Shown: positions 1-64,000 of the stretch, piece by piece | Layout: each line of letters begins with the position of its first letter | Position numbering within the stretch: the stretch's first letter is position 1 | From: Paenirhizobium daejeonense | GTDB taxonomy: Bacteria; Pseudomonadota; Alphaproteobacteria; Rhizobiales; Rhizobiaceae | Reading direction: 5' to 3' | DNA: 64,000 bases | Assembly (NCBI RefSeq): GCF_014280875.1 | Contig: NZ_JACLAL010000001.1 | Span: 372,001 to 436,000 of the forward strand | Notes under the pieces: model-generated | Told to the model about the DNA's origin: nothing | What the model saw: the letters and a program-made list of their open reading frames with translations, nothing else | Databases searched by the model: none | Position numbers and translations under genes: made by a program

Positions 1-195
1 TTGGCCGATGCCAAGACCAAGGTCGGCGGCGTCCTGAACCGTCTCGACACCTATACCGAGGCCGTCACCCGTAATGGCACCACTTTCTACCGCGCCCGCT
101 TCACCGGTTTCGAAACCAAGGACGAAGCCCGCACTGCCTGCGAAAAGCTGGTCAAGAACCGCTACGATTGCGTCTTGATGCCGGCGCGCGGATAA
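1..195 (+). CDS. SPOR-domain protein, C-terminal fragment (probably D-alanyl-D-alanine carboxypeptidase)
   Basis: The reading frame is open from the first base, so only the last 64 residues are present and the true start lies outside the window. These residues look like the end of a SPOR domain: a TYTEAVTRNGTTFYRARF-like strand followed by a helix with FETKDEARTACEKL and a final CVLMPARG. SPOR domains bind denuded peptidoglycan at the division site. In rhizobia this ending is typical of DacC-like D-alanyl-D-alanine carboxypeptidases, but the catalytic domain cannot be seen, so the enzyme name is inference. A hairpin terminator follows at about 240-257. Confidence 0.7.
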   Translation: MADAKTKVGGVLNRLDTYTEAVTRNGTTFYRARFTGFETKDEARTACEKLVKNRYDCVLMPARG

Positions 196-239
196 CGCTG
201 CGGCGCCGTATTCCCTCCTTCCGGAGTATCATTTGACCA

Positions 240-257
240 CGAGCCCTACGGGGCTCG
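240..257 (+). terminator. Hairpin terminator after the SPOR-domain gene
   Basis: CGAGCCC (240-246) pairs with GGGCTCG (251-257) around a TACG loop, followed by a short T-rich run. It lies 45 bases past the stop codon of the SPOR gene. It is probably a rho-independent terminator, although the T-run is short. Confidence 0.6.
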
Positions 258-308
258 TTTGCGTTTGAGCGGGCACGCCCGGCCAGAACGTGAAACAGTA
301 GCGCGTCT

Positions 309-344
309 GGAAATGCTTTGAAAACAAAAGGCTGAAGCATTTCC
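309..344. repeat. Dispersed palindromic repeat, family A (divergent copy)
   Basis: GGAAATGCTT at 309-318 is perfectly inverted as AAGCATTTCC at 335-344. The arms resemble the ends of the family A intergenic repeats seen near 9940, 25540, 36511, 51529 and 62283, although the centre differs. It sits between two genes and probably folds as a hairpin in RNA. Confidence 0.5.
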
Positions 345-424
345 GTGACCCGTCTTCATGGAAAAGCTCTGGTGGACAATCTTCCAGAAACGCGCGACAA
401 AGTCAAGAACATAAAGGGAACAAA

Positions 425-730
425 ATGATTCTCGACCTGATTGCGCAATTCGAGAGGGCATCGGCCAATTATGCCGCGGCCAATGGGGTGGAGCGGGATG
501 CCGACTGGTTTCTGCTGAAGCTGGTGGAGGAGACCGGCGAACTGGCGCAGGTCGTCAACCGGGTGAGCGGCCGTAGCCGCAGCAAGGGTATGGGCGAGGC
601 GGAACTGCATCGTCTGCTGGAGGACGAGACCGCCGATCTGCTCGGCCATGTGCTGCTTTTCGCCCGTCATCACGGAGTGGCGCTCGATGACGCGATCGAG
701 CGTAAGTGGCGGTTCCGCCCGGATAGCTGA
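425..730 (+). CDS. MazG-like nucleotide pyrophosphohydrolase family protein
   Basis: A 101-residue all-helical protein with the MazG-type metal-binding pattern: LVEETGELAQ near residues 34-43 (ExxE) and EDETADLLGHVL near 65-77 (ExxxD). MazG-like enzymes hydrolyse nucleoside triphosphates to monophosphates and diphosphate, a house-cleaning role. The length fits the single-domain form. The ATG at 425 follows AAAGGGAAC, a fair ribosome binding site. The exact substrate cannot be read from sequence. The gene stands alone, converging on tldD. Confidence 0.75.
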   Translation: MILDLIAQFERASANYAAANGVERDADWFLLKLVEETGELAQVVNRVSGRSRSKGMGEAELHRLLEDETADLLGHVLLFARHHGVALDDAIERKWRFRPDS

Positions 731-809
731 GGGGCGGAACTCGGCATTTCAGGGATCCGATATGTAGAAGAGGGGCCGCCGTTCAGCGGACCCCGCCCGC
801 ACCGGAGGA

Positions 810-2225
810 TCAGGCCCGGGTGCCGCCGACGGTCACCTTGTCCATGCGCAGATGCGGCTGGCCGACGCCGACCGGAACCCATTGGCCGCCCTTGCCGCAA
901 TTGCCGATGCCCTTGTCGAGCATCATGTCGTTGCCGACCATGGAAATGCGCTTCATTGCTTCCGGGCCGTTGCCGATCAGCATGGCGCCCTTGACCGGCG
1001 CGCCGATCTTGCCGTTCTCGATCAGATAGGCCTCGGTGCAGCCGAAGACGAACTTGCCGGAGGTGATATCGACCTGCCCGCCGCCGAAGGAGACGGCGTA
1101 GATGCCGTTCTTGACGGAGGAAATGATCTCCTCCGGCGTTTTGTCTCCGCCCAGCATGTAGGTGTTGGTCATGCGCGGCATCGGCTGGTGGGAATAGCCC
1201 TGCCGGCGGCCATTTCCGGTCGGCTTCATGCCCATCAGCCGGGCGTTCTGCCGGTCCTGCATGTAACCGACGAGGCGGCCATTCTCGATCAGCACGTTAT
1301 AGCCGGAGGGAGTGCCCTCGTCATCGACGGTGATCGAGCCGCGGCGTGCGTCGATGGTGCCGTCATCGACGACGGTAACGCCGGGCGCGGCCACCATTTC
1401 GCCCATCAGGCCGGCAAAGGCCGAGGTCTTCTTGCGGTTGAAATCGCCTTCGAGGCCATGTCCGACGGCCTCGTGCAGCATCACGCCAGGCCAGCCGGCG
1501 CCGAGCACCACGTCCATGGTCCCGGCCGGCGCATCGATCGCTTCCAGGTTGACGAGCGCTTGCCGTAGCGCCTCGTCCGCGCCGTTGCGCCAGCTTTCCT
1601 CCGAGAGGAAGTCACCGAATGCCATGCGGCCACCGGTGCCGAAAGAGCCGGATTCCTGCCGGTCGCCGGAGCCTGCCACGACGGAGATGTTGATCCGGGT
1701 CATCGGTCTGATGTCGCGCACCCGGTGGCCATCGGCGCGCAGGATCTCGACCACCTGCCAGCTCGCGGCAATCGAGGCGGTGACCTGGCGAACCTTGTCG
1801 TCCTTGTCGCGCAGATAGGCGTCGATCTCGGAGAGCAGCTTCACCTTTTCCTCGAAGGTCGGCGCGCCGATCGGATTATCCTCGCCGTAAAGCTTGCGGT
1901 TGGTGCCCTGAGGAGCCGCAGCATAGGAGCCGCCATAGCCCCGGGTCACGGCGCCGACCGCATCGGCCGCGCGTTCGAGCGCCGAAAGGGAAAGCTCGCC
2001 CGCATGGGCATAGCCCACCGCCTCGCCGGCGACCGCGCGCAAGCCGAAACCCTGGTCTGTGTTGAACGAGCCGCCCTTGAGTCTGCCATTGTCGAAGGTC
2101 AGCGATTCCGCCTGGGCGTGCTCGACGAAGAGTTCGCCGTCATCCGCGCCTTCGAGCGCCTTGGCGACGCTGCGGCGCAGCGTATCCTCGTCGCAGTCGA
2201 AGAGGCTGAGAAGGTCCTGGGTCAT
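810..2225 (-). CDS. tldD: Metalloprotease TldD
   Basis: A 471-residue TldD/PmbA-family protein, the usual length for TldD. It carries HEAVGH at residues 251-256, the family's HExxxH zinc motif, and a conserved C-terminal region with FVFGCTEAYLIENGKI and GNCGKGG. TldD acts with PmbA/TldE as a heterodimeric cytoplasmic protease that unfolds and trims small peptides such as microcins and antitoxins. The tldE partner is not in this window. The ATG at 2225 follows AAGGAG at a good distance. In rhizobia tldD commonly lies next to an IalB-like gene and the cox operon, as here. Confidence 0.93.
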   Translation of the reverse strand: MTQDLLSLFDCDEDTLRRSVAKALEGADDGELFVEHAQAESLTFDNGRLKGGSFNTDQGFGLRAVAGEAVGYAHAGELSLSALERAADAVGAVTRGYGGSYAAAPQGTNRKLYGEDNPIGAPTFEEKVKLLSEIDAYLRDKDDKVRQVTASIAASWQVVEILRADGHRVRDIRPMTRINISVVAGSGDRQESGSFGTGGRMAFGDFLSEESWRNGADEALRQALVNLEAIDAPAGTMDVVLGAGWPGVMLHEAVGHGLEGDFNRKKTSAFAGLMGEMVAAPGVTVVDDGTIDARRGSITVDDEGTPSGYNVLIENGRLVGYMQDRQNARLMGMKPTGNGRRQGYSHQPMPRMTNTYMLGGDKTPEEIISSVKNGIYAVSFGGGQVDITSGKFVFGCTEAYLIENGKIGAPVKGAMLIGNGPEAMKRISMVGNDMMLDKGIGNCGKGGQWVPVGVGQPHLRMDKVTVGGTRA

Positions 2226-2361
2226 CGTCGTATCTCCTTAGGGCGCGCGCATCTGTTCCCCGATGTAGGCGCATCGGTCGCCAACGGCAAGGCGCAGCAC
2301 GCAAGGCGAAAGCCCGCGGCTGTCAGGTTGAAGTCCTGTATCGGGAAATGCCCGCTCCGGA

Positions 2362-2886
2362 TCAGGGCAGGGCGTCATAGCCTTCGGCAAAGCCGGTCAG
2401 CTCGATCGGAATGCCGACCCGATCCTGGTCCGCCGATTCACGCAGTGCGAAGACCGCGTTCTTGCCAGCGCGCAGGATCTTCATCAGCTCGTCGTCGATC
2501 TCCACCTCGACATAGCAGCCTTCGGAGAAGCAGCGAGTGAAATAAGCGCGGCCAATGTTGTTGTTATCGACATACAGTTCCATGCCGTCTTTCAAGAGCA
2601 CGCCGAGCGGCGCCAGAATGCGCAACACCTTTGCCTTGCGGTCGGCGGTCTTCAACACGACGACGGAAAGGCCGACTTCCGGCCGGTCGTCGGCGATGAC
2701 GTTCTGCATCAGCGCACATTGCTCGCCGGAAGCGCCGGCGGGCGTATCACAGATGACCGACCATGCGCCGTGATTGGAGCGGATCGTGCCGGGCTGCTGT
2801 TGCTGACCATAGGCCGGCATCGAAAGAGCGGCGATCGCGATGGCGCTTGCGGTCAAACCCGACCGGAAAAGTCTCGGAAGACCCAT
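2362..2886 (-). CDS. Invasion-associated locus B (IalB) family secreted protein
   Basis: A 174-residue protein with an N-terminal signal peptide (RSGLTASAIAIAALSMPAYG) and a mature IalB-type domain. Four cysteines appear as two pairs (CDTPAGASGEQC and CFSEGC), which would suit disulfides in the periplasm. The frame extends further upstream, but ATG at 2886 is chosen because CCAGAGG stands six bases before it and the signal peptide then begins properly. IalB was named for erythrocyte entry in Bartonella; in free-living rhizobia its role is unknown. It is divergent from coxB. Confidence 0.8.
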   Translation of the reverse strand: MGLPRLFRSGLTASAIAIAALSMPAYGQQQQPGTIRSNHGAWSVICDTPAGASGEQCALMQNVIADDRPEVGLSVVVLKTADRKAKVLRILAPLGVLLKDGMELYVDNNNIGRAYFTRCFSEGCYVEVEIDDELMKILRAGKNAVFALRESADQDRVGIPIELTGFAEGYDALP

Positions 2887-3177
2887 GGGTACCTCTGGAA
2901 ATCGAATCATCCCGGACATTCTTGTCGTCCGGACGGGGAAAATGAAAGCCCCGCCCCGTCTTTTCCAGCCGAGTGAGGCATAATTGGGACCATGGTGATC
3001 TTCGCTAGTCGGCTTTCCGCGTGGGCGGGCATATCCTTTATTGCCTCGCTGCAAGCGGGAGCGTTTTGGATTTGACGATGCGCAAAAATGCCGCGTCCAG
3101 TATTAGCCGAACGTATTGCGATTGTGGCCGATCTGTGGTTTGAAACATTGAGGATAGCATGAATTCTGCGTTTTGAT

Positions 3178-3191
3178 TTGATATGGATCAA
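3178..3191. promoter_or_regulatory. FNR/FixK-type box upstream of coxB
   Basis: TTGAT-ATGG-ATCAA is a perfect match to the TTGAT-N4-ATCAA consensus of FNR, FnrN and FixK regulators. It ends about 25 bases before the coxB start, so it probably overlaps the promoter -10/+1 area or the leader, which would favour repression over activation. The rest of the 2887-3215 intergenic region shows nothing else that can be supported. Confidence 0.7.
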
Positions 3192-3215
3192 TCGCTTTTG
3201 GGAGAGACAACCGTG

Positions 3216-5788
<2,573 letters not shown>

Positions 5789-5790
5789 AC

Positions 5791-5845
5791 GTGGGCATTA
5801 GCCCACGACGAATAGCGGGTGCCGCTCCCCGGTCGAGCGGCACCC
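5791..5845 (+). promoter_or_regulatory. Two intercistronic hairpins between coxA and ctaB
   Basis: GTGGGC-ATTA-GCCCAC (5791-5806) begins three bases after the coxA stop and is followed by a stem with ten perfect pairs (5817-5826 with 5836-5845). There is no T-run, so simple rho-independent termination is unlikely. They may protect the coxBA message from 3' decay or partly attenuate the assembly-factor genes downstream. Confidence 0.6.
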
Positions 5846-5888
5846 GGCAGAATATGCCCGAAAGGGATCGAAGGACAGGACGCAGACA

Positions 5889-6845
5889 ATGGCAGTCATC
5901 GACAATCGCGATACACTCGGGTTCGAAGGCGAAGTTCGCCTTTCGGAGGCGGGTGCGCGCGATTTCTTCGCGCTCTTGAAGCCGCGCGTCATGTCTCTCG
6001 TGGTTTTCACTGCGTTTGCCGGCCTTGTGCTGGCGCCGGGCCACATCAATCCCGTTCTTGGCGCCATTGCCATCCTCTGCATCGCGGTCGGCGCCGGGGC
6101 CTCCGGCGCGCTGAACATGTGGTATGATGCCGATATCGACGCCGTCATGAGCCGCACCGCGACCCGCCCCATTCCCGCCGGGCGCATCGCGCCAAACGAG
6201 GCGCTGGCTTTCGGCCTTGTGCTTTCCGTCTTCTCCGTGTCGATCCTCGGGCTCGCCGTGAACTGGTTCGCAGCCGGGTTACTCGCCTTCACCATCTTTT
6301 TCTATGCCGTCGTCTATACGATGTGGCTGAAGCGCTCGACGCCGCAGAACATCGTCATCGGCGGTGCTGCCGGCGCCTTCCCGCCCATGGTCGGCTGGGC
6401 CTGCGTGACCGGCGGCGTTTCGCTCGACAGCATCGTTCTCTTCCTCATCATCTTCCTCTGGACGCCTGCCCATTTCTGGGCGCTGGCGCTGTTCAAGATG
6501 CGTGACTACGGCGCGGTCGGCGTGCCGATGCTGCCGAATGTTTCCGGCGAGACAACGACCAAGCGTCAGATCGCTCTCTATGCCGTCCTCACCGCCGTTA
6601 CAGGCGTCGTGCCGACCGTCACGGGACTCTCGTCACTGTGGTATGGGATTTTCGCCGGCGTGCTCGGTGCGCTGCTCGTGCTCTGTTCCATCTCCGTCTG
6701 GCGAATGCCTGACGGGGACGAGAAGATGCTGCCGGCGAAGAAGCTCTTTGGTTTCTCCATTCTCTACCTGTTCGCCATCTTCTCCGGCCTGCTGGTCGAC
6801 CACTATGTCGCCTCGCTTGCCGCCATGTTCGGAGGCGCTGCCTGA
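5889..6845 (+). CDS. ctaB: Protoheme IX farnesyltransferase (heme O synthase)
   Basis: This UbiA-family membrane prenyltransferase attaches farnesyl to heme B to make heme O, the precursor of heme A for subunit I. The 318-residue protein has the first Asp-rich motif near residues 75-90 ([15 protein letters not shown]) and a second conserved region after [11 protein letters not shown] with [14 protein letters not shown], plus about nine hydrophobic helices. The length is typical. The stop codon TGA overlaps the ATG of coxF, indicating translational coupling inside the cox operon. Confidence 0.95.
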
Positions 6846-6979
6846 TGGAAACGGTCAAGCTAAATGAGGCGCAGAAGAAATCCCGCCGCGGGCGCAACAT
6901 TGCACTCGGCCTCGTGCTCGCGGGGCTGGTGGTTCTGTTCTACGTCGTGACGCTGATTAAAATCGGCAACATGGGCTAG
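6845..6979 (+). CDS. coxF: CoxF-type small membrane protein
   Basis: A 44-residue protein: a charged N-terminus ([18 protein letters not shown]), one transmembrane helix (about residues 19-37) and a short tail. The ATG overlaps the ctaB stop, and ctaG follows 25 bases later. A tiny single-helix ORF in exactly this place is a known feature of alphaproteobacterial cox operons, where it is annotated as CoxF. Its function in oxidase assembly is not firmly established. The name rests on position and shape; confidence that it is a real gene is high. Confidence 0.85.
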
Positions 6980-7004
6980 GCCAAAGGGGGAGGGGACCTT
7001 GACG

Positions 7005-7607
7005 ATGACATCCGGTGAGACAGGGAAGGGACGGCGTAGTAACGGCACGATCCTCGCCGCTTGTCTCATTTTTGTCGGCTGCATGGTGGGCGTATCCTTC
7101 GCCTCGGTTCCGCTCTATCGCCTCTTCTGTCAGGTGACCGGCTATAACGGCACGACCCAGCGCGTCGAGCAGGCGTCCGACGTGATTCTCGACAAGAAGA
7201 TCAAGGTCACCTTCGACGCCAACGTGTCGAATGGGCTGAACTGGGATTTCAAGCCGGTCCAGCGCTCGATCGATCCGCAGATCGGCGAAACCGTCCAGAT
7301 CAGCTACACTGCGACCAATCGCTCGCCCTATGCAACCAAGGGGCAGGCGGTGTTCAACGTCACGCCGATGGAAGCGGCCGCATACTTCAACAAGGTCCAG
7401 TGCTTCTGCTTTACGGAAACGGAGCTGAAGCCGGGCGAGACGCTGGAAATGCCGGTCGTCTTCTTCGTCGATCCCGCCATCACAGAGGCGGTCGAGACCA
7501 AGGATATCGGCACGATCACGCTGTCCTATACCTTCTATCCGGACAAGGGGGAGAAGCCGGTGGCTTCGGCCTTGCCGCAGGATGGGACTGAAAAGCCGAA
7601 ATTATGA
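7005..7607 (+). CDS. ctaG: Cytochrome c oxidase assembly protein CtaG (Cox11 family)
   Basis: CtaG/Cox11 delivers copper to the CuB site of subunit I. The 200-residue protein has one N-terminal transmembrane helix (about residues 15-37) and a periplasmic Ig-like domain carrying the copper-binding CFCF pair (KVQCFCFTE) and the conserved PVVFFVDP segment. ATG 7005 is chosen because the purine-rich AGGGGGAGGGGA ends about eight bases before it; a TTG six bases upstream is too close. It is encoded between coxF and coxC, as usual in rhizobia. Confidence 0.95.
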
Positions 7608-7613
7608 GAGGAG

Positions 7614-7633
7614 GGGTCCGGCTCGCCGGGCCC
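7614..7633 (+). promoter_or_regulatory. Intercistronic hairpin between ctaG and coxC
   Basis: An imperfect 9-pair hairpin, GGGTCCGGC with GCCGGGCCC (one G-T pair), lies a few bases after the ctaG stop and is not followed by a T-run. It may be an RNA-processing or stability element that separates levels of assembly factor and structural subunit. Confidence 0.45.
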
Positions 7634-7665
7634 TAGGGAAATTTTGACATTCGGGGATTGCTGAA

Positions 7666-8541
7666 ATGGCCGAAGCGCATCAGAAACATCACGACTACCA
7701 TATCATTGCTCCAAGCCCGTGGCCGATCACGGCATCGATCGGCGCATTCCTCATGACCTTCGGCGGCGTCGGTTACATGCGCTACCTGAATGGTGGCTCG
7801 TTCAAGCTGTTCGGCCTCGAACTCGCCCATCCGTGGCTGTTCTTCATCGGCCTGGCCGTCGTGCTCTATACGATGATCGGCTGGTGGGCGGATACCATCA
7901 AGGAAGCCCATGAGGGCGCGCATACCCGCGTCGTGTCGCTGCACCTGCGTTACGGCATGATCATGTTCATCGCTTCCGAAGTGATGTTCTTCGTCGCCTG
8001 GTTCTGGGCCTTCTTCGATGCCAGCCTGTTCCCCCATGAGGCGATCCAGGCGAGCCGAGTGGAATTCACCGGCGGTCAGTGGCCGCCGAAGGGTATCGAA
8101 GTTCTCGATCCCTGGCATCTGCCGATCTACAACACCGTGATCCTGCTGCTGTCCGGCACTTGTGTCACCTGGGCCCACCACGCGCTTCTTCATGGTGATC
8201 GCAAGGGGCTTGTCAACGGTCTCGCGCTGACGGTTGTCCTGGGGCTGCTGTTCTCCTTCGTGCAGGGCTACGAATATGCCCATGCGCCGTTTGCCTTCAA
8301 GGACTCGATTTACGGTTCGACCTTCTTCATGGCGACCGGCTTCCATGGCTTCCACGTCATCGTCGGCACGATCTTCCTGACCGTCTGCCTGCTGCGTGCC
8401 GCCAAGGGCGATTTCACGCCGAAGCAGCATTTCGGCTTCGAGGCCGCCGCATGGTACTGGCACTTCGTCGACGTGGTCTGGCTGTTCCTGTTCTTCTCCA
8501 TCTATATCTGGGGTGGCTGGGGCGCGCCGCTGGCCGGCTGA
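7666..8541 (+). CDS. coxC: Cytochrome c oxidase subunit III
   Basis: The 291-residue, seven-helix subunit stabilises the oxidase core and supports proton uptake. Family signatures are [16 protein letters not shown] at the N-terminus, the [15 protein letters not shown] loop and the terminal [12 protein letters not shown] helix. The length is the usual one for the full-length form. It closes the cox operon: a strong rho-independent terminator begins 24 bases after its stop. Confidence 0.96.
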
Positions 8542-8565
8542 CGTATCATGAAAAGATGAAATCGA

Positions 8566-8590
8566 ACGGCGCCTGCGGGCGCCGTTTTTC
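8566..8590 (+). terminator. Rho-independent terminator of the cox operon
   Basis: ACGGCGCC (8566-8573) pairs with GGCGCCGT (8578-8585), followed directly by TTTTCTT. It lies just past coxC, so the oxidase genes form one unit, and DUF983-surf1 must have their own promoter or rely on read-through. Confidence 0.85.
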
Positions 8591-8693
8591 TTGGGCTAAC
8601 CGGAATGGAGGCCGCATTTTGCGGATGCCGGTACGAGCGATATAACCGGGTATGACAGCGCCTGAGGCGAATGCCTCACGTCGCCGCCCCGGC

Positions 8694-8806
8694 ATGCTGG
8701 CGCATCGGCCTGAAAATCGGAGTCGCTTTTCGGAAAGCTCGATGCGTAGATACAGGAGTTTGGAGCGTCCTTTACGCGTCCGAATGGACGCATGGCGCTT
8801 TAAGGG
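8694..8806. repeat. Dispersed intergenic repeat, family C, copy 1
   Basis: A mosaic segment running from GGCGCATCGGCCTGA through CGATGCGTAGAT to a region around GAGCGTCC and ACGCGTCC. It resembles 62830-62925, which has the same order of blocks (GGCGCATCGGCC, CGATGCGCAGA, CAGAGCGCC, GGGTCC). GCGCATCG and CGATGCG are inverted, so the left half can fold. It stands between coxC and the DUF983 gene, probably including the latter's promoter. Confidence 0.55.
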
Positions 8807-8816
8807 AAGGAAGATC

Positions 8817-9200
8817 ATGAGTGAGGATAATTCGCATTTCGCCCCGGTCGATCCGGTGAAGGCCGGGCTTTCGGCATGTTGCCCGCGGTGCGGGCAGGGG
8901 CGTCTGTTCGATGGTCTGACCAAGCTCAAGCCCCGTTGCAGCAATTGCGGGCTCGATTATTCCTTTGCCGATTCCGGCGATGGCCCGGCGATCTTCGTCA
9001 TCCTGCTTGCCGATCTCATCGTGGTCGGCCTCGCGGTCTGGACCGAGATCAACTATCAGCCGCCGGTCTGGCTGCATTTCGTGCTCTTCGGCCCCATGGC
9101 GATCTTCGTTTCGCTCTGGCTGCTGCGGACCATCAAGGCGCTTTTGATCGCGCTTCAGTATAAAAACAGTGCCGCACAGGGAACGATCGACCGTGGTTGA
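8817..9200 (+). CDS. DUF983 family protein
   Basis: A 127-residue protein with an N-terminal zinc-ribbon-like part (CCPRCGQGRLF then CSNCGLDY) and two transmembrane helices in the C-terminal half. DUF983 proteins are regularly encoded between coxC and surf1 in rhizobia, so a role in oxidase assembly or membrane quality is likely but unproven. ATG 8817 follows GGGAAGGAAG; the open frame upstream is repeat sequence, not protein. The stop overlaps the SURF1 start region. Confidence 0.88.
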   Translation: MSEDNSHFAPVDPVKAGLSACCPRCGQGRLFDGLTKLKPRCSNCGLDYSFADSGDGPAIFVILLADLIVVGLAVWTEINYQPPVWLHFVLFGPMAIFVSLWLLRTIKALLIALQYKNSAAQGTIDRG

Positions 9201-9939
9201 CACCGGGGTTCCCGGCCGCAAGAGCGGCGGCTGGCGTTTTGCCGTGACCGTCGTCGCGGTGGCGGTCGCCATGGCCATTCTGCTTTCGCTCGGCACATGG
9301 CAGGTCCGGCGTCTCCACTGGAAGGAAGCGTTGATCGCCGATATCGAGGCGCGTCGCCATGCCGATCCGCTCGACGTTGCGGGCCTCGAGGCCGTGCTGC
9401 GCGAAGGAGGCGATGTCGATTATCGGGCTGCCCGCGCCGAAGGCCGCTATCTTAACGACAAGGAGCGGCATTTCCTCGCGACTTTCAATGGCGAGGCAGG
9501 CTTTTACATCTACACGCCGCTGGCGCTTTCCGATGGCCGCTATCTCTTCGTCAATCGCGGCTTCGTGCCCTATGACCTGAAGGAGCCCACGAACCGGCCG
9601 CAAGGCGCGCTGCAGGGCGATCAGACTATCTCAGGCCTTGCCCGCGCCCGGCTCCCCGGCAAGCCGGGCTTCATGGTGCCGGACAATGACGAGGCAAAGA
9701 ACATCTTTTACTGGAAGGATCTCGATCGCATGGCCGCTAGCGTCGGCCTGCCGGGAGATGCCGTGCTGCCGTTCTTCCTCGATGCCGATGCGACGCCTGT
9801 GCCGGGCGGCCTGCCGCGCGGAGGGGTGACCCAGATCGACCTGCCGAACAGCCATTTGCAATATGCGATCACGTGGTATGGACTGGCCTTCGCGCTGGCG
9901 CTTGTCTGCGCCTTCGCCTTCGTCCGCCGCAAGAATTAG
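9193..9939 (+). CDS. SURF1 family cytochrome c oxidase assembly protein
   Basis: SURF1 helps insert heme a into subunit I. The 248-residue protein shows the family layout: an N-terminal transmembrane helix (about residues 15-37) ending in LGTWQVRRLHWKEAL, a periplasmic domain with YTPLALSDGRYLFVNRGFVP, and a C-terminal helix after NSHLQYAITWYGLA. The start is uncertain: GTG 9193 overlaps the DUF983 stop and follows AGGGAA, while another GTG at 9169 would add eight residues. A family A repeat begins right after its stop. Confidence 0.93.
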   Translation: MVDTGVPGRKSGGWRFAVTVVAVAVAMAILLSLGTWQVRRLHWKEALIADIEARRHADPLDVAGLEAVLREGGDVDYRAARAEGRYLNDKERHFLATFNGEAGFYIYTPLALSDGRYLFVNRGFVPYDLKEPTNRPQGALQGDQTISGLARARLPGKPGFMVPDNDEAKNIFYWKDLDRMAASVGLPGDAVLPFFLDADATPVPGGLPRGGVTQIDLPNSHLQYAITWYGLAFALALVCAFAFVRRKN

Positions 9940-10024
9940 AGCAATTCCGGCAAAAGTGGGAACCGGTTTTGCGTCCGGAATTGCGTCAAAACGAAGAGAT
10001 GGAGCATTGAAGGCGATTCCGTTT
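9940..10024. repeat. Dispersed palindromic repeat, family A
   Basis: GCAATTCCGG (9941-9950) is perfectly inverted as CCGGAATTGC (9975-9984), with a centre containing CAAAAGTGGGAACCGGTTT. A tail with GGAGCATTGAAGGCGATTCC completes the unit. Close relatives occur at 25534, 36511, 51529 and 62283. It marks the junction where the DUF1304 gene sits between surf1 and ispH. Confidence 0.75.
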
Positions 10025-10080
10025 TTGCCTGAAATGGTCTGGACGGCCGTAGCCTGGCGGCCGAAGGGGGAGGGGAAATC

Positions 10081-10449
10081 ATGACCACTATTGCAAATAT
10101 TCTCGTCGCGCTGGTGGCGCTCGAACATGTCTACATTCTCGTGCTGGAGATGTTTCTCTGGACGAAACCACCGGGGTTGAAAGCCTTTGCCATGAAGCCG
10201 CAGCAGGCGCAGGCGACGAAGGTTCTTGCCGCCAATCAGGGGCTTTACAACGGCTTTCTGGCGCTCGGTCTTTTCTGGTCGCTCGCGCATCCCTCACCGG
10301 AATTTGCATTTCAGCTCAAGCTGTTTTTCCTTGGCTGTGTGTTCGTTGCTGGCCTATATGGGAGCGTGACGGCTTCGCGGAAGATCCTCTATATCCAGGC
10401 GCTTCCCGCTGTCGTCTCCTTGATCCTCGTGCTGCTGGCAGGCCATTGA
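10081..10449 (+). CDS. DUF1304 family membrane protein
   Basis: A 122-residue protein with four predicted transmembrane helices and the family pattern: [17 protein letters not shown] near the start, [15 protein letters not shown] in the middle and [17 protein letters not shown] near the end. The function of the family is unknown. Its ATG follows GGGGGAGGGG at about nine bases. The stop overlaps the ispH start (TGATG), so the two are translationally coupled. It is not a usual member of the surf1-ispH neighbourhood. Confidence 0.85.
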
Positions 10450-11453
10450 TGAATGTGAACGTCTCCCGATCGCCCCTGACGATAAGGCTTTGCGGCCCGC
10501 GCGGCTTCTGCGCCGGCGTGGATCGCGCCATCCAGATCGTCGTGCTGGCGTTGAAGGGCTATGGTGCGCCTGTTTATGTGCGCCACGAAATCGTGCACAA
10601 TCGCTATGTCGTCGAGGGGCTGGAAGCCAAGGGCGCCGTCTTCGTCGAGGAACTGGACGAGATCCCGGAAGAGCATCGTGCGCAGCCGGTCGTCTTTTCT
10701 GCCCATGGCGTGCCGAAATCCGTGCCGGCGGATGCGAGCGCCCGCAATCTCTTTTATCTCGATGCCACCTGTCCGCTGGTGTCGAAGGTGCACAAGCAGG
10801 CCATGCGTCACCAGCGCCTCGGTCGCCACGTCGTCCTGATCGGCCATGCGGGCCATCCGGAAGTGATCGGCACCATGGGCCAGTTGCCGGAAGGCACGGT
10901 CTCGCTGATCGAGACCATCGAGGATGCGCAGGCCTATCAGCCCGCCGATCCCGACAATCTCGGCTATGTCACCCAGACGACCCTTTCCGTGGATGACACG
11001 GTCGGCGTCATCGCCAAGCTCCGCGAGCGCTTCCCGAACCTCAACGACCCGTCGGCCGATAGCATCTGCTACGCCACGACCAACCGGCAGGAAGCCGTGA
11101 AGCAGGCGGCCCCCGGCTGCGATCTCTTCCTGATCGTCGGTGCGCCCAATTCGTCCAACTCCAAGCGGCTGGTCGAGGTCGCCCTGAAGGCCGGCGCCAA
11201 GCAGTCGCTTCTGGTGCAGCGCGCTTCCGAGATCGATTGGGATGCGTTGGGTCCGATCCGCTCCGTCGGCCTGTCTGCCGGTGCGTCCGCTCCGGAGGTC
11301 ATCGTCAACGAGATCATCGAGGCCTTTAAGGCCCGCTACGACACCACCGTCGAACTCGCCGAATTCTCCATCGAGAACGAGCACTTCCTCGTGAACCGCG
11401 AATTGCGCTCGATCGAACTCACCCACGAAGACATGGCGTGGGTGAATGGGTGA
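10449..11453 (+). CDS. ispH: 4-hydroxy-3-methylbut-2-enyl diphosphate reductase
   Basis: IspH performs the last step of the MEP isoprenoid pathway, reducing HMBPP to IPP and DMAPP with a 4Fe-4S cluster. The three cluster cysteines lie in [24 protein letters not shown] and [17 protein letters not shown] and the [11 protein letters not shown] motif are also present. At 334 residues it is normal in length. ATG 10449 overlaps the DUF1304 stop; the TTG three bases earlier is not preferred. Isoprenoid supply links it to the heme O synthase upstream, and ispH next to cox assembly genes is conserved in rhizobia. Confidence 0.96.
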
Positions 11454-11460
11454 GTTGCGA

Positions 11461-11681
11461 CGGCGTAGCCGGAAAAACGATCCAGTGAATCGTTTTTAGC
11501 AACGAACGCGCTGAGCCCTAGCGAAGGGCCGGGCTAGGCTTCCGCATGTTCCCGTTCGGCGTAGCCGGAAAAACGATCCAGAGGATCGTTTTTAGCAACG
11601 AACGCGCTGAGCCCTAGCGAAGGGCCGGGCTAGGCTTCCGCATATTCCCACCCGGCGTAGCCGGAAAAACGATCGTATATC
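11461..11681. repeat. 96-bp tandem repeat, about 2.3 copies
   Basis: CGGCGTAGCCGGAAAAACGA recurs at 11461, 11557 and 11653, exactly 96 bases apart. The first two units are nearly identical over their whole length and the third is cut off after about 27 bases. Each unit has an inverted pair ACGATCC-AGWG-RATCGTTTTT, which makes a terminator-like hairpin, and AGCCCTAGCGAAGGGCCGGGCTAGGCT, a second hairpin. It follows ispH and may end its transcript more than once. Confidence 0.9.
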
Positions 11682-11698
11682 GGAGCATTCCGCCTGTT

Positions 11699-12622
11699 TT
11701 ATTCGCCCGCGCCCCGCCGCGCCTCTTCTTCAACCGGGAAATATGCCGGCCTGTCGAGGTCGGCGATCAGGCCCTGTTGTACCGGTTGCCAGCCAAGGGT
11801 CTCCCGGGTCCATTGGCTGGAAGCCCGGCTGTCCATCGCGGCGAAATGCTGGAACCAGCCAAAGTGCGCCGCTGCTTCCTCCGCTGACTTGCCGACCACG
11901 GGTATGCCGAGGCGGCGGCCGATGACTTCGGCGATGGAGCGGAACGGAATGCCTTCCTCGCCCACCGCATGATAGCGCGCGCTGGCCGTGGCATGTTCGA
12001 GCGCCAGCCGGAAGACCTTCGCTGCATCGAGCCGGTGAACGGCCGCCCAGTGGTTCGTGCCCTCGCCGATATAGGCGGAGAGTCCAGAGCGCCGGGCGAT
12101 GTCTATGAGCATCGGCACGAAGCCATGGTCGCCATCGCCATGGACGGAGGGTGGAAGCCGCACGACGGCGACGCGAACGCCTCGCGCAGCCACGGATGCG
12201 ACTGCCTCTTCTGTCGCCACGCGGGGTATTGCGGCGGAGGCGGGCACGTCATCCGCCTCTGTCGCAAGATGCGGTCCGCCCAGCAGGCCGGTGCCCGACG
12301 TCACGATCAAAGGCCGGTCCGATCCGGTCAGCGCCGAACCAAGCGCCTGAATTGCGCGACGGTCATTTTCGCAGTTTTCCTTGAACTTGGAAAAGTCGTG
12401 ATTGAACCCCGTATGGATGACGCCATCGGCAACGGCTGCGCCCCGCACGAGACTTTCCGTATCCTCGATATCGCCGCGATGGACCTCCGCTCCTACGGCG
12501 AGAAGTGCTGCAGCCGATGCGTCGGAGCGTGCCAACCCCAGAACGCTGTGCCCTGCGTTGATCAGTTCCCGCACCACCGCCGAGCCGACGAAGCCCGTGG
12601 CTCCCGTTACAAAAACGCGCAT
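11699..12622 (-). CDS. NAD-dependent epimerase/dehydratase family (extended SDR) protein
   Basis: A 307-residue Rossmann protein starting [18 protein letters not shown], the TGxxGxxG nucleotide-binding motif of extended or atypical SDRs. A substrate-domain pattern [17 protein letters not shown] and a late [18 protein letters not shown] segment match the family of NAD(P)-binding epimerase-like reductases. The classical YxxxK is not obvious, so it may be an atypical member; the substrate is unknown. The ATG at 12622 follows AGGAAGG. It is divergent from a cupin-AraC regulator that probably controls it. Confidence 0.8.
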
Positions 12623-12680
12623 GATCTTTACCTTCCTGTGCCGTGCGGCACCCTGGCCGCTTTGGTGACAGGATAGCTCG

Positions 12681-12714
12681 TTGCTGCGGACGATCTATGC
12701 GTTATAATCCGCAG
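12681..12714 (+). promoter_or_regulatory. Promoter and overlapping dyad between epimerase gene and AraC regulator
   Basis: TTGCTG (12681-12686), a 16-base spacer and a perfect TATAAT (12703-12708) form a sigma-70 promoter reading towards the regulator. The arms CTGCGGA (12684-12690) and TCCGCAG (12708-12714) are perfectly inverted and overlap both promoter boxes, so a bound protein would block or reshape the promoter. The regulator itself is the obvious candidate. Confidence 0.6.
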
Positions 12715-12742
12715 TATCTTTTCGATCGTCCGAGATGTGCTC

Positions 12743-13717
12743 ATGGATCCGCTATCTAACGTGTTGTCGCTACTGAAACCGAAAAACTATCTGTCGGCGG
12801 GTTTCGAGGCGGCGGCCCCGTGGGCGATCCAGTTCCCCGACCAGCAGCAAGGCATAAAATGCGTCGCGGTGATAGCCGGTGAATGCTGGCTCTCGGTCGA
12901 AGGTGTGACTGATGGCGTTTGGCTGAAGACGGGCGATTTCGTGCTCCTTCCGAGCGGTCGGCCCTTCCTCATGGCAAGCGGCAAGGAGGTGAAGCCGGTC
13001 CCGGCCTCCCGGATCTTCGATCCCTCGCGCCCTGGGCGCGTGACACGTCTCAATGATGGGGACACGTTCTCCTCCGTGAGCAGCCGCTTCGGCCTCGAAA
13101 GCCAGCATGCCGGCCTTTTGTTGAAGGCCCTGCCGCCCATTGTGGTCATCAGGGATGAGAATGGTGAGGCGGGATTGCGTTGGTCTGTCGAGCGGATGAT
13201 GCAGGAGATGCGGGAGCCGCAGCCCGGTGGCTTTCTGGTGCTCCAGCATCTCGCCCATATGCTTCTGGTGCAGGCGCTGCGCCTGCATCTGGCGGATGGA
13301 GCAGGCTCGGTCGGCGCCGGCTGGCTGCTCGCCCTGTCGGACAGGCAGTTGAGCAGAGCGATGAGCGCGATCCACGATGAGCCCGGCCAGCGTTGGACGC
13401 TCGAGGCGCTGGCCCTCGTCGCCGGCATGTCGCGCTCAAGCTTTGCCGAACGGTTCCGGCAGGTCGTCGGCATGGCGCCGATAGACTATCTCGCGCGCTG
13501 GCGCATGCTGCTCGCCTGCGACCGCCTGGAGAACACGGATCAACCCGTCTCCGTCATCGCGCCCGCTCTGGGTTATGAGTCCGAGGCCGCCTTCAGCACC
13601 GCCTTCAAGCGGATCGTCGGCTGTTCGCCCCGTCGCTTTGCCCGTGATCGCGATCCCGATGCGACGCCCTCGAATGAGAGGGATGCCATGGCTGCCGGGG
13701 TTTCTCTGGCGCTGTGA
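12743..13717 (+). CDS. AraC family transcriptional regulator with N-terminal cupin domain
   Basis: A 324-residue regulator. The N-terminal half is a cupin-type sensor domain (VIAGECWLSVEGVTDGVWLKTGDFVLLPSG near residues 33-65). The C-terminal 100 residues are a double helix-turn-helix AraC domain (WTLEALALVAGMSRSSFAERFRQ, then ALGYESEAAFSTAFKRIVG). ATG 12743 is used. Regulators of this cupin_6/AraC type often sit divergent from the oxidoreductase they control, as here. Its relative at 42788-43702 has the same domain order and the same type of neighbour. Confidence 0.9.
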   Translation: MDPLSNVLSLLKPKNYLSAGFEAAAPWAIQFPDQQQGIKCVAVIAGECWLSVEGVTDGVWLKTGDFVLLPSGRPFLMASGKEVKPVPASRIFDPSRPGRVTRLNDGDTFSSVSSRFGLESQHAGLLLKALPPIVVIRDENGEAGLRWSVERMMQEMREPQPGGFLVLQHLAHMLLVQALRLHLADGAGSVGAGWLLALSDRQLSRAMSAIHDEPGQRWTLEALALVAGMSRSSFAERFRQVVGMAPIDYLARWRMLLACDRLENTDQPVSVIAPALGYESEAAFSTAFKRIVGCSPRRFARDRDPDATPSNERDAMAAGVSLAL

Positions 13718-13850
13718 CGACGCGCTCCGTTCTCTCCGGCCCCGGAAACCTGTGCCTCGTGTCGTTCCGGGACTGGCACTCGCCCATCCCCCTGTGTATG
13801 CCTTGCGTTATCATTGCCGGCAGCACGGAACGGATCGCGGGACATAAGAA

Positions 13851-14816
13851 GTGGCAGTCTATACCGACATTACCGAAACCGACCTCAAGGATTTCCTCGC
13901 GCAATATGAGGCGGGCGAGCTTTTGTCCTACAAGGGCATTGCCGAGGGGGTGGAGAATTCCAACTTCCTGCTGCACACTTCGAAGGGACCGCTGATCCTG
14001 ACGCTTTATGAAAAGCGCGTCGAGAAGAACGATCTGCCCTTCTTCCTCGGCCTGATGCATCATCTGGCCGATCGCGGGCTGTCCTGCCCGCTGCCTCTTC
14101 CGCGCAAGGATGGTGCTCTTTTAGGGGAACTCTCCGGCCGCCCGGCGGCGCTTATTTCCTTCCTCGAAGGCATGTGGCTCAGGAAGCCGGAGGCGAAGCA
14201 TTGCCGTGAAGTCGGCAAGGCGCTGGCGCAGATGCATGTTGCGGGCGAAGGCTTCACCTTGAAACGCCCCAACGCGCTGTCGCTTGAAGGCTGGAAGACA
14301 TTGTGGGCGAAGTCAAAGGACCGCGCCGACGAGGTGGAGAAGGGGCTGGAAGGCGAGATCGGCGGCGAGATCGCCTTCCTTGCCGGAAACTGGCCGAAGG
14401 ACCTGCCGGAAGGCGTCATCCATGCCGACCTTTTCCCCGACAACGTGTTCTTCCTGGAAGACGGGTTGTCCGGCCTGATCGACTTCTATTTCGCCTGCAA
14501 CGATTTCCTCGTCTACGACCTGTCGATCTGCATCAACGCCTGGTGCTTCGAAAAGGATGGCGCCTATAACGTCACCAAGGGCATGGCGATGATTGAGGGC
14601 TATCAGTCGGTGCGCCCGCTGTCCGATGCCGAAGCCGCCGCACTGCCGATCCTCTCGCGCGGGTCGGCGCTGCGCTTCTTCCTCACTCGCCTTTATGACT
14701 GGCTGACCACGCCGGCAGGCGCGCTGGTGGTCAAGAAGGACCCGCTCGAATATCTGCACAAGCTGCGCTTCCACCAGAAGATCGCATTCGCGGCCGAATA
14801 TGGAATGACCCGATGA
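13851..14816 (+). CDS. thrB: Homoserine kinase (ThrB2 type, APH fold)
   Basis: This enzyme phosphorylates homoserine for threonine synthesis. The 321-residue sequence belongs to the aminoglycoside-phosphotransferase-like ThrB found in rhizobia and pseudomonads, not the GHMP type. The catalytic loop is [13 protein letters not shown] with the metal-binding GLIDFYFAC following; the N-terminal [15 protein letters not shown] matches the nucleotide-binding region. The start is a GTG at 13851 with a weak ribosome site. Its stop overlaps the rnhA start by four bases. In relatives it directly follows ispH; here 2.4 kb intervenes. Confidence 0.93.
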
Positions 14817-15283
14817 AACATGTTGAGATTTTCACCGATGGCGCCTGCTCGGGCAATCCTGGCCCCGGCGGCTGGGGGGCGATCCTGCGCTATGGCGAGG
14901 TGGAAAAGGAACTGTTCGGCGGCGAAGCCGAGACAACCAACAACCGCATGGAACTGCTGGCGGCAATCTCGGCGCTGAACGCCCTCAAGACCCCGTGCGA
15001 GATCGACCTGCACACCGACAGCAAATATGTCATGGACGGCATTTCCAAGTGGATCTTCGGCTGGAAGAAGAACGGCTGGAAAACCGCCGACAAGAAGCCC
15101 GTGAAGAATGGCGAACTCTGGCAGACGCTCGACGCTGCCAACCAGCGCCACAAGGTCAAGTGGCACTGGGTCAAAGGCCATGCCGGCCACCCGGAAAACG
15201 AGCGCGCCGACGAGCTTGCCCGCAAGGGCATGGAACCCTTCAAGAAACCCAATCTCGGCAAGGCGCTCCTGCAGGGGAAGTAG
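14813..15283 (+). CDS. rnhA: Ribonuclease HI
   Basis: RNase HI cleaves the RNA strand of RNA-DNA hybrids, removing replication primers and R-loops. The 156-residue protein has the acidic catalytic set: D in [21 protein letters not shown] in [13 protein letters not shown] in DLHTDSKYV and the final D in [12 protein letters not shown]. It also has the basic handle region [15 protein letters not shown] typical of type 1 enzymes. ATGA overlap with thrB shows coupling. Confidence 0.96.
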
Positions 15284-15439
15284 GCGGCCTTCTTTGAGCG
15301 TTGGAAAATGCGGATTTCCTGCGCGAACGGGGACCGAGCGGATACGCTCCCCCGGAACGAAACGCTGCGTCGCATTCGTACCTTGCCAACCGGTTCATTC
15401 TCCCTATCCTGCCGCCAACGACAAGGAAGGGAGACATCC

Positions 15440-15748
15440 ATGATTCAGCACAGCGTATTCCTGCGTTTCAAGGCTGCCACGCAGGCTGCCGAGAAACAGG
15501 CGATCTATGATGCCATCGTTGCGCTGAAGGAGGTCGTGCCCGGCATGATCGATGTGAAGTTTGGCGCGAACGTCTCGCCGGAAGGCCTGAACGGTGGATA
15601 TCTCGACGGTTTTGTCGTGACCTTCGAAGACGAGACCGTCCGCGATTATTATCTTCGTCATCCCGATCACATCACAGTCGGCGAGCGTATCGTCCGGGCC
15701 ACCGACGGCGGCCTCTCCGGTGTTCTGGTCTTCGATATGGTGGTTTGA
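15440..15748 (+). CDS. Dabb (stress-responsive alpha/beta barrel) family protein
   Basis: A 102-residue protein starting MIQHSVFLRFKAATQ, with the ferredoxin-like Dabb fold pattern (QHSVFLRFK...PGMIDVKFGANVSPEGLNGGYLDGFVVTFED...YLRHPDHITVGERI). Such proteins form dimeric barrels and include enzymes and stress proteins; the specific role here is unknown. ATG 15440 follows AAGGAAGGGAGA, a strong ribosome site, so the in-frame upstream stretch is not coding. Confidence 0.85.
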   Translation: MIQHSVFLRFKAATQAAEKQAIYDAIVALKEVVPGMIDVKFGANVSPEGLNGGYLDGFVVTFEDETVRDYYLRHPDHITVGERIVRATDGGLSGVLVFDMVV

Positions 15749-15763
15749 TCGCGGCCCGCTTTT

Positions 15764-15782
15764 GCCCGAAAGGGCTTCTTTT
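15764..15782 (+). terminator. Weak hairpin terminator after the Dabb gene
   Basis: GCCC-GAAA-GGGC (15764-15775) is followed by TTCTTTT. The stem is only four pairs but has a stable GNRA loop and a T-run, 16 bases after the stop. Confidence 0.45.
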
Positions 15783-15865
15783 AAACGAAAACGGCGGGCA
15801 GCTTTCGCCACCCGCCGCCGGGTTGCGGACAAAGTCCCGTATTGATCGCTGACGCACCCTTCTCC

Positions 15866-15975
15866 GTCATGCCCGACTCGGTCCGGCATCCAGCTGCGCG
15901 ATGTCGATCGCGCAGAAGACTCTCTTGCGATCGAGGACTTGATCGCGCTGGATTCCGGCTCAAGGCCGGAATGAC
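15866..15975. repeat. Dispersed intergenic repeat, family B, copy 1
   Basis: A 110-bp unit bounded by GTCAT and ATGAC, built from several short palindromes (CCGACTCGGTCCGG, GCGCGATG-TC-GATCGCGC, GCCGGAATGAC end). Nearly identical in layout to 45062-45171. A conserved ACAAAGTCCCGTATTGATCG block precedes it. It lies in the 337-base convergent gap between the Dabb gene and cysN; the rest of that gap shows only a second AGTCTGACGG block near 16030. Confidence 0.8.
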
Positions 15976-16085
15976 GACCGTGGACGTGGCACTGTCGTCA
16001 CAAAAGACAATCTGAAAGGGTGTTTGTCAGCAGTCTGACGGCGGCTGGCTTTCGCTACCCGCCGTGGATTTCGAAACCGAAATGA

Positions 16086-17564
16086 TTACCCTTCCAGTCC
16101 GTCGAAGAGGTCGCGGGCGACCGCATTGGTGACGCGGCGGGTTTCCACCTCGTCGCGGCGGCTGGCGAGCAGTTCGGTCGCCATCAGCTGTTCGGCGAGA
16201 TCGGCCGGCAGCGACAGGATGACCCGGCCGTCATTGGCGTTCAGTGCACCGAGATCGGAGCGCTTCGCCGTCACCATGCCGCCGGCCACCGTGTTGTTGG
16301 TGTCCGGATCGATCAGGATGAAGGCGCCGGTCGCCCGGTTCTGCTCGTAAGGATCGAAGATCGCGGTTTCGTCGAAGGCGAGATGCACCTTGCCGATGGC
16401 GTTCATCGGCAGCGCCTCGGCGTGGTTCCACTTGCCCGACTTCAGGTCGAGCTGGGAGATCGGTTGCACCAGAACGCGCTGGCGGCGCGAACCGCTCTTC
16501 AGCCAGTAGCGCTTGCCGGGCTGGATGCCGTCCGGCTGCAGCGCCACGATCTGCGCGTCGAAGGCAAGACCCGTCTGCGGTTGGCTGTCGAGCGAGACGA
16601 TCATGTCACCGCGCGAGACGTCCACCTGACGGTCGAGTACCAGCGTGATGGCGTCGCCGGCGACGGCCGCATTGCGCACGAGGTCAAAGGTGACGATCTG
16701 CTTGACGTTGGCGATCTGGCCCGACGGCAGGATGGCAACGCCATCGCCCGGCTTCACAGCGCCGCCGGCAACCGTGCCCTGATAGCCGCGGAAGCTTTCG
16801 CCCGGGCGGCTGACCCGCTGTACGGGCAGGCGGAAGCCGGTGGTCTGGGCCGAACGCAGGGTGGCGAGTTCCAGCGCCTCGACCAGCGTCGGACCGTCAT
16901 ACCAGGGCATGACGGCATCGCCGGAATAAACGACGTTTTCGCCCTTCAGCGCCGACATCGGGATAGCGGTCACCTGACGCACGCCGAGCGAAAGGGCGAG
17001 CGTGCGGAATTCGTTCGAGATCACCTCGAAGCCGGCGCGGTCGTAATTGGTCAGGTCGATCTTGTTGACCGCCAGAACGAACTGCTTGATCCCCATCAGC
17101 GAGGCGATGGTGGCGTGGCGGCGCGTCTGTTCCAGAAGGCCGGCGCGCGCATCGACCAGCAGCACGGCGAGATCGGCGGTCGAGGCGCCGGTCGCCATGT
17201 TGCGGGTATACTGCTCGTGGCCGGGGGTGTCGGCGACGATAAAGGAGCGCTTCTCCGAGGAGAAATAGCGATAGGCGACATCGATGGTGATGCCCTGTTC
17301 GCGTTCGGCCTGCAGGCCGTCGAGCAGTAGCGCGAAGTCGGGCAGGCCGAGATCGTTCTGCTTGCCGGAGGATTCACGGCGCAGCGTCGCTGCCTGGTCT
17401 TCCTTGACCGCCTTGGTGTCCCACAGGAGACGGCCGATCAGCGTCGACTTGCCGTCGTCCACCGAGCCGCAGGTGATGAGCCTCAGCGGACGCGAATCGC
17501 GGGTGACGGGAGCCGGCTGAGCCTCGGGGATCGCCGTGGCGAGTACGGTTACGCTTGCGGTCAT
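16086..17564 (-). CDS. cysN: Sulfate adenylyltransferase subunit 1 (GTPase)
   Basis: CysN is the GTPase partner of CysD; GTP hydrolysis drives formation of APS from ATP and sulfate. The 492-residue protein has EF-Tu-like motifs: P-loop GSVDDGKSTLIGRLLW, DTPGHEQYTRNMATGAS and NKIDL, followed by beta-barrel domains. There is no fused APS kinase (CysC) domain, unlike the longer rhizobial NodQ/CysNC proteins. ATG 17564 lies one base after the cysD stop, so the pair is coupled; an in-frame upstream extension overlaps cysD and is rejected. Confidence 0.95.
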   Translation of the reverse strand: MTASVTVLATAIPEAQPAPVTRDSRPLRLITCGSVDDGKSTLIGRLLWDTKAVKEDQAATLRRESSGKQNDLGLPDFALLLDGLQAEREQGITIDVAYRYFSSEKRSFIVADTPGHEQYTRNMATGASTADLAVLLVDARAGLLEQTRRHATIASLMGIKQFVLAVNKIDLTNYDRAGFEVISNEFRTLALSLGVRQVTAIPMSALKGENVVYSGDAVMPWYDGPTLVEALELATLRSAQTTGFRLPVQRVSRPGESFRGYQGTVAGGAVKPGDGVAILPSGQIANVKQIVTFDLVRNAAVAGDAITLVLDRQVDVSRGDMIVSLDSQPQTGLAFDAQIVALQPDGIQPGKRYWLKSGSRRQRVLVQPISQLDLKSGKWNHAEALPMNAIGKVHLAFDETAIFDPYEQNRATGAFILIDPDTNNTVAGGMVTAKRSDLGALNANDGRVILSLPADLAEQLMATELLASRRDEVETRRVTNAVARDLFDGLEG

Positions 17565-17565
17565 C

Positions 17566-18516
17566 TCAGAAATATCCTTCGCGTTTCTTCTTCTCCATCG
17601 AACCCGACTGATCGCGGTCGATGGCCCGGCCCTGACGCTCTGATACGGTGGCGATTTCAAGCTCGGCGATCACGTCTTCCAGCGTCGTTGCGTGCGAGCG
17701 GATGGCGCCGGTAAGCGGGAAGCAGCCGAGTGTGCGGAAGCGGATCATGCCTTCCTGCTTCACTTCGCCGGGCAGGAGTTCGAGCCGCGGGTCCTCGGCG
17801 AGGATCATCATGCCGTCGCGCTCCACATAGGGACGCTTGGCGGCGTAGTATAGCGGCACCAGCGGAATGTCTTCCGCCTGGATGTAGCGCCAGATATCGA
17901 CCTCGGTCCAGTTGGACAGCGGGAAGGCGCGAACGCTTTCGCCCTTGCGGATCATGCCGTTGTAGATGTTCCACAGTTCGGGGCGCTGGTTGCGCGGGTC
18001 CCAGCGGTGGTCTGGTGTGCGAAAGGAATAGATACGCTCCTTGGCGCGGCTGGCTTCCTCGTCGCGACGCGCGCCGCCGAAGGCCGCGTCATACTGGCCG
18101 GCATCGAGCGCCTGGCGCAGGGCCTCGGTCTTCATGATGTCGGTATAGAGCGCCGAGCCATGGCTGAAGGGAGTGACGTTCTCGGTGGCTCCGCGCGGAT
18201 TGGTGTGCACGATCAGGTCCAGATCGTAGCGCTCCACCATCTCGTCGCGAAACGCGATCATTTCCTTGAACTTCCAGCCGGTGTCGATGTGCAGCAGCGG
18301 GAAGGGCACGCGGCCCGGATAGAAGGCCTTTCGCGCCAGATGCAGGAGGACGGAGCTGTCCTTGCCGATCGAATAGAGCATGACCGGCTTGTCGAACTCG
18401 GCGGCCACTTCCCGGAAGATGTGGATGGCCTCGTTTTCCAGCGCCTTCAGATGCGGATCGAGCGGCGGCTTGGCCGGTATATCCTTGGAATGCGGATCGA
18501 ACTCGGAATGGTGCAT
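17566..18516 (-). CDS. cysD: Sulfate adenylyltransferase subunit 2
   Basis: CysD carries the catalytic site that adenylates sulfate. The 316-residue protein has the PP-loop of the adenine-nucleotide alpha hydrolase fold ([19 protein letters not shown]) and the conserved [20 protein letters not shown] and LFPLSNW-like ([13 protein letters not shown]) segments. The C-terminus [22 protein letters not shown] is typical of CysD. ATG 18516 is chosen for AGGACAG before it and the family start. It lies 62 bases after cysH and directly before cysN in one operon. Confidence 0.95.
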
Positions 18517-18578
18517 TGTACTGTCCTGTTGATCCGGAAGGCCGGATCCGTTCTCGATAGCCCTTGTGGCTGATTTGG

Positions 18579-19328
18579 TCAGGCGATGTTGGATGCGATC
18601 GGCGTTGCCGCCGCTTCGGGGACATGCAGGCCGCATTCGCGCTTTTCGTCGTTCTCCCACCACCAGCGTCCCGCGCGCTCCGGCTCGCCGGGTTTGATCG
18701 CCCGCGTGCAGGGCTCGCAGCCGATGGAGGGATAACCGCGTTTGTGCAGCGGGTTGGTCGGAACCGCCTGAGACTCGACATAGGCGTCGATATCCTCGAT
18801 CGACCAGTCAGCCAGCGGATTGACCTTTATAAGATTGCGTTCCGCATCATATTCGGCAAACGGCGTTGCAGCGCGGTTGCCGGATTGTGCGCGGCGCAGG
18901 CCCGTGATCCAGATGGTGGCGCCGGCCAGTGCCTTGCCGAGCGGCACCAGCTTGCGCACATGACAGCAGGCGTGTCGGGCTTCGACGCTTTCGTAGAAGC
19001 CGTTCAGGCCATACTTCGCCGCATAGGCGTCGATATCGTCCTGCTCGGGCCCGAACTTCGCGATGGTGATGCCGAACCGTTCTTCGGTTTCGGAGATCAG
19101 ATCGACCGTTTCCTGGAACAGCCGGCCGGTTTCCAGCGTGGCGACCTCGATCGGCAGTCCCGCAAGCCCGATGGCCGCGGTGATGACCTGGTCCTCTATG
19201 CCGAGGCTGGTGGTGAAGACGGCACGTCCGCCTAGTGCTGACACAAGGCGCAGGCGCTCCGTGAGATCGGCCTTGGCAAGGGTGGCATCCAGTGATGCAA
19301 TGGCTTCGGGGGAATTTTGAATGCTCAT
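18579..19328 (-). CDS. cysH: Phosphoadenylyl/adenylyl-sulfate reductase (APS reductase type)
   Basis: CysH reduces activated sulfate to sulfite with thioredoxin. The 249-residue protein has the PP-loop-like TTSLGIEDQ, the catalytic C232 in RECGLH, and the extra cysteine pairs CC (121-122) and CxxC (204 and 207) that bind a 4Fe-4S cluster in APS-using enzymes. This fits the absence of an APS kinase next door: cysDN makes APS and CysH reduces it directly. ATG 19328 follows AGGAAGAG. First gene of cysH-cysD-cysN. Confidence 0.94.
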
Positions 19329-19527
19329 AATTCTCTTCCTGCTGATGGCCGGATTATTCCGTATTTCGCAGGATGCGAACAGGAATTGCCTTTCAAGCAG
19401 ACGAAGATGAAGAGCAAATATCTCTCTTCGCGCGAACAAAGGCGGGAATTCGTCCCGGTTTTGTCGCGCGGTAGTCCCAAGGCGCTGAACGCCGAATTTA
19501 GACCGAGACGAACTGTAGTGCATTAAC

Positions 19528-19544
19528 TCTACTAAATCAATAGA
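19528..19544. promoter_or_regulatory. Candidate Rrf2-type operator upstream of cysH
   Basis: An AT-rich 17-bp dyad, TCTACTAAATCAATAGA, has outer arms TCTA/TAGA and further matching inner positions. It lies between cysH (minus) and the Rrf2 gene (plus), about 200 bases before cysH and 118 before the regulator. AT-rich partial palindromes are typical of Rrf2-family sites. The rest of 19329-19661 holds nothing I can support. Confidence 0.45.
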
Positions 19545-19661
19545 CTTAATTTCGAAAATGCCATTGTCTTCTCACACCCACGGCTGGGATTTGAAAAAGC
19601 GTCCGAATTCCGCTATCCCGACGAAACGCGGATACGGGTTCGCGGCAAGTGGTGATATCCA

Positions 19662-20111
19662 ATGATTTCCCAAAAGGCGAAATATGCGCTCCGGGCGCTG
19701 ACCGTGCTGGCTCGTGCCGAGACCGGCGATCCCGTGCAGATTTCCGATATTGCCGACCGCCAGAAGATCCCGAAGAAGTTTCTCGAGCAGATCCTTCTCG
19801 ATCTCAAGCGGGCAGGGTTCGTCGAAAGTCGCCGTGGGAAGCAGGGGGGCTACCTTCTGCTGCGTCCCGCATCTGAGATCACCTATGGCGAAGTGCTGCG
19901 CCTGATCGACGGACCGATTGCGCCCTTGCCCTGCCTTTCGCTCACTGCCTATCGCCGCTGCGAGGATTGCGACGGCGAGAACGACTGTGAGATCCGCCAC
20001 GTCTTCGCCCGTGTCGCGGATGAGACCCGGGCGGTACTGTTCTCCACGACATTCGCCGACCCGCTCGGTGAGCATGCGCCGATACCGGCCGTGCTCGAGC
20101 GGGCGAACTGA
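19662..20111 (+). CDS. Rrf2 family transcriptional regulator
   Basis: A 149-residue winged-helix regulator with the family start MISQKAKYALRALTVLA and the HTH segment VQISDIADRQKIPKKFLEQILLDLKRAG. Cysteines C91, C100, C103 and C109 fall in the loop where IscR, NsrR and RsrR bind Fe-S clusters, so cluster sensing is possible. CymR-type members without cluster sense cysteine metabolism. Divergence from cysH-cysD-cysN and adjacency to the sulfate transporter strongly suggest control of sulfur assimilation. Which signal is sensed cannot be decided here. Confidence 0.88.
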   Translation: MISQKAKYALRALTVLARAETGDPVQISDIADRQKIPKKFLEQILLDLKRAGFVESRRGKQGGYLLLRPASEITYGEVLRLIDGPIAPLPCLSLTAYRRCEDCDGENDCEIRHVFARVADETRAVLFSTTFADPLGEHAPIPAVLERAN

Positions 20112-20299
20112 CAGTCAAAATAACGCTGCGACGCAAAAAACTGTCATTGGCAGCCGTTTAAGTGCAGACTCGTGAAATCGGTTTTTCTGCGATTGGCCGC
20201 TTTGGCGAACGATTTTCTCCTCGGAGAATGCGCATTTTGGGCCATCATTTTCCGAGCGATGCCGCGTGGAGGTACTGTTTTGCTATTTTTTCGGCCGCG

Positions 20300-20327
20300 T
20301 TGACTAACACGACCTGACCGGTAGAGT
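20300..20327 (+). promoter_or_regulatory. Candidate promoter of the sulfate transporter operon
   Basis: TTGACT (20300-20305), a 16-base spacer and TAGAGT (20322-20327) resemble a sigma-70 promoter, 36 bases before the sbp start. The -10 box is weak. Confidence 0.35.
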
Positions 20328-20362
20328 TTAGGGCAGGGATAAAGAGGAAAGGAACGAGTGCC

Positions 20363-21385
20363 ATGAACAGCTTTCTGAAACAGGTAAGCGGCCTTCTGGT
20401 CGGGCTCTCTCTGAGTGCCAGCGCCGCTACGATGGCTTACGCAGACACGAAGCTCCTCAATGTGTCGTATGACCCGACGCGCGAGTTCTATAAGGAATAT
20501 AACGCCGCCTTTGCCAAACACTGGAAAGCCGAAACGGGTGAGACCGTCACAATCCAGCAGTCCCATGGCGGTTCCGGCAAACAGGCCCGCTCCGTCATCG
20601 ACGGCCTCGATGCCGATGTCGTGACGCTCGCCCTCGAAGGCGATATCGACGCGATCGCCAAGGCGACGAACAAGATCCCGGCGGACTGGCGCAAACGCCT
20701 GCCCAACAACTCTTCTCCTTACACCTCCACCATCGTCTTCCTGGTCCGTAAGGGCAACCCTAAGGGCATCCACGACTGGGGTGATCTCGTGAAGGGCGAT
20801 GTGCAGATCGTTACGCCGAACCCGAAGACCTCGGGTGGTGCCCGCTGGAACTATCTTGCTGCCTGGGCATGGGCAAACAAGGAGTTCAACGGCGACGAGA
20901 CCAAGATCAAGGAATACATCGCCGATCTCTACAAGCGCGCTCCGGTTCTCGACACCGGCGCCCGCGGCTCGACCGTCACCTTCGCTCAGCGCGAAATCGG
21001 CGATGTGCTGATCGCCTGGGAAAACGAGGCCTATCTCGCCGGTGCAGAATTCGGCGAGGACAGCTTCGACATCGTCGTGCCGAAGCTCTCGATCCTGGCC
21101 GAACCGCCGGTCACCGTCGTGGACGGCAATGCCGATGCCAAGGGCACCCGCAAGGTGGCCGACGCCTATCTCGAATACCTCTACTCGGCTGAAGGCCAGA
21201 CGATTGCCGCCAAGCACTTCTACCGCCCTTCCAAGCCGGAACTCGTTCCAGCCGACCAGCTGAAGCTGCCGAAGCTCGATCTCGTCACCATCGACGATCC
21301 GATCTTCGGCGGTTGGGCCAAGGCACAGCCGACCCACTTCGGCGATGGCGGCATCTTCGACCAGATCTACAAGCCCGCCAGGTAA
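20363..21385 (+). CDS. sbp: Sulfate ABC transporter substrate-binding protein
   Basis: A 340-residue periplasmic binding protein with a signal peptide (about residues 1-27, cleaved near AYADTKLL). Family signatures are [44 protein letters not shown] and [15 protein letters not shown], which form the sulfate pocket. It delivers sulfate, and probably thiosulfate, to the CysTW permease and CysA ATPase encoded next. First gene of the operon; 109 bases separate it from cysT. Sbp and CysP are hard to tell apart by sequence. Confidence 0.95.
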
Positions 21386-21494
21386 ATTGGCGATCCTCCC
21401 GAACGGCAGGCCCCGATCTTGAACGGTCGGGGCTTGTCGCATGAAGATTTGCAGGCATGATGAAAAGCGCGATGACGCGATGACGGGAACATTC

Positions 21495-22331
21495 ATGAAA
21501 AACTGGCGACAGCCGAGCATTCTGCCGGGCTTCGGCCTGACGCTCGGTTATACCATCTTCTACCTCACGGTGATCATCCTGATCCCGCTTGCCGCCCTGG
21601 TCTGGCGTTCCGCCGAACTGGGCTGGCAGGAGTTCATTTCGATAGCGCTGGATGAACGGACGCTCCGCTCTCTGGAGGTCAGCTTCGGCTCGGCCTTGAT
21701 CGCCGCCGGCATAAATGTGGTGTTCGGCGTGATCACCGCCTGGGTGCTGGTACGCTACCGGTTTCCGGGCCGCCGCCTGCTGGATGCGGTGATTGATCTT
21801 CCTTTCGCCCTGCCGACCGCTGTCGCCGGCATTTCGCTCGCCGCGCTCTACGCGCCGAAGGGCTGGATCGGTCAGTTGTTCGCGCCGCTCGGCATCAAGA
21901 TCGCGTTCACGCCGGCCGGCATCGTGGTTGCCCTGATCTTCGTCGGCCTTCCCTTCATCGTGCGCACCGTGCAGCCGGTGATGGAGGAGCTTGACCGAGA
22001 AGTCGAGGAAGCCGCCGCCACTCTTGGGGCCAGCCGTTTCCAGACGCTGTTCTACGTCGTGCTGCCGGCGCTGGTTCCTGCGATCCTCACCGGCTTCGCG
22101 CTGGCCTTTGCCCGGGCCGTCGGGGAATACGGTTCGGTCATCTTCATTGCCGGTAATATCCCCTATGTTTCGGAGATCGCACCGCTCTTGATCGTCATCC
22201 GCCTCGAGGAGTTCCATTATGCCGGCGCCACCTCGATCGCCTCGATCATGCTGCTGATCTCGTTCGCCATGCTGCTCTTGATCAATCTTCTGCAGATGTG
22301 GAGCCGCAGGAGGTACAGCAATGTCCGATAA
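21495..22331 (+). CDS. cysT: Sulfate ABC transporter permease subunit CysT
   Basis: A 278-residue inner-membrane permease with about six helices and the EAA loop (EVEEAAATLGASRFQTLFYVVLPALVPAI) that contacts CysA. N-terminal PSILPGFGLTLGYTIFYL is typical of CysT/CysU. Several ATGs are in frame; 21495 is chosen because GGGAA lies five bases before it, while 21480 would add five residues. The stop overlaps the cysW start by 11 bases. Confidence 0.94.
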   Translation: MKNWRQPSILPGFGLTLGYTIFYLTVIILIPLAALVWRSAELGWQEFISIALDERTLRSLEVSFGSALIAAGINVVFGVITAWVLVRYRFPGRRLLDAVIDLPFALPTAVAGISLAALYAPKGWIGQLFAPLGIKIAFTPAGIVVALIFVGLPFIVRTVQPVMEELDREVEEAAATLGASRFQTLFYVVLPALVPAILTGFALAFARAVGEYGSVIFIAGNIPYVSEIAPLLIVIRLEEFHYAGATSIASIMLLISFAMLLLINLLQMWSRRRYSNVR

Positions 22332-23193
22332 AGCTCATGCCTCCCGTTCCAGCTTCCACGAAGCCGCAACCGAAACGCCGGTCTGGCGCTGGGTACTGAC
22401 GGCAATCGCCGTCGCCTTCATGCTGCTGGTCGTCGTGCTGCCGCTGGTCGTCGTCTTCGTCGAGGCCTTCCGTAAGGGAGCCGAGGAGTTTTTCGCCTCG
22501 CTCGCCGAGCCGGACGCCGTCTCGGCCATTCGCCTGACGCTAACCGTCGCTGCCATTGCTGTGCCGCTCAATCTCGTCTTCGGCATCGCCGCCGCGTGGT
22601 CGATCGCCAAGTTCGAATTCCGCGGCAAGACCTTCCTGATCACGCTGATCGACCTGCCGTTTTCGATTTCGCCGGTCATTTCCGGTCTGGTCTACGTGCT
22701 GCTGTTCGGCGCACAGGGCTTTCTCGGCCCCTGGCTGAAAAGCTACGGCATCGAGATCATCTTCGCCGTGCCGGGCATCGTGCTTGCGACCGTTTTCGTG
22801 ACCTTCCCCTTCATCGCCCGCGAGTTGATCCCGCTGATGCAGGAACAGGGCTCCGGCGACGAGGAGGCGGCCCTTTCGCTCGGCGCTTCCGGCTGGCAGA
22901 CCTTCTGGTATGTGACGCTGCCCAATATCAAATGGGGCTTGCTCTATGGCGTGCTGCTCTGCAACGCGCGCGCCATGGGCGAGTTTGGCGCCGTTTCCGT
23001 CGTATCGGGCCATGTCCGAGGCCTGACGGAAACCATGCCGCTGCACATCGAGGTTCTCTACAACGAATACAATTTCGTCGCAGCCTTCGCGGTTTCGACG
23101 CTCCTCGCTCTCCTTGCCCTCGTCACGCTGGCGCTCAAGTCCATTCTCGAGCTGCACTACGGCGACGAAATCGCGGCAAGCCGGAAACACTGA
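22321..23193 (+). CDS. cysW: Sulfate ABC transporter permease subunit CysW
   Basis: A 290-residue permease, partner of CysT, with six hydrophobic segments and the EAA loop [30 protein letters not shown]. The segment [33 protein letters not shown] is a CysW signature. It overlaps the cysT end and precedes cysA by 14 bases, so all three are co-translated or coupled. Confidence 0.95.
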
Positions 23194-23207
23194 AAGGTCT
23201 CTCCCCA

Positions 23208-24248
23208 ATGGATGTAAACATCAAGAATATCCGCAAGGAGTTTGGCCAGTTCCCGGCGTTGCACGACATTTCCCTGTCGATCCGCTCCGGCGAACTCATC
23301 GCGCTGCTCGGCCCTTCCGGCTCGGGCAAGACCACCCTTTTGCGCCTGATCGCCGGCCTTGACCGGCCGACCGCCGGCCAGATCTTCTTCGGCCAGAACG
23401 ACGCCTCGGAAAAGTCGGTGCAGGAACGTCATATCGGCTTCGTCTTTCAGCATTACGCACTGTTCCGCCACATGACGGTTGCCGACAACATCGCCTTCGG
23501 TCTCAAGGTCCGCCCGAAGGCGACCCGTCCACCGGCCGCCGAAATCCGCAAGCGCGTCTCCGATCTGCTCGACATGGTACATCTGACCGGCCTCGAAAAG
23601 CGCTATCCGGCCCAGCTTTCCGGCGGCCAGCGCCAGCGCGTGGCGCTCGCCCGCGCCATGGCCATCGAGCCGACGGTGTTGCTGCTCGACGAACCCTTCG
23701 GCGCGCTCGACGCCAAGGTGCGCAAGGAGTTGCGCCGCTGGCTGCGCGAGTTCCACGACCGCACCGGCCACACCACCTTCTTTGTCACTCATGACCAGGA
23801 AGAGGCTCTTGAACTCGCAGACCGCGTCGTGGTCATGAGCCAGGGTAAAATCGAGCAGGTGGGCTCGGCGGACGACGTCTACGACACGCCGAACTCGCCC
23901 TTCGTCTTCTCATTCATCGGCGAATCCTCCCACATCCCCGTGACCGTTCGCGAGGGCACCGTCCTGTTTCAGGGCGAACCGATCGGCATCTCCGAGCAGG
24001 GTTCAGACAGTGCGGGAGAACTCTTCTTCCGCCCGCAGGATGTGGCAATCATCGATGACAAGACATCGCTCTACGGCAAGGTCACGGCTTGCCGCCGTCT
24101 CGCCGGTACCCGCATCGCCGAAATCGATATCGCCAATGAGGGCCACGATCCTTATCATTTGGAGGTTGAAGTACCGCTGGACGCTCCGGTCGCCGTCGGT
24201 GCCGAAATCCGCTTCCGCCCGACGCGGTGGAAGCTGTTTCGGAAGTGA
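23208..24248 (+). CDS. cysA: Sulfate/thiosulfate ABC transporter ATP-binding protein CysA
   Basis: A 346-residue ATPase that powers sulfate uptake. Walker A is [12 protein letters not shown], the signature is [14 protein letters not shown], Walker B is [10 protein letters not shown], and the switch is [15 protein letters not shown]-terminal TOBE-like domain (residues about 240-346) is present, as in CysA. ATG 23208 is taken since [13 protein letters not shown] is the family start; the longer frame running back through cysW is spurious. A strong terminator follows. Confidence 0.96.
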
Positions 24249-24273
24249 GGTGCAGCGCTCGGCGCGCAGAATA

Positions 24274-24301
24274 AAGGGGCCGGTCTCAGACCTGGCCCCT
24301 T
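24274..24301. terminator. Terminator after cysA
   Basis: AAGGGGCC (24274-24281) pairs with GGCCCCTT (24294-24301), and the interior GGTCT/AGACC extends the stem with one bulge. Ends AA and TT allow action in both directions, which suits the convergent gene at 24407. Confidence 0.7.
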
Positions 24302-24406
24302 AACAAGAACGAAGACCCGGCAGGCAAGGTCACCCAAGTCCTTTGACGCATTGGTTCGTGCAAAAATTGAGGTTTCGCGTCAGGTCTCCGAGGCCCGATT
24401 CAGTCC

Positions 24407-24691
24407 TTACGCCGACTTGCGACGCAGCACGACGAAGGACACTGCGGCAGCAGCAATTCCGAAGATCGCCCATGTGAGCGGCAGGATGTCGGCTTTCTCA
24501 CTACGGATGGGCAGAACGGTAACGGTTCCCGGTGAACTCTCGAAACCGGCCTTGCCCTCTGCCTTGGCTGCGGCGATCTGCTCTGGTGAAACCACCCATT
24601 CGGCGTTCGTCATCTTGTCCTTCACCATGGCTCCGCCTGCCACGGCAAGACCGATCAGAAGGGAAATGAAGATACGCTTTGTTGTGTTCAT
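24407..24691 (-). CDS. Small two-helix membrane protein, unknown function
   Basis: A 94-residue frame starting MNTTKRIFISLLIGLAVAGG. It has a hydrophobic N-terminal segment (signal or anchor, about residues 5-22) and a C-terminal helix (LPLTWAIFGIAAAAVSFVVL) followed by a basic tail, with a short hydrophilic middle. ATG 24691 follows GAGAGAAAACGA, a modest ribosome site. I do not recognise the family. The same frame stays open upstream into a DUF6508-like segment, so this may instead be the tail of a longer protein; the clean N-terminal signal argues for a separate gene. Confidence 0.5.
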   Translation of the reverse strand: MNTTKRIFISLLIGLAVAGGAMVKDKMTNAEWVVSPEQIAAAKAEGKAGFESSPGTVTVLPIRSEKADILPLTWAIFGIAAAAVSFVVLRRKSA

Positions 24692-25264
24692 TCGTTTTCT
24701 CTCTACTGTTGACCTTTCCGGTATCTGGACCAAACGCCGAGGTTTTTCAATGCGGTGGCGTTGGCCAGCCAACGCTTCGATCCGGGCCAGAAGGCGTTGT
24801 ATCAGTCTTTCCTCAAAGGCCTTGGCCAGCATGCCTTCACTGTACCGGTCGCCACGAACCAGGGAGGTAAGGACGAGCGCGATTTCGTCCACGGTCGCCG
24901 TTTCAACGGCAGCTGGTTCCGAGCAGAGGTGATGATATCTTTCGCCTTCGGCATCGCCACGCCAGTTTACATCCGGACGCACCCAGTTTCCCTTGTCCAC
25001 GGCCCGCAGAAAATCCTGAGCGCCTTTTGAGAAGGCATAGAACGGCAACTGGACTATTCCGTCCCTGCTATCTCCACCTACCCACTTCCCGAATACGAAG
25101 TTGGGATCGGCAAACAGGTTAGCAAAGGGAAGGAGGGGGACTGGATCGGGTGGCGGCTGCACGGTGAATGATGTCCTCGAACCTCGAGAGAGAGGCAGTG
25201 CTAACGCTGAAACTGGGCGGAAACGGGAACCTTTACGCGGTTTCGACACTTCTACGGACATCAC
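24407..25264 (-). CDS. DUF6508-like open frame running into the small membrane protein (alternative model)
   Basis: The frame is open for 285 codons. Its middle part, from LFADPNFVFGKWVGG through WVRPDVNWRGDAEG to LVRGDRYSEGMLAKAFEERL, closely resembles DUF6508 proteins, a family of unknown function. No stop separates this from the two-helix protein at 24407-24691. Either the DUF6508 gene lost its stop, or a fusion really exists. No convincing ribosome site is seen at 25264; a GTG near 25163 is another possible start. Overlaps the 94-residue model by design. Confidence 0.4.
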   Translation of the reverse strand: MMSVEVSKPRKGSRFRPVSALALPLSRGSRTSFTVQPPPDPVPLLPFANLFADPNFVFGKWVGGDSRDGIVQLPFYAFSKGAQDFLRAVDKGNWVRPDVNWRGDAEGERYHHLCSEPAAVETATVDEIALVLTSLVRGDRYSEGMLAKAFEERLIQRLLARIEALAGQRHRIEKPRRLVQIPERSTVERKRMNTTKRIFISLLIGLAVAGGAMVKDKMTNAEWVVSPEQIAAAKAEGKAGFESSPGTVTVLPIRSEKADILPLTWAIFGIAAAAVSFVVLRRKSA

Positions 25265-25284
25265 AATCCAAGGGAGTTTATGCT

Positions 25285-25533
25285 ATGCTCAGTACCAACA
25301 CCTGGCTGAAAATCATTTGCGCCATGATGATCAACGCCGTGGTTTTCGGCGTCGGCGCCGTTATGGTCTTGATGATACCCGCTCTCGCGGCTCAGGCCAA
25401 ATACCTCATCCCGGCGGTTGTCGTGATCAGCTTCGTCTCCGCCCCGTTCATCGCCTCCCTGATCGCGCCACGCATGCGTTTGCGCAACTGGGGCAAGGAA
25501 CGCTGGCAGGAAGGCGACCTGATCTCCGGTTAG
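25285..25533 (+). CDS. Small membrane protein, unknown function
   Basis: An 82-residue protein with two predicted transmembrane helices (about residues 9-31 and 38-60) and a polar C-terminus MRLRNWGKERWQEGDLISG. ATG 25285 follows AGGGAG at eight bases, so start and gene look real. I do not recognise the family. It is divergent from the DUF6508-like frame and is followed immediately by a family A repeat. Confidence 0.7.
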   Translation: MLSTNTWLKIICAMMINAVVFGVGAVMVLMIPALAAQAKYLIPAVVVISFVSAPFIASLIAPRMRLRNWGKERWQEGDLISG

Positions 25534-25600
25534 CCCAATTCCAGCGAAAGCGAGAACCGGTTTGCGTGAAGGCATGCCCGAGCGTTGGAGGCGACCTGTT
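25534..25600. repeat. Dispersed palindromic repeat, family A
   Basis: CCAATTCCAGCGAAAGCGAGAACCGG then TTTGCGTGAAGGCATGCC and GAGCGTTGGAGGCGACC follow the family A order with a degraded right arm. It starts directly after the stop of the small membrane protein. Confidence 0.6.
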
Positions 25601-25667
25601 TTCCTAGAAACTGGTCAGTGTCAGCCTTCCGTTGAAAGGCTGGCATTGATGAGAAGTCGCTTGCGGT

Positions 25668-27020
25668 TCAGGTCGCTTCATTCTCCGATTTGGCCAGCGC
25701 GCGCTTGAGACGCACGCCTTCTGCAATCCAGGCGCGGGAAAGGCCGTGATAGAGCGGTTCGCGCGAGATCATGCGCGAGGTCACGTAGCCGAGCATGGCG
25801 GCTGCCATCAGGCTTATGATGCCCTCGTGGCTGTCGGTCATTTCCAGAATGATGACGAATGCGGTCATCGGCGCCTGCACCACGCCGGCGAAGTAACCGG
25901 CCATGCCGAGCACGGCGGAAAGACCGATGCTGACCCCGAGCAGCTGGCCGATGCTGCTGCCAAGCCCTGCGCCGACCGAGAGCGACGGTGCAAAGATGCC
26001 GCCCGGAATGCCCGAGACCATCGACAGGAAAGTGGCGGCGAGCTTGGCGACGAAATAGCCATAGGGCAGCGCATCGCCTTCGATTGCGCCGCGCGCCTGT
26101 TCATATCCGGTGCCGAAAGTGCTTCCGCCGGCGGCAACGCCGATGATGGCGACGAGCATCCCGCAACCGGTCGCAACGGCCACGCTGCGCTTCAGCGGGG
26201 CCGTCTGCACCCATCGCTTGATCCGTTGCGACAGTCGAAGCGCGCCTGCCGAAAACATCGCGCCGAAAGCGCCGCCGACGATGCCGCAGGCAATGACGGC
26301 GAACCATTCGCGCGCCGTTCCGACCGAAAGCGAGGTCGCGCCGAAATAGGTGTAGCTGCCGACAAGCCCGAGCGCCGAGATGCCGGATAGGATCACGGCG
26401 GTCAGCACGAGGCTGTTCGCCCGCGCCTGATAGGTGCGGCCCATTTCCTCGATGGCGAAGACAATGCCGGCAAGCGGCGTGTTGAAGGCGGCGGCGATGC
26501 CGGCTGCCGAACCGGCGAGGATGAGGCCTTGAGCCTGCGCCATTCCGCCGATACGGGCGGAAAGCAGCATGATGGAGGCCCCGACCTGAACAGTCGGGCC
26601 TTCGCGCCCGATCGATGCGCCAAAGAAGAGCCCGCTCACCGTCAGCAGGATCTTGCCGAGCACAAGCTTGAGCGAAAGCAGTCGTCTGCGTTCCTCATCG
26701 CCGCGCAGATGCCGGGCGGCGATTGCCTGCGGAATACCGGAGCCTTGCGACGCCGGAAAAACCGTGAACGCCAGCCAGGAACAGAGAGCAAAACCGAGCG
26801 GAGTCAGGACAAGCGGCAGCAGGAACGACCATTGTCCGGCATTGAGCACGCTGTTGAACAGATGTTGCGCGCCATCGGCGAGCTTGGCGAAGGCCACCGA
26901 GATGACACCGATCGCCAACGCCCCCGCCCAGAACACGGCGCGCGGCTTCCATACTCGCCAGGAACCCCACATCACGCGGGATCGCCGCAGCAGTTTCGAT
27001 TTTTTGTAATTGTTCGGCAT
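25668..27020 (-). CDS. ClC family chloride channel/transporter
   Basis: A 450-residue ClC protein with many membrane helices. All three selectivity-filter motifs are visible: GSGIPQ (about residue 95), GREGPTV (about 138), which carries the gating glutamate, and GGIFAPSL (about 345). A glutamate pair in FAIEEMG matches the internal proton-path site, which favours a chloride/proton exchanger over a passive channel. No CBS domains. ATG 27020 has a poor ribosome site and could be shifted. Its role may be acid resistance or charge balance. Confidence 0.92.
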   Translation of the reverse strand: MPNNYKKSKLLRRSRVMWGSWRVWKPRAVFWAGALAIGVISVAFAKLADGAQHLFNSVLNAGQWSFLLPLVLTPLGFALCSWLAFTVFPASQGSGIPQAIAARHLRGDEERRRLLSLKLVLGKILLTVSGLFFGASIGREGPTVQVGASIMLLSARIGGMAQAQGLILAGSAAGIAAAFNTPLAGIVFAIEEMGRTYQARANSLVLTAVILSGISALGLVGSYTYFGATSLSVGTAREWFAVIACGIVGGAFGAMFSAGALRLSQRIKRWVQTAPLKRSVAVATGCGMLVAIIGVAAGGSTFGTGYEQARGAIEGDALPYGYFVAKLAATFLSMVSGIPGGIFAPSLSVGAGLGSSIGQLLGVSIGLSAVLGMAGYFAGVVQAPMTAFVIILEMTDSHEGIISLMAAAMLGYVTSRMISREPLYHGLSRAWIAEGVRLKRALAKSENEAT

Positions 27021-27169
27021 AGGCTTTGCGTCTCGGCGGAGCGGAAATTGCGGCGCCGGGGCGCTGAAGCAATGAACCTACTCTCCGGCCGGGCACAGGC
27101 CCTAAGCCTTAGACCCCCAACTTGGCAGAAGGCAAGTGCCGTCACCCGTCGATGACGGCTTTTGTCATT

Positions 27170-28822
27170 TCATCTGTCGCTGGTCTCCCAGCGCGGGTTG
27201 ATCCACGGTTCCTGGTTGGAGCGGGGCAGGGGCTGCTTGCCGAGGATGTGGTCCGAGGCCTTTTCGCCGGTCATGATCGACGGGCCGTTGAGGTTGCCGT
27301 AGGTGATATCAGGGAAGATGGACGAATCCGCGACGCGAAGACCGTCGATGCCGATAACACGGCATTCCGGATCGACCACCGCCATGGGATCGTCCTTCGA
27401 ACCCATCTTGCAGGTGCCGCAAGGATGATAGGCGCTTTCGAGATGCTCGCGTAGGAAGGCATCGATCTGCTCATCCGTCTGCACGTGCTCGCCCGGCTGG
27501 ATCTCCGAGCCGCGATAGGGATCGAACGCCTTTTGCCCGAAGATCTCGCGGGTAAGCCGCACGCAATGGCGGAACTTCACCCAGTCCTCCTCGGTGCTCA
27601 TGTAGTTGAAGCGGATCACCGGATCGGCCATCGGGTCGGAGGACCGCAGCGTCACGCTGCCGCGCGACTTCGAGTGGTTATAGCCGACATGCACCTGGAA
27701 ACCGTGGCTGTCGGCCGCCGCCTTGCCGTCATAGGAGATCGCGACAGGCAGGAAGTGGTACTGGATGTCGGGCTGCTTGACGCCCGGCGCGGACCGCACG
27801 AAGGCGCAGCTTTCGAACTGGTTGGATGCGCCGAGACCGGTGCCGGAAAACAGCCATTGCGCGCCGGCGACCCCCTGCCAGAACCATGGCAGCCAGGAAT
27901 AGAGCGAGACCGGCTTGGTCGCGACCTGCTGGAAATAGAATTCCATGTGGTCCATCAGGTTGGCGCCGACGCCGGGACGATCGAGCTTCACCTCTATGCC
28001 CATCTCCTTCAGATGCGCGGCCGGCCCGATGCCGGAGAGCAGCAGCAGCTTCGGCGAGTTGAACGACGAGGCGGCGACGATCACCTCGCGGTTCGCCTTG
28101 ACCACCTCGATCTTGCCATTGCGCTCGATTTCCACGCCGACCGCACGACCGTTCTCGATCACGATCCTGCGGGCGAAACAGCGCACAAGTTCGACATTCG
28201 GTCGCTTCAGCGCCGGCTTCAGATAGGCATTGGCGGCGGACCAGCGGCGCGACTTCCAGATGGTCTGCTCCATCAGGCCGAAGCCTTCCTGCTTCTCGCC
28301 GTTATAGTCGTCCGTCGTTTCGAAACCCGCCTGCTTGCCCGCCTCGACGAAGGCCTTGAACAGCGGGTTCTTCACCGGCCCGCGCTGGACGTGCAGCGGC
28401 CCGTCAGTGCCGCGCCAGCCGTCCTGCCCGCCGTGAGAGCTTTCCATGCGCTTGAAGTAGGGCAGTACGTCGGCATAGCCCCAGCCCTTCGCACCGGCCT
28501 CTTCCCAGCGGGTATAGTCTTCCGCGGAGCCGCGCACATAGACCATGCCGTTGATCGAGGACGAGCCGCCGATCACCTTGCCGCGCGGCGCGGTGATACG
28601 CCGGCTGTTGAGGTTCGGCTCGGGCTCGGAGAGATAGCCCCAGTTATAGCGCTTCATGCTCATCGGCCATGCGAGCGCCGCCGGCATCTGGATGAACGGC
28701 CCGGCATCCGACCCGCCATATTCCAGCACCATGACCGTATGCTTGCCGTCTTCCGACAGCCGGTACGCCATGGCCGAACCCGCCGAGCCGGAACCGATAA
28801 TGATGAAATCTGCATTTTGCAT
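27170..28822 (-). CDS. betA: Choline dehydrogenase
   Basis: BetA is a membrane-associated GMC-family flavoenzyme that oxidises choline to betaine aldehyde, and aldehyde to glycine betaine. The 550-residue protein opens with the FAD fold [19 protein letters not shown], has the GMC signature [18 protein letters not shown] and the active-site [12 protein letters not shown] with its histidine. Length and sequence are typical. It is the last gene of the bet set, but is separated from betB by 490 bases that carry a gene on the other strand. Confidence 0.95.
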
Positions 28823-28953
28823 GGTCTTGGTCCGCTCAAGCTTTGTTAGGCATGGTTGAAATTATTGGCATCTGGTGACGCGTATCGGTTGAAATCCCGA
28901 AGCGCCGATGCGACCTCTTTGGGGACATTCGTCTCAAGGGGGGCGCGTATCGA

Positions 28954-29286
28954 ATGGCCGAGGAAGGCTTTCAGGATAAACTGCTGCGAAAGCTGAACGC
29001 GGTCGAAGGCGAGCGGTTGGAGGCTGAGCGTTCGCGAGAACAGAACAGTGCCGGGATCGACAATATCTACCGCGATCGCCGTGAGGTCCGCTCCATCTTT
29101 TACCGAATGCGGATATGGCGGATTCGGGCACTCTTCTTTGCAATGGGCATGTTCTTGGGTCTGCTGTTGCACGAAGTTACCGGCACTAGCCTGCTCTTTT
29201 CCGTAGGCGCTTGCGCCGTTTGCAGCGTATTCGTCTTCGAACGCCACATGCAGCGCAAGCGGCAACGGGAGAGGCATCTCGCTTGA
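28954..29286 (+). CDS. Predicted membrane protein with N-terminal coiled coil, unknown function
   Basis: A 110-residue protein. The first half is charged and helical (DKLLRKLNAVEGERLEAERSRE), probably a coiled coil. Two hydrophobic segments follow (ALFFAMGMFLGLLL and SLLFSVGACAVCSVFVF), then a basic tail. AAGGGGGG stands about ten bases before ATG 28954. I do not recognise the family. It lies between betB and betA but on the opposite strand, so it interrupts an otherwise co-directional operon. Confidence 0.65.
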   Translation: MAEEGFQDKLLRKLNAVEGERLEAERSREQNSAGIDNIYRDRREVRSIFYRMRIWRIRALFFAMGMFLGLLLHEVTGTSLLFSVGACAVCSVFVFERHMQRKRQRERHLA

Positions 29287-29312
29287 GATGCCATCTGTCC
29301 GGTTAAGCGCTC

Positions 29313-30776
29313 TCAATACGGCGCCTCGCACTTGCCCATACCCACATAGACGGTCTTCAGCTCGGAATAGTGCTCGATGGCTGCCAGCGAGTTTTCGCGG
29401 CCGAAGCCGGACTGCTTGGAGCCGCCGAACGGGATTTCGACCGGGCAGAGGTTGTAGGTGTTGATCCACAGCGTGCCGGCCTCGAGTTGGTCGACCACCC
29501 GGTGGGCGCGGGAAAGATCGGCGGTGAACACGCCGCCGGCGAGGCCGAATTCGCTGGAATTGGCGCGTTCCAGCACTTCCGCTTCATCGGTGAAATCGAG
29601 CACGCACATCACCGGCCCGAAGATTTCCTCGCGCGCGATGGTCATGTCGTCGGTCACATCGGCAAACACGGTCGGCTGGACGAAATAGCCTTCGCCGGAA
29701 ACGTTGTTCGGAATGCCGCCGCCGGTGATAAGCGTTGCGCCCTCGGCCTCGCCCTTCTCGATATAGCCCAGCACCTTCTCGCGCTGCGCCCAGGAGACCA
29801 TCGGTCCCATCTGGGTCTCTTCCTTCTGCGGATCGCCGATCAGGATCGCCTCGGTGCGCTCCTTCAAGCGGGCGAGGAACTTTTGCTTGATATCCTTCTG
29901 CACGAAGACGCGGGTGCCGTTCGAGCAAACCTGTCCGGTGGAGTAGAAGTTGCCGAGCATGGCACCGGAAATGGCGCTTTCGACATCGGCGTCGTCAAAT
30001 ACGATCAGGGGCGACTTGCCGCCGAGTTCCATCGTCACATGCTTCAAACCGCCGGCGGCGGCTGCCGCCACCTTGCGGCCGGTCGGAACCGAGCCGGTCA
30101 GCGAAACCTTGGCGACATCAGGATGGTTGACGAGCAGCGGGCCGGTGTCGCGGTCGCCCTGGATGACGTTGTAGACGCCCTTCGGCAGGCCGGCCTCGAT
30201 CAGGATTTCAGCGATCTTCAGCGCGCCGAGCGGCGTCGTTTCCGAAGGCTTGAACACCATGGCATTGCCGGCGACGAGGGCGGGCGCGCCCTTCCAGCAG
30301 GCGATCTGCTGCGGATAGTTCCATGCGCCGATGCCAACGCAGACGCCGAGCGGCACGCGCTTGGTATAGGCCCAATCACCGCCGAGCGGAATGTGCGAAC
30401 CGTTCATGGCGGCGGGTGCGACACCGCCGAAGAATTCGAAGGCGTCCGCGCCGGAAGTCGGATCGGCGACGATGGTTTCCTGAATCGGCTTGCCGGTGTC
30501 GAGCGTTTCAAGCTCGGAAAGCTCGCGGTTGCGTTCACGGATGATCTCGGCGGCGCGCTTGAGCACGCGGCCGCGCGCCATCGGGCTCATCGCCGCCCAT
30601 TCCTTCTGCGCGCGCTTGGCGGACGCGATCGCCTTCTCGACGATGGCGGGCGTTGCCGCATGCAGCTTGGCGATCACCTCACCCGTCGCCGGATAGATGC
30701 TCTCGATGACGGTGCCGTCTGTGTCCTCGACATATTCGCCGTCGATGAAATGGGAGGCGGGGGGCTGGGCTTTCAT
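29313..30776 (-). CDS. betB: Betaine aldehyde dehydrogenase
   Basis: BetB oxidises betaine aldehyde to glycine betaine with NAD(P). The 487-residue protein has the ALDH core: general base E250 in [12 protein letters not shown] and nucleophile C284 in [11 protein letters not shown], plus [27 protein letters not shown] near residue 153. The C-terminus [22 protein letters not shown]... fits betaine aldehyde enzymes. Its ATG overlaps the stop of the upstream glutathione transferase (ATGA), so translation is coupled. Confidence 0.95.
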
Positions 30777-31417
30777 GATTTCACTCTCACTTCGTCAAAA
30801 TTGACCATCACGTGCTCGCGATAGGCGTGGCGTTCGCAAAGCCGGGCGTAATAGGCTTTCAGCTTGGGCAGGTCGGCGCGCTCGATGTCGAGATCATAGT
30901 AGCGATAGAGCATCTGGCCGAACATGATGTCGGCAACGGTCAGGTCGTTGCCTGCAAGGAAGTCGTGCTTGCCGAACTGTGCCTCGGCGATGGGGAGCCG
31001 TTTCATGAGCAGCACGACCGCCTCGGCAATCGCCTGCGGGTTGCGCTTCGCAGAGGGCGTGCGGACGAGCGGCACGAAGATGCGATCAAGAAACAGCGCC
31101 GCGACGGTCACCTTCGACCATTCTGCCCATTTGTCGACCTGCGCGCGCGCCGACAGGTCTTCGGGCCAAAACGGGCCGGTGCCGTATCTGCTGGCCAGAT
31201 AACGCACGATGGCGGCGCTTTCGAACAGCGGCTCGTCGTTCCCGTCCTTGAGCACGGGAACGAGACCGTTGGGGTTCATGGCCAGGAATTCGGGCGTGTC
31301 GTTTACGCCATAGGTGAAACCGGCGTCGATCCGCCGATACTCGAGTCCGAGTTCTGCGATCGTCCACATCACCGCCTGCAGGTTTATCGATGTTCTCCGG
31401 CCCCAGACTGTCAGCAT
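30773..31417 (-). CDS. Glutathione S-transferase family protein within the bet operon
   Basis: A 214-residue two-domain GST. The thioredoxin-fold half begins [18 protein letters not shown], with serine or asparagine in the SIN motif placed to activate glutathione, and has NPNGLVPVL and [10 protein letters not shown] for the gamma-glutamyl site. The helical half contains [18 protein letters not shown] 31417 is chosen because GGAGAG lies five bases before it, although GTG 31423 overlaps the betC stop. It lies two bases after betC and overlaps betB, so it is a true operon member, unusual for bet operons. Confidence 0.85.
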
Positions 31418-31419
31418 GG

Positions 31420-32940
31420 TCACTCTCCGCGCGGATAGCGTTTGGATTCCTCGAGATTGTCGAGGTTCATGTGGTTGCGCATGTAGCGCTCGGACGCCTT
31501 CTGCAAAGGCTGGTAATCCCAGGGAAAGTAGGCGCCGTTTCTCAGTGCCTCGTAGACCACCCAGCGCCGCGCCTGGCTCTCGCGCACGGCGGCATCGAAT
31601 TCGGCCATGTTCCAGCGCGCCTCGCGCCTGGCGCGGAAGCCGGCGAGAACGTCAGCATGGGCCGGATCGGCGGCGAGGTTCTCAAGCTCCAGCGGGTCGC
31701 TCTCCAGATCGAAGAGCTGCTCCGGGTCGAGTTCGCAATGGACGTATTTCCACTTGCCCTCGCGAATGCCGACGAGCGGCGCGTAGGAGGCTTCCGCCGC
31801 ATATTCCATCAACACGGGTGCGGTGCGCACCGCGCCGTCGATCATGCCCTTGAGGCTGATGCCATCGGTCCACGGCATGATTTCATCGATGGAAATGCCG
31901 GCGAGATCGCAGAGCGTCGGTGTCACGTCGAGGTTCGAGGTAGGTGTGACATGCAGGCCGGCTGTAATGCCCGGACCGGCGATCATCAGCGGCACGCGTG
32001 CCGAACCCTCGAAAAAGTTCATCTTGAACCACAGCCCGCGCTCGCCCAGCATGTCGCCATGGTCGGAGCAGAAGAAGATCAGCGTGTCGTCAAGCTGGCG
32101 TGTGCGCGTCAGCGTGTCGATCAGTTCACCCACCTTGTCGTCGAGATAGCTGATATTGGCGAAATAGGCCTGGCGCGAGCGGCGCACGTTCTCGTCGGTA
32201 ATGTCGAAGCTGGCATAGTCGCAGGATTTCAGGATGCGCTCGGAATGCGGGTCCTGTTTCTCGAGCATGCCGATTTCCGGCGTCAGGTGCTCGCAGCCTT
32301 CGTAGAGATCCCAGTATTTCTTCCGGGCGACATAGGGGTCGTGCGGATGGGTGAAGGAAACGGTGACGCACCACGGGCGGCGGTCCTTGTCGTCGTTCTC
32401 GCGGGAAAGCTGGTAGATCTTCTGATTGGCGAGGAACGCGACCTCGTCGTCATATTCCATCTGGTTGGTGATCTCGGCGACGCCTGCGCCCGTCACCGAT
32501 CCCATGTTGTGATACCACCAGTCGATGCGCTCGCCCGGCTTGCGGTAATCCGGCGTCCAGCCGAAATCGGCCGGATAGATATCGGTGGTCAGCCGGTCCT
32601 CGAAACCGTGCAACTGGTCCGGCCCGACGAAATGCATCTTGCCTGATAGCGCGGTGTAATAGCCGGCGCGACGCAGGTGATGGGCAAAGGTCGGGATCGA
32701 AGAGACATACTCGGCGGCGTTGTCGTAGACGCGCGTGCGCGACGGCAGCTGTCCCGCCATGAAGGAGGCGCGGGCAGGGGCGCAGAGTGGCGATGACGTA
32801 TAGTTGTTGCGGAACCGCGCGGAACGGGTGGCCAGTGCCTTGAGATGCGGCGCATGCAGGAAGTCCGCCGGCCCATCGGGAAAGAACTTCCCGTTGAGCT
32901 GGTCGACCATGATGATCAGAATGTTCGGCTTTTGCGTCAC
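31420..32940 (-). CDS. betC: Choline-sulfatase
   Basis: BetC hydrolyses choline-O-sulfate to choline and sulfate, feeding betA/betB and also freeing sulfate. The 506-residue sulfatase has the modification motif CAPAR at residues 53-57 within SSPLCAPARASFMAG, whose cysteine becomes formylglycine, and the metal-binding NILIIMVDQ start. HDPYVARKKYWDLYEG and a C-terminal YPRGE end agree with BetC. The start is GTG 32940, preceded by GGGGAACG. 76 bases after betI. Confidence 0.94.
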   Translation of the reverse strand: MTQKPNILIIMVDQLNGKFFPDGPADFLHAPHLKALATRSARFRNNYTSSPLCAPARASFMAGQLPSRTRVYDNAAEYVSSIPTFAHHLRRAGYYTALSGKMHFVGPDQLHGFEDRLTTDIYPADFGWTPDYRKPGERIDWWYHNMGSVTGAGVAEITNQMEYDDEVAFLANQKIYQLSRENDDKDRRPWCVTVSFTHPHDPYVARKKYWDLYEGCEHLTPEIGMLEKQDPHSERILKSCDYASFDITDENVRRSRQAYFANISYLDDKVGELIDTLTRTRQLDDTLIFFCSDHGDMLGERGLWFKMNFFEGSARVPLMIAGPGITAGLHVTPTSNLDVTPTLCDLAGISIDEIMPWTDGISLKGMIDGAVRTAPVLMEYAAEASYAPLVGIREGKWKYVHCELDPEQLFDLESDPLELENLAADPAHADVLAGFRARREARWNMAEFDAAVRESQARRWVVYEALRNGAYFPWDYQPLQKASERYMRNHMNLDNLEESKRYPRGE

Positions 32941-33016
32941 TGGCTTCGTTCCCCGGTATTTCTTGTCTGGTGCTGTGTGGCGGCACCGCCCTCCGCCTCG
33001 GTCCGACGAGGTGTCG

Positions 33017-33613
33017 TCATGAAATGCCGCCTCGCGATACCGCCAGCTGCCCCTCGATATAGTCTTCGACGAGCGCCACCGACGCCTCGATGCTGACAGG
33101 TGCCGACCTCAGACTTTGCCGGATATAGAGCCCGTCGATCATCGCGGCTGCGCCCTCTGCGATGCGGCTTGCGTCACCGGCTGAAGCAAGCGGCTTCAGC
33201 GCCGAAACGAGATTGGAGTTGAGGCGTCGGGCATAGACCTCCAGAAGCCTGCGGACCTCTTCCGAGCGCTGCGCCTCGACATAGAAGGCGAGCCATGCGG
33301 CGACCGTTTCGTCGGCAAACTGGTCGGCATGGAAGCTCACCCGGATGACCGCGGAAAGCCGCTCGCGGGGCGTTCGCGCCTGCCGCAGTGCGGCGACAGC
33401 ATCGGTCCGCAGCTGGCGCAGCAGCGCCCGCACGGTCTCGATCAGCAATTGTTCCTTGGAGCCGAAATAGTGATGCGCCAGAGCCGGCGAAACGCCCGCC
33501 TGCCGGGCGATCTCCGACATGGTGACGGAAAGCGAGCCATGATGACCGATGGCGCGCAGCGCTGCATCGACCAGCGCCTTGCGGCGCACCGGCTCCATTC
33601 CGATTTTCGGCAT
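33017..33613 (-). CDS. betI: Transcriptional repressor BetI
   Basis: A 198-residue TetR-family protein. The N-terminal HTH reads [34 protein letters not shown], matching BetI, the choline-responsive repressor of bet genes. The ligand domain follows (residues about 70-190). ATG 33613 follows GGAAGGA. It heads betI-betC-GST-betB(-betA), and a perfect palindrome lies 46 bases upstream, so it probably represses its own operon until choline is present. Confidence 0.93.
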
Positions 33614-33658
33614 GCAAGATCCTTCCGGAATACCCGTCGTAATGCTGTCAGTTTATTT

Positions 33659-33678
33659 TTGATTGACTCATCAATCAA
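33659..33678. promoter_or_regulatory. Probable BetI operator
   Basis: TTGATTGACTCATCAATCAA has perfect 8-base inverted arms around CTCA. It stands 46 bases before betI and resembles the TTGATTG-type half-sites known for BetI. It could also affect the divergent HdeD-like gene. Confidence 0.75.
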
Positions 33679-33779
33679 TAAAAAATGCGTCACGATCCGG
33701 CCTGTCACCGTCGCTTTCGGGCGCTATCTTTTATCTTCTATTGTCACGAGAGTTTGAAAGCGCGATGGTAGGCAATTAG

Positions 33780-33789
33780 ATCAATTGAT
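33780..33789. promoter_or_regulatory. Short palindrome before the HdeD-like gene
   Basis: ATCAATTGAT is a perfect 10-bp palindrome just upstream of the AAAGGAG ribosome site. It shares ATCAA/TTGAT halves with the betI operator and may be an auxiliary site, or chance. Confidence 0.3.
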
Positions 33790-33805
33790 TAAAGGAGATG
33801 CCGTG

Positions 33806-34354
33806 ATGCTTGACGAAACAAGGCCTGTCCGTTTTTCCGAATTGCGTGCCAAGTGGGGCTGGCTGGTGGCGCTGGGCGTCATCATGCTGATCTTCGGCGG
33901 CATCGCGCTTGCCAACCTTTTTCTCGCCACCGTTGTCTCGGTCTATTATGTCGGCGCGCTGATGCTTGTCGCGGGAGCGCTGCATGTGGCTCACGCCTTC
34001 CAGGTGCGAGGCTGGGAAAGCGTGCTGTTCTGGGCCTTGAGCGGGCTGCTTTACCTGATGGCCGGTCTCCTGACCTTCGCCAACCCGCTGCTTGCCTCGG
34101 CCATCCTGACCCTGCTTATCGGTGCTGCGCTGCTGTTCGCCGGCCTCGTTCGCCTCTGGGTCGGCTTCAAACTCAAGGGCGCGGAAGGCTGGGGCTGGAT
34201 CGTCCTGAGCGGTGTGGTCACCATGCTCGCCGGCATCATCATCGCCATCGGCTGGCCGGTCAACAGCTTGTGGATACTCGGCCTTTTCCTTGCAATCGAC
34301 CTCATCATGCAGGGCTGGTCGCTGGTTGCGCTCGGTCTCGCACTGAAACGGTGA
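33806..34354 (+). CDS. HdeD family (DUF308) membrane protein
   Basis: A 182-residue protein with six short transmembrane helices and the internal repeat typical of DUF308/HdeD, for example LMLVAGALHVAHAFQVRGWES and LIGAALLFAGLVRLWVGFKLKG. In enterobacteria HdeD supports acid resistance; here the role is inferred only from the family. AAAGGAG precedes two starts, GTG 33803 and ATG 33806. Divergent from betI, with the BetI site between. Confidence 0.85.
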   Translation: MLDETRPVRFSELRAKWGWLVALGVIMLIFGGIALANLFLATVVSVYYVGALMLVAGALHVAHAFQVRGWESVLFWALSGLLYLMAGLLTFANPLLASAILTLLIGAALLFAGLVRLWVGFKLKGAEGWGWIVLSGVVTMLAGIIIAIGWPVNSLWILGLFLAIDLIMQGWSLVALGLALKR

Positions 34355-34503
34355 AACCCTCCGCCGCCGGTGCTCCCGATGCCTCCGGCGGCTTGAACAT
34401 TGTCATGAAAGTTTCATGAAGCATTCACGTACGGGAAAGGTTTTCTTGACGAAGTGCAGGCCACATTGACGCCATAAAAATTAACAGTTTTGGAGAAAAA
34501 GAA

Positions 34504-36333
34504 ATGGTTCCGGGCGCAGTGGTGGAGGCCGGCGTTTTGCGCCGCTTCGCCAATGACCAGTTGCTGGCGCTTGCCAAACTGGTCATCGAAAATGCCTTTC
34601 AACCCATTGTCGAAGTCGGTACCGGCGCCGTTTTCGGATACGAATCCCTGATGAGAGGCCACGAGCGGATCGGCTTCGAAAGCCCGCTCGACATTCTCGA
34701 CCAGGCCGCGCAAAGCCACCAGCTTCTTGCGCTTGAGCAGATGCTTGCCAGCCGTGCGCTGGCGAAATTCGCTACCCTTCCGGATTTTTCCGACACCACG
34801 CTCTTTCTCAATCTCGATGTCCGCCTGATCCCCGAGGGCGACCATCTGGTTGACAGCATTCTCGAACATCTGAGAAAGGCGAATATCCCGCCGTCTTCAG
34901 TCTGCTTCGAGCTTTCCGAACGCTTCGACAACACCTCCGTTCCCGAGTTTTCCGGTCTTGTGGCGCGGCTCAGGAAGTCCGGCTTCAAGCTGGCGATCGA
35001 CGATTTCGGCGTCGGCCATGGCGAGATGAAGCTGCTTTGCGATTTTCCGGTCGACTATGTGAAGATCGACCGGCACTTTGTCGCCAATATGGACAGCAAT
35101 CCGCGCAAGCGGCACCTGGTGAAGAACATCGTCAACTTCTGCCATGTGCTCGGTGTCCGGGTGATCGCGGAAGGCATCGAGACGGAGGCGGAATTCATCG
35201 CCTGCCGGGAATTCGGCGTCGATCTCGTGCAGGGTTGGTTCGTCGCCCGGCCCACCACGCTGCTCAACGAGTTGAAGCCCGCCTTTCCCCATCTGCAGGA
35301 CATCGGCAAGGTTCGCCGCTCCACCCAGTCGCTTGACGAGGTGCTGATCCGCAAGCAGATCGAGCGTCTGCCGACCGTGTTCGAACATGAGAGCATCGAC
35401 AGCGTCTTCGATCTTTTCCGGCGCAATCCGCGCCAGTCCTTTTTCCCGGTGCTGAACGCCAATGGCGAGCCGCGCGGCATCATCAACGAATTTCACCTCA
35501 AGGAATACATCTACCAGCCCTTCGGCCGCGACCTGCTGAAGAACAAGGTCTACGAGCGCTCCATTTCTCATTTCGTCGACCGCGCCCCGATCGTCGGTCT
35601 CGATGCCGATGCCGAGCGCCTGATGACGATCTTCGCCAACATGGACGGCAGCGATTGCGTGATCCTCACCGAGAACATGCGTTATGCCGGTGTCGTTTCC
35701 GCCGCCTCGCTGATCCGCATCATCAACGAAAAGCAGTTGAAGACGGCGCAGGACCAGAACCCGCTGACCGGTCTGCCGGGCAATCGCGCCATTCGCGATT
35801 TCATGCAGGACAGCGGCCGGGACGGCGATGAGGACCGTCATTTCTGCTATTGCGACTTCGACAATTTCAAGCCGTTCAACGATCACTACGGCTTCCAGAT
35901 GGGCGATCACGCCATCAGCCTGTTCTCGGCGCTGCTGCGCCGCTATTTCTTTTCCGAAGGCGATTTCCTCGGCCACGTCGGCGGCGACGATTTCTTCATC
36001 GGCGTGCGTGACTGGAGCCGTGAGGAACTGTCCGAAATCCTTGACCGGTTGCTCTCCGATTTCCACGACGACGTGGTCCAGCTCTATTCGGAGGACGATC
36101 GTAGCGCGGGGCGTATCCGAGGCTTGGACCGTCACGGCCGCGAACGGGATTTCCCGCTGATGCGTTGCTCGATCGGCGTGCTTGAACTGCCGAGAGGCTT
36201 CGTGATCGACGATCTAAACAGGGTGGGCGCGGAGATCGCCGAACTCAAGAAACTGGCCAAGGAAAGCGACGCGGGCCTTGTGGTCAGGGCTTTTGGCGCG
36301 GCGGAGGAACGCGACCTGCCGGTCGGTCTGTGA
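34504..36333 (+). CDS. EAL-CBS-GGDEF domain protein (cyclic di-GMP turnover)
   Basis: A 609-residue soluble protein. Residues about 15-255 are an EAL phosphodiesterase domain with YESLMRG (ESL instead of EAL), FLNLDV, CFELSE, IDDFG, VKID and AEGIETE, so the catalytic set seems complete. About 275-410 resembles a pair of CBS domains. About 425-600 is GGDEF, with HVGGDDFFIGV as active site; the RxxD inhibitory site is absent. This order is the reverse of the more common GGDEF-EAL. It may make or break c-di-GMP depending on a CBS-bound nucleotide. No signal peptide. Confidence 0.88.
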   Translation: MVPGAVVEAGVLRRFANDQLLALAKLVIENAFQPIVEVGTGAVFGYESLMRGHERIGFESPLDILDQAAQSHQLLALEQMLASRALAKFATLPDFSDTTLFLNLDVRLIPEGDHLVDSILEHLRKANIPPSSVCFELSERFDNTSVPEFSGLVARLRKSGFKLAIDDFGVGHGEMKLLCDFPVDYVKIDRHFVANMDSNPRKRHLVKNIVNFCHVLGVRVIAEGIETEAEFIACREFGVDLVQGWFVARPTTLLNELKPAFPHLQDIGKVRRSTQSLDEVLIRKQIERLPTVFEHESIDSVFDLFRRNPRQSFFPVLNANGEPRGIINEFHLKEYIYQPFGRDLLKNKVYERSISHFVDRAPIVGLDADAERLMTIFANMDGSDCVILTENMRYAGVVSAASLIRIINEKQLKTAQDQNPLTGLPGNRAIRDFMQDSGRDGDEDRHFCYCDFDNFKPFNDHYGFQMGDHAISLFSALLRRYFFSEGDFLGHVGGDDFFIGVRDWSREELSEILDRLLSDFHDDVVQLYSEDDRSAGRIRGLDRHGRERDFPLMRCSIGVLELPRGFVIDDLNRVGAEIAELKKLAKESDAGLVVRAFGAAEERDLPVGL

Positions 36334-36510
36334 GCCCTCAAATCATCCGCCGGGTTTCATGTCCGGTGCGGCTAAATCCACTTTTCGCGGGCGGTCCTTC
36401 CTTCCGGTTACCGGCAAATGTTGCATGCGGTGGCGATGCGATTTGTCGCGCGCGTCAATGAGCCTCCTTTTCAGAAGGTCCGGCGTGTCCTATGTCGTGT
36501 CATCGCGCCA

Positions 36511-36615
36511 GAGCAATTCCAGCCGAAGCAGGATCCGGTTTTGCGTCCGGAATTGCATGCAGACACTCAGAGAGAGCATCGAAGACGGTTCTGTTATCGT
36601 CTAAAAATGCTCTGG
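36511..36615. repeat. Dispersed palindromic repeat, family A
   Basis: GAGCAATTCC (36511-36520) and CCGGAATTGC (36547-36556) frame CAGGATCCGGTTTTGCG; the tail has GAGCATCGAAGACGGTTCTG and ends in AAAAATGCTCTGG. It occupies the leader of the quinone oxidoreductase gene. The rest of the 36334-36630 gap shows no gene. Confidence 0.7.
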
Positions 36616-36630
36616 AACCCAGGAGACCCG

Positions 36631-37635
36631 ATGATGTCGCTTCCCGCCAGCATGCGTTACGTCGATCTTCCCTCTTTCGGTGCTCCCGAAGAGATGGTTA
36701 TCGCAACCGGTCCGTTGCCGACGCTTCGCGCCGGCGAGATCCTTGTTCGGGTTGAAGCCGCGGGCGTCAATCGTCCGGATGTCGCGCAGCGCCAGGGCAC
36801 CTATCCGCCGCCGAAGGATGCAAGCCCCATTCTCGGGCTGGAGGTTGCGGGCGAAGTGGTGGCGCTCGGCGATGGCGTCGATGAATTCTCCATCGGCGAC
36901 AAGGTCTGCGCGTTGGCAAATGGCGGTGGCTATGCCGAATATTGTGCGGTTCCGGCCGGGCAGGCGCTGCCCTTTCCGAAGGGCTTCGATGCGGTGAAGG
37001 CTGCGGCCCTTCCCGAGACCTTCTTCACCGTCTGGGCGAACCTCTTCCAGATGGCGGGGCTGACTGAAGGCGAGACGGTCCTTATCCATGGCGGCACCTC
37101 CGGTATCGGCACGACCGCGATCCAGCTCGCAAAGGCATTTGGCGCCGAAGTCTTCGCGACCGCCGGCTCGGTGGAAAAGTGTCAGGCCTGTCTCGACCTC
37201 GGGGCAAAGCGCGCCATCAACTATCGTGAGGAAGATTTCGTCGAGGTCATCAAGGCCGAGACGGGCCGACGCGGCGTCGACGCTATCCTCGACATGATCG
37301 GCGCTGCTTATTTCCAGAAGAACCTGTCCAGCCTTGCCAAGGATGGCTGCCTTTCGATCATCGCCTTCCTCGGCGGCTCACTGGTGGAAAGGGTTGACCT
37401 CACCCCGATCATGATCAAGCGGCTCACCGTGACCGGCTCCACCATGCGCCCCCGCACGGCCGAGGAAAAGCGCGGCATTCGCGATGAGCTCGTAAGCGAT
37501 GTCTGGCCGCTGATCGAGGCCGGAAAGGTGACGCCGGTAATCCATTCGGTATTGCCCTTCGAGCAGGTGGCCGAGGCCCATCGCCTGATGGAAAGCTCGA
37601 AGCACATCGGCAAGATCATGCTGAAACTGGCGTAA
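36631..37635 (+). CDS. NAD(P)H-quinone oxidoreductase (zinc-free MDR/QOR family)
   Basis: A 334-residue medium-chain reductase. The GroES-like half has [19 protein letters not shown] and [14 protein letters not shown]; the Rossmann half has [30 protein letters not shown]. No structural zinc cysteine cluster is visible, matching the PIG3-like quinone oxidoreductases that use NADPH. ATG 36631 follows AGGAG by five bases; the upstream in-frame part is repeat sequence. Confidence 0.88.
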
Positions 37636-37828
37636 AGTGCAGGGGAAGACCGCAATGATGGCCGCGTGAGGCTGCGACGCAGCGTCGAGAAGCATGCGAA
37701 TGTTAAGGTTTCGCCGGCCAATTGCAACTCACTTATGCCCGCCAACCGTTACACAACGTGCCTTGCGGAATGTGTTCTACGCTCCTACCTTTGGGTTATC
37801 GACAACGTAGAGAAAGGAAGGTGATCCA

Positions 37829-37903
37829 ATGTCTAATGAGATTTCGGTCTGTGTTGCTGACATCGGAAAGGTGTCGGTCTTGACGGGGCAGCCCTCGACC
37901 TGA
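37829..37903 (+). CDS. Candidate 24-residue small protein with its own terminator
   Basis: ATG 37829 opens a 24-codon frame, MSNEISVCVADIGKVSVLTG then QPST. An unusually strong ribosome site (AAAGGAAGGTGAT) precedes it and a clear rho-independent terminator ends the transcript about 60 bases after the stop. The gene on the far side is convergent, so this is not a leader peptide of it. I do not recognise the peptide. It could instead mark a small regulatory RNA. It lies in the 403-base gap 37636-38038. Confidence 0.45.
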   Translation: MSNEISVCVADIGKVSVLTGQPST

Positions 37904-37963
37904 CCAGCCTTCTTTCGGATCGGATGTTCCGCTCCGGGTCCGCAAACGGACTAAACCTCATGG

Positions 37964-37994
37964 AGAGCCGCCTCGTGCGGCTCTTTTTGTTTTT
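37964..37994 (+). terminator. Strong rho-independent terminator
   Basis: AGAGCCGC (37964-37971), loop CTCGT, GCGGCTCT (37977-37984), then TTTTGTTTTT. It ends the transcript that contains the 24-codon frame. Confidence 0.85.
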
Positions 37995-38038
37995 GGGCTT
38001 TTAATCCTTCAGAGGGCCTGGAACGCCAGTTTCCCGCC

Positions 38039-38635
38039 TCACCCGGCAAGAGGCCAGCCGCCCGGCAGGCGATAGCGAAGATAGGCATAGACCTGCGCAA
38101 GCGCAGTTTCCCGCGTGATGCCGCCGCTGTCCAGCCCGAGACGCAGCCACAATCCATCAATCAGCGTCGTCAGCGCGAGGGATACCTCGTTGCACTCCTC
38201 CCTCGGCAGGATATGAACCAGTGCCGACATCAGGTTGCTGCGCATCCGGGCGTGGATGACCTTCTGGATGCGGGCGAATTGCGGCTCGCGCGGCACCTCG
38301 GCGCAAAGCGACAGCCAGGCATGGCAGGTGGCCGGCTGATAGAAACGCTCCTCGAAATTGCCTTCGATGACGGCCGCCAGCCGCTCGTGCGGCGTGGTCG
38401 CGAGCCGCAGCCGCGCCGCCACCGCATCCCTTAGTTGGGAATTCGCTTCCCGCATCGCGTGCTCGAAGAGTTCCTGCTTGTTGCGGAAATAGTGGAGCAC
38501 GATGCCCTTGGACGAGTTGGTGTGGGCAGCCACCTTTTCGAGCGTTGCGCCCGATATCCCTTCCTTCTGCAGAACCTCATAGGCGGCAAGCCTGAGTTCC
38601 CGGCGGCGGATCACGCTGATTCTGGTCAGTTTCAT
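38039..38635 (-). CDS. TetR family regulator, BetI-like
   Basis: A 198-residue TetR protein. HTH region: EGISGATLEKVAAHTNSSKGIVLHYFRNKQELFEHAMRE. The C-terminal half resembles the BetI-type ligand domain (YQPATCHAWLSLCAEVPREPQFARIQKVIHARMRSNL). It is a paralogue of betI at 33017-33613. Divergent from a ChoX-like choline-binding protein with two palindromes between them, so it probably senses choline or a related amine. ATG 38635 is taken; the frame continues upstream across the operator region but is not coding. Confidence 0.85.
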   Translation of the reverse strand: MKLTRISVIRRRELRLAAYEVLQKEGISGATLEKVAAHTNSSKGIVLHYFRNKQELFEHAMREANSQLRDAVAARLRLATTPHERLAAVIEGNFEERFYQPATCHAWLSLCAEVPREPQFARIQKVIHARMRSNLMSALVHILPREECNEVSLALTTLIDGLWLRLGLDSGGITRETALAQVYAYLRYRLPGGWPLAG

Positions 38636-38688
38636 GGCTGTCTCCACAGTCAGGCAACCGTTGACATGTTTTCCGGAAAGATCAATAG

Positions 38689-38724
38689 TTGACCCATTGG
38701 TCAATAAATTATCCATATGGACAA
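38689..38724. promoter_or_regulatory. Two tandem operators between TetR regulator and choline-binding gene
   Basis: TTGACCCATTGGTCAA (38689-38704) is a perfect palindrome with 6-base arms. TTATCCATATGGACAA (38709-38724) is a near copy with one mismatch. Their starts are 20 bases apart, about two helical turns, so two TetR dimers could bind on the same face. They lie 15 bases before the choX-like start and 54 before the regulator. Confidence 0.7.
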
Positions 38725-38738
38725 TAAAGGGGAGCAGC

Positions 38739-39677
38739 ATGTTCAAGCCTATGGGAATATCGGTGCTGGCCATCGCCTTGCTGGGGTCGAGCCATCTCGC
38801 GTTCGCCGCCGATCCGGCCTCGTGTCGGGCGGTGCGCATGGCGGAACCCGGCTGGAACGACCTTGCCTTCACCACCGGGATCGGCATGACCCTGCTCAAG
38901 GGACTCGGCTACGAACCCTCAACCAACATGCTCGGCGTCGAGGTGATCTACCGCAGCCTTGAAAACAAGGATCTCGACGTGTTCCTGGGCTATTGGGAAC
39001 CGGCCATGGTCAACTACTTCAAGGCCTATCAGGAAAAGGGCAGCGTCGAGACCGTCAGGGTCAATCTGACGGGTGCGAAATACACCTTCGCCGTGCCGGA
39101 CTACGTCTACGAAGCCGGTGTCCACGACTTCAGCGACCTGCACAAGTTCTCCGACCAGTTCGGCAAGAAGATGTACGGCATCGAGCCCGGCTCCAACCTC
39201 ACCATGTTCGATGTCATAGCCGATCCGTCCTTCAGCCTTTCGGATTGGGAGGTGGTCGAATCCAGCGAGCAGGGCATGCTGGCAGAGGTCCGCAGAAAGG
39301 TGAAGAACAAAGAGTTCATCGTCTTCCAGGGCTGGGCGCCCCATCCGATGAACTCGGCCTTCCAGATCCGTTATCTCACCGGCGGCGATAAGTTCTATGG
39401 GCCGGATTATGGTGCCGCGACCGTTTCGACGCATGTTCGCAAGGGTTTTGCCGGGGAATGCCCGAATGTCGCGAAGCTCCTGAACAACCTCGCATTCGAT
39501 GTCGATTTCGAAAATCGCGGCATGGGTTACCTGATCGATGACGGCATGGGGCCGGAGGAAGCGGCGGTGAAGGCCATCAAGGATGAGCCGCAGCGGCTGG
39601 AGGCATGGCTCGCCGGCGTCGAAACCATCGATGGCAAGCCGGGACTGGATGCCGTCAAGGGCGCGCTGGGTCTCTGA
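38739..39677 (+). CDS. Choline/glycine betaine ABC transporter substrate-binding protein (ChoX-like)
   Basis: A 312-residue secreted binding protein: signal peptide MFKPMGISVLAIALLGSSHLAFA, then a type II fold with MAEPGWNDLAFTTGI, DVFLGYWEPAMVNYF and FQGWAPHPMNSAFQIRYL, which match ChoX. Aromatic residues W, Y and F in these motifs would form the cation-binding box for choline. No permease or ATPase gene follows, so it is an orphan unless it uses transporter parts from elsewhere. Its stop overlaps the next start (TGATG). Confidence 0.9.
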   Translation: MFKPMGISVLAIALLGSSHLAFAADPASCRAVRMAEPGWNDLAFTTGIGMTLLKGLGYEPSTNMLGVEVIYRSLENKDLDVFLGYWEPAMVNYFKAYQEKGSVETVRVNLTGAKYTFAVPDYVYEAGVHDFSDLHKFSDQFGKKMYGIEPGSNLTMFDVIADPSFSLSDWEVVESSEQGMLAEVRRKVKNKEFIVFQGWAPHPMNSAFQIRYLTGGDKFYGPDYGAATVSTHVRKGFAGECPNVAKLLNNLAFDVDFENRGMGYLIDDGMGPEEAAVKAIKDEPQRLEAWLAGVETIDGKPGLDAVKGALGL

Positions 39678-40549
39678 TGTCCGTGGATCATGCCGGCTGG
39701 GAGCAGAAGAAATGCCGCCTGACACTCGCTGACGGGCGGCGTCTGGCCTATGTCCATGAAGCATCCGACGCAGGGGCCGCCGGGCCGTTGCTGGTTCTCC
39801 TGCACGGGTTCACCGACAGCAGCCGCAGCCATGCCGAACTTGCGTCATTGCTCTGGCCCCAGTTTTCCCTGCTGATCCCCGATCTGCCGGGCCATGGCTC
39901 TTCCGCTGCGCGGCAGTCGCCGGGATGTGATGGGTTTGCCGAAGACGTCGAGGCCCTGCTGGATCATCTTGGACGTGGTGAGGCTATCGTTCTCGGCCAT
40001 TCCATGGGGGGCGTGGTCGGGGTCGATCTTTGTGCGCGGCTCGGAAAGCGGGCGCAGGGCCTCGTGATCCTGGCAAGCTCGCTCACGCCGCGCCTTGCCG
40101 AGGATGGAAACATCTCGACTGCGATCCGGTCCCTGGCGGACCCGATCGATCCCGCCGATCCGTTTTTCGACGAATGGCATGCCTGCGCCCGTCCGGTCGA
40201 TCCGGAATTTCTTAGCCATGCGCGGCTTGAGGCGGCGGCAATGCAGGCCGCCGTCTGGCAGCGCGTTTTCACCGGGCTCGCGGACGCGAACCGGACCGCG
40301 ACGGCCGGGCAGGTGACGTGCCCGGTTCTTTGCCTTTCGGGCGAGGATGACCCGCTGTTCGGACCGGAGCATCAGCGGGCGCTGGCGAATGCTTTCGTTT
40401 CATCTCCGTCATCGACGGCCGTGGCCTTGCCGGGACGCGGGCACAACATCCATTGGGAAGATGCGGGGCTGGTGGCGCGGATGGTCCGGGAATTCGTCTC
40501 CGGCATATCGTTGAACCGGCAGGACACGGCACCGTTGGCAATTTCCTGA
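39677..40549 (+). CDS. Alpha/beta hydrolase
   Basis: A 290-residue hydrolase with the nucleophile elbow GHSMGG (about residue 113), the oxyanion stretch LVLLHGFTDSSRS, an acid region LCLSGEDDPLFGPEHQ and the catalytic histidine in GRGHNIHWE. Substrate unknown. The start overlaps the stop of the choline-binding gene, so both are made from one message; hydrolysis of a choline ester or phosphocholine-like compound is a tempting but unproven guess. Confidence 0.85.
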   Translation: MSVDHAGWEQKKCRLTLADGRRLAYVHEASDAGAAGPLLVLLHGFTDSSRSHAELASLLWPQFSLLIPDLPGHGSSAARQSPGCDGFAEDVEALLDHLGRGEAIVLGHSMGGVVGVDLCARLGKRAQGLVILASSLTPRLAEDGNISTAIRSLADPIDPADPFFDEWHACARPVDPEFLSHARLEAAAMQAAVWQRVFTGLADANRTATAGQVTCPVLCLSGEDDPLFGPEHQRALANAFVSSPSSTAVALPGRGHNIHWEDAGLVARMVREFVSGISLNRQDTAPLAIS

Positions 40550-40598
40550 ATGCGGGCTATCACGCTGTCTCGTTCACATCGTTCTCTCGAGGCAAGTC

Positions 40599-41606
40599 AT
40601 GCACACCCCCGTCACCGTCGAAGTTACCCGAGGCAAACTGGTCGAGAGCCGTCATCGCGGTCTGGCCGTGGTGGTGGATGGAGATGGCAATGTCGTCTAT
40701 TCCGCCGGTGAGATCGAGACGCCGACCTTCCCCCGCTCGTCCTGCAAGGCCATGCAGGCGCTGCCGCTGATCGAAACCGGTGCCGCTGATGCCTATGGCT
40801 TCGGCAATAAGGAACTGGCGCTTGCCTGTTCCTCTCATTCCGGCGAGGACGAGCATGTGGCGCTGGCCGCCTCCATGCTGAAGCGGGCAGGGCGGGACGA
40901 AAGCGTGCTGGAATGCGGCGCCCACTGGTCCTTCGAGCAGAAGACGCTGATCCATCAGGCCCGCACGCTCGAAAAGCCGACCGCCCTTCACAACAATTGC
41001 TCCGGCAAGCATTCCGGCTTCATCTGCGCCTGCTGCCATGCCGGCGACGATCCGCGCGGCTATGCCGGTTACGAACATCCGCTGCAGGTGGAAATCCGCG
41101 CCGTGATGGCCGACCTGACCAGCACGCCGCTATCACGCGACAATTGCGGCACCGACGGCTGCTCGATCCCGACCTATGCCGTTCCGCTCGTCGATCTCGC
41201 CCGCGGCTTCGCCAAGATGGCGACCGGCAACGGCATCGGGCCGCAACGTGCGGCAGCCTCGAAACGCCTGATCGAGGCCTGCATGGCCGAACCCTTCTAT
41301 GTCGCCGGCACCGGCCGCTTCTGCACCCGCCTGATGCAGGTCGCGCCCGGCAAGATCTTCGCCAAGACCGGCGCTGAAGGTGTGTTCTGCGCCATCCTGC
41401 CGGAAAAGGGGCTATCGCTCGCCGTCAAGTGCGAAGACGGCGCAAGCCGCGCCGCCGAAAGCATGATCGCCGCCCTTCTAGCCCGCTACTTCGAAAAGGA
41501 CAGCGCCGAGCACGCGGCCCTGATGGGCATGGCCAACCACTCCATGCACAACTGGATCGGCCTGCACGTCGGCGATGTCCGCGTTACCAACGTGCTGTTC
41601 GACTGA
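40599..41606 (+). CDS. Asparaginase (rhizobial AnsA / asparaginase II family)
   Basis: A 335-residue protein of the Rhizobium etli-type asparaginase family, unrelated to the E. coli enzymes. Conserved segments include RSSCKAMQALPL, SSHSGEDEHV, NNCSGKHSGFICAC and NCGTDGCSIPTYAVPL. It would hydrolyse asparagine to aspartate and ammonia in the cytoplasm; no signal peptide is seen. It follows the hydrolase by 49 bases and may share its transcript. GAGG precedes the ATG. Confidence 0.92.
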   Translation: MHTPVTVEVTRGKLVESRHRGLAVVVDGDGNVVYSAGEIETPTFPRSSCKAMQALPLIETGAADAYGFGNKELALACSSHSGEDEHVALAASMLKRAGRDESVLECGAHWSFEQKTLIHQARTLEKPTALHNNCSGKHSGFICACCHAGDDPRGYAGYEHPLQVEIRAVMADLTSTPLSRDNCGTDGCSIPTYAVPLVDLARGFAKMATGNGIGPQRAAASKRLIEACMAEPFYVAGTGRFCTRLMQVAPGKIFAKTGAEGVFCAILPEKGLSLAVKCEDGASRAAESMIAALLARYFEKDSAEHAALMGMANHSMHNWIGLHVGDVRVTNVLFD

Positions 41607-41702
41607 GGTTCGGCCTATCCGCTGACCTGTGCCGAGCCGCGTGAACCGAGCCTTCGCCCTCAAGCGGGAGGAGACGAAGCGAAGGCGTTGCAGCATTCTT
41701 AA

Positions 41703-41787
41703 CCCTCCCCCTTGTGTGGGGGGCGGCAGGTGGGAGGGGGTTTGCTACGGAGCTAAGCCCCCCAAACCCTCCCCACAAGGGGGAGGG
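41703..41787. repeat. Long inverted repeat in convergent gap
   Basis: CCCTCCCCCTTGTG (41703-41716) is perfectly inverted as CACAAGGGGGAGGG (41774-41787), with a second GGGAGGGGG/CCCCCC pair inside. It lies between the convergent asparaginase and SDR genes and probably acts as a bidirectional terminator or is an independent repeat family. The rest of 41607-41939 shows no gene. Confidence 0.8.
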
Positions 41788-41939
41788 GCTCCACGCCCAT
41801 GCCTTGATTTGCGATTGAACTGCTGCTGCCGGATGAGGGGTCGCCATTCAACGATCTACTGCCGTTTCACCGAATTACTTGCGGGCGTCTATGAATCCGG
41901 CAAGGCCCGCTCGTATTGTTTCTGCAACCACTCGTCTGA

Positions 41940-42689
41940 CTATCCCGCAAGCGCAACCGCATCCGCACCCGCCGGAATGCGCATGGGAGACGATGGATCG
42001 GTCGCGGCACGCCAGATCGCCTGAGCGACGTCAGCTGCGTGGGTGATGTCCGCCTCTCCCTGCTGCTCCCACGCGGCAAACACGGATTTGACCACTGAGG
42101 CATAGGCTTCCGGGAAGCCGCCATGTTCCTGTATCCTTGACCGGGCGTTGTCACCGAAACTGGTTGCCGGTGCACGACCGGGCAGGACGATCTTCATGCG
42201 CACGTTGAAGGGCTCGAGTTCCAGCGCGGCAACGTCGGTGAAGGCATTCACGGCCGCCTTGCTGGCGGTATAGACCGAAAGCAGCGGCAGGGGCATCAGC
42301 GTCACGCTCGATGTCACGTTGATGACGACGCCTTGCCTGCGCTCCCGAAACTGCGGCAGCACCGCCTGCGTCATCGCGATGGTGCCAAGAGTGTTGGTCT
42401 CGAAGATGTCGCGCACGACCTCCATAGGTGTTCCCTCGACAGCATTCAGCCAGCCTATGCCGGCATTGTTCACCAGAACGTCGATCGGGCCGGCTGCCTC
42501 GACGGCGTTGCGGATGCTGACGGCATCCGTGACGTCGAGAGCGAGGATGCCGAGGTTTTCCGAAGGAGGCAGGATGTCCGCGCGCGGGTTGCGCATGGTC
42601 GCCACGACCCTCCAGCCCTTTTCGAGAAAGAACTTTGCGGTTTCCAGTCCGAACCCGGAGGATGCTCCGGTAATGAGAACGGTCTTCAT
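41940..42689 (-). CDS. SDR family oxidoreductase
   Basis: A 249-residue classical short-chain dehydrogenase: TGASSGFGLETAKFF for NAD(P) binding, NNAGIG, the catalytic serine in NVTSSV and YTASKAA for the YxxxK pair. Substrate unknown. ATG 42689 follows AGGAAAAG. Divergent from a cupin-AraC regulator, the same arrangement as at 11699-13717. Confidence 0.92.
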   Translation of the reverse strand: MKTVLITGASSGFGLETAKFFLEKGWRVVATMRNPRADILPPSENLGILALDVTDAVSIRNAVEAAGPIDVLVNNAGIGWLNAVEGTPMEVVRDIFETNTLGTIAMTQAVLPQFRERRQGVVINVTSSVTLMPLPLLSVYTASKAAVNAFTDVAALELEPFNVRMKIVLPGRAPATSFGDNARSRIQEHGGFPEAYASVVKSVFAAWEQQGEADITHAADVAQAIWRAATDPSSPMRIPAGADAVALAG

Positions 42690-42787
42690 GCTTCTTTTCC
42701 TTTTCAATATCGGATGAAAGAAGGGTAGATCGTTCTGGTGATGCGATACATAATGCATCGTCCGTCAAACATTATCAGGAGTGTCGT

Positions 42788-43702
42788 TTGAGCGATCCGC
42801 TCGCCGAGATGGTCACATTGCTGCAGCCGAGCGCGGGCTTGTCCAAAGCGGTCAGCGGCGGCGGCGTCTGGAGCGTCACCCGCGATGGTCCGGGAAACCC
42901 GTTCTATTGCGTGGTGATCGAGGGCGCTTCCCGCCTCGCGGTGGATGGCAACGCCCCAGTCGAACTGCGCGCGGGTGATTTCGTGCTGGTTCCCGGCATG
43001 CACAATTTCACCATGTCGGGCAGCGGGGAGACGCTGGATGGGACGGTCGATCCGCGCACGATCACCCGGCTTCCGGGCGAGATCAGGCACGGCGATCCGC
43101 ATGCGCCCGCCAATGCACGGCTGCTGGTCGGGCATTTTTCCTTCGGATCGCCGGATGCGGAACTGCTCCTGTCCCTGCTGCCGAGGTTCTTTCATATCCG
43201 CGGAGACGAAAGGCTGTCGGCCCTCGTCGGGCTCGTGACCGACGAAGCCCGAAACGAAAGGCCGGCGCGCGAGATGATCCTCGCCCGGCTGCTGGAAGTG
43301 CTGCTCCTGGAGACGCTGCGCTCGACCTCGGGTGAGGCGGCACCCCACGGCATTCTGCGCGGCCTCGGCGACGAGCGCCTCGCACCCGTCATCCGCCTGC
43401 TTCACGAACATCCGACCCGGGAATGGACAATGGAACAACTGGCGGGCGAAGCCGCGCTCTCCCGATCCGCATTCTTCAAGCGCTTCCGCCGCGCCATGGG
43501 CGTGGCGCCCATGGAATACCTGATTTCCTGGCGGATGACGCTGGCGAGAAACCTTCTCACGAAGGGCAATATCGGCATTCAGGAAATCGCCGAACGGGTC
43601 GGCTACCGCTCCGCCAGCGCTTTCAGCACAGCCTTCACCCGCTTCGCCGGACTTCCGCCATCAAGATACGTTTCGGCGGGCATCGAAGCTCGAAGCTCCT
43701 GA
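42788..43702 (+). CDS. AraC family transcriptional regulator with N-terminal cupin domain
   Basis: A 304-residue regulator with a cupin_6-type sensor half (FYCVVIEGASRLAVDGNAPVELRAGDFVLVPG) and an AraC DNA-binding end (WTMEQLAGEAALSRSAFFKRFRR and RVGYRSASAFSTAFTRFAG). The start is a TTG at 42788 supported by AGGAG six bases before it. It is divergent from the SDR gene and probably regulates it. A second regulator of the same architecture is at 12743-13717. Confidence 0.9.
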   Translation: MSDPLAEMVTLLQPSAGLSKAVSGGGVWSVTRDGPGNPFYCVVIEGASRLAVDGNAPVELRAGDFVLVPGMHNFTMSGSGETLDGTVDPRTITRLPGEIRHGDPHAPANARLLVGHFSFGSPDAELLLSLLPRFFHIRGDERLSALVGLVTDEARNERPAREMILARLLEVLLLETLRSTSGEAAPHGILRGLGDERLAPVIRLLHEHPTREWTMEQLAGEAALSRSAFFKRFRRAMGVAPMEYLISWRMTLARNLLTKGNIGIQEIAERVGYRSASAFSTAFTRFAGLPPSRYVSAGIEARSS

Positions 43703-43706
43703 GACC

Positions 43707-44462
43707 TCACCCCTCGATCACCTCGGTCCCTGCCTCGCGATAGGGTGCGAGCCGTTCCGCGTCCATGCCTGAGGGTACGATCAGGCCGGCGATGTTCGAG
43801 AGCGGCGCGATCAGGCAGGGTGAGAGCGCGCCGATCTTCTCTTCGGTCACCGGCACGTAGGTTTCGGCGCTCGCCGTCAGGATATGCCGCTTGATTGCCG
43901 CTTCCTCGAAATCGCCGGTCGAGAGACCGTGTGAGGGATGCACGGCGGTAACCCCGAGAAAGAAGATGTCGGGGCGGATCGCGTCGATGGCGGTCATCGC
44001 CGCCGCACCCACCGCCACCATGGAATGCTTGTAAAGCCGCCCGCCGATCAGGATCACCTCGATCTGCCGGTGATGTTCGAATTCGGCGGCAATCGTCGGC
44101 GAATGGGTGGCGACGGTCAGCGGCATGTCCTTCGGCAATCGCCGGGCGATCTCGGCCGTCGTCGTGCCGCCATCGAGGAAGATCATCTGCCCCGGCTTCA
44201 CAAGGGCTGCCGCGCGTGCGCCGAGCGCTGCCTTTTCCCTCGTGGAAACGCTTTGGCGGGCGGAAAAATCCGGCAGCTCGGGCGTAACAGGCAGCGCCCC
44301 GCCATGCACCCGTCGCAGCAATCCCGCCGTTGCCATATCGCGCATGTCCCGCCGGATCGTGTCTTCAGAAACCGAAAGCTCTTTGGCCAGTTCGCTCGCC
44401 AGCGCGCGGCCTGTCAGTCGCAAGGTTTCGAGAATATGGGCGCGGCGCTGATCGGTAAGCAT
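43707..44462 (-). CDS. DeoR family transcriptional regulator
   Basis: A 251-residue DeoR/GlpR-type repressor: N-terminal HTH ELAKELSVSEDTIRRDMRDMATAGLLRRVHGGAL and a sugar-phosphate-sensing domain with IFLDGGTTTAEIARRLP. Such proteins control sugar or nucleoside catabolism. It converges on the AraC gene and is divergent from the DUF4406-like gene at 44582, which is its most likely target. Confidence 0.92.
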   Translation of the reverse strand: MLTDQRRAHILETLRLTGRALASELAKELSVSEDTIRRDMRDMATAGLLRRVHGGALPVTPELPDFSARQSVSTREKAALGARAAALVKPGQMIFLDGGTTTAEIARRLPKDMPLTVATHSPTIAAEFEHHRQIEVILIGGRLYKHSMVAVGAAAMTAIDAIRPDIFFLGVTAVHPSHGLSTGDFEEAAIKRHILTASAETYVPVTEEKIGALSPCLIAPLSNIAGLIVPSGMDAERLAPYREAGTEVIEG

Positions 44463-44581
44463 GCGGCTTCCTGCGTTTTTGTCTGTGTATTTGCGTTATA
44501 ATGCATGAAATGATTCGACATTCCAGAAAATTCGTGCAGATTCACGCATGTTTCAGCAATGCGACATGAAAGGAGCACGAA

Positions 44582-44938
44582 ATGCTGATATTGATTGCAG
44601 GTCCCTACCGGTCGGGAACGGGGGATGATCCCGCGAAGATGGCCGAAAACCTGAAGCGCCTGGAAGCGCCGTCCCATGCCCTGTTCAGGGCCGGTCACGT
44701 GCCGATGATCGGAGAGTGGGTGGCGCTGCCGGTCTGGCATGCGGCGGGCGGCAAGAGCGTTGGTGACGATCTCTACGAGGAGATATTCCACCCGGTCGCG
44801 GGCCGTCTTCTTCAACTTTGCGAGGGTGTGCTGCGCCTGCCGGGCGCTTCCAAGGGGGCGGACAACGACGTGCGGATCGCCAACGAGCGCGGCATTCCGG
44901 TCTGGCACCGGCTGGAGGACGTGCCGGGCTGCGCCTGA
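44582..44938 (+). CDS. DUF4406 / nucleoside deoxyribosyltransferase-like protein
   Basis: A 118-residue protein starting MLILIAGPYRSGTGDDPAKMAENL, a pattern of the nucleoside 2-deoxyribosyltransferase superfamily, with GASKGADNDVRIANERGIPVW near the end. Members act on or recognise nucleosides or nucleotides, but the exact activity here is unknown. AAAGGAG precedes the ATG. Divergence from a DeoR-type repressor fits a nucleoside or pentose theme. Confidence 0.75.
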   Translation: MLILIAGPYRSGTGDDPAKMAENLKRLEAPSHALFRAGHVPMIGEWVALPVWHAAGGKSVGDDLYEEIFHPVAGRLLQLCEGVLRLPGASKGADNDVRIANERGIPVWHRLEDVPGCA

Positions 44939-45061
44939 GTGTTACCGTCTGCCTGTGGCAGGCGAGGTAACGCCTTGGCTGGATAAAAGGCGAGGGAGGA
45001 CCAAAGGCCTCCCTCAGCTTACTGACAAAGTCTCGTATCGATCGTCGAGGCTCCCGTCTCC

Positions 45062-45171
45062 GTCATGCCGGACTTGTTCCGGCATCCAGCGGCGCGATGT
45101 CCATCGCGCAAAACACTCTTTTGCGATCAGGGACTTGATCGCGCTGGATCCCGGCTCAGGGCCGGGATGAC
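45062..45171. repeat. Dispersed intergenic repeat, family B, copy 2
   Basis: A 110-bp unit from GTCATGCCGG to CCGGGATGAC with the inner hairpins ATGCCGG/CCGGCAT, GCGCGATG-TC-CATCGCGC and ATCCCGG/CCGGGAT. Preceded by ACAAAGTCTCGTATCGATCG as in copy 1. It fills most of the 44939-45281 gap between the DUF4406-like gene and the GST; no gene is seen there. Confidence 0.85.
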
Positions 45172-45281
45172 GACCTTGGGGGAGCGTCGGCGGACCCAAG
45201 GATATGTCCGAAAGGGCGCTCGCCAGCGCCCCGAAAAAGGCCGGAAGGCCTCCTCTTTCCGGTTCGCAAGGAGGGAGGCCC

Positions 45282-45941
45282 TTATTCCTGTTCGTCGGCG
45301 CGGGTCAGCCACATGGCCTTGAAGGCCGGGCGGTCCTGGCAGCGCTTCAGCCATGCGGCGACATGCGGATGCTCTTCCATCAGCGGTTGGTAGGGCTGGG
45401 CATAGCGGACGATTTCCGCCACGTTCAGGTCCGCGACGGTGAAGCGGTTGCCGACGAGGTAGTCGTGGGTGGAAAGCTGCTTTTCCAGCACGCCGAAGGA
45501 GCGCTTCAGGAGGCGGCTGACGGCATCGGCTTCCGCCTTGCCGGCATCGGTGCCGAGCCGTCCCTCGGCATTGGCCGTCGAGATCTTCAGCGCATTGAGT
45601 TCGATCTCGGTCGCCGCGAAGAACGACCACTGGATCATCAACGCATCCTCGGCGAGATCCTTGGGCGAAAGCGGACCGCCATGCTTCTTGGCGAGGTAGA
45701 GGTTGATCGCGAGGCTTTCGGTGAGCTTCAGCCCGTCATCGTCGATGGTGGGGATGGCCCCCATCGGATTGACCGCCAGAAACTCCGGCGAACGGGTGTT
45801 GATCCGCGCGTCCACGGCCAGCGGATCGGCAAGCTTGCGGGCCTGGATGACAGGCACCTGCTTGAAGGTGAGGCCAAGCTCTCCGGCCAGCCAGAATGTG
45901 CGTGTCGCGCGTGATTTGTAGACGCCGTAGATGGTCAGCAT
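45282..45941 (-). CDS. Glutathione S-transferase family protein
   Basis: A 219-residue GST. The thioredoxin-fold half has [32 protein letters not shown] and [12 protein letters not shown]; the helical half has [18 protein letters not shown]. Arginine-rich SRATR replaces the usual catalytic serine or cysteine position, so the exact class is unclear. It stands alone and differs from the GST in the bet operon (30773-31417). Confidence 0.88.
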
Positions 45942-46252
45942 GATTTCTTCCCTGTTGGTGCGGGCCGAAGGCTATCCGTCTGCCGTTCGGATGAAAAGCT
46001 CAACCGCTGTGATCCGCACATGAATTCTAATGATGGAAATGCCGCAATCGTTGACTTCGAGGAGCCGAAATTTTATGGATTTGCTTCGGGTCCGCAGTTC
46101 ACCCAGGCGTCACCGCCCCGAAAGGGGAGCTAAACCTGACTTTTCGATTTTCACGACAGCCACTTTTCCAGTGCCCGGTCGGAAGTCGGTGACCACCGAA
46201 TACCCTGGTTTTTCCAGTCTGGTTTTCTGGGCACGATATCGAGGAAAAGACG
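45942..46252 (+). promoter_or_regulatory. Intergenic region with promoter and structured leader before the DUF2087 gene
   Basis: TTGACT (46051-46056), a 17-base spacer and TATGGA (46074-46079) form a plausible promoter, which would give a leader of about 165 bases. Within it, CCCC-GAAA-GGGG (46116-46127) is enclosed by CAGG (46104-46107) and CCTG (46135-46138), a nested stem with unpaired GCTAAA. It could be a regulatory leader; I cannot match it to a known riboswitch class. Nothing else is seen in this gap. Confidence 0.35.
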
Positions 46253-46816
46253 ATGTCGCGTATCATTCATGCCTATGAGGCGCCCGATCTTTCGGCCCTT
46301 GCCCGCACGATCAAGCGGGAGCTCGACGCCCGCGCGGAAAAGCCCGGTCATGTCGAGATCCTGAACATCCTGTCGCGCGCGGCAGGCTATCGCAATTATC
46401 AGCATCTGAAGGCGGCAAGGGCCGCCGAAAGCCGCATGGCCGAACCACTCGCGGAAGCGCCTGTGGTCGATTTCCAGAAGGTGGAGGTTGCCGCGCGCTG
46501 TTTCGATGCGGCGGGTGAGCTGGCTCGCTGGCCGGCCAAGACCAGCCTGCAGCAGCTTTGCCTCTGGCGGCTGTGGTCCGAATTCCCGGCTGGGGAAGAA
46601 ATGACTGAGAGGCAGGTCAATGACCTTCTGAAACGCCGCCATGCCTTCGGCGATCATGCGCTCCTTCGCCGCGAGATGGTCAATCAGAGGCTTCTTTCGC
46701 GCACTGCCGATTGCCGGGTTTATCGAAGGGTCGAACGCCAGCCGCCACCGGATGCGCTGGCGCTCATCCGCCTTGCGCCGTCGCCTGTTCCGAAGGGGCA
46801 AGATAGAGGGAGTTAA
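46253..46816 (+). CDS. DUF2087 domain protein
   Basis: A 187-residue protein. The N-terminal part (HVEILNILSRAAGYRNYQHLKA) resembles a short helical region seen in glyoxalase-related proteins. The C-terminal half matches DUF2087: LCLWRLWSEFPAGEEMTERQVNDLLKRRHAFGDHALLRREMV followed by DCRVYRR, a winged-helix-like fold. Probably DNA-binding or regulatory; not established. GAGGAAAAG precedes the ATG. Its last codons overlap the convergent GGDEF/EAL gene by four bases. Confidence 0.82.
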   Translation: MSRIIHAYEAPDLSALARTIKRELDARAEKPGHVEILNILSRAAGYRNYQHLKAARAAESRMAEPLAEAPVVDFQKVEVAARCFDAAGELARWPAKTSLQQLCLWRLWSEFPAGEEMTERQVNDLLKRRHAFGDHALLRREMVNQRLLSRTADCRVYRRVERQPPPDALALIRLAPSPVPKGQDRGS

Positions 46817-48666
46817 CCGGTCGCGCCGAGAAGGGAGGGGCAGGAAGGGTGTGGCTGGGCTGTGCCCCGTTCTTTCAGCAGGGAGGCAATCTCGGCGCGG
46901 TCGACGGCTCGGGAGAAGAGGAAACCTTGTCCGTCGGTGCAGCCGAGCTCCTGAAGCGAGCCGAGCTGTTCCGTTGTCTCAATGCCCTCCGCCGTGACCT
47001 TGATGCCAAGACCATTGGCGATGTCGATGAGGCCCTTGATGATGACTGCGCCCGCGTGGTCGCCGATCATGCGCTGAACAAAAGTCTTGTCGATCTTGAT
47101 GATATCGACAGGCACCGTCAACAGATGGGTGAGAGAGGCGAACCCGGTGCCGAAATCGTCGAGCGCAACCGCCATGCCGGTCGCCCGCAGCGCGCGGATC
47201 TGGCAGGCGACGATCTGGTCGCGCTGGTCGAGATAGACGGATTCCGTAATCTCCACGATCACCTTGTCGAGTGGCACGCCCCGTTCACCGAAAGCCGTCG
47301 ATATGCGTGAGGCAAGGCCTCCGCGATAGAAATCCGCAGCTGCGAGGTTGATGCCGATCCGCCCGAAGGCAATACCGTCGTCCAGCCAGCGGCGCGCGTC
47401 ATCCGCGACCTTGGCAAGCATGCAGTCGGTCAGCTGGAATGCGATATTGGCGTCCTTCGTCGCCTCGTGGAAATAACCGGCGGCGATCACATCGCCGGCG
47501 TGGGTCTTGAGGCGGCAAAGCGCCTCGAGGCTCACCACTCGGCCCGTCGCCAATTCGATGACCGGCTGATAATAGGCGTCGATACGCTCTTCGCGAAGAG
47601 CCTCGGTAACGTCCTGAATGGCGCGAAAGCGTTTGGCGATGGCGGTGCCGAGCCCCGGCACGAATTCGATATAATTGCCGCGCGCCCGCTCCTTGGCATG
47701 GTAGAGCGCATAGTCGGCATTCTGGCGAACCTGCTGGGCGCTTTCCCCGGCGAGCGCCATGGCGCCTCCGATGGTGACGGATGGGTAAATGGTATGATCG
47801 GCGCAGATGCATGGGGGCTTGATCGCCGCAATCAGGCGTTCGGCGACCTCGCCCGGGGTGGTGCCGCCGGCGGTGCAGACGATGACGGCGAATTCATCGC
47901 CACCGAGCCGGAATACCAGGCTCGGCTCGCAAATCTCGGCCATACGCGCGGCAACCGTGCGGATCAGGTCGTCGCCGGCGAGATGACCGAAGGTGTCGTT
48001 GACCAGTTTCAGATTGTCGATGTCGGCGAGCAGGATAGCCCAGGAGTTGCCGCTATCGTCATGTTCGGCCACCACTTCGTTGAATCGGCTGCGATTGGGA
48101 AGCTGTGTCAATGCATCCGTTTCGGCGAGTCTGCGCCGCTCTGCCACGCGCTGATCGCGCTCGATGGCGATAGCGCAGAGATGCACGCTGGCCTCGACGA
48201 TCTTTCTCTCCAGGGGCGAGGGACCACGGGTCTTGCGGAAGTAGAATGCGAAGGTACCGAGCACCTTGCCGGACGTGATGATCGGCGTTGACCAGCAGGC
48301 AACCAGCCCGACGGAGAGCGCCAGATGCTTGTAATTTGCCCAGTAGGGATGGGTAGAAATGTCGGTCACGGTCACCGGCTTGCCGGTGAAGGCCGCTGTA
48401 CCGCAGGAGCCCACTTCCGGACCGATCTGCACACCATCGATTGCGGCAGCATATTGCGCTGGCAGCGAGGGGCCGGCCAGATGCCGCAGGCGGTTCTGAG
48501 GATCGATCATCAGAACCGAGCACACGATATCGGGAATGGTCGCCTCGACATTCCGGCAGAGGAAATCGACTGTTTCCTGCAGCGGAGTGCCGGTTGCGAT
48601 CATTTCGAGAATGGCATTCTGCAGTTTTGTAAACATGGCGATCGGAATGTGTTGCTCTGATCGCAT
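46813..48666 (-). CDS. GAF-GGDEF-EAL domain protein (cyclic di-GMP turnover)
   Basis: A 617-residue cytoplasmic signalling protein. Residues about 12-155 are a GAF sensor (VGSCGTAAFTGKPVTVTDI is typical), 175-335 a GGDEF cyclase with intact LGGDEFAV and no RxxD inhibitory site, and 345-605 an EAL phosphodiesterase with SLEALCRL, the DDFGTGFAS loop, IKIDKTFV and AEGIETTEQ. Both catalytic cores look complete. The signal for the GAF domain is unknown. No clear ribosome site stands before ATG 48666; M11 is an alternative. Confidence 0.92.
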   Translation of the reverse strand: MRSEQHIPIAMFTKLQNAILEMIATGTPLQETVDFLCRNVEATIPDIVCSVLMIDPQNRLRHLAGPSLPAQYAAAIDGVQIGPEVGSCGTAAFTGKPVTVTDISTHPYWANYKHLALSVGLVACWSTPIITSGKVLGTFAFYFRKTRGPSPLERKIVEASVHLCAIAIERDQRVAERRRLAETDALTQLPNRSRFNEVVAEHDDSGNSWAILLADIDNLKLVNDTFGHLAGDDLIRTVAARMAEICEPSLVFRLGGDEFAVIVCTAGGTTPGEVAERLIAAIKPPCICADHTIYPSVTIGGAMALAGESAQQVRQNADYALYHAKERARGNYIEFVPGLGTAIAKRFRAIQDVTEALREERIDAYYQPVIELATGRVVSLEALCRLKTHAGDVIAAGYFHEATKDANIAFQLTDCMLAKVADDARRWLDDGIAFGRIGINLAAADFYRGGLASRISTAFGERGVPLDKVIVEITESVYLDQRDQIVACQIRALRATGMAVALDDFGTGFASLTHLLTVPVDIIKIDKTFVQRMIGDHAGAVIIKGLIDIANGLGIKVTAEGIETTEQLGSLQELGCTDGQGFLFSRAVDRAEIASLLKERGTAQPHPSCPSLLGATG

Positions 48667-48925
48667 GCAAACATATCTGCCTTAAGCAGTTCTTACGTTT
48701 ATTCGAAAATTGTGGAGAGAGGCCAAGTTCTTCCGGATTTATCCTTGGTGGAATAAGAGTGAAATTGTAACATTTCTGTGAGTTTAGACTGTCTGATCCG
48801 TCTTGATCGATTGACCGGCCTTTCGCAGGATTCGGTCTCCCCACACGGCTGCTCTTGACCGACCTGGTGGAATGCTGTTCGCCTGTTTTGAGAACACCGG
48901 TTGCGACGAAGCAAGGAAAGGGTGA

Positions 48926-49558
48926 ATGCCGTCTCTCGATGTACTGCTTGCTTTCCTCGTGACCACCGCGCTCTTCGCCTTCATCCCCGGGCCGGCGATG
49001 CTCTACGCGGCCGCCCGCACCATGGCCGGCGGGCGCAGGGCTGGATTCATGGCGGTACTCGGCATTCATATCGGTTCCTATGCGCATATCTTCGCTGCCG
49101 CGGCCGGATTGTCGGTGCTGTTTCATGCGGTTCCGGTGGCCTTCATGCTGGTGAAGCTCGCGGGCGCGCTTTATCTGATCTGGCTTGGCATTTCGCTCTT
49201 CCGCTCCAAGGATGCGCAGACAGGAGAAGTCTCCCACAGCAAGGGCGGTTTATCGGGCAGGGCCTTCGTGCAGAGCGTTACCGTCGAGGTGCTGAACCCC
49301 AAGACGGCCATTTTCTTCATGGCCTTCCTGCCGCAATTCGTCGATAGCGGCGCATCGCTTCCGGTCTGGGCGCAGTTCGCCATTCTCGGGCTGCTGGTGA
49401 ATGCCATGTTTACCTTCGCCGATATCGTCAGCGTCCTGCTGGCCGGGATGATCGTGGCAAGGCTGAAGCAGTCCGGTCCCGCCCGGAAACTGGTCCAGCG
49501 GGCAGGTGGCACCATCCTTGTCGGGCTCGGCACTCATCTGGCACTGCAGAGAAGCTGA
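48926..49558 (+). CDS. LysE/RhtB family amino-acid exporter
   Basis: A 210-residue membrane protein with about six helices. Signatures are AFIPGPAMLYAAARTMAGGRRAGFMAVLGIH at the N-terminus, LKLAGALYL-like VKLAGALYLIWLGI and the NPKTAIFFMAFLPQFV segment. Such proteins export amino acids or their derivatives; the substrate is unknown. AAGGAAAGGGTGA precedes ATG 48926. Confidence 0.92.
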   Translation: MPSLDVLLAFLVTTALFAFIPGPAMLYAAARTMAGGRRAGFMAVLGIHIGSYAHIFAAAAGLSVLFHAVPVAFMLVKLAGALYLIWLGISLFRSKDAQTGEVSHSKGGLSGRAFVQSVTVEVLNPKTAIFFMAFLPQFVDSGASLPVWAQFAILGLLVNAMFTFADIVSVLLAGMIVARLKQSGPARKLVQRAGGTILVGLGTHLALQRS

Positions 49559-49568
49559 CCGTTATCCC

Positions 49569-50942
49569 TTACGAGCGCCGGTTGCCCTCGATGGTGAGGT
49601 GCGGAAAGCTTTCCTTGCCGTCGATCAGTTCGCCGGTCGCCTTGTCGTTCCAGCGATAGCCGAGTATGGCCCCGGCCGGAGCCTCGGAGATGATGTTGCC
49701 GGAAATGACGACGTCGCCGGAACCCTCGACCACCGAGACGGCGATGCCGGCCCGACCGGCCTTGCGGATCACGTTGCTGGTGGCGACGATGTTGTGCAGA
49801 TAGGGACCCCAGCCCAGCATCAGCCCCCATTTCGGCGCGTTTTCGATCACGTTGCCGGAGACGACCGTATCGGCCTCCACGGCGATACCGAAGCCGAAAC
49901 CCGCGCCGTCATGCACATAGGGGCCGGTTTCGGAGAGGTTGCGGACAATATTGCCTGTTACACTCGCAAGCCGGCCACCCTGGTCGAGATTGACGACCAG
50001 AATACCGCACGCTGCCCCGTCGATGAGGTTGTCGGCGATCAAGGCACCTTCGAAGGAGAATTCCGCATAGATTGCGGCCTCCCCGGAGCGGAAACACTGG
50101 TTGCCGCTGATTGTGGCATTGGAGGCCGAATTCGCCCGTATGGCGGAAAAGGCGCAGTCCGAAACATGATTGCCGCTGACCATCACGTTATCTGCGCGAA
50201 AGAGATTGATGCCGTTGCCGTTCTGGCCGGTGCCGCCGTCCCGCGCGCCGATCCGGGTCACGCGATTGCCGGTGACCATGGCGCCGTCCTCGCCTTTCGT
50301 CCAGCGATGCACGAGGATGCCGCCATTGCCGCAATCGGCGATTTCATTGTCCGAAAAGGCCATCGCCTTCGTCTCGATGGCCATGACGCCAGCGCCGCCG
50401 GCCCCTGTGATGCGGCTGCGTTCCAGCCGCCCGCCGCAGCGCTCGAACTGAATGCCGTGCTTGCGGCTGCCGGAGATCGTGCAATCGCTGATCCTGACAT
50501 CGCTGACCCCGCGAAAGGCGGCGAGCGCTTCCGTGTAGTCGCCGAGCCAGCGGTTCGCGCCATCGAGCGAGATCCCGGTGAGCGAGACGTGCTTCAGGTC
50601 ACGGGCGGAAATGAGATGCCCTTCGCCGCCATAGGAGAGCAGGGTGAGGCCAGGCACGCCGGAAAGCTGCGTGCCTTCCCGGAGCTCGATATTGGAGACA
50701 CGGTAGGTGCCGGCTGGCAGGAAGATCGGCTGGCCGCTGGCCGCAGCCGCATCGATCAGCGCCTGCAGCTTGCGGCTCTGGTTGTCTGTGGCACCCGGCA
50801 GAATGCCGGCTTCGCCTGCATCGATTGCGCCGCGAAGATCGGCCTGCGCCAGCAATTGTGCCTTTGCGAGCGCAGGACGCAGCGGATCGATCGCCATGAA
50901 GGCGGACGAAAGCCCCATCATCACCGTGCGTCGCCGCAGCAT
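49569..50942 (-). CDS. Tat-exported repetitive beta-helix protein (TIGR03808 type)
   Basis: A 457-residue protein with an N-terminal twin-arginine signal (MLRRRTVMMGLSSAFMAIDP) and then right-handed parallel beta-helix repeats, seen as recurring VSGN, ISGN and NVI/NII rungs every 22-25 residues from about 130 to 430. This matches a family of Tat-translocated repetitive proteins reported mainly from rhizobia. Pectate-lyase-like folds bind or cut polysaccharides, so a cell-surface carbohydrate role is possible. AGGAGG precedes ATG 50942. It converges on the LysE gene. Confidence 0.88.
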   Translation of the reverse strand: MLRRRTVMMGLSSAFMAIDPLRPALAKAQLLAQADLRGAIDAGEAGILPGATDNQSRKLQALIDAAAASGQPIFLPAGTYRVSNIELREGTQLSGVPGLTLLSYGGEGHLISARDLKHVSLTGISLDGANRWLGDYTEALAAFRGVSDVRISDCTISGSRKHGIQFERCGGRLERSRITGAGGAGVMAIETKAMAFSDNEIADCGNGGILVHRWTKGEDGAMVTGNRVTRIGARDGGTGQNGNGINLFRADNVMVSGNHVSDCAFSAIRANSASNATISGNQCFRSGEAAIYAEFSFEGALIADNLIDGAACGILVVNLDQGGRLASVTGNIVRNLSETGPYVHDGAGFGFGIAVEADTVVSGNVIENAPKWGLMLGWGPYLHNIVATSNVIRKAGRAGIAVSVVEGSGDVVISGNIISEAPAGAILGYRWNDKATGELIDGKESFPHLTIEGNRRS

Positions 50943-51172
50943 GCCGCCTCCTGTTCAGTATCCGGAACTTGGCGGAAACGACGTTGCGCGGCAAGCACTG
51001 CCGCCGATCACGGTTAAGACGGATATGGGTGGTAGAGGAGAGGGGCAATCCAAAGGCAAACGGTGCGACAAAAACGCCATTTTGCCCTGCGGAAAAACCG
51101 TTTGAGCCAGATCAATGCTGTGTTGCAAGGAAAGCATAGTTTCAATTTTAGCGATGAACGATGGAGGGTCGG

Positions 51173-51376
51173 ATGTTTCGTCTCGCAGCAGTCTTGTATA
51201 TTCTCTGTGCCACGGTGTTGGGCGGAGGTGCTGTTACCGCGGTGTTGGCAATGCGCATGATGGAGCCATGGCAGATCGCCGGCGCTTTTATCGCGGGTTG
51301 TGTGCTTGCGCTGCCGATTGCGGCAGTGCTGGGAAAGAAGATCTACACCGCGATGAAGCCTCCGGCTGCGGCCTGA
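51173..51376 (+). CDS. Small two-helix membrane protein, unknown function
   Basis: A 67-residue protein, MFRLAAVLYILCATVLGGG onward, with two transmembrane helices (about 3-25 and 32-54) and a short KPPAAA tail. ATG 51173 follows GGAGGG; an ATG four codons upstream overlaps that site. I do not recognise a named family. Divergent from the Tat protein gene. Confidence 0.75.
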   Translation: MFRLAAVLYILCATVLGGGAVTAVLAMRMMEPWQIAGAFIAGCVLALPIAAVLGKKIYTAMKPPAAA

Positions 51377-51528
51377 GTGCGGCGAATGCACGAGGATACA
51401 CGGGCGCGTCCAGCTTGCTGGCGTCTCTTTAGGCGGACTGGCGACAGCATATCGTAGCTGCCAACGTGCCCGGCTCCGGCCGGCCTTCTTGGGGGAGGGC
51501 CGGCCGGGACACTGTTCCGCCGATTAAC

Positions 51529-51605
51529 GCATTTCCAGCAAAAGTGTTTCGCGGTTTTGCGTACGGAAATGCGTAAAAACAAAGCAGGTAGAGGGTTTTC
51601 GCGGT
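51529..51605. repeat. Dispersed palindromic repeat, family A
   Basis: GCATTTCC (51529-51536) and GGAAATGC (51565-51572) are perfectly inverted around AGCAAAAGTG and CGGTTTTGCG. A tail with GTAGAGGGTTTTCGCGG completes the unit. It lies downstream of the MarR gene at 51642 (minus strand). Confidence 0.7.
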
Positions 51606-51641
51606 TCGCAGAAACGCGGAAACGTTTTAGCGATAAATTGA

Positions 51642-52217
51642 TTATTTCCGGGAGGCAGATCTTGCCGTTCCATAAGCCATATCATCATCCGCGGCCTGAT
51701 CCACGTTTTCCGCCTCGAACTGCTGCAGCCGACGGTCGAAGCCGTTGATGAACCTGTCGTAGAGTTCGGCGAAACGTTCGATATCCCCTTGGGGCCAATC
51801 CGCAACGATCTCCCGGATCGTCTCGCGCTTCACTTCGTCCACCTTTTCCAGAAGCTTCTGCCCGAACGGCGTGATCACCACGATGGTGCGCCGGGCGTCC
51901 TCCTGCGAGACTTCGCGTCTCAAGAGGCCCTGCCGCACGAGATCGGCGACGATCCGGCTTGAGCGGGAAGGATCGACCCGCAATTGCTCGGCAATTGCGC
52001 CGATCGTCACTTCCTGTCCGTCCCCGAGTCTGCGCACCATGGCGATGACGTCGAGATGGGATAGCTCCATGCTCGCGCCGACCCGGCTGATCGCCAGCTT
52101 GCCGATGAAGCGGCGGCCGATCATCAGCCGCATGCGTCCCATCGAGCGGCCGATAAGGGTGATCGTCTCGTCTATTGCGGGCTCCTGCGAGCCGGTTTGG
52201 TCGGTCATGTCGTTCAT
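51642..52217 (-). CDS. MarR family transcriptional regulator
   Basis: A 191-residue winged-helix regulator: LSHLDVIAMVRRLGDGQEVTIGAIAEQLRVDPSRSSRIVADLVRQGLLRREVSQEDARRT covers the HTH and wing (split over residues about 52-115). ATG 52217 is chosen; the TTG two codons upstream and ATG 52208 are alternatives. It is divergent from an MFS exporter, so it probably represses that gene and is released by the drug or metabolite exported. Confidence 0.9.
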   Translation of the reverse strand: MNDMTDQTGSQEPAIDETITLIGRSMGRMRLMIGRRFIGKLAISRVGASMELSHLDVIAMVRRLGDGQEVTIGAIAEQLRVDPSRSSRIVADLVRQGLLRREVSQEDARRTIVVITPFGQKLLEKVDEVKRETIREIVADWPQGDIERFAELYDRFINGFDRRLQQFEAENVDQAADDDMAYGTARSASRK

Positions 52218-52266
52218 TCCCAATCCATAGCAGAGATGCGGCGAAGCTCAAAGCAATTTGATGCTA

Positions 52267-52312
52267 TTGTCATATATGTGCGATTGACAAATATTTGCGA
52301 AAGTCACATAAA
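52267..52312 (+). promoter_or_regulatory. Promoter and operator between MarR and MFS genes
   Basis: TTGTCA (52267-52272) and TGACAA (52285-52290) are inverted arms 18 bases apart. TTGACA (52284-52289), a 17-base spacer and CATAAA (52307-52312) make a sigma-70 promoter for the MFS gene, and its -35 box lies inside the right arm. A bound MarR protein would block it. Confidence 0.55.
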
Positions 52313-52341
52313 CTGACAATCCTCAATCCGGAGCCCCCGTC

Positions 52342-53889
52342 ATGGATGTGAAATCCCCGCAGAAGCTGGCCGCGGAGGCGGCCCGAGCAGAACTCTTCGT
52401 TCCGCTGGTGCCGGACCCGCGCATGCGTCTTTTCGTGTTTCTGCTGCTTTTGACGTCGATGTTCATGGCGACGCTCGACAACCAGATTGTCTCCACCGCA
52501 CTGCCGACCATCGTCGGCGAGTTCGGCGAGCTGGAGCGATTCGCCTGGGTCGGCTCGGCCTACCTGCTGACGACCAGCGCCGTCATGCCGCTCTATGGCA
52601 AGCTGGGCGATCTCTTCGGCCGCAAATACGTCATCATGGCCGCGGTGGCGATCTTCACCCTCGGCTCGCTCGTCTGCGGCATGGCGATCTCCATGGATAC
52701 GCTGATCGCAGCCCGCGTTTTGCAGGCGCTTGGCGGTGGCGGCATCATGGTGTCGATCTTCTCGATCAACGCCGATCTTTTCGAGGCGCGTGAGCGCGCC
52801 CGCTACCAGAGCTATGCCAGCCTCGTGCTGATGGCGTCTGGCGCTGTCGGCCCCGTTCTCGGGGGCACGCTGAGCGACCTCTTCGGCTGGCGTTCGATCT
52901 TCCTCGTCAACCTGCCGATCGGCATCCTTGTGCTGTGCGGGCTGGCATTTCTCCTGCCGTATCGAAAGCCCCACCGCCGGCCAAAGATCGACTATGCCGG
53001 TGCTCTGCTTCTGGCCGGCGCCGTTGCAAGCGTCGTGCTGTGGGCCGATAGCGCCCAGATTTTCGGCTCGCTGGTTGCGCCGCAGAGCCTTGCCGTCGTC
53101 GCCTTCGGCGTTGTCTGCGCGCTCGGCTGGGTTTTCGTCGAGCGTCGCGTCGATGAACCCGTGGTTCCACTCTCGCTGTTTGCCAATCCCACGGTCAATC
53201 TGCTGCTCGTCATTTCGCTAGTGTCGGGCGCGATCGGCATCGGCTCGGTGAACTACGTGGCGCTCTTCCTGCAGACGACCACCGGCCTGTCGCCGACCGT
53301 CGCCGGCCTGTTCTTTATCGCGCTCACCGGCGGCATTGCCACGGGCTCGCTGGCTGCCGGTCGCGTGATCTCGCATACCGGCCTCTACAAGCCTTTCGCC
53401 ATCGCATCGACCGCAACCGGTGTCGTCAGCATGGCCATCTTCAGTCAGTTGCATGCCGGCACGCCGCTCTTCTTCATCGCCGCCGTCATGCTGCTTCAGG
53501 GCATCGGCGTCGGCATCGGCCAGCAAGTGCCGGTGGTCGGCGTGCAGAATGCCGCGTCGCGTAGCGATGTCGGCGCCGCGACCGGAACGGTGACATTGAC
53601 CCGCATGTCGGGGGCGGCGATCGCCATCTCGATCTACGGGGCTATCATCAGCTCGCACCTCGCCCGCGCGTCCATCGAACTGCCGGGCGGTGTGGATTTC
53701 CGCGAACTGACCCCGCGCGTTCTCGCCTCCCTGCCGGATGCGACTCGCGCCGCGATCGCCGAGGTCTATGCCGATGCTTTCCTTCCGTTGTTCCTGACGG
53801 CATCCGGAATGATCGGGCTTGGCCTCATCGCCTCGATCATGCTGAAAAACGTACGTTTGCCGGTCGGCAGAAAGGCTGGAAAGGGCTGA
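52342..53889 (+). CDS. MFS drug exporter, DHA2 (EmrB/QacA) family
   Basis: A 515-residue transporter with about 14 helices. Signatures are ATLDNQIVSTALPTIVGEFG (motif D1 region), LFGRKYVIMAAV (motif A) and GSGAVGPVLGGTLS-like ASGAVGPVLGGTL (motif C), which point to a drug:proton antiporter. N-terminal residues 1-25 are cytoplasmic. Paired with the divergent MarR regulator; the substrate is unknown. Confidence 0.92.
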   Translation: MDVKSPQKLAAEAARAELFVPLVPDPRMRLFVFLLLLTSMFMATLDNQIVSTALPTIVGEFGELERFAWVGSAYLLTTSAVMPLYGKLGDLFGRKYVIMAAVAIFTLGSLVCGMAISMDTLIAARVLQALGGGGIMVSIFSINADLFEARERARYQSYASLVLMASGAVGPVLGGTLSDLFGWRSIFLVNLPIGILVLCGLAFLLPYRKPHRRPKIDYAGALLLAGAVASVVLWADSAQIFGSLVAPQSLAVVAFGVVCALGWVFVERRVDEPVVPLSLFANPTVNLLLVISLVSGAIGIGSVNYVALFLQTTTGLSPTVAGLFFIALTGGIATGSLAAGRVISHTGLYKPFAIASTATGVVSMAIFSQLHAGTPLFFIAAVMLLQGIGVGIGQQVPVVGVQNAASRSDVGAATGTVTLTRMSGAAIAISIYGAIISSHLARASIELPGGVDFRELTPRVLASLPDATRAAIAEVYADAFLPLFLTASGMIGLGLIASIMLKNVRLPVGRKAGKG

Positions 53890-53967
53890 AGATTGCGCGG
53901 AGGAAAGCTTCGCGCCAGCCGCGTTTGCCAATGTGCCGGAAATTCTGTCGGCTAGAAACGGTGAATC

Positions 53968-54795
53968 ATGGTGTCTCGGCCTTCTTCCACGCGGTCCTCT
54001 TCGCGTTCCGCACTCGTCTTGCGGGCTCTCGGCCTTTCCGTCAGCGGCCTTGCGCTCTCCGGCCTGTCGGGCTGCCTGTTCGTGACCGATACGAGCCGGA
54101 TGAATGTCGACGTCTTCCAGGACGAGGTTGCTCCGGTCTTTTACGATCCGGCCCGCGTTCAGCCTGCGGCCACCCAGCCGGTGCCGCAGAAGCGCGAGTT
54201 GTACCAGACACAATTCCATCAGACCTACGGCCTGCCGGTCACCAATCCGTTGCACAAGGTGGTCTACGGGCTCATCAGCGATGAAGGCCACACGCTGCCG
54301 GAAATCCCGCTCGATCGCGTCGACGCCCGTTACCTGCGCCAGGAAGTGAGCTACCAGACGGTGGAAGCTCCCGGCACCATCGTCGTCGATACCAAGGCGC
54401 GCTTCCTCTATCTCGTGCAGGCCAACGGCAAGGCGATCCGCTACGGCGTCGGCCTCGGCCGCGACGGTTTCGCATGGTCGGGCCGTGGCGTGATCGAAAT
54501 GAAGCGGAAATGGCCGCACTGGACGCCATCCAATGACATGGTCGAGCGCCAGCCCGATCTTCGCAGCGTTTCCGCCGAGCGCGGCGGTGCTGTAGCCGGC
54601 CTCAACAATCCGCTCGGCGCCCGTGCGCTCTACATCTACCAGAACGGCAAGGACACGCTTTACCGCGTGCACGGCACGCCCGACTGGCAGTCGGTCGGCA
54701 AGGCAACGTCCTCCGGCTGCGTGCGCATGTTCAATCAGGATGTGATCGACCTTTACGACCGCGTCGGACCCAAGGCGCAGATCGTCGTCATCTGA
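53968..54795 (+). CDS. L,D-transpeptidase, probable lipoprotein
   Basis: A 275-residue YkuD-domain enzyme. It begins with a signal peptide ending in the lipobox LSGC, so it is probably lipid-anchored. The catalytic motif HGTPDW-x7-SSGCVRM contains C251 at the end of the domain. L,D-transpeptidases make 3-3 crosslinks or attach proteins to peptidoglycan, and are abundant in rhizobia. A close paralogue is at 56683-57414. A terminator follows. Confidence 0.92.
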   Translation: MVSRPSSTRSSSRSALVLRALGLSVSGLALSGLSGCLFVTDTSRMNVDVFQDEVAPVFYDPARVQPAATQPVPQKRELYQTQFHQTYGLPVTNPLHKVVYGLISDEGHTLPEIPLDRVDARYLRQEVSYQTVEAPGTIVVDTKARFLYLVQANGKAIRYGVGLGRDGFAWSGRGVIEMKRKWPHWTPSNDMVERQPDLRSVSAERGGAVAGLNNPLGARALYIYQNGKDTLYRVHGTPDWQSVGKATSSGCVRMFNQDVIDLYDRVGPKAQIVVI

Positions 54796-54802
54796 CAGCC
54801 GC

Positions 54803-54834
54803 CGCTGCCGCTCCCCGCATAGCGGCAGCGTTTC
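54803..54834. terminator. Terminator between the L,D-transpeptidase and chrA
   Basis: CGCTGCCGCT (54803-54812) pairs perfectly with AGCGGCAGCG (54821-54830), then TTTCC. It sits between convergent genes and can serve the plus-strand transcript. Confidence 0.75.
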
Positions 54835-54853
54835 CACGCTCTGGGGTTTTCCC

Positions 54854-56083
54854 TTAGAGGAGGGCCAGTCCCATACCTCCCGCCGCCAGCAGTGCCACGA
54901 CGATCCAGGGCGGCGTCTTCCACACCACAAGAAGAACGAAACCGGTCAGCGCCAGCGCAAAATCGCGCGGTGCGAGGATCGCGCTTGTCCAGACCGGACT
55001 GTAGAGAGCGGCTCCCAGAATACCGACCACGGCGGCATTCGCGCCGCGCATGGCGGCCTGCGCGACCGGTCTCCTGCGAAATTCATCCCAGAACGGCAGC
55101 GCGCCGAGAAGCAGCAGGAACCCCGGCAGGAAGATTGCGGCAAGCGCGATGGCGGCTCCGAAGAAGCCGTTCGGTGCCGGTCCCGAAACCGTGCCCAGAT
55201 AGGCCGCAAAGGTGAAAAGCGGTCCCGGAACCGCCTGTGCCGCACCGTAGCCCGCGAGAAAATCACCGGCGCTGACCCAGCCCCGGTCGACCACTTCCGC
55301 CTGCAGCAGCGGCAACACCACATGGCCGCCGCCAAAGACGAGGGAGCCGGCGCGATAAAAGGCGTCGAACAGCGAAAGCCCCTGTGTTCCGGCAGTCGAG
55401 GCGATGACGGGCAGCAGGGCGAGCAGCAGGAAGAAGGCTACGAGGCACGCTGCGCCGAAACGGCGCGACACACGAAACGAGAGATGTCCGGTCGTCGTGG
55501 CGGGGCCGTTGCGACAGAGCAGCAGCCCGGCAATGCCACCGAGCGCGATGGCACCGATCTGGCTGATAGCGCTTGCCGAAAATACCACGATCAGCACGGC
55601 CGCAAGCGCGATGCCCGCGCGCTCGCGATCCGGTGTCAGGCTTTTCGCCATGCCCCACACAGCCTGGGCCACCACGGCCACGGCCACGATCTTCAATCCG
55701 TGCAGCAGACCGCTTCCGACAGGGCCGCCGAAGGCTGTCGCGGCCATGGCAAAAGAGATGAGCAGCAGCGCGGAAGGCAGAGTGAAGGCCGCCCATGCGG
55801 CCAGCGCCCCGAGCGGACCGCCGCGCAGGAGGCCGAGCGCAAAGCCCACCTGGCTCGATGCCGGTCCCGGCAGGAACTGACAGAGCGCGACGAGATCGCC
55901 ATAGCCTGCCTCGTCGATCCATTTGCGGCGCACCACGAGTTCGTCGCGGAAATAGCCGAGATGGGCGATCGGGCCGCCGAAGGAGGTCAGGCCGAGCTTG
56001 AGGAAAGCCCGGAACACTTCTTCCGGCGTACCCTGCGGATGGTCGGCAACAGCGTCATTCATGGTTTCAGCCGGTGATTTCAC
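54854..56083 (-). CDS. Chromate efflux transporter (ChrA family, two-domain)
   Basis: A 409-residue membrane protein with two homologous halves, the long form of the CHR family. The first half shows FLKLGLTSFGGPIAHLGYFRDELV and QFLPGPASSQVGFALGLLRGG, the second GSLVFGGGHVVLPLLQAEVV and QAVPGPLFTFAAYLG. ChrA exports chromate; some relatives act on other anions. The start may be GTG 56083 (AGGGAA upstream) or ATG 56062. It overlaps the end of padR, so the two are coupled. Confidence 0.9.
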   Translation of the reverse strand: MKSPAETMNDAVADHPQGTPEEVFRAFLKLGLTSFGGPIAHLGYFRDELVVRRKWIDEAGYGDLVALCQFLPGPASSQVGFALGLLRGGPLGALAAWAAFTLPSALLLISFAMAATAFGGPVGSGLLHGLKIVAVAVVAQAVWGMAKSLTPDRERAGIALAAVLIVVFSASAISQIGAIALGGIAGLLLCRNGPATTTGHLSFRVSRRFGAACLVAFFLLLALLPVIASTAGTQGLSLFDAFYRAGSLVFGGGHVVLPLLQAEVVDRGWVSAGDFLAGYGAAQAVPGPLFTFAAYLGTVSGPAPNGFFGAAIALAAIFLPGFLLLLGALPFWDEFRRRPVAQAAMRGANAAVVGILGAALYSPVWTSAILAPRDFALALTGFVLLVVWKTPPWIVVALLAAGGMGLALL

Positions 56084-56366
56084 GAAACAGTTCCCTTGCC
56101 CTTTGACGGGCCATGTCCAGCGCGGCGATCCCGTAGGGTGTGGCGTTGTAGATCCTGCGATGCGTGCGCCCGATCTTCTCGGTGCGGGAGGTGAGATAAC
56201 CCTTCCTCTCCATGGAGTGCAGCATGGGATAGAGCGTGCCGGCGCTCACCCTGTAACCATGATGCGCCAGCTCCTCGATCATCCACAGGCCGTGCAGGTC
56301 GCTCTCGGCAGCGTGATGCAGCACATGCAGCCGGATGAAGCCTGAAAGAAGCTCCTGATGTTCCAT
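56067..56366 (-). CDS. PadR family transcriptional regulator
   Basis: A 99-residue winged helix: LLSGFIRLHVLHHAAESDLHGLWMIEELAHHGYRVSAGTLYPMLHSMERKGYL is the PadR pattern. It starts at ATG 56366 with GGTGG close upstream; a longer frame exists but begins outside the family. Overlap with chrA suggests it regulates chromate efflux, as found in other proteobacteria where padR-like genes accompany chrA. Confidence 0.9.
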   Translation of the reverse strand: MEHQELLSGFIRLHVLHHAAESDLHGLWMIEELAHHGYRVSAGTLYPMLHSMERKGYLTSRTEKIGRTHRRIYNATPYGIAALDMARQRARELFREITG

Positions 56367-56682
56367 TTTCCACCATGAATGGCGCAGCACTCGAAATACG
56401 ATATCGAAATTCGAGAACAATATCCCGTACTGTCATGACACCGGTATGAATGGTCTTTTATGGCACGGATGCAAGATGAGGGGTGTGCTCTGCCGGTGCA
56501 TGCGATGCACATGCGCATCGCCTCATGAAAAATTCACTCACCTCTCGCAAAGTTGAGCCGGTCTTCCGTTGCAAGGTTAATACATTCCTGTTGCATTGCA
56601 TGATATGTCGGAACAAACCGGGTTCGAGCGTCTTGCTCTGCGGTTGTTTCGCGTCGTCTCTGAATAGGAAGTTCCCTTGCCC

Positions 56683-57414
56683 ATGTCGTCTTCGCGCAGC
56701 TTTTCCCGCCGCTCCTTTCTGTCGTTATCAGGGTTAGGTGCAGCCAGCCTTCTGGCCGGTTGCGCCTCCACGCGCCCCGTCGTAACTCCGGGCGGTTTTG
56801 CCGTGAGCTATCGCGGCGGCCCCGGCAGCCCCGTAATGAGTTCCCCCATGCAGGCGGGTTCGGCCGAACTCGACACCATGTATGGCGAGATCTACGACAA
56901 CGACTTCGTCATCCCGGCCGTGCCCTACCAGAAGATCGATCCCCGCTACTATCGCCAGCGCGTCGTCGACCCGACCGGCCAGCCGCCCGGCACCATCGTC
57001 GTCGATACGCCTTCGCGCTTCCTTTATCTGGTGGAATCCGGCGGCACCGCCATGCGCTACGGCGTCGGCATCGGCCGTGAGGGCTTTGCATGGCAGGGCG
57101 CCGGCGTCATCCAGTGGCGTCAGAAGTGGCCGAAGTGGACCCCGCCGGATGAGATGATCGGCCGCCAGCCGGAGCTCGCCAAGTATTCCGCCGCCAATGG
57201 CGGCATGCCGCCGGGCCTCAAGAACCCGCTCGGCGCCCGCGCGCTCTACATCTTCCAGAACGGCCAGGACACGCTTTACCGCCTGCACGGTTCGCCGGAA
57301 TGGAACTCCATAGGCAAGGCGGTCTCTTCCGGCTGCGTGCGCCTGATGAACCAGGACATCATCGACCTCTACGACCGCGTGCCGAACAAGGCCCGCATTC
57401 TCGTCTGGCAGTAA
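56683..57414 (+). CDS. L,D-transpeptidase, Tat/lipoprotein
   Basis: A 243-residue YkuD-domain enzyme with an N-terminal twin-arginine motif SRRSFLSLSGLGAASLLAGC, which contains a lipobox (LAGC). It is therefore a candidate for folded export and lipid anchoring. The catalytic cysteine is C218 in SSGCVRL after HGSPEW. It is a paralogue of the enzyme at 53968-54795; the two flank padR-chrA. ATG 56683 follows AGGAAG. Confidence 0.92.
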   Translation: MSSSRSFSRRSFLSLSGLGAASLLAGCASTRPVVTPGGFAVSYRGGPGSPVMSSPMQAGSAELDTMYGEIYDNDFVIPAVPYQKIDPRYYRQRVVDPTGQPPGTIVVDTPSRFLYLVESGGTAMRYGVGIGREGFAWQGAGVIQWRQKWPKWTPPDEMIGRQPELAKYSAANGGMPPGLKNPLGARALYIFQNGQDTLYRLHGSPEWNSIGKAVSSGCVRLMNQDIIDLYDRVPNKARILVWQ

Positions 57415-57510
57415 GCCGTCGTTCTCCCGTCCGGGAGATCGGTGTACAAGGCGTGCCGTGATCCTTCCTCTCCCCGTCCAAGGGGAGGGGAGGCGGAATG
57501 AGCGCTCTCC

Positions 57511-57960
57511 TCAAGAGAGCGCGTCGAGCTGGTTTTTCAGCATTTTCAGATTGTCGCGCAGGCTTTCCAGTTCTGAGATCGTGCAGCCGGTCGCCTGACC
57601 GATGGCGCGCATGACGCCGACAGCCTTTGCCTTCATCGTCCGGCCGCTTTCCGTCAGCATGATGAAGACTTGGCGTTCGTCGACCTTGTCGCGCTGCCGC
57701 GTGACGTATCCCGCCTGTTCCAGTCGCTTGAGCAGCGGCGAAAGCGTGCCTGAATCAAGACCGAGGCGTTCGCCGAGCGCCTTCACCTGCAGGCCGTCCT
57801 CCTCCCACAGCGCCATCATTGCCAGATATTGCGGATAGGTGAGGCCGAGCGGCTCAAGCAGCGGCTTGTAGGCCCGCGTGAAGGCGTGCGCAGCACCGTA
57901 GAGCGCAAAGCAGATCTGCCGATCCAGCTTCAGTTCTTTTTCTAGTTCCTTGTCGTCCAT
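57511..57960 (-). CDS. ohrR: Organic hydroperoxide resistance regulator OhrR
   Basis: A 149-residue MarR-family repressor. C17 in [12 protein letters not shown] is the peroxide-sensing cysteine of OhrR, and [14 protein letters not shown] with [21 protein letters not shown] forms the DNA-binding part. Oxidation by organic peroxides releases it from DNA. It is divergent from ohr, with a perfect palindrome between them. Confidence 0.95.
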
Positions 57961-58037
57961 GGCCGATCGAGCCCCTTATCCGTGCGCAGTGGAATTGTCG
58001 TCAATTCCGGTTTCGGAAGCAATGTGAAAAAAGATAG

Positions 58038-58066
58038 TTGCGCACAATTCAATTGTACGATACATA
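58038..58066 (+). promoter_or_regulatory. ohr promoter with OhrR operator in the spacer
   Basis: TTGCGC (58038-58043) and TACATA (58061-58066) are 17 bases apart. Between them lies ACAATT-C-AATTGT (58044-58056), a perfect palindrome of the known OhrR-type operator. A bound repressor would sit between the promoter boxes and block RNA polymerase. Confidence 0.85.
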
Positions 58067-58128
58067 ATGCGCATCGCCAACCCGCACAACCCGGTTAGCC
58101 GGTCAAACCAGCAAAAGGAGCATACGAA

Positions 58129-58551
58129 ATGGCTATTCTCTATACCGCACAGGCATCCGCCACCGGTGGCCGCGCAGGCCACGCAGTGAGCGACAACGGC
58201 GTACTCGACGTCACGCTGACCGTTCCGAAGGAACTCGGCGGCGATGGCGCCACCGGCACGAACCCCGAACAGCTTTTCGCAGCCGGTTATTCCGCCTGCT
58301 TCCTCGGCGCGCTGAAGTTCGTCGCCGGCAAGGAAAAGGTGAAGATTTCCGAAGACACCAAGATCACCACCCGCGTCGGCATCGGCCCGCGCGAAGACGG
58401 CACCGGCTTCGGCATTGAAGTCGCGATCACTGCCGAGATCCCCGGCATCGAGCACGAAGTTGCCGAAAAGCTGGTAGCAGCCGCCCATATCGTGTGCCCT
58501 TACAGCCACGCCATGCGCACCTCCACCGAGGTTCCGGTCTCGGTCGCCTGA
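58129..58551 (+). CDS. ohr: Organic hydroperoxide resistance protein Ohr
   Basis: A 140-residue thiol peroxidase of the Ohr/OsmC family that reduces organic and fatty acid hydroperoxides. The catalytic pair is C57 (AAGYSACFLGAL) and C123 (HIVCPYS), and R15 with E48 are in place (TGGRAG, NPEQLF). AAAAGGAG precedes the ATG. It is controlled by the divergent ohrR and followed by a hairpin terminator. Confidence 0.96.
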   Translation: MAILYTAQASATGGRAGHAVSDNGVLDVTLTVPKELGGDGATGTNPEQLFAAGYSACFLGALKFVAGKEKVKISEDTKITTRVGIGPREDGTGFGIEVAITAEIPGIEHEVAEKLVAAAHIVCPYSHAMRTSTEVPVSVA

Positions 58552-58610
58552 TTTTCTTCCGGGTCCGCCTTTCGCGGACATCGGAATATCCCAACGGATC
58601 CACCGCCAAA

Positions 58611-58629
58611 GGCCGGCTTCACGCCGGCC
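58611..58629 (+). terminator. Hairpin after ohr
   Basis: GGCCGGC (58611-58617) pairs with GCCGGCC (58623-58629) around TTCAC, flanked by AAA and TTC. A likely terminator of ohr and start of the repeat-rich gap. Confidence 0.6.
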
Positions 58630-58678
58630 TTCAGGTTGTTGACAAAGGTCGTTATTGAAAGCCGAGGCATCCTATTCC

Positions 58679-58818
58679 GTCATGCCGGGCCTGTTCCGGC
58701 ATCCAGCAGCGCGATGTCCATCGCGCAAGAGAGGTATTTTCGATCAAGGACTTGATCGCGTTGGTTTCGGTGAAGAGTTTGTCAGCAGTCTGAAGGCCGG
58801 CTTCATGCCGGCCTTTCT
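58679..58818. repeat. Dispersed intergenic repeat, family B, truncated copy 3, plus a second hairpin
   Basis: GTCATGCCGGGCC onwards matches copies 1 and 2 up to GGACTTGATCGCG and then breaks off near 58768. A further hairpin GGCCGGC-TTCAT-GCCGGCC with TTTCTT follows at 58795-58818 and repeats the one at 58611. The remainder of the 534-base gap 58552-59085 shows no gene. Confidence 0.75.
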
Positions 58819-59085
58819 TCGTTCTATTCCGGGCGCGGAGTTAAGAGAGGCGGGCGTTTCGTAATACCGTGACGGGCTAGACGAGGCCGCTCAGGTCTGT
58901 CACAACGCAATCGGGATGCGACTGCCGTTAGATTTAGAACGGGGTCGGGCTGCTGATTGACGTCAGGCGGCTGCCGCGAGGACACGCTGGCTGTCCCATG
59001 ACTCTCCCGGAACATGGTGACTTCAACTCCTCACCTTGGAGGGCAGGGGAAGAGTGCCCGCATCGGGATGACGCGCGCCATTCCG

Positions 59086-59535
59086 CTATCGCGAAATTTC
59101 CATCAGGTCTTGCCTCAGCCCATCCGCGTCGCCCGAGGAAAGTTCGGCTTCGACGGCTGCGTGTGTTTCTCGCCAGATCGGTAGGGCGGCCGAGAGTATG
59201 GCGGTGCCTTCTTCGGTCAGTCGCAGCCGCTTGCCGCGTTTGTCCCTTGGATCCGCTTCGATCAAGACCCATCCTCGGCGGGTGAGCGGCTTGAGGGCGG
59301 CAGTGAGGGTGGTGCGGTCCATGGCGAGCAGATGCGCCACTGGCCCCATGGGCGGCGGTTCTGGCCGATTGAGCGCCATCATCAGCGAGAATTGCCCGTT
59401 CGTCAGTCCGACCCCCTTCATGGCCATATCGAAACGGCGCGCGAGCGCCCGGGCTGCCCGCTGCGCATGCAGACAAAGGCAGGTATCGCGAACATGGATG
59501 GTTGTGGAGAAGGGAATCGAGGGCTGGTTTGACAT
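59086..59535 (-). CDS. MarR family transcriptional regulator
   Basis: A 149-residue winged helix: TNGQFSLMMALNRPEPPPMGPVAHLLAMDRTTLTAALKPLTRRGWV and DPRDKRGKRLRLTEEG cover the HTH and wing. Three cysteines near the N-terminus (CLCLH) could be redox-active, though this is a guess. It is divergent from the DUF899-DUF1579-VOC genes, with a perfect 12-bp palindrome between them. Confidence 0.9.
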   Translation of the reverse strand: MSNQPSIPFSTTIHVRDTCLCLHAQRAARALARRFDMAMKGVGLTNGQFSLMMALNRPEPPPMGPVAHLLAMDRTTLTAALKPLTRRGWVLIEADPRDKRGKRLRLTEEGTAILSAALPIWRETHAAVEAELSSGDADGLRQDLMEISR

Positions 59536-59546
59536 GTCATAAATAT

Positions 59547-59558
59547 GTTGATATCAAC
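59547..59558. promoter_or_regulatory. Probable MarR operator
   Basis: GTTGATATCAAC is a perfect 12-bp palindrome, extended to 16 of 18 symmetric positions (TATGTTGATATCAACGTA). It lies 12 bases before the MarR start. A wider TGACAT/ATGTCA pair surrounds it. Autoregulation, perhaps with control of the DUF899 gene, is likely. Confidence 0.65.
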
Positions 59559-59665
59559 GTAAATGTCAAGGTGGAACGATCCGGGGAGTGGAGCGTTGAT
59601 GGTCTTGGCGTGAGGTGTAGCCTTGTGCGAGCCGCAGAATGTGCAGATCTTCGGAGGAGGAAGGA

Positions 59666-60394
59666 ATGGAACATTCAGTCGTATCCCGTCAGGAATGGCT
59701 GGAGGCGCGCCGTGCGCTCCTGCAGAAGGAAAAGGAGGTCACCCACGCCCGCGATCGGCTAAATGCCGAGCGGCTCGCCTTGCCCTGGGTGAAGGTGGAA
59801 AAGGAGTATGTTTTCGACACGCCTTCAGGGCCGAAGACGCTGGCGGGCCTGTTCGACGGACGCAGCCAGTTGATCGTCTACCATTTCATGCTCGGCCCCG
59901 ATTGGGAGGCAGGCTGTCCCGGCTGCTCTTTCCTGGCGGATCATCTCGATGGCTCGCTGCCGCATCTCAACCACCACGATGTAACGCTGGTCAGCGTGTC
60001 ACGCGCTCCGATCGAAAAGATCGAGGCCTACAAGCGGCGCATGGGTTGGCGCTTCCCCTGGGTGTCGGCCTTCAGCAATGATTTCAACCGGGATTTCCAC
60101 GTGTCCTTCACCCCGGAGGAACTGGCATCAGGCCATGTGACCTACAATTTCACGGAAACGCCGACGGAACAGGCGCATGACGAACTGCCGGGTCTCTCAA
60201 GCTTTTACCGGGATGCCGCCGGCAATGTCTTCCATACCTATTCCAGCTATGCGCGCGGCCCGGAAGAGCTGATCGGTACGCTGATGATCCTCGACCGCGC
60301 GCCGAAGGGCCGCAACGAAGGATCGACGATGGATTTCGTCCGCCGCCATGATGAATACGAGGAGAAGCCGAAGGCGGCGAGTTGTTGCCACTGA
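59666..60394 (+). CDS. DUF899 thioredoxin-family protein
   Basis: A 242-residue protein with a thioredoxin-like fold. The region GPDWEAGCPGCSFLADHLDGSLPHL places a CxxC at the usual site, and LVSVSRAPIEKIEAYKRRMGW and FNRDFHVSFT are DUF899 marks. The C-terminus ends in a CC pair, possibly metal-binding. The family's reaction is not established. ATG 59666 follows GGAGGAGGAAGG, a very strong site. First gene of a likely three-gene unit. Confidence 0.9.
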   Translation: MEHSVVSRQEWLEARRALLQKEKEVTHARDRLNAERLALPWVKVEKEYVFDTPSGPKTLAGLFDGRSQLIVYHFMLGPDWEAGCPGCSFLADHLDGSLPHLNHHDVTLVSVSRAPIEKIEAYKRRMGWRFPWVSAFSNDFNRDFHVSFTPEELASGHVTYNFTETPTEQAHDELPGLSSFYRDAAGNVFHTYSSYARGPEELIGTLMILDRAPKGRNEGSTMDFVRRHDEYEEKPKAASCCH

Positions 60395-60418
60395 TGCATC
60401 CGGCAGGGAGGGCCGGCC

Positions 60419-60907
60419 ATGGAAACATCAAAACCTCGGGAGGAGCACCGCTTCCTTGAAAAACTGATCGGTGACTGGATCGTGACCTCCACGACCAGCG
60501 ACGGCAATTACGATCCCTCCGATCCCGAAAAGGCATGGACCGAGAAGGTGCATGCGGTCGGCGGTCTCTGGTTCGTCTGCGAGGGCGGGGGCGTCATGCC
60601 CGATGGCCAGAGGGGTTCGGTGGTCATGACGCTCGGCTACGATCCCCGCGCCGGCCATTATGTAGGCACCTGGATCGGCTCGATGATGGACACCTTCTGG
60701 GTCTACAAGGGCTGGCTGGAGCCGGACGGCAAAACGCTGACGCTCGAAGCCGAAGGACCGGATTTCGACGATCCCTCGAAGACGGCGATTTATCACGACG
60801 TCATCAAATTCATCGACGATGACCACCGGCAGTTTTCCGGCAGCGTGCGCCAGCCGGATGGCACCTTCAGGACCTTCATGACCAGCGAAATGAGGCGGCG
60901 AGGCTAG
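60419..60907 (+). CDS. DUF1579 family protein
   Basis: A 162-residue beta-rich protein: HRFLEKLIGDWIVTSTT near the start, then MTLGYDPRAGHYVGTWIGSMMDTFWVYKGWLEPDGKTLTLEAEGP. These lipocalin-like proteins have no known function. It starts 24 bases after the DUF899 gene and precedes the VOC gene by 78. Confidence 0.88.
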   Translation: METSKPREEHRFLEKLIGDWIVTSTTSDGNYDPSDPEKAWTEKVHAVGGLWFVCEGGGVMPDGQRGSVVMTLGYDPRAGHYVGTWIGSMMDTFWVYKGWLEPDGKTLTLEAEGPDFDDPSKTAIYHDVIKFIDDDHRQFSGSVRQPDGTFRTFMTSEMRRRG

Positions 60908-60985
60908 CTTACACCCTCCCGTCGAGAGACCGGGCATTCCCGGAGCGACACAATCGGGCTCAATAAAAGAGAGAGGATTTTTCCC

Positions 60986-61762
60986 ATGCAAGGCGGGTTT
61001 ATCTGGTACGAACTGATGACGCCCGATCCGGTGGCGGCGACCGACTTCTATTCGAAGGTCACGGGCTGGACGGCGAAGGACAGCGGCATGCCCGGTATGT
61101 CCTACACGCTCTTCAACGTGCCGGGCTTCGAGATGGGCGTCGCCGGCGTGATGGAACTGACGCCGGAATTTACCGCGCGCAACATCCCGCCCAACTGGAC
61201 GGGTTATGTCTGGGTCGACGATGTCGACGCCAAGGCGAAGGAATTTGCCGATAATGGCGGCGCGGTACATCACCAGCCGCAGGATATTCCGGGCATTGGC
61301 CGCTTCGCTGTGGTCGCCGATCCGCAAGGGGCGGTGCTCAGTCTTTTCAAGCCGAACATGCCGGATGGTCCCATGCCGCCAGCGCCGGCGACCGGCACGC
61401 AGGGCACCTTCGGTTGGCACGAATTGATGGCCGGCAATGGCGAAGAGGCCTTCGCCTTCTATTCGAAGATGTTCGGCTGGACCAAGGATATGGCGGTCGA
61501 CATGGGCGATATGGGCGTCTACCAGTGCTTTGCCCAGGAGGGCACCCCGATTGGCGGAATGATGACCAAGCCCGCGGAGGTGTCAGCGCCCTTCTGGGGC
61601 TATTACGTCAATGTCGATGGTATTGATGCGGCGCTGGAGCGCGTTAAGGCAGGCGGCGGCACCATAATCTTCGGGCCGCAGGAAGTGCCCGGAGGCAGCT
61701 TCATCCTGCAATGCGTTGACCCGCAGGGCGCCTATTTCTGCCTCGTCTCGACGAAGCGATAG
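60986..61762 (+). CDS. VOC family protein with two glyoxalase-like domains
   Basis: A 258-residue protein with two vicinal-oxygen-chelate repeats: FIWYELMTPDPVAATDFYSKVTGW and FGWHELMAGNGEEAFAFYSKMFGW begin each half. Some ligand positions differ (Y or H then E), so metal binding is uncertain. Family members include hydroxylases, lyases and resistance proteins. AGAGAGGA precedes the ATG. Confidence 0.9.
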   Translation: MQGGFIWYELMTPDPVAATDFYSKVTGWTAKDSGMPGMSYTLFNVPGFEMGVAGVMELTPEFTARNIPPNWTGYVWVDDVDAKAKEFADNGGAVHHQPQDIPGIGRFAVVADPQGAVLSLFKPNMPDGPMPPAPATGTQGTFGWHELMAGNGEEAFAFYSKMFGWTKDMAVDMGDMGVYQCFAQEGTPIGGMMTKPAEVSAPFWGYYVNVDGIDAALERVKAGGGTIIFGPQEVPGGSFILQCVDPQGAYFCLVSTKR

Positions 61763-61793
61763 CGCGGCAAACTCCGCAGATCCGCAGGGCAGT

Positions 61794-62219
61794 TCAGCCC
61801 TGCGGCTGGGCGGAGGCAGGCAGGCCGAACAGCTTGTCGAAGCCGAGATTGAACAGGTAGGTATAGGCGAGGAAGAAGGCGAGCAGCCCGATATTGGTGG
61901 CGAAGGCCTCCATTATCGGCATGCCGAGCGTCCAGGACAGGACGGGGGTCAGCACGATCGCCAGTCCACCTTCGAACAGGATCGCATGAGCGGCCCGGCG
62001 GCGCGGACTTCTACCCTTCACCGGATTGCGGGCCTCCCACCATTCGAACAGCGTGGTGAAAACGAAATTCCACGACACAGCCACCGCCGATGCGGCAATC
62101 GCCGCAATGCCGGAGGATGCGGCGTCATTTCCGAGCATGGCGAAGATGAGCGTGCTGGATAAGAGGGCAAGCCCCTCGAAGGCGCAGACATAGACGATCC
62201 GGCGGAGGACTGGAGACAT
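61794..62219 (-). CDS. PACE family multidrug/biocide efflux protein
   Basis: A 141-residue protein with four helices in two tandem bacterial transmembrane-pair units. Signature elements are RIVYVCAFEGLAL, SWNFVFTTLFEWWEAR in the first unit and RRAAHAILFEGGLAI with YLFNLGFDKLFGL in the second, with the conserved glutamate and tryptophan. PACE proteins export biocides such as chlorhexidine and acriflavine; short-chain diamines are natural substrates of some. Start at ATG 62219; the upstream extension is not family-like. Confidence 0.88.
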   Translation of the reverse strand: MSPVLRRIVYVCAFEGLALLSSTLIFAMLGNDAASSGIAAIAASAVAVSWNFVFTTLFEWWEARNPVKGRSPRRRAAHAILFEGGLAIVLTPVLSWTLGMPIMEAFATNIGLLAFFLAYTYLFNLGFDKLFGLPASAQPQG

Positions 62220-62282
62220 GACGAACTGGTTTCCGATGAATGGGCTGAATGGCGATGAAGGACGATCATCTGTCCGTTTATC

Positions 62283-62330
62283 GAGCAATTCGGCCAAACG
62301 TGTAAACCGGTTTGCGTTCGGAATTGGGGA
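62283..62330. repeat. Dispersed palindromic repeat, family A
   Basis: GCAATTCGGCC (62284-62294), GTAAACCGGTTTGCG and TTCGGAATTG follow the family order with shortened arms. It lies in the 335-base gap 62220-62554, which shows no gene otherwise. Confidence 0.6.
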
Positions 62331-62554
62331 AAAAATGGGAAGATAGGAAAGTGGATGCGAGACTGTCGCGATCTGAAATGCTCTACGGGAAATATCTCGA
62401 GATCAGAGACAGGCAGGCGCGCGGAATGTATGTCGTGGCGGCGGGCTGTTCGACGCGCACTCGGCCTGGGTTGGCATTGGCGGCGTCGATGAGGCGCGGA
62501 AGTCTCAAAGTGAAATCCAGCGTTTTCATCATGGAAACGAGCAAACAGGCTGTA

Positions 62555-62788
62555 TTATCGCGCAGTGGTTGCCTTCTTGGTCGTTTTCCCGGCTTTCTGA
62601 CCGGATTTTTCCATAGGGCCTTCCACCGCTTCCCGTTCGAGGCGGAGCGCTCTCAGCTTCTCGGTTTTCTTGTCACGGGCCGTGGCTTCCGATTCGATGA
62701 TCTGGCGGGCCGTGTTGTCCGTCGCGCGTGCTTTGTCGCCCGCGTTCATTCGTTCCGGTTTGAAGAACTTATCCTTGGTTGCAGTCAC
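62555..62788 (-). CDS. Small basic protein, unknown function
   Basis: A 77-residue lysine- and arginine-rich protein beginning (V/M)TATKDKFFKPERMNAGDKARATD and ending in KAGKTTKKATTAR. Start GTG 62788 is supported by GGAGGA seven bases before it; the upstream in-frame stretch is repeat DNA. The lack of hydrophobic segments and the basic tail suggest nucleic-acid binding. Similar short proteins are common in rhizobia, without an assigned role. Confidence 0.75.
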   Translation of the reverse strand: MTATKDKFFKPERMNAGDKARATDNTARQIIESEATARDKKTEKLRALRLEREAVEGPMEKSGQKAGKTTKKATTAR

Positions 62789-62829
62789 GGGGGATCCTCC
62801 GAGGATGGGGCATGCGCCCGCGGTGCGGG

Positions 62830-62925
62830 CGCAAAGCCTGGCGCATCGGCCCGAGAGTGGCAATCGCTTCCGGATTACACGATGCGCAGAGTCAAACGGT
62901 CAGAGCGCCTTCCTGGGTCCGTAGA
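62830..62925. repeat. Dispersed intergenic repeat, family C, copy 2
   Basis: Contains GGCGCATCGGCCCGAGAGTGG, CGATGCGCAGAGTC, CAGAGCGCC and GGGTCCG in the same order as 8694-8806. It occupies the gap between the small basic protein gene and rpsU. Confidence 0.5.
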
Positions 62926-62952
62926 GACCCACGGCTCTCCAGGGCAGATAGG

Positions 62953-63192
62953 TCAGCGGGCCGGGCGAACCGCCTTTTTCGGCGCAGGCAGGAGGCCTTC
63001 GCGCTGCATCTTCTTGCGGGCAAGCTTACGCTGGCGGCGAATGGCCTCGGCCTTTTCGCGGGCGCGCTTTTCCGAAGGCTTTTCATAGGCGCTGCGCGCC
63101 TTCATTTCACGAAATACGCCTTCGCGCTGCAGCTTTTTCTTGAGAACGCGAAGAGCCTGATCAACATTGTTGTCCCGAACGAGAACCTGCAA
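62953..63192 (-). CDS. rpsU: 30S ribosomal protein S21
   Basis: A 79-residue basic protein, [20 protein letters not shown] onwards, clearly S21, which binds the 3' end of 16S rRNA and helps mRNA selection. It has the long alphaproteobacterial C-terminus ([24 protein letters not shown]). The initiation codon is TTG, preceded by AAAGGA six bases before. Many rhizobia use a non-ATG start for this gene. Confidence 0.96.
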
Positions 63193-63265
63193 TTGAATTC
63201 CTTTCTGCGGTACTGGACCGCCTTCTACGGTTAAGGTCTATGGTTATCAGAAATGCCGCCGAAGA

Positions 63266-63547
63266 TCAGCGGCTGGTGCGGACGGCGGAAGGCTTGAGCC
63301 ATGGCTCGTCCTGGGTGTTTCCCGCCGGCTTTTGCGGAAGCACTGATTCCGTTGCCAGAGTATCGATATCCGAAAGCACGATACGCCGCTCGAAATTTTC
63401 TGCCTCGAAACGAACACGATACTGCTTTTCACCGCCGTCTGACGGCAATATGGCAACGATCCGGCAAGGAGTTCGGTTCCTGCCCCTGCCGGAGGAGCCG
63501 TCTTTGAGAACGACCACATTGCCGATTGCGGGGTTTGTAGAGTTCAT
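63266..63547 (-). CDS. Conserved hypothetical protein
   Basis: A 93-residue protein, MNSTNPAIGNVVVLKDGSSG onwards, with a central segment EKQYRVRFEAENFERRIVLSDID that suggests a small beta-rich (SH3-like) fold. AGGATAAGG precedes the ATG. No family is recognised. It lies between rpsU and cspA, both on the same strand, and may have a translation-related or cold-related role by position only. Confidence 0.7.
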   Translation of the reverse strand: MNSTNPAIGNVVVLKDGSSGRGRNRTPCRIVAILPSDGGEKQYRVRFEAENFERRIVLSDIDTLATESVLPQKPAGNTQDEPWLKPSAVRTSR

Positions 63548-63680
63548 GGCCTTATCCTGTTTCGGGTGTCACGATAAATCCGCCCCCGATCCAGTTCGTG
63601 GAGGCAGGCGCGTACGTGATGCAGTAACCGTCAGATGCCTGTTTGCAGCATCTCTTGCGTATGAAAGACGGAATCGGGAC

Positions 63681-63710
63681 AAAACAAAAAGGCCGGGAAT
63701 AAACCCGACC
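63681..63710 (-). terminator. Terminator of the cold shock gene
   Basis: On the minus strand GGTCGGG-TTTAT-CCCGGCC-like arms (63710-63691) are followed by TTTTTGTTTT (63690-63681). It lies about 80 bases past the cspA stop. Confidence 0.75.
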
Positions 63711-63788
63711 TCTTCTCGTCACTCAAACCCTGGAGCGTGTCGCTCTGCTGCTGCCAGTACATCCGTGGTCAGCGAGGGCGAATGACAA

Positions 63789-63998
63789 TCAGGCAGCGCG
63801 AAGGTTGTCTGCCGAGTTCTTGCCCGACTTCTTGTCGCGCACGATATCATAAGAGATCTTCTGACCTTCGGTCAGTTCACGCATCCCAGACCGTTCAACG
63901 GCCGAGATGTGAACGAAAACGTCGGTGGAGCCTTCGTCAGGCTGAATAAAGCCGAAGCCCTTGGTGCTGTTGAACCACTTTACGGTGCCGGTATTCAT
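63789..63998 (-). CDS. cspA: Cold shock protein (CspA family)
   Basis: A 69-residue single cold-shock domain with RNP1 (KGFGFI) and RNP2 (VFVHIS) intact: [28 protein letters not shown]. It binds single-stranded nucleic acid and melts RNA structure. The gene is complete; ATG 63998 is three bases from the window end, so its promoter and leader are outside. A clear terminator follows. Confidence 0.96.
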
Positions 63999-64000
63999 AA

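Follow-up and report, generated by a model that had tools for sequence, protein, structure and literature searches.

In Dinoroseobacter shibae, FnrL mediates the repression of the aa3 oxidase and the activation of the cbb3 oxidase, as described in the oxidase passages of PMC5398030. The locus reported here resembles that system in its proposed outcome, since a low-affinity aa3 would be repressed and cbb3 activated by an Fe-S protein of the Fnr type. In contrast, the D. shibae case rests on expression data, belongs to another order, and concerns the units ctaCBGE and ctaD (PMC5398030). The aa3 coxI operon of Rhodobacter sphaeroides is a binding target of CrpK, whose sign there is negative, and because its entry is without the CrpK-only asterisk, FnrL binds it too, as far as the relevant part of PMC4263372 goes. 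It is thus another aa3 operon bound in vivo by Fnr-type proteins, whereas coxI is not a ctaC-first operon and was studied by ChIP-seq and arrays (PMC4263372).

Rhizobium leguminosarum provides examples in which the position of the same box sets the sign of control. The activating anaeroboxes of its oxidase and fnrN promoters lie at -32 to -34, a proximal anaerobox at -2 represses fnrN, and an anaerobox at +38 of fxkR9 is judged likely to be repressing, according to the promoter sections of PMC7888657. Similar to the latter two, the box described below would lie at or after a transcription start, and repression would follow from its position. The R. leguminosarum cases are regulator genes with mapped starts, whereas the present one is an oxidase with a predicted start. 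Little or no change of aa3 has been described as well: in Bradyrhizobium diazoefficiens, the amounts of CoxA and CoxB are the same in oxic and microoxic cells in the data given in PMC6515984, and the aa3 genes of Sphingopyxis change less than 2-fold in those of PMC6472365.

A study of 2016 predicted FnrN/FixK sites ahead of the cta operon in Rhizobiales and FixK sites ahead of ctaCDBXGE in Caulobacterales, in the pertinent passages of PMC4999443. FnrN/FixK control of cta had been foreseen there in outline, and it is control of a known kind. The regulator family and the operon are the same; beyond what those passages of PMC4999443 contain, the present locus adds the position of the box relative to promoter and start codon, a proposed sign, and a loss in one lineage. 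The additions made here are the geometry of promoter and operator, the finding that most of Rhizobium sensu stricto has a decayed box, boxes at other places that seem to be independent, and an inverted repeat with partial covariation that hints at a leader hairpin. Among the open-licence papers listed, neither a mapped ctaC start nor an effect of fnrN or fixK on cta was found for Rhizobiaceae.

Gene context of the box

The window, meaning the whole 64 kb stretch of DNA that was analysed (G000:C1:372001-436000), belongs to a genome of 5.13 Mb in 22 contigs, and its CoxB is 98% identical to that of Ciceribacter sichuanensis, which would make the source a member of the Rhizobiaceae near Ciceribacter. 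The original prediction had claimed an exact match to the FNR/FixK consensus about 25 bases before coxB of an aa3 oxidase operon. All of this is borne out. The site TTGATATGGATCAA has zero mismatches to TTGATNNNNATCAA at positions 3178-3191, where it is the only exact match within the 64 kb. The gap from its end to the coxB ATG at 3216 is 24 bases, or 21 to an alternative GTG at 3213. The CoxB and CtaD reading frames both score above their NCBIfam cut-offs, with 192.6 bits against TIGR02866 (cut-off 147.7) and 729.3 bits against TIGR02891 (cut-off 670.75). The box and the genes around it are as follows.

2362..2886, minus strand: divergent IalB-family gene (PF06776), with 291 bases from its ATG to the box
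3178..3191: FNR/FixK box (anaerobox) TTGAT-ATGG-ATCAA, the proposed FnrN/FixK operator, by exact match and genus conservation
3200..3206, plus strand: coxB ribosome-binding site GGGAGAG
3216..4100, plus strand: coxB (ctaC), aa3 oxidase subunit II (TIGR02866), with GTG 3213 as alternative start
4115..5788, plus strand: ctaD (coxA), subunit I (TIGR02891)
5889..6845, plus strand: ctaB-like gene of the UbiA prenyltransferase family (PF01040)
6845..6979, plus strand: reading frame of 44 amino acids between the ctaB-like gene and ctaG, without family match
6999..7607, plus strand: ctaG (cox11; PF04442)
7666..8541, plus strand: ctaE, subunit III (PF00510)
8652..9200, plus strand: DUF983 protein (PF06170)
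9169..9939, plus strand: SURF1-family assembly factor (PF02104)

A start at ATG 3183 within the box was discarded: relatives share the ribosome-binding site at 3200 together with a start codon that follows it, while that ATG sits in the variable spacer of the box. Elsewhere in the window, positions 46088-46141 match the COG3860 cis-regulatory RNA of Rfam (72.2 bits, cut-off 42.5).

Conservation and the genome-wide set of boxes

A check proposed with the original prediction, whether the box is conserved upstream of coxB in related genomes, came out in its favour. Among the 63 genomes of the genus gathered by a CoxB search, the own genome counted, every one has the box before coxB, exact in 46 and with one mismatch in 17. 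The background outside the coxB leader holds 0 exact matches and 3 with at most one mismatch in 545,223 positions of 110 loci, some of which come from the same species. A chance match is virtually negligible as an explanation. What speaks for it is the behaviour of looser matches: at two or fewer mismatches, the window has 23 where 17.04 are expected, a number reached by 9 of 100 shuffles, so that only the exact site stands out. Judged by these alignments, the box is not due to chance, and the point is settled by conservation.

Outside the genus, conservation follows lineage. The best 80 named loci comprise 22 with an exact box, 20 with one mismatch, 5 with two, and 33 with three or more. The box is present at one mismatch or better in all four Ciceribacter, all four Agrobacterium, both Allorhizobium, three of four named Neorhizobium, and in the one Metarhizobium and the one Pararhizobium. 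The named loci without a box are mostly Rhizobium sensu stricto (R. leguminosarum, R. pisi and R. tropici, for example), a label taken here from species names and not from a computed clade; the box is found with one mismatch in a few Rhizobium, R. mesosinicum among them. As read from these leaders, most of Rhizobium sensu stricto has a decayed box.

A CoxB match was obtained from 133 of the 151 genomes in the family sample, and leaders were sought for 90 of these 133, namely 30 loci including the own genome and 60 further stretches. The latter came from the upper part of the list with some passed over, those passed over including entries with in-frame stops, and 43 genomes were left out. Four of the 89 leaders besides that of the window (L267, L270, L273 and L276) were unreadable. 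In the remaining 85, scanned over 110 bases upstream, 16 boxes are exact and 9 have one mismatch; over 150 bases upstream, 60 of 86 family leaders, own included, are without a box at one mismatch or better. The order sample, the best-scoring 28 of 85 genomes with a match, gave 3 exact boxes and 3 with one mismatch in 220 bases upstream, and one of its leaders, L278, belongs to the same family. These boxes lie at -121 to -205 from the aligned CoxB start, which means that the position is not kept at the level of the order.

Where the box is kept, its distance from coxB is kept too. Of 136 leaders in which a ribosome-binding site was recognised, 98 have a box (one mismatch or none) whose end lies 19-23 bases ahead of the start codon. 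This bears on whether the box might serve the divergent IalB-family gene and not coxB. It stands in the intergenic region that the two genes share, and the site is symmetric. On the other hand, it lies 291 bases from the ATG of that gene, and it is the distance to coxB that is held. The IalB-family gene was thought unlikely as the target on distance, and this reading is very improbable.

Among rows whose box has one mismatch or none, the half sites are constant and the four bases between them differ (ATGG, TTGG, GTGG, CTGG, CCAC and CATG); these rows had been selected by the presence of the box. Constant half sites around a varying spacer are the mark of a putative protein site.

The same box recurs in the genome at genes of the corresponding regulon. 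There are 13 exact matches in the 5.13 Mb and none to a reversed control pattern, while chance would give 1.07 from base composition or 4.1 from a first-order Markov model, both estimated from 17 loci of the own genome plus the window. Their neighbours include fixN, hemA, and genes for Usp, Hsp20, AdhP-like, PPDK-type and Crp/Fnr-family proteins, which are those expected of an FnrN/FixK regulon. In R. leguminosarum, a gene for a small heat shock protein has an anaerobox and depends on FnrN, according to the part of PMC11784457 that deals with it. Further neighbours of exact boxes, namely MarR, ArsR, DUF465, an S9 peptidase and a reading frame without family, lie outside the expected regulon.

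The gap between box and start, measured to the start of the longest reading frame, is 52-118 bases for fixG, Hsp20, PPDK, the L040 reading frame, Usp, hemA, ArsR, an FtrB-like gene, AdhP, fixN and fnrN, and 24 for coxB. One reading frame begins at the fixN box itself. Other short gaps in the genome are 5 bases at a MarR reading frame and 27 at the DUF465 one, whose true start is possibly later. The exact box 5 bases before the MarR-family frame (L035:3283-3296) is a second candidate for a repressor-like placement. A further exact box (L031:3298-3311) lies between a prolyl oligopeptidase (S9 peptidase) gene, with a gap of 144, and cyoA, with a gap of 297. Through this box on the cyoA side, the regulon may touch the bo3-type quinol oxidase as well.

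Promoter geometry and the outer inverted repeat

A sigma-70 consensus scan of 2880-3300 returned no promoter, and promoter blocks were therefore sought by comparison of leaders. Three conserved blocks, namely AAAAATGCCGC, TTGCG and T(A/G)TGGTTTGAA, precede the box, and an additional element was noted in leaders that bear the box.

3084..3095, plus strand: conserved upstream block AAAAATGCCGCG; a TGCCGC-type block is present in 75 of 86 family leaders
3116..3121, plus strand: conserved promoter block TTGCGA; TTGC(G/A) is present in 83 of 86 leaders
3134..3144, plus strand: promoter block TGTGGTTTGAA (TATGGTTTGAA in many relatives), putative -10 region
3155..3160, plus strand: TAGCAT, alternative -10-like element of box-bearing leaders, noted by eye

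The spacing of the blocks is rigid. With 12-24 bases allowed, 80 of the 86 family leaders show a distance of exactly 18 bases between TTGC(G/A) and TGTGG; with 20-45 allowed, TGCCGC and TTGC(G/A) are 31 or 32 bases apart in 71 of 86. Lineages without the box have the same rigid spacing. The TGCCGC block, three helical turns from TTGC(G/A), suggests an activator site, and the pattern AAAATGCCGCN{15,30}TTGCG is found at one other place in the genome (C20:160542). TGTGGT would be the -10 region, which places the predicted transcript start at about 3146 and the centre of the box at about +39. An alternative promoter at TAGCAT would start transcription at about 3167, with the box at about +18.

Since the blocks are upstream, the box would lie downstream of the promoter with either start. 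This suits repression and not class II activation. The original prediction had argued for a repressor-like position from closeness to the start codon, and at the level of sequence that position is supported by the conserved promoter blocks upstream. The opposite sign, in which the box activates coxB and raises aa3 at low oxygen, has a precedent in the R. leguminosarum oxidase and fnrN boxes that activate from -32 to -34, in the passages of PMC7888657 already cited. The window box fails the geometry of a class II FNR-activated promoter, a box at about -41.5 with a start before the ribosome-binding site. Class II activation would need a start at about 3226, inside coxB and beyond the conserved ribosome-binding site; the conserved promoter blocks upstream of the box also count against it. 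Activation is accordingly held to be highly unlikely.

Three family leaders, L216, L218 and L257, have a box with one mismatch that overlaps the T(A/G)TG(G/A)TT promoter block, in the stretches TATGGTTTGACC.. and TGTGATTGAT... Their placement would be repressor-like too, well upstream of the place of the window box, and they look like an apparent independent gain of the same control.

The right half of the box is also part of a larger inverted repeat, whose arms in the window are these.

3168..3173, plus strand: left arm GCGTTT of the outer inverted repeat
3192..3195, plus strand: right arm TCGC of the outer inverted repeat

The right arm begins in the second half of the box. In many relatives, the right half of the box runs into ACGC or GCGC, and the partner of this stretch is a GCGT or GCGC that starts about 10 bases ahead of the box. 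The conserved element could be a hairpin in the cta leader RNA that controls stability or translation, with the box merely a part of its arms, a reading given only a small chance of being right. Its support comes first from alignment A1, whose 67 distinct leaders were selected because they have a box with no more than one mismatch. In this alignment, 81.0% of the cells of the six outer pairs are paired, compared with 56.9% or less for slid controls, and the covariation score is 0.196, where shuffles reach 0.145 (sd 0.012). When 58 of these leaders are placed on a coxB tree, one pair changes from T-A to C-G on four branches and once from T-G to C-G; several other changes break it, and in the window it is T-T. 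In a folding scan of 84 leaders at 21 offsets, the mean z is lowest just after the promoter block, with -0.83 (se 0.13).

Other measures go against the hairpin. In the same alignment, there are 2 pairs changed on both sides, where shuffles give 2.3, and 6 further pair types, where they give 7.6, so that two of five measures are not above shuffles. The stem of the window's own outer repeat contains a T-T mismatch, and eight leaders folded one by one are no more stable than their shuffles (z -0.72 to +1.02, with the window at +1.02). RNAalifold on the 67 leaders returned the box palindrome only, without covariation, and Rfam gave no match at 2900-3400 up to an E value of 5. A second folding dip (z -0.55 at offset -48, 84 leaders) is located upstream, outside the leader. 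Moreover, constant half sites with a varying spacer are not required by a hairpin alone.

A different inverted repeat was seen by eye in 25 distinct leaders of Rhizobium sensu stricto (L048-L094, L189 and L190), most of which are without the box at one mismatch or better. It takes the forms CTGC..GCAG, CTGTGC..GCACAG and CTGCGTG..CACGCGG and lies about 40 bases before coxB. That these leaders have a repeat of their own, CTGC..GCAG, is counted for the hairpin, as an impression by eye.

Both devices could also coincide. The same bases would then be an FnrN/FixK operator and one arm of an mRNA-leader hairpin, and paired changes would keep the hairpin, also in lineages in which the operator has decayed, as a second control at the RNA level that is older than the oxygen operator or independent of it. 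Such a double device is a speculative and rather unlikely proposal. The inverted repeat is a lead for an RNA layer and not a finding.

Candidate regulators and proposed oxygen control

The genome encodes candidates for the cognate regulators that an anaerobox calls for, an FnrN-like and a FixK-like protein.

C12:35255-35977: FnrN-like protein, about 9 kb from fixN

This protein has the cluster Cys17-X2-Cys20-X7-Cys28 together with Cys116 and the recognition helix ETVSR, and the second protein, on C21, has an ETISR helix and is without such a Cys cluster. We take the Cys cluster and the two helices to point to FnrN-like and FixK-like proteins. The best NCBIfam model for both is FnrL, with 226.1 and 137.6 bits at a cut-off of 300, and since that cut-off is missed, the names FnrN and FixK rest on motifs and context. 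The context includes an exact box 111 bases before fixN of the cbb3 operon, a one-mismatch box 118 bases before fnrN, and another at fixG, 52 bases from its start.

Among the 86 family leaders (own included, 150 bases upstream scanned), FnrN is present in 16 of 17 genomes with an exact box versus 45 of 69 without one, with a Fisher p of 0.018 that is uncorrected for kinship; at one mismatch, p is 0.076, likewise uncorrected. An FnrN match at an E value of 1e-40 is absent from G168, whose box is exact, and from three genomes with a one-mismatch box. The two Rhizobium sensu stricto genomes of the family sample, G091 and G189, both have FnrN.

Another protein of the CRP/FNR family might use the box, for example an NnrR/Dnr-like one beside nirK, which would make the repression a response to nitric oxide. 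A Crp/Fnr-family gene with an HTVSR helix indeed adjoins the genes of pseudoazurin and the copper nitrite reductase (nirK). It is presumably NnrR/Dnr-like, with every family model below its cut-off. In Pseudomonas, the boxes of Dnr and Anr are indistinguishable, according to the corresponding part of PMC5398030. Against such a protein as the main user, the 13 kb around the nirK cluster contain no box at one mismatch or better, and candidate sites in that region, TTGCGGTTTATCAA for instance, differ from the consensus at two positions, whereas the FnrN-type targets fixN, fixG and fnrN have boxes within that limit. This reading is rather unlikely.

The box is thus probably an FnrN/FixK-type operator in the cta leader that lowers aa3 at low oxygen. 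At high oxygen, with FnrN inactive and little FixK present, aa3 would be made from the cta promoter, whose blocks stand at 3084, 3116 and 3134. With falling oxygen, FixK and then reduced [4Fe-4S] FnrN would occupy the box at about +39, or at about +18 with the alternative start. The bound regulator would hinder the exit of RNA polymerase from the promoter or its passage over the site, and aa3 would be lowered. The same regulators would activate fixNOQP (cbb3) from a box in an activating position. A CRP/FNR-type operator at about +39 may be a weak block. Regulator binding, transcription start, repression and the steric mechanism are what we infer from the leader sequences, and the order of FixK before FnrN is borrowed from R. 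leguminosarum as outlined in PMC7888657.

The original prediction had extended this control to a direct switch from aa3 to a microaerobic oxidase. Such an opposed switch is plausible in this organism, because candidate regulators are encoded and an exact box precedes fixN, in addition to the repressor-like box at coxB. It is not general, given the data on B. diazoefficiens and Sphingopyxis and the decayed box of most Rhizobium sensu stricto.

If the proposal is true, one small site would explain how a group of soil and plant-associated bacteria lowers aa3 with falling oxygen, and the proteins that act there would also raise the high-affinity cbb3 oxidase. The cta promoter would then be a simple one of clear geometry, for which most Rhizobium sensu stricto, having lost the site, would offer a natural comparison. 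The apparent independent gains would place the same control at another position.
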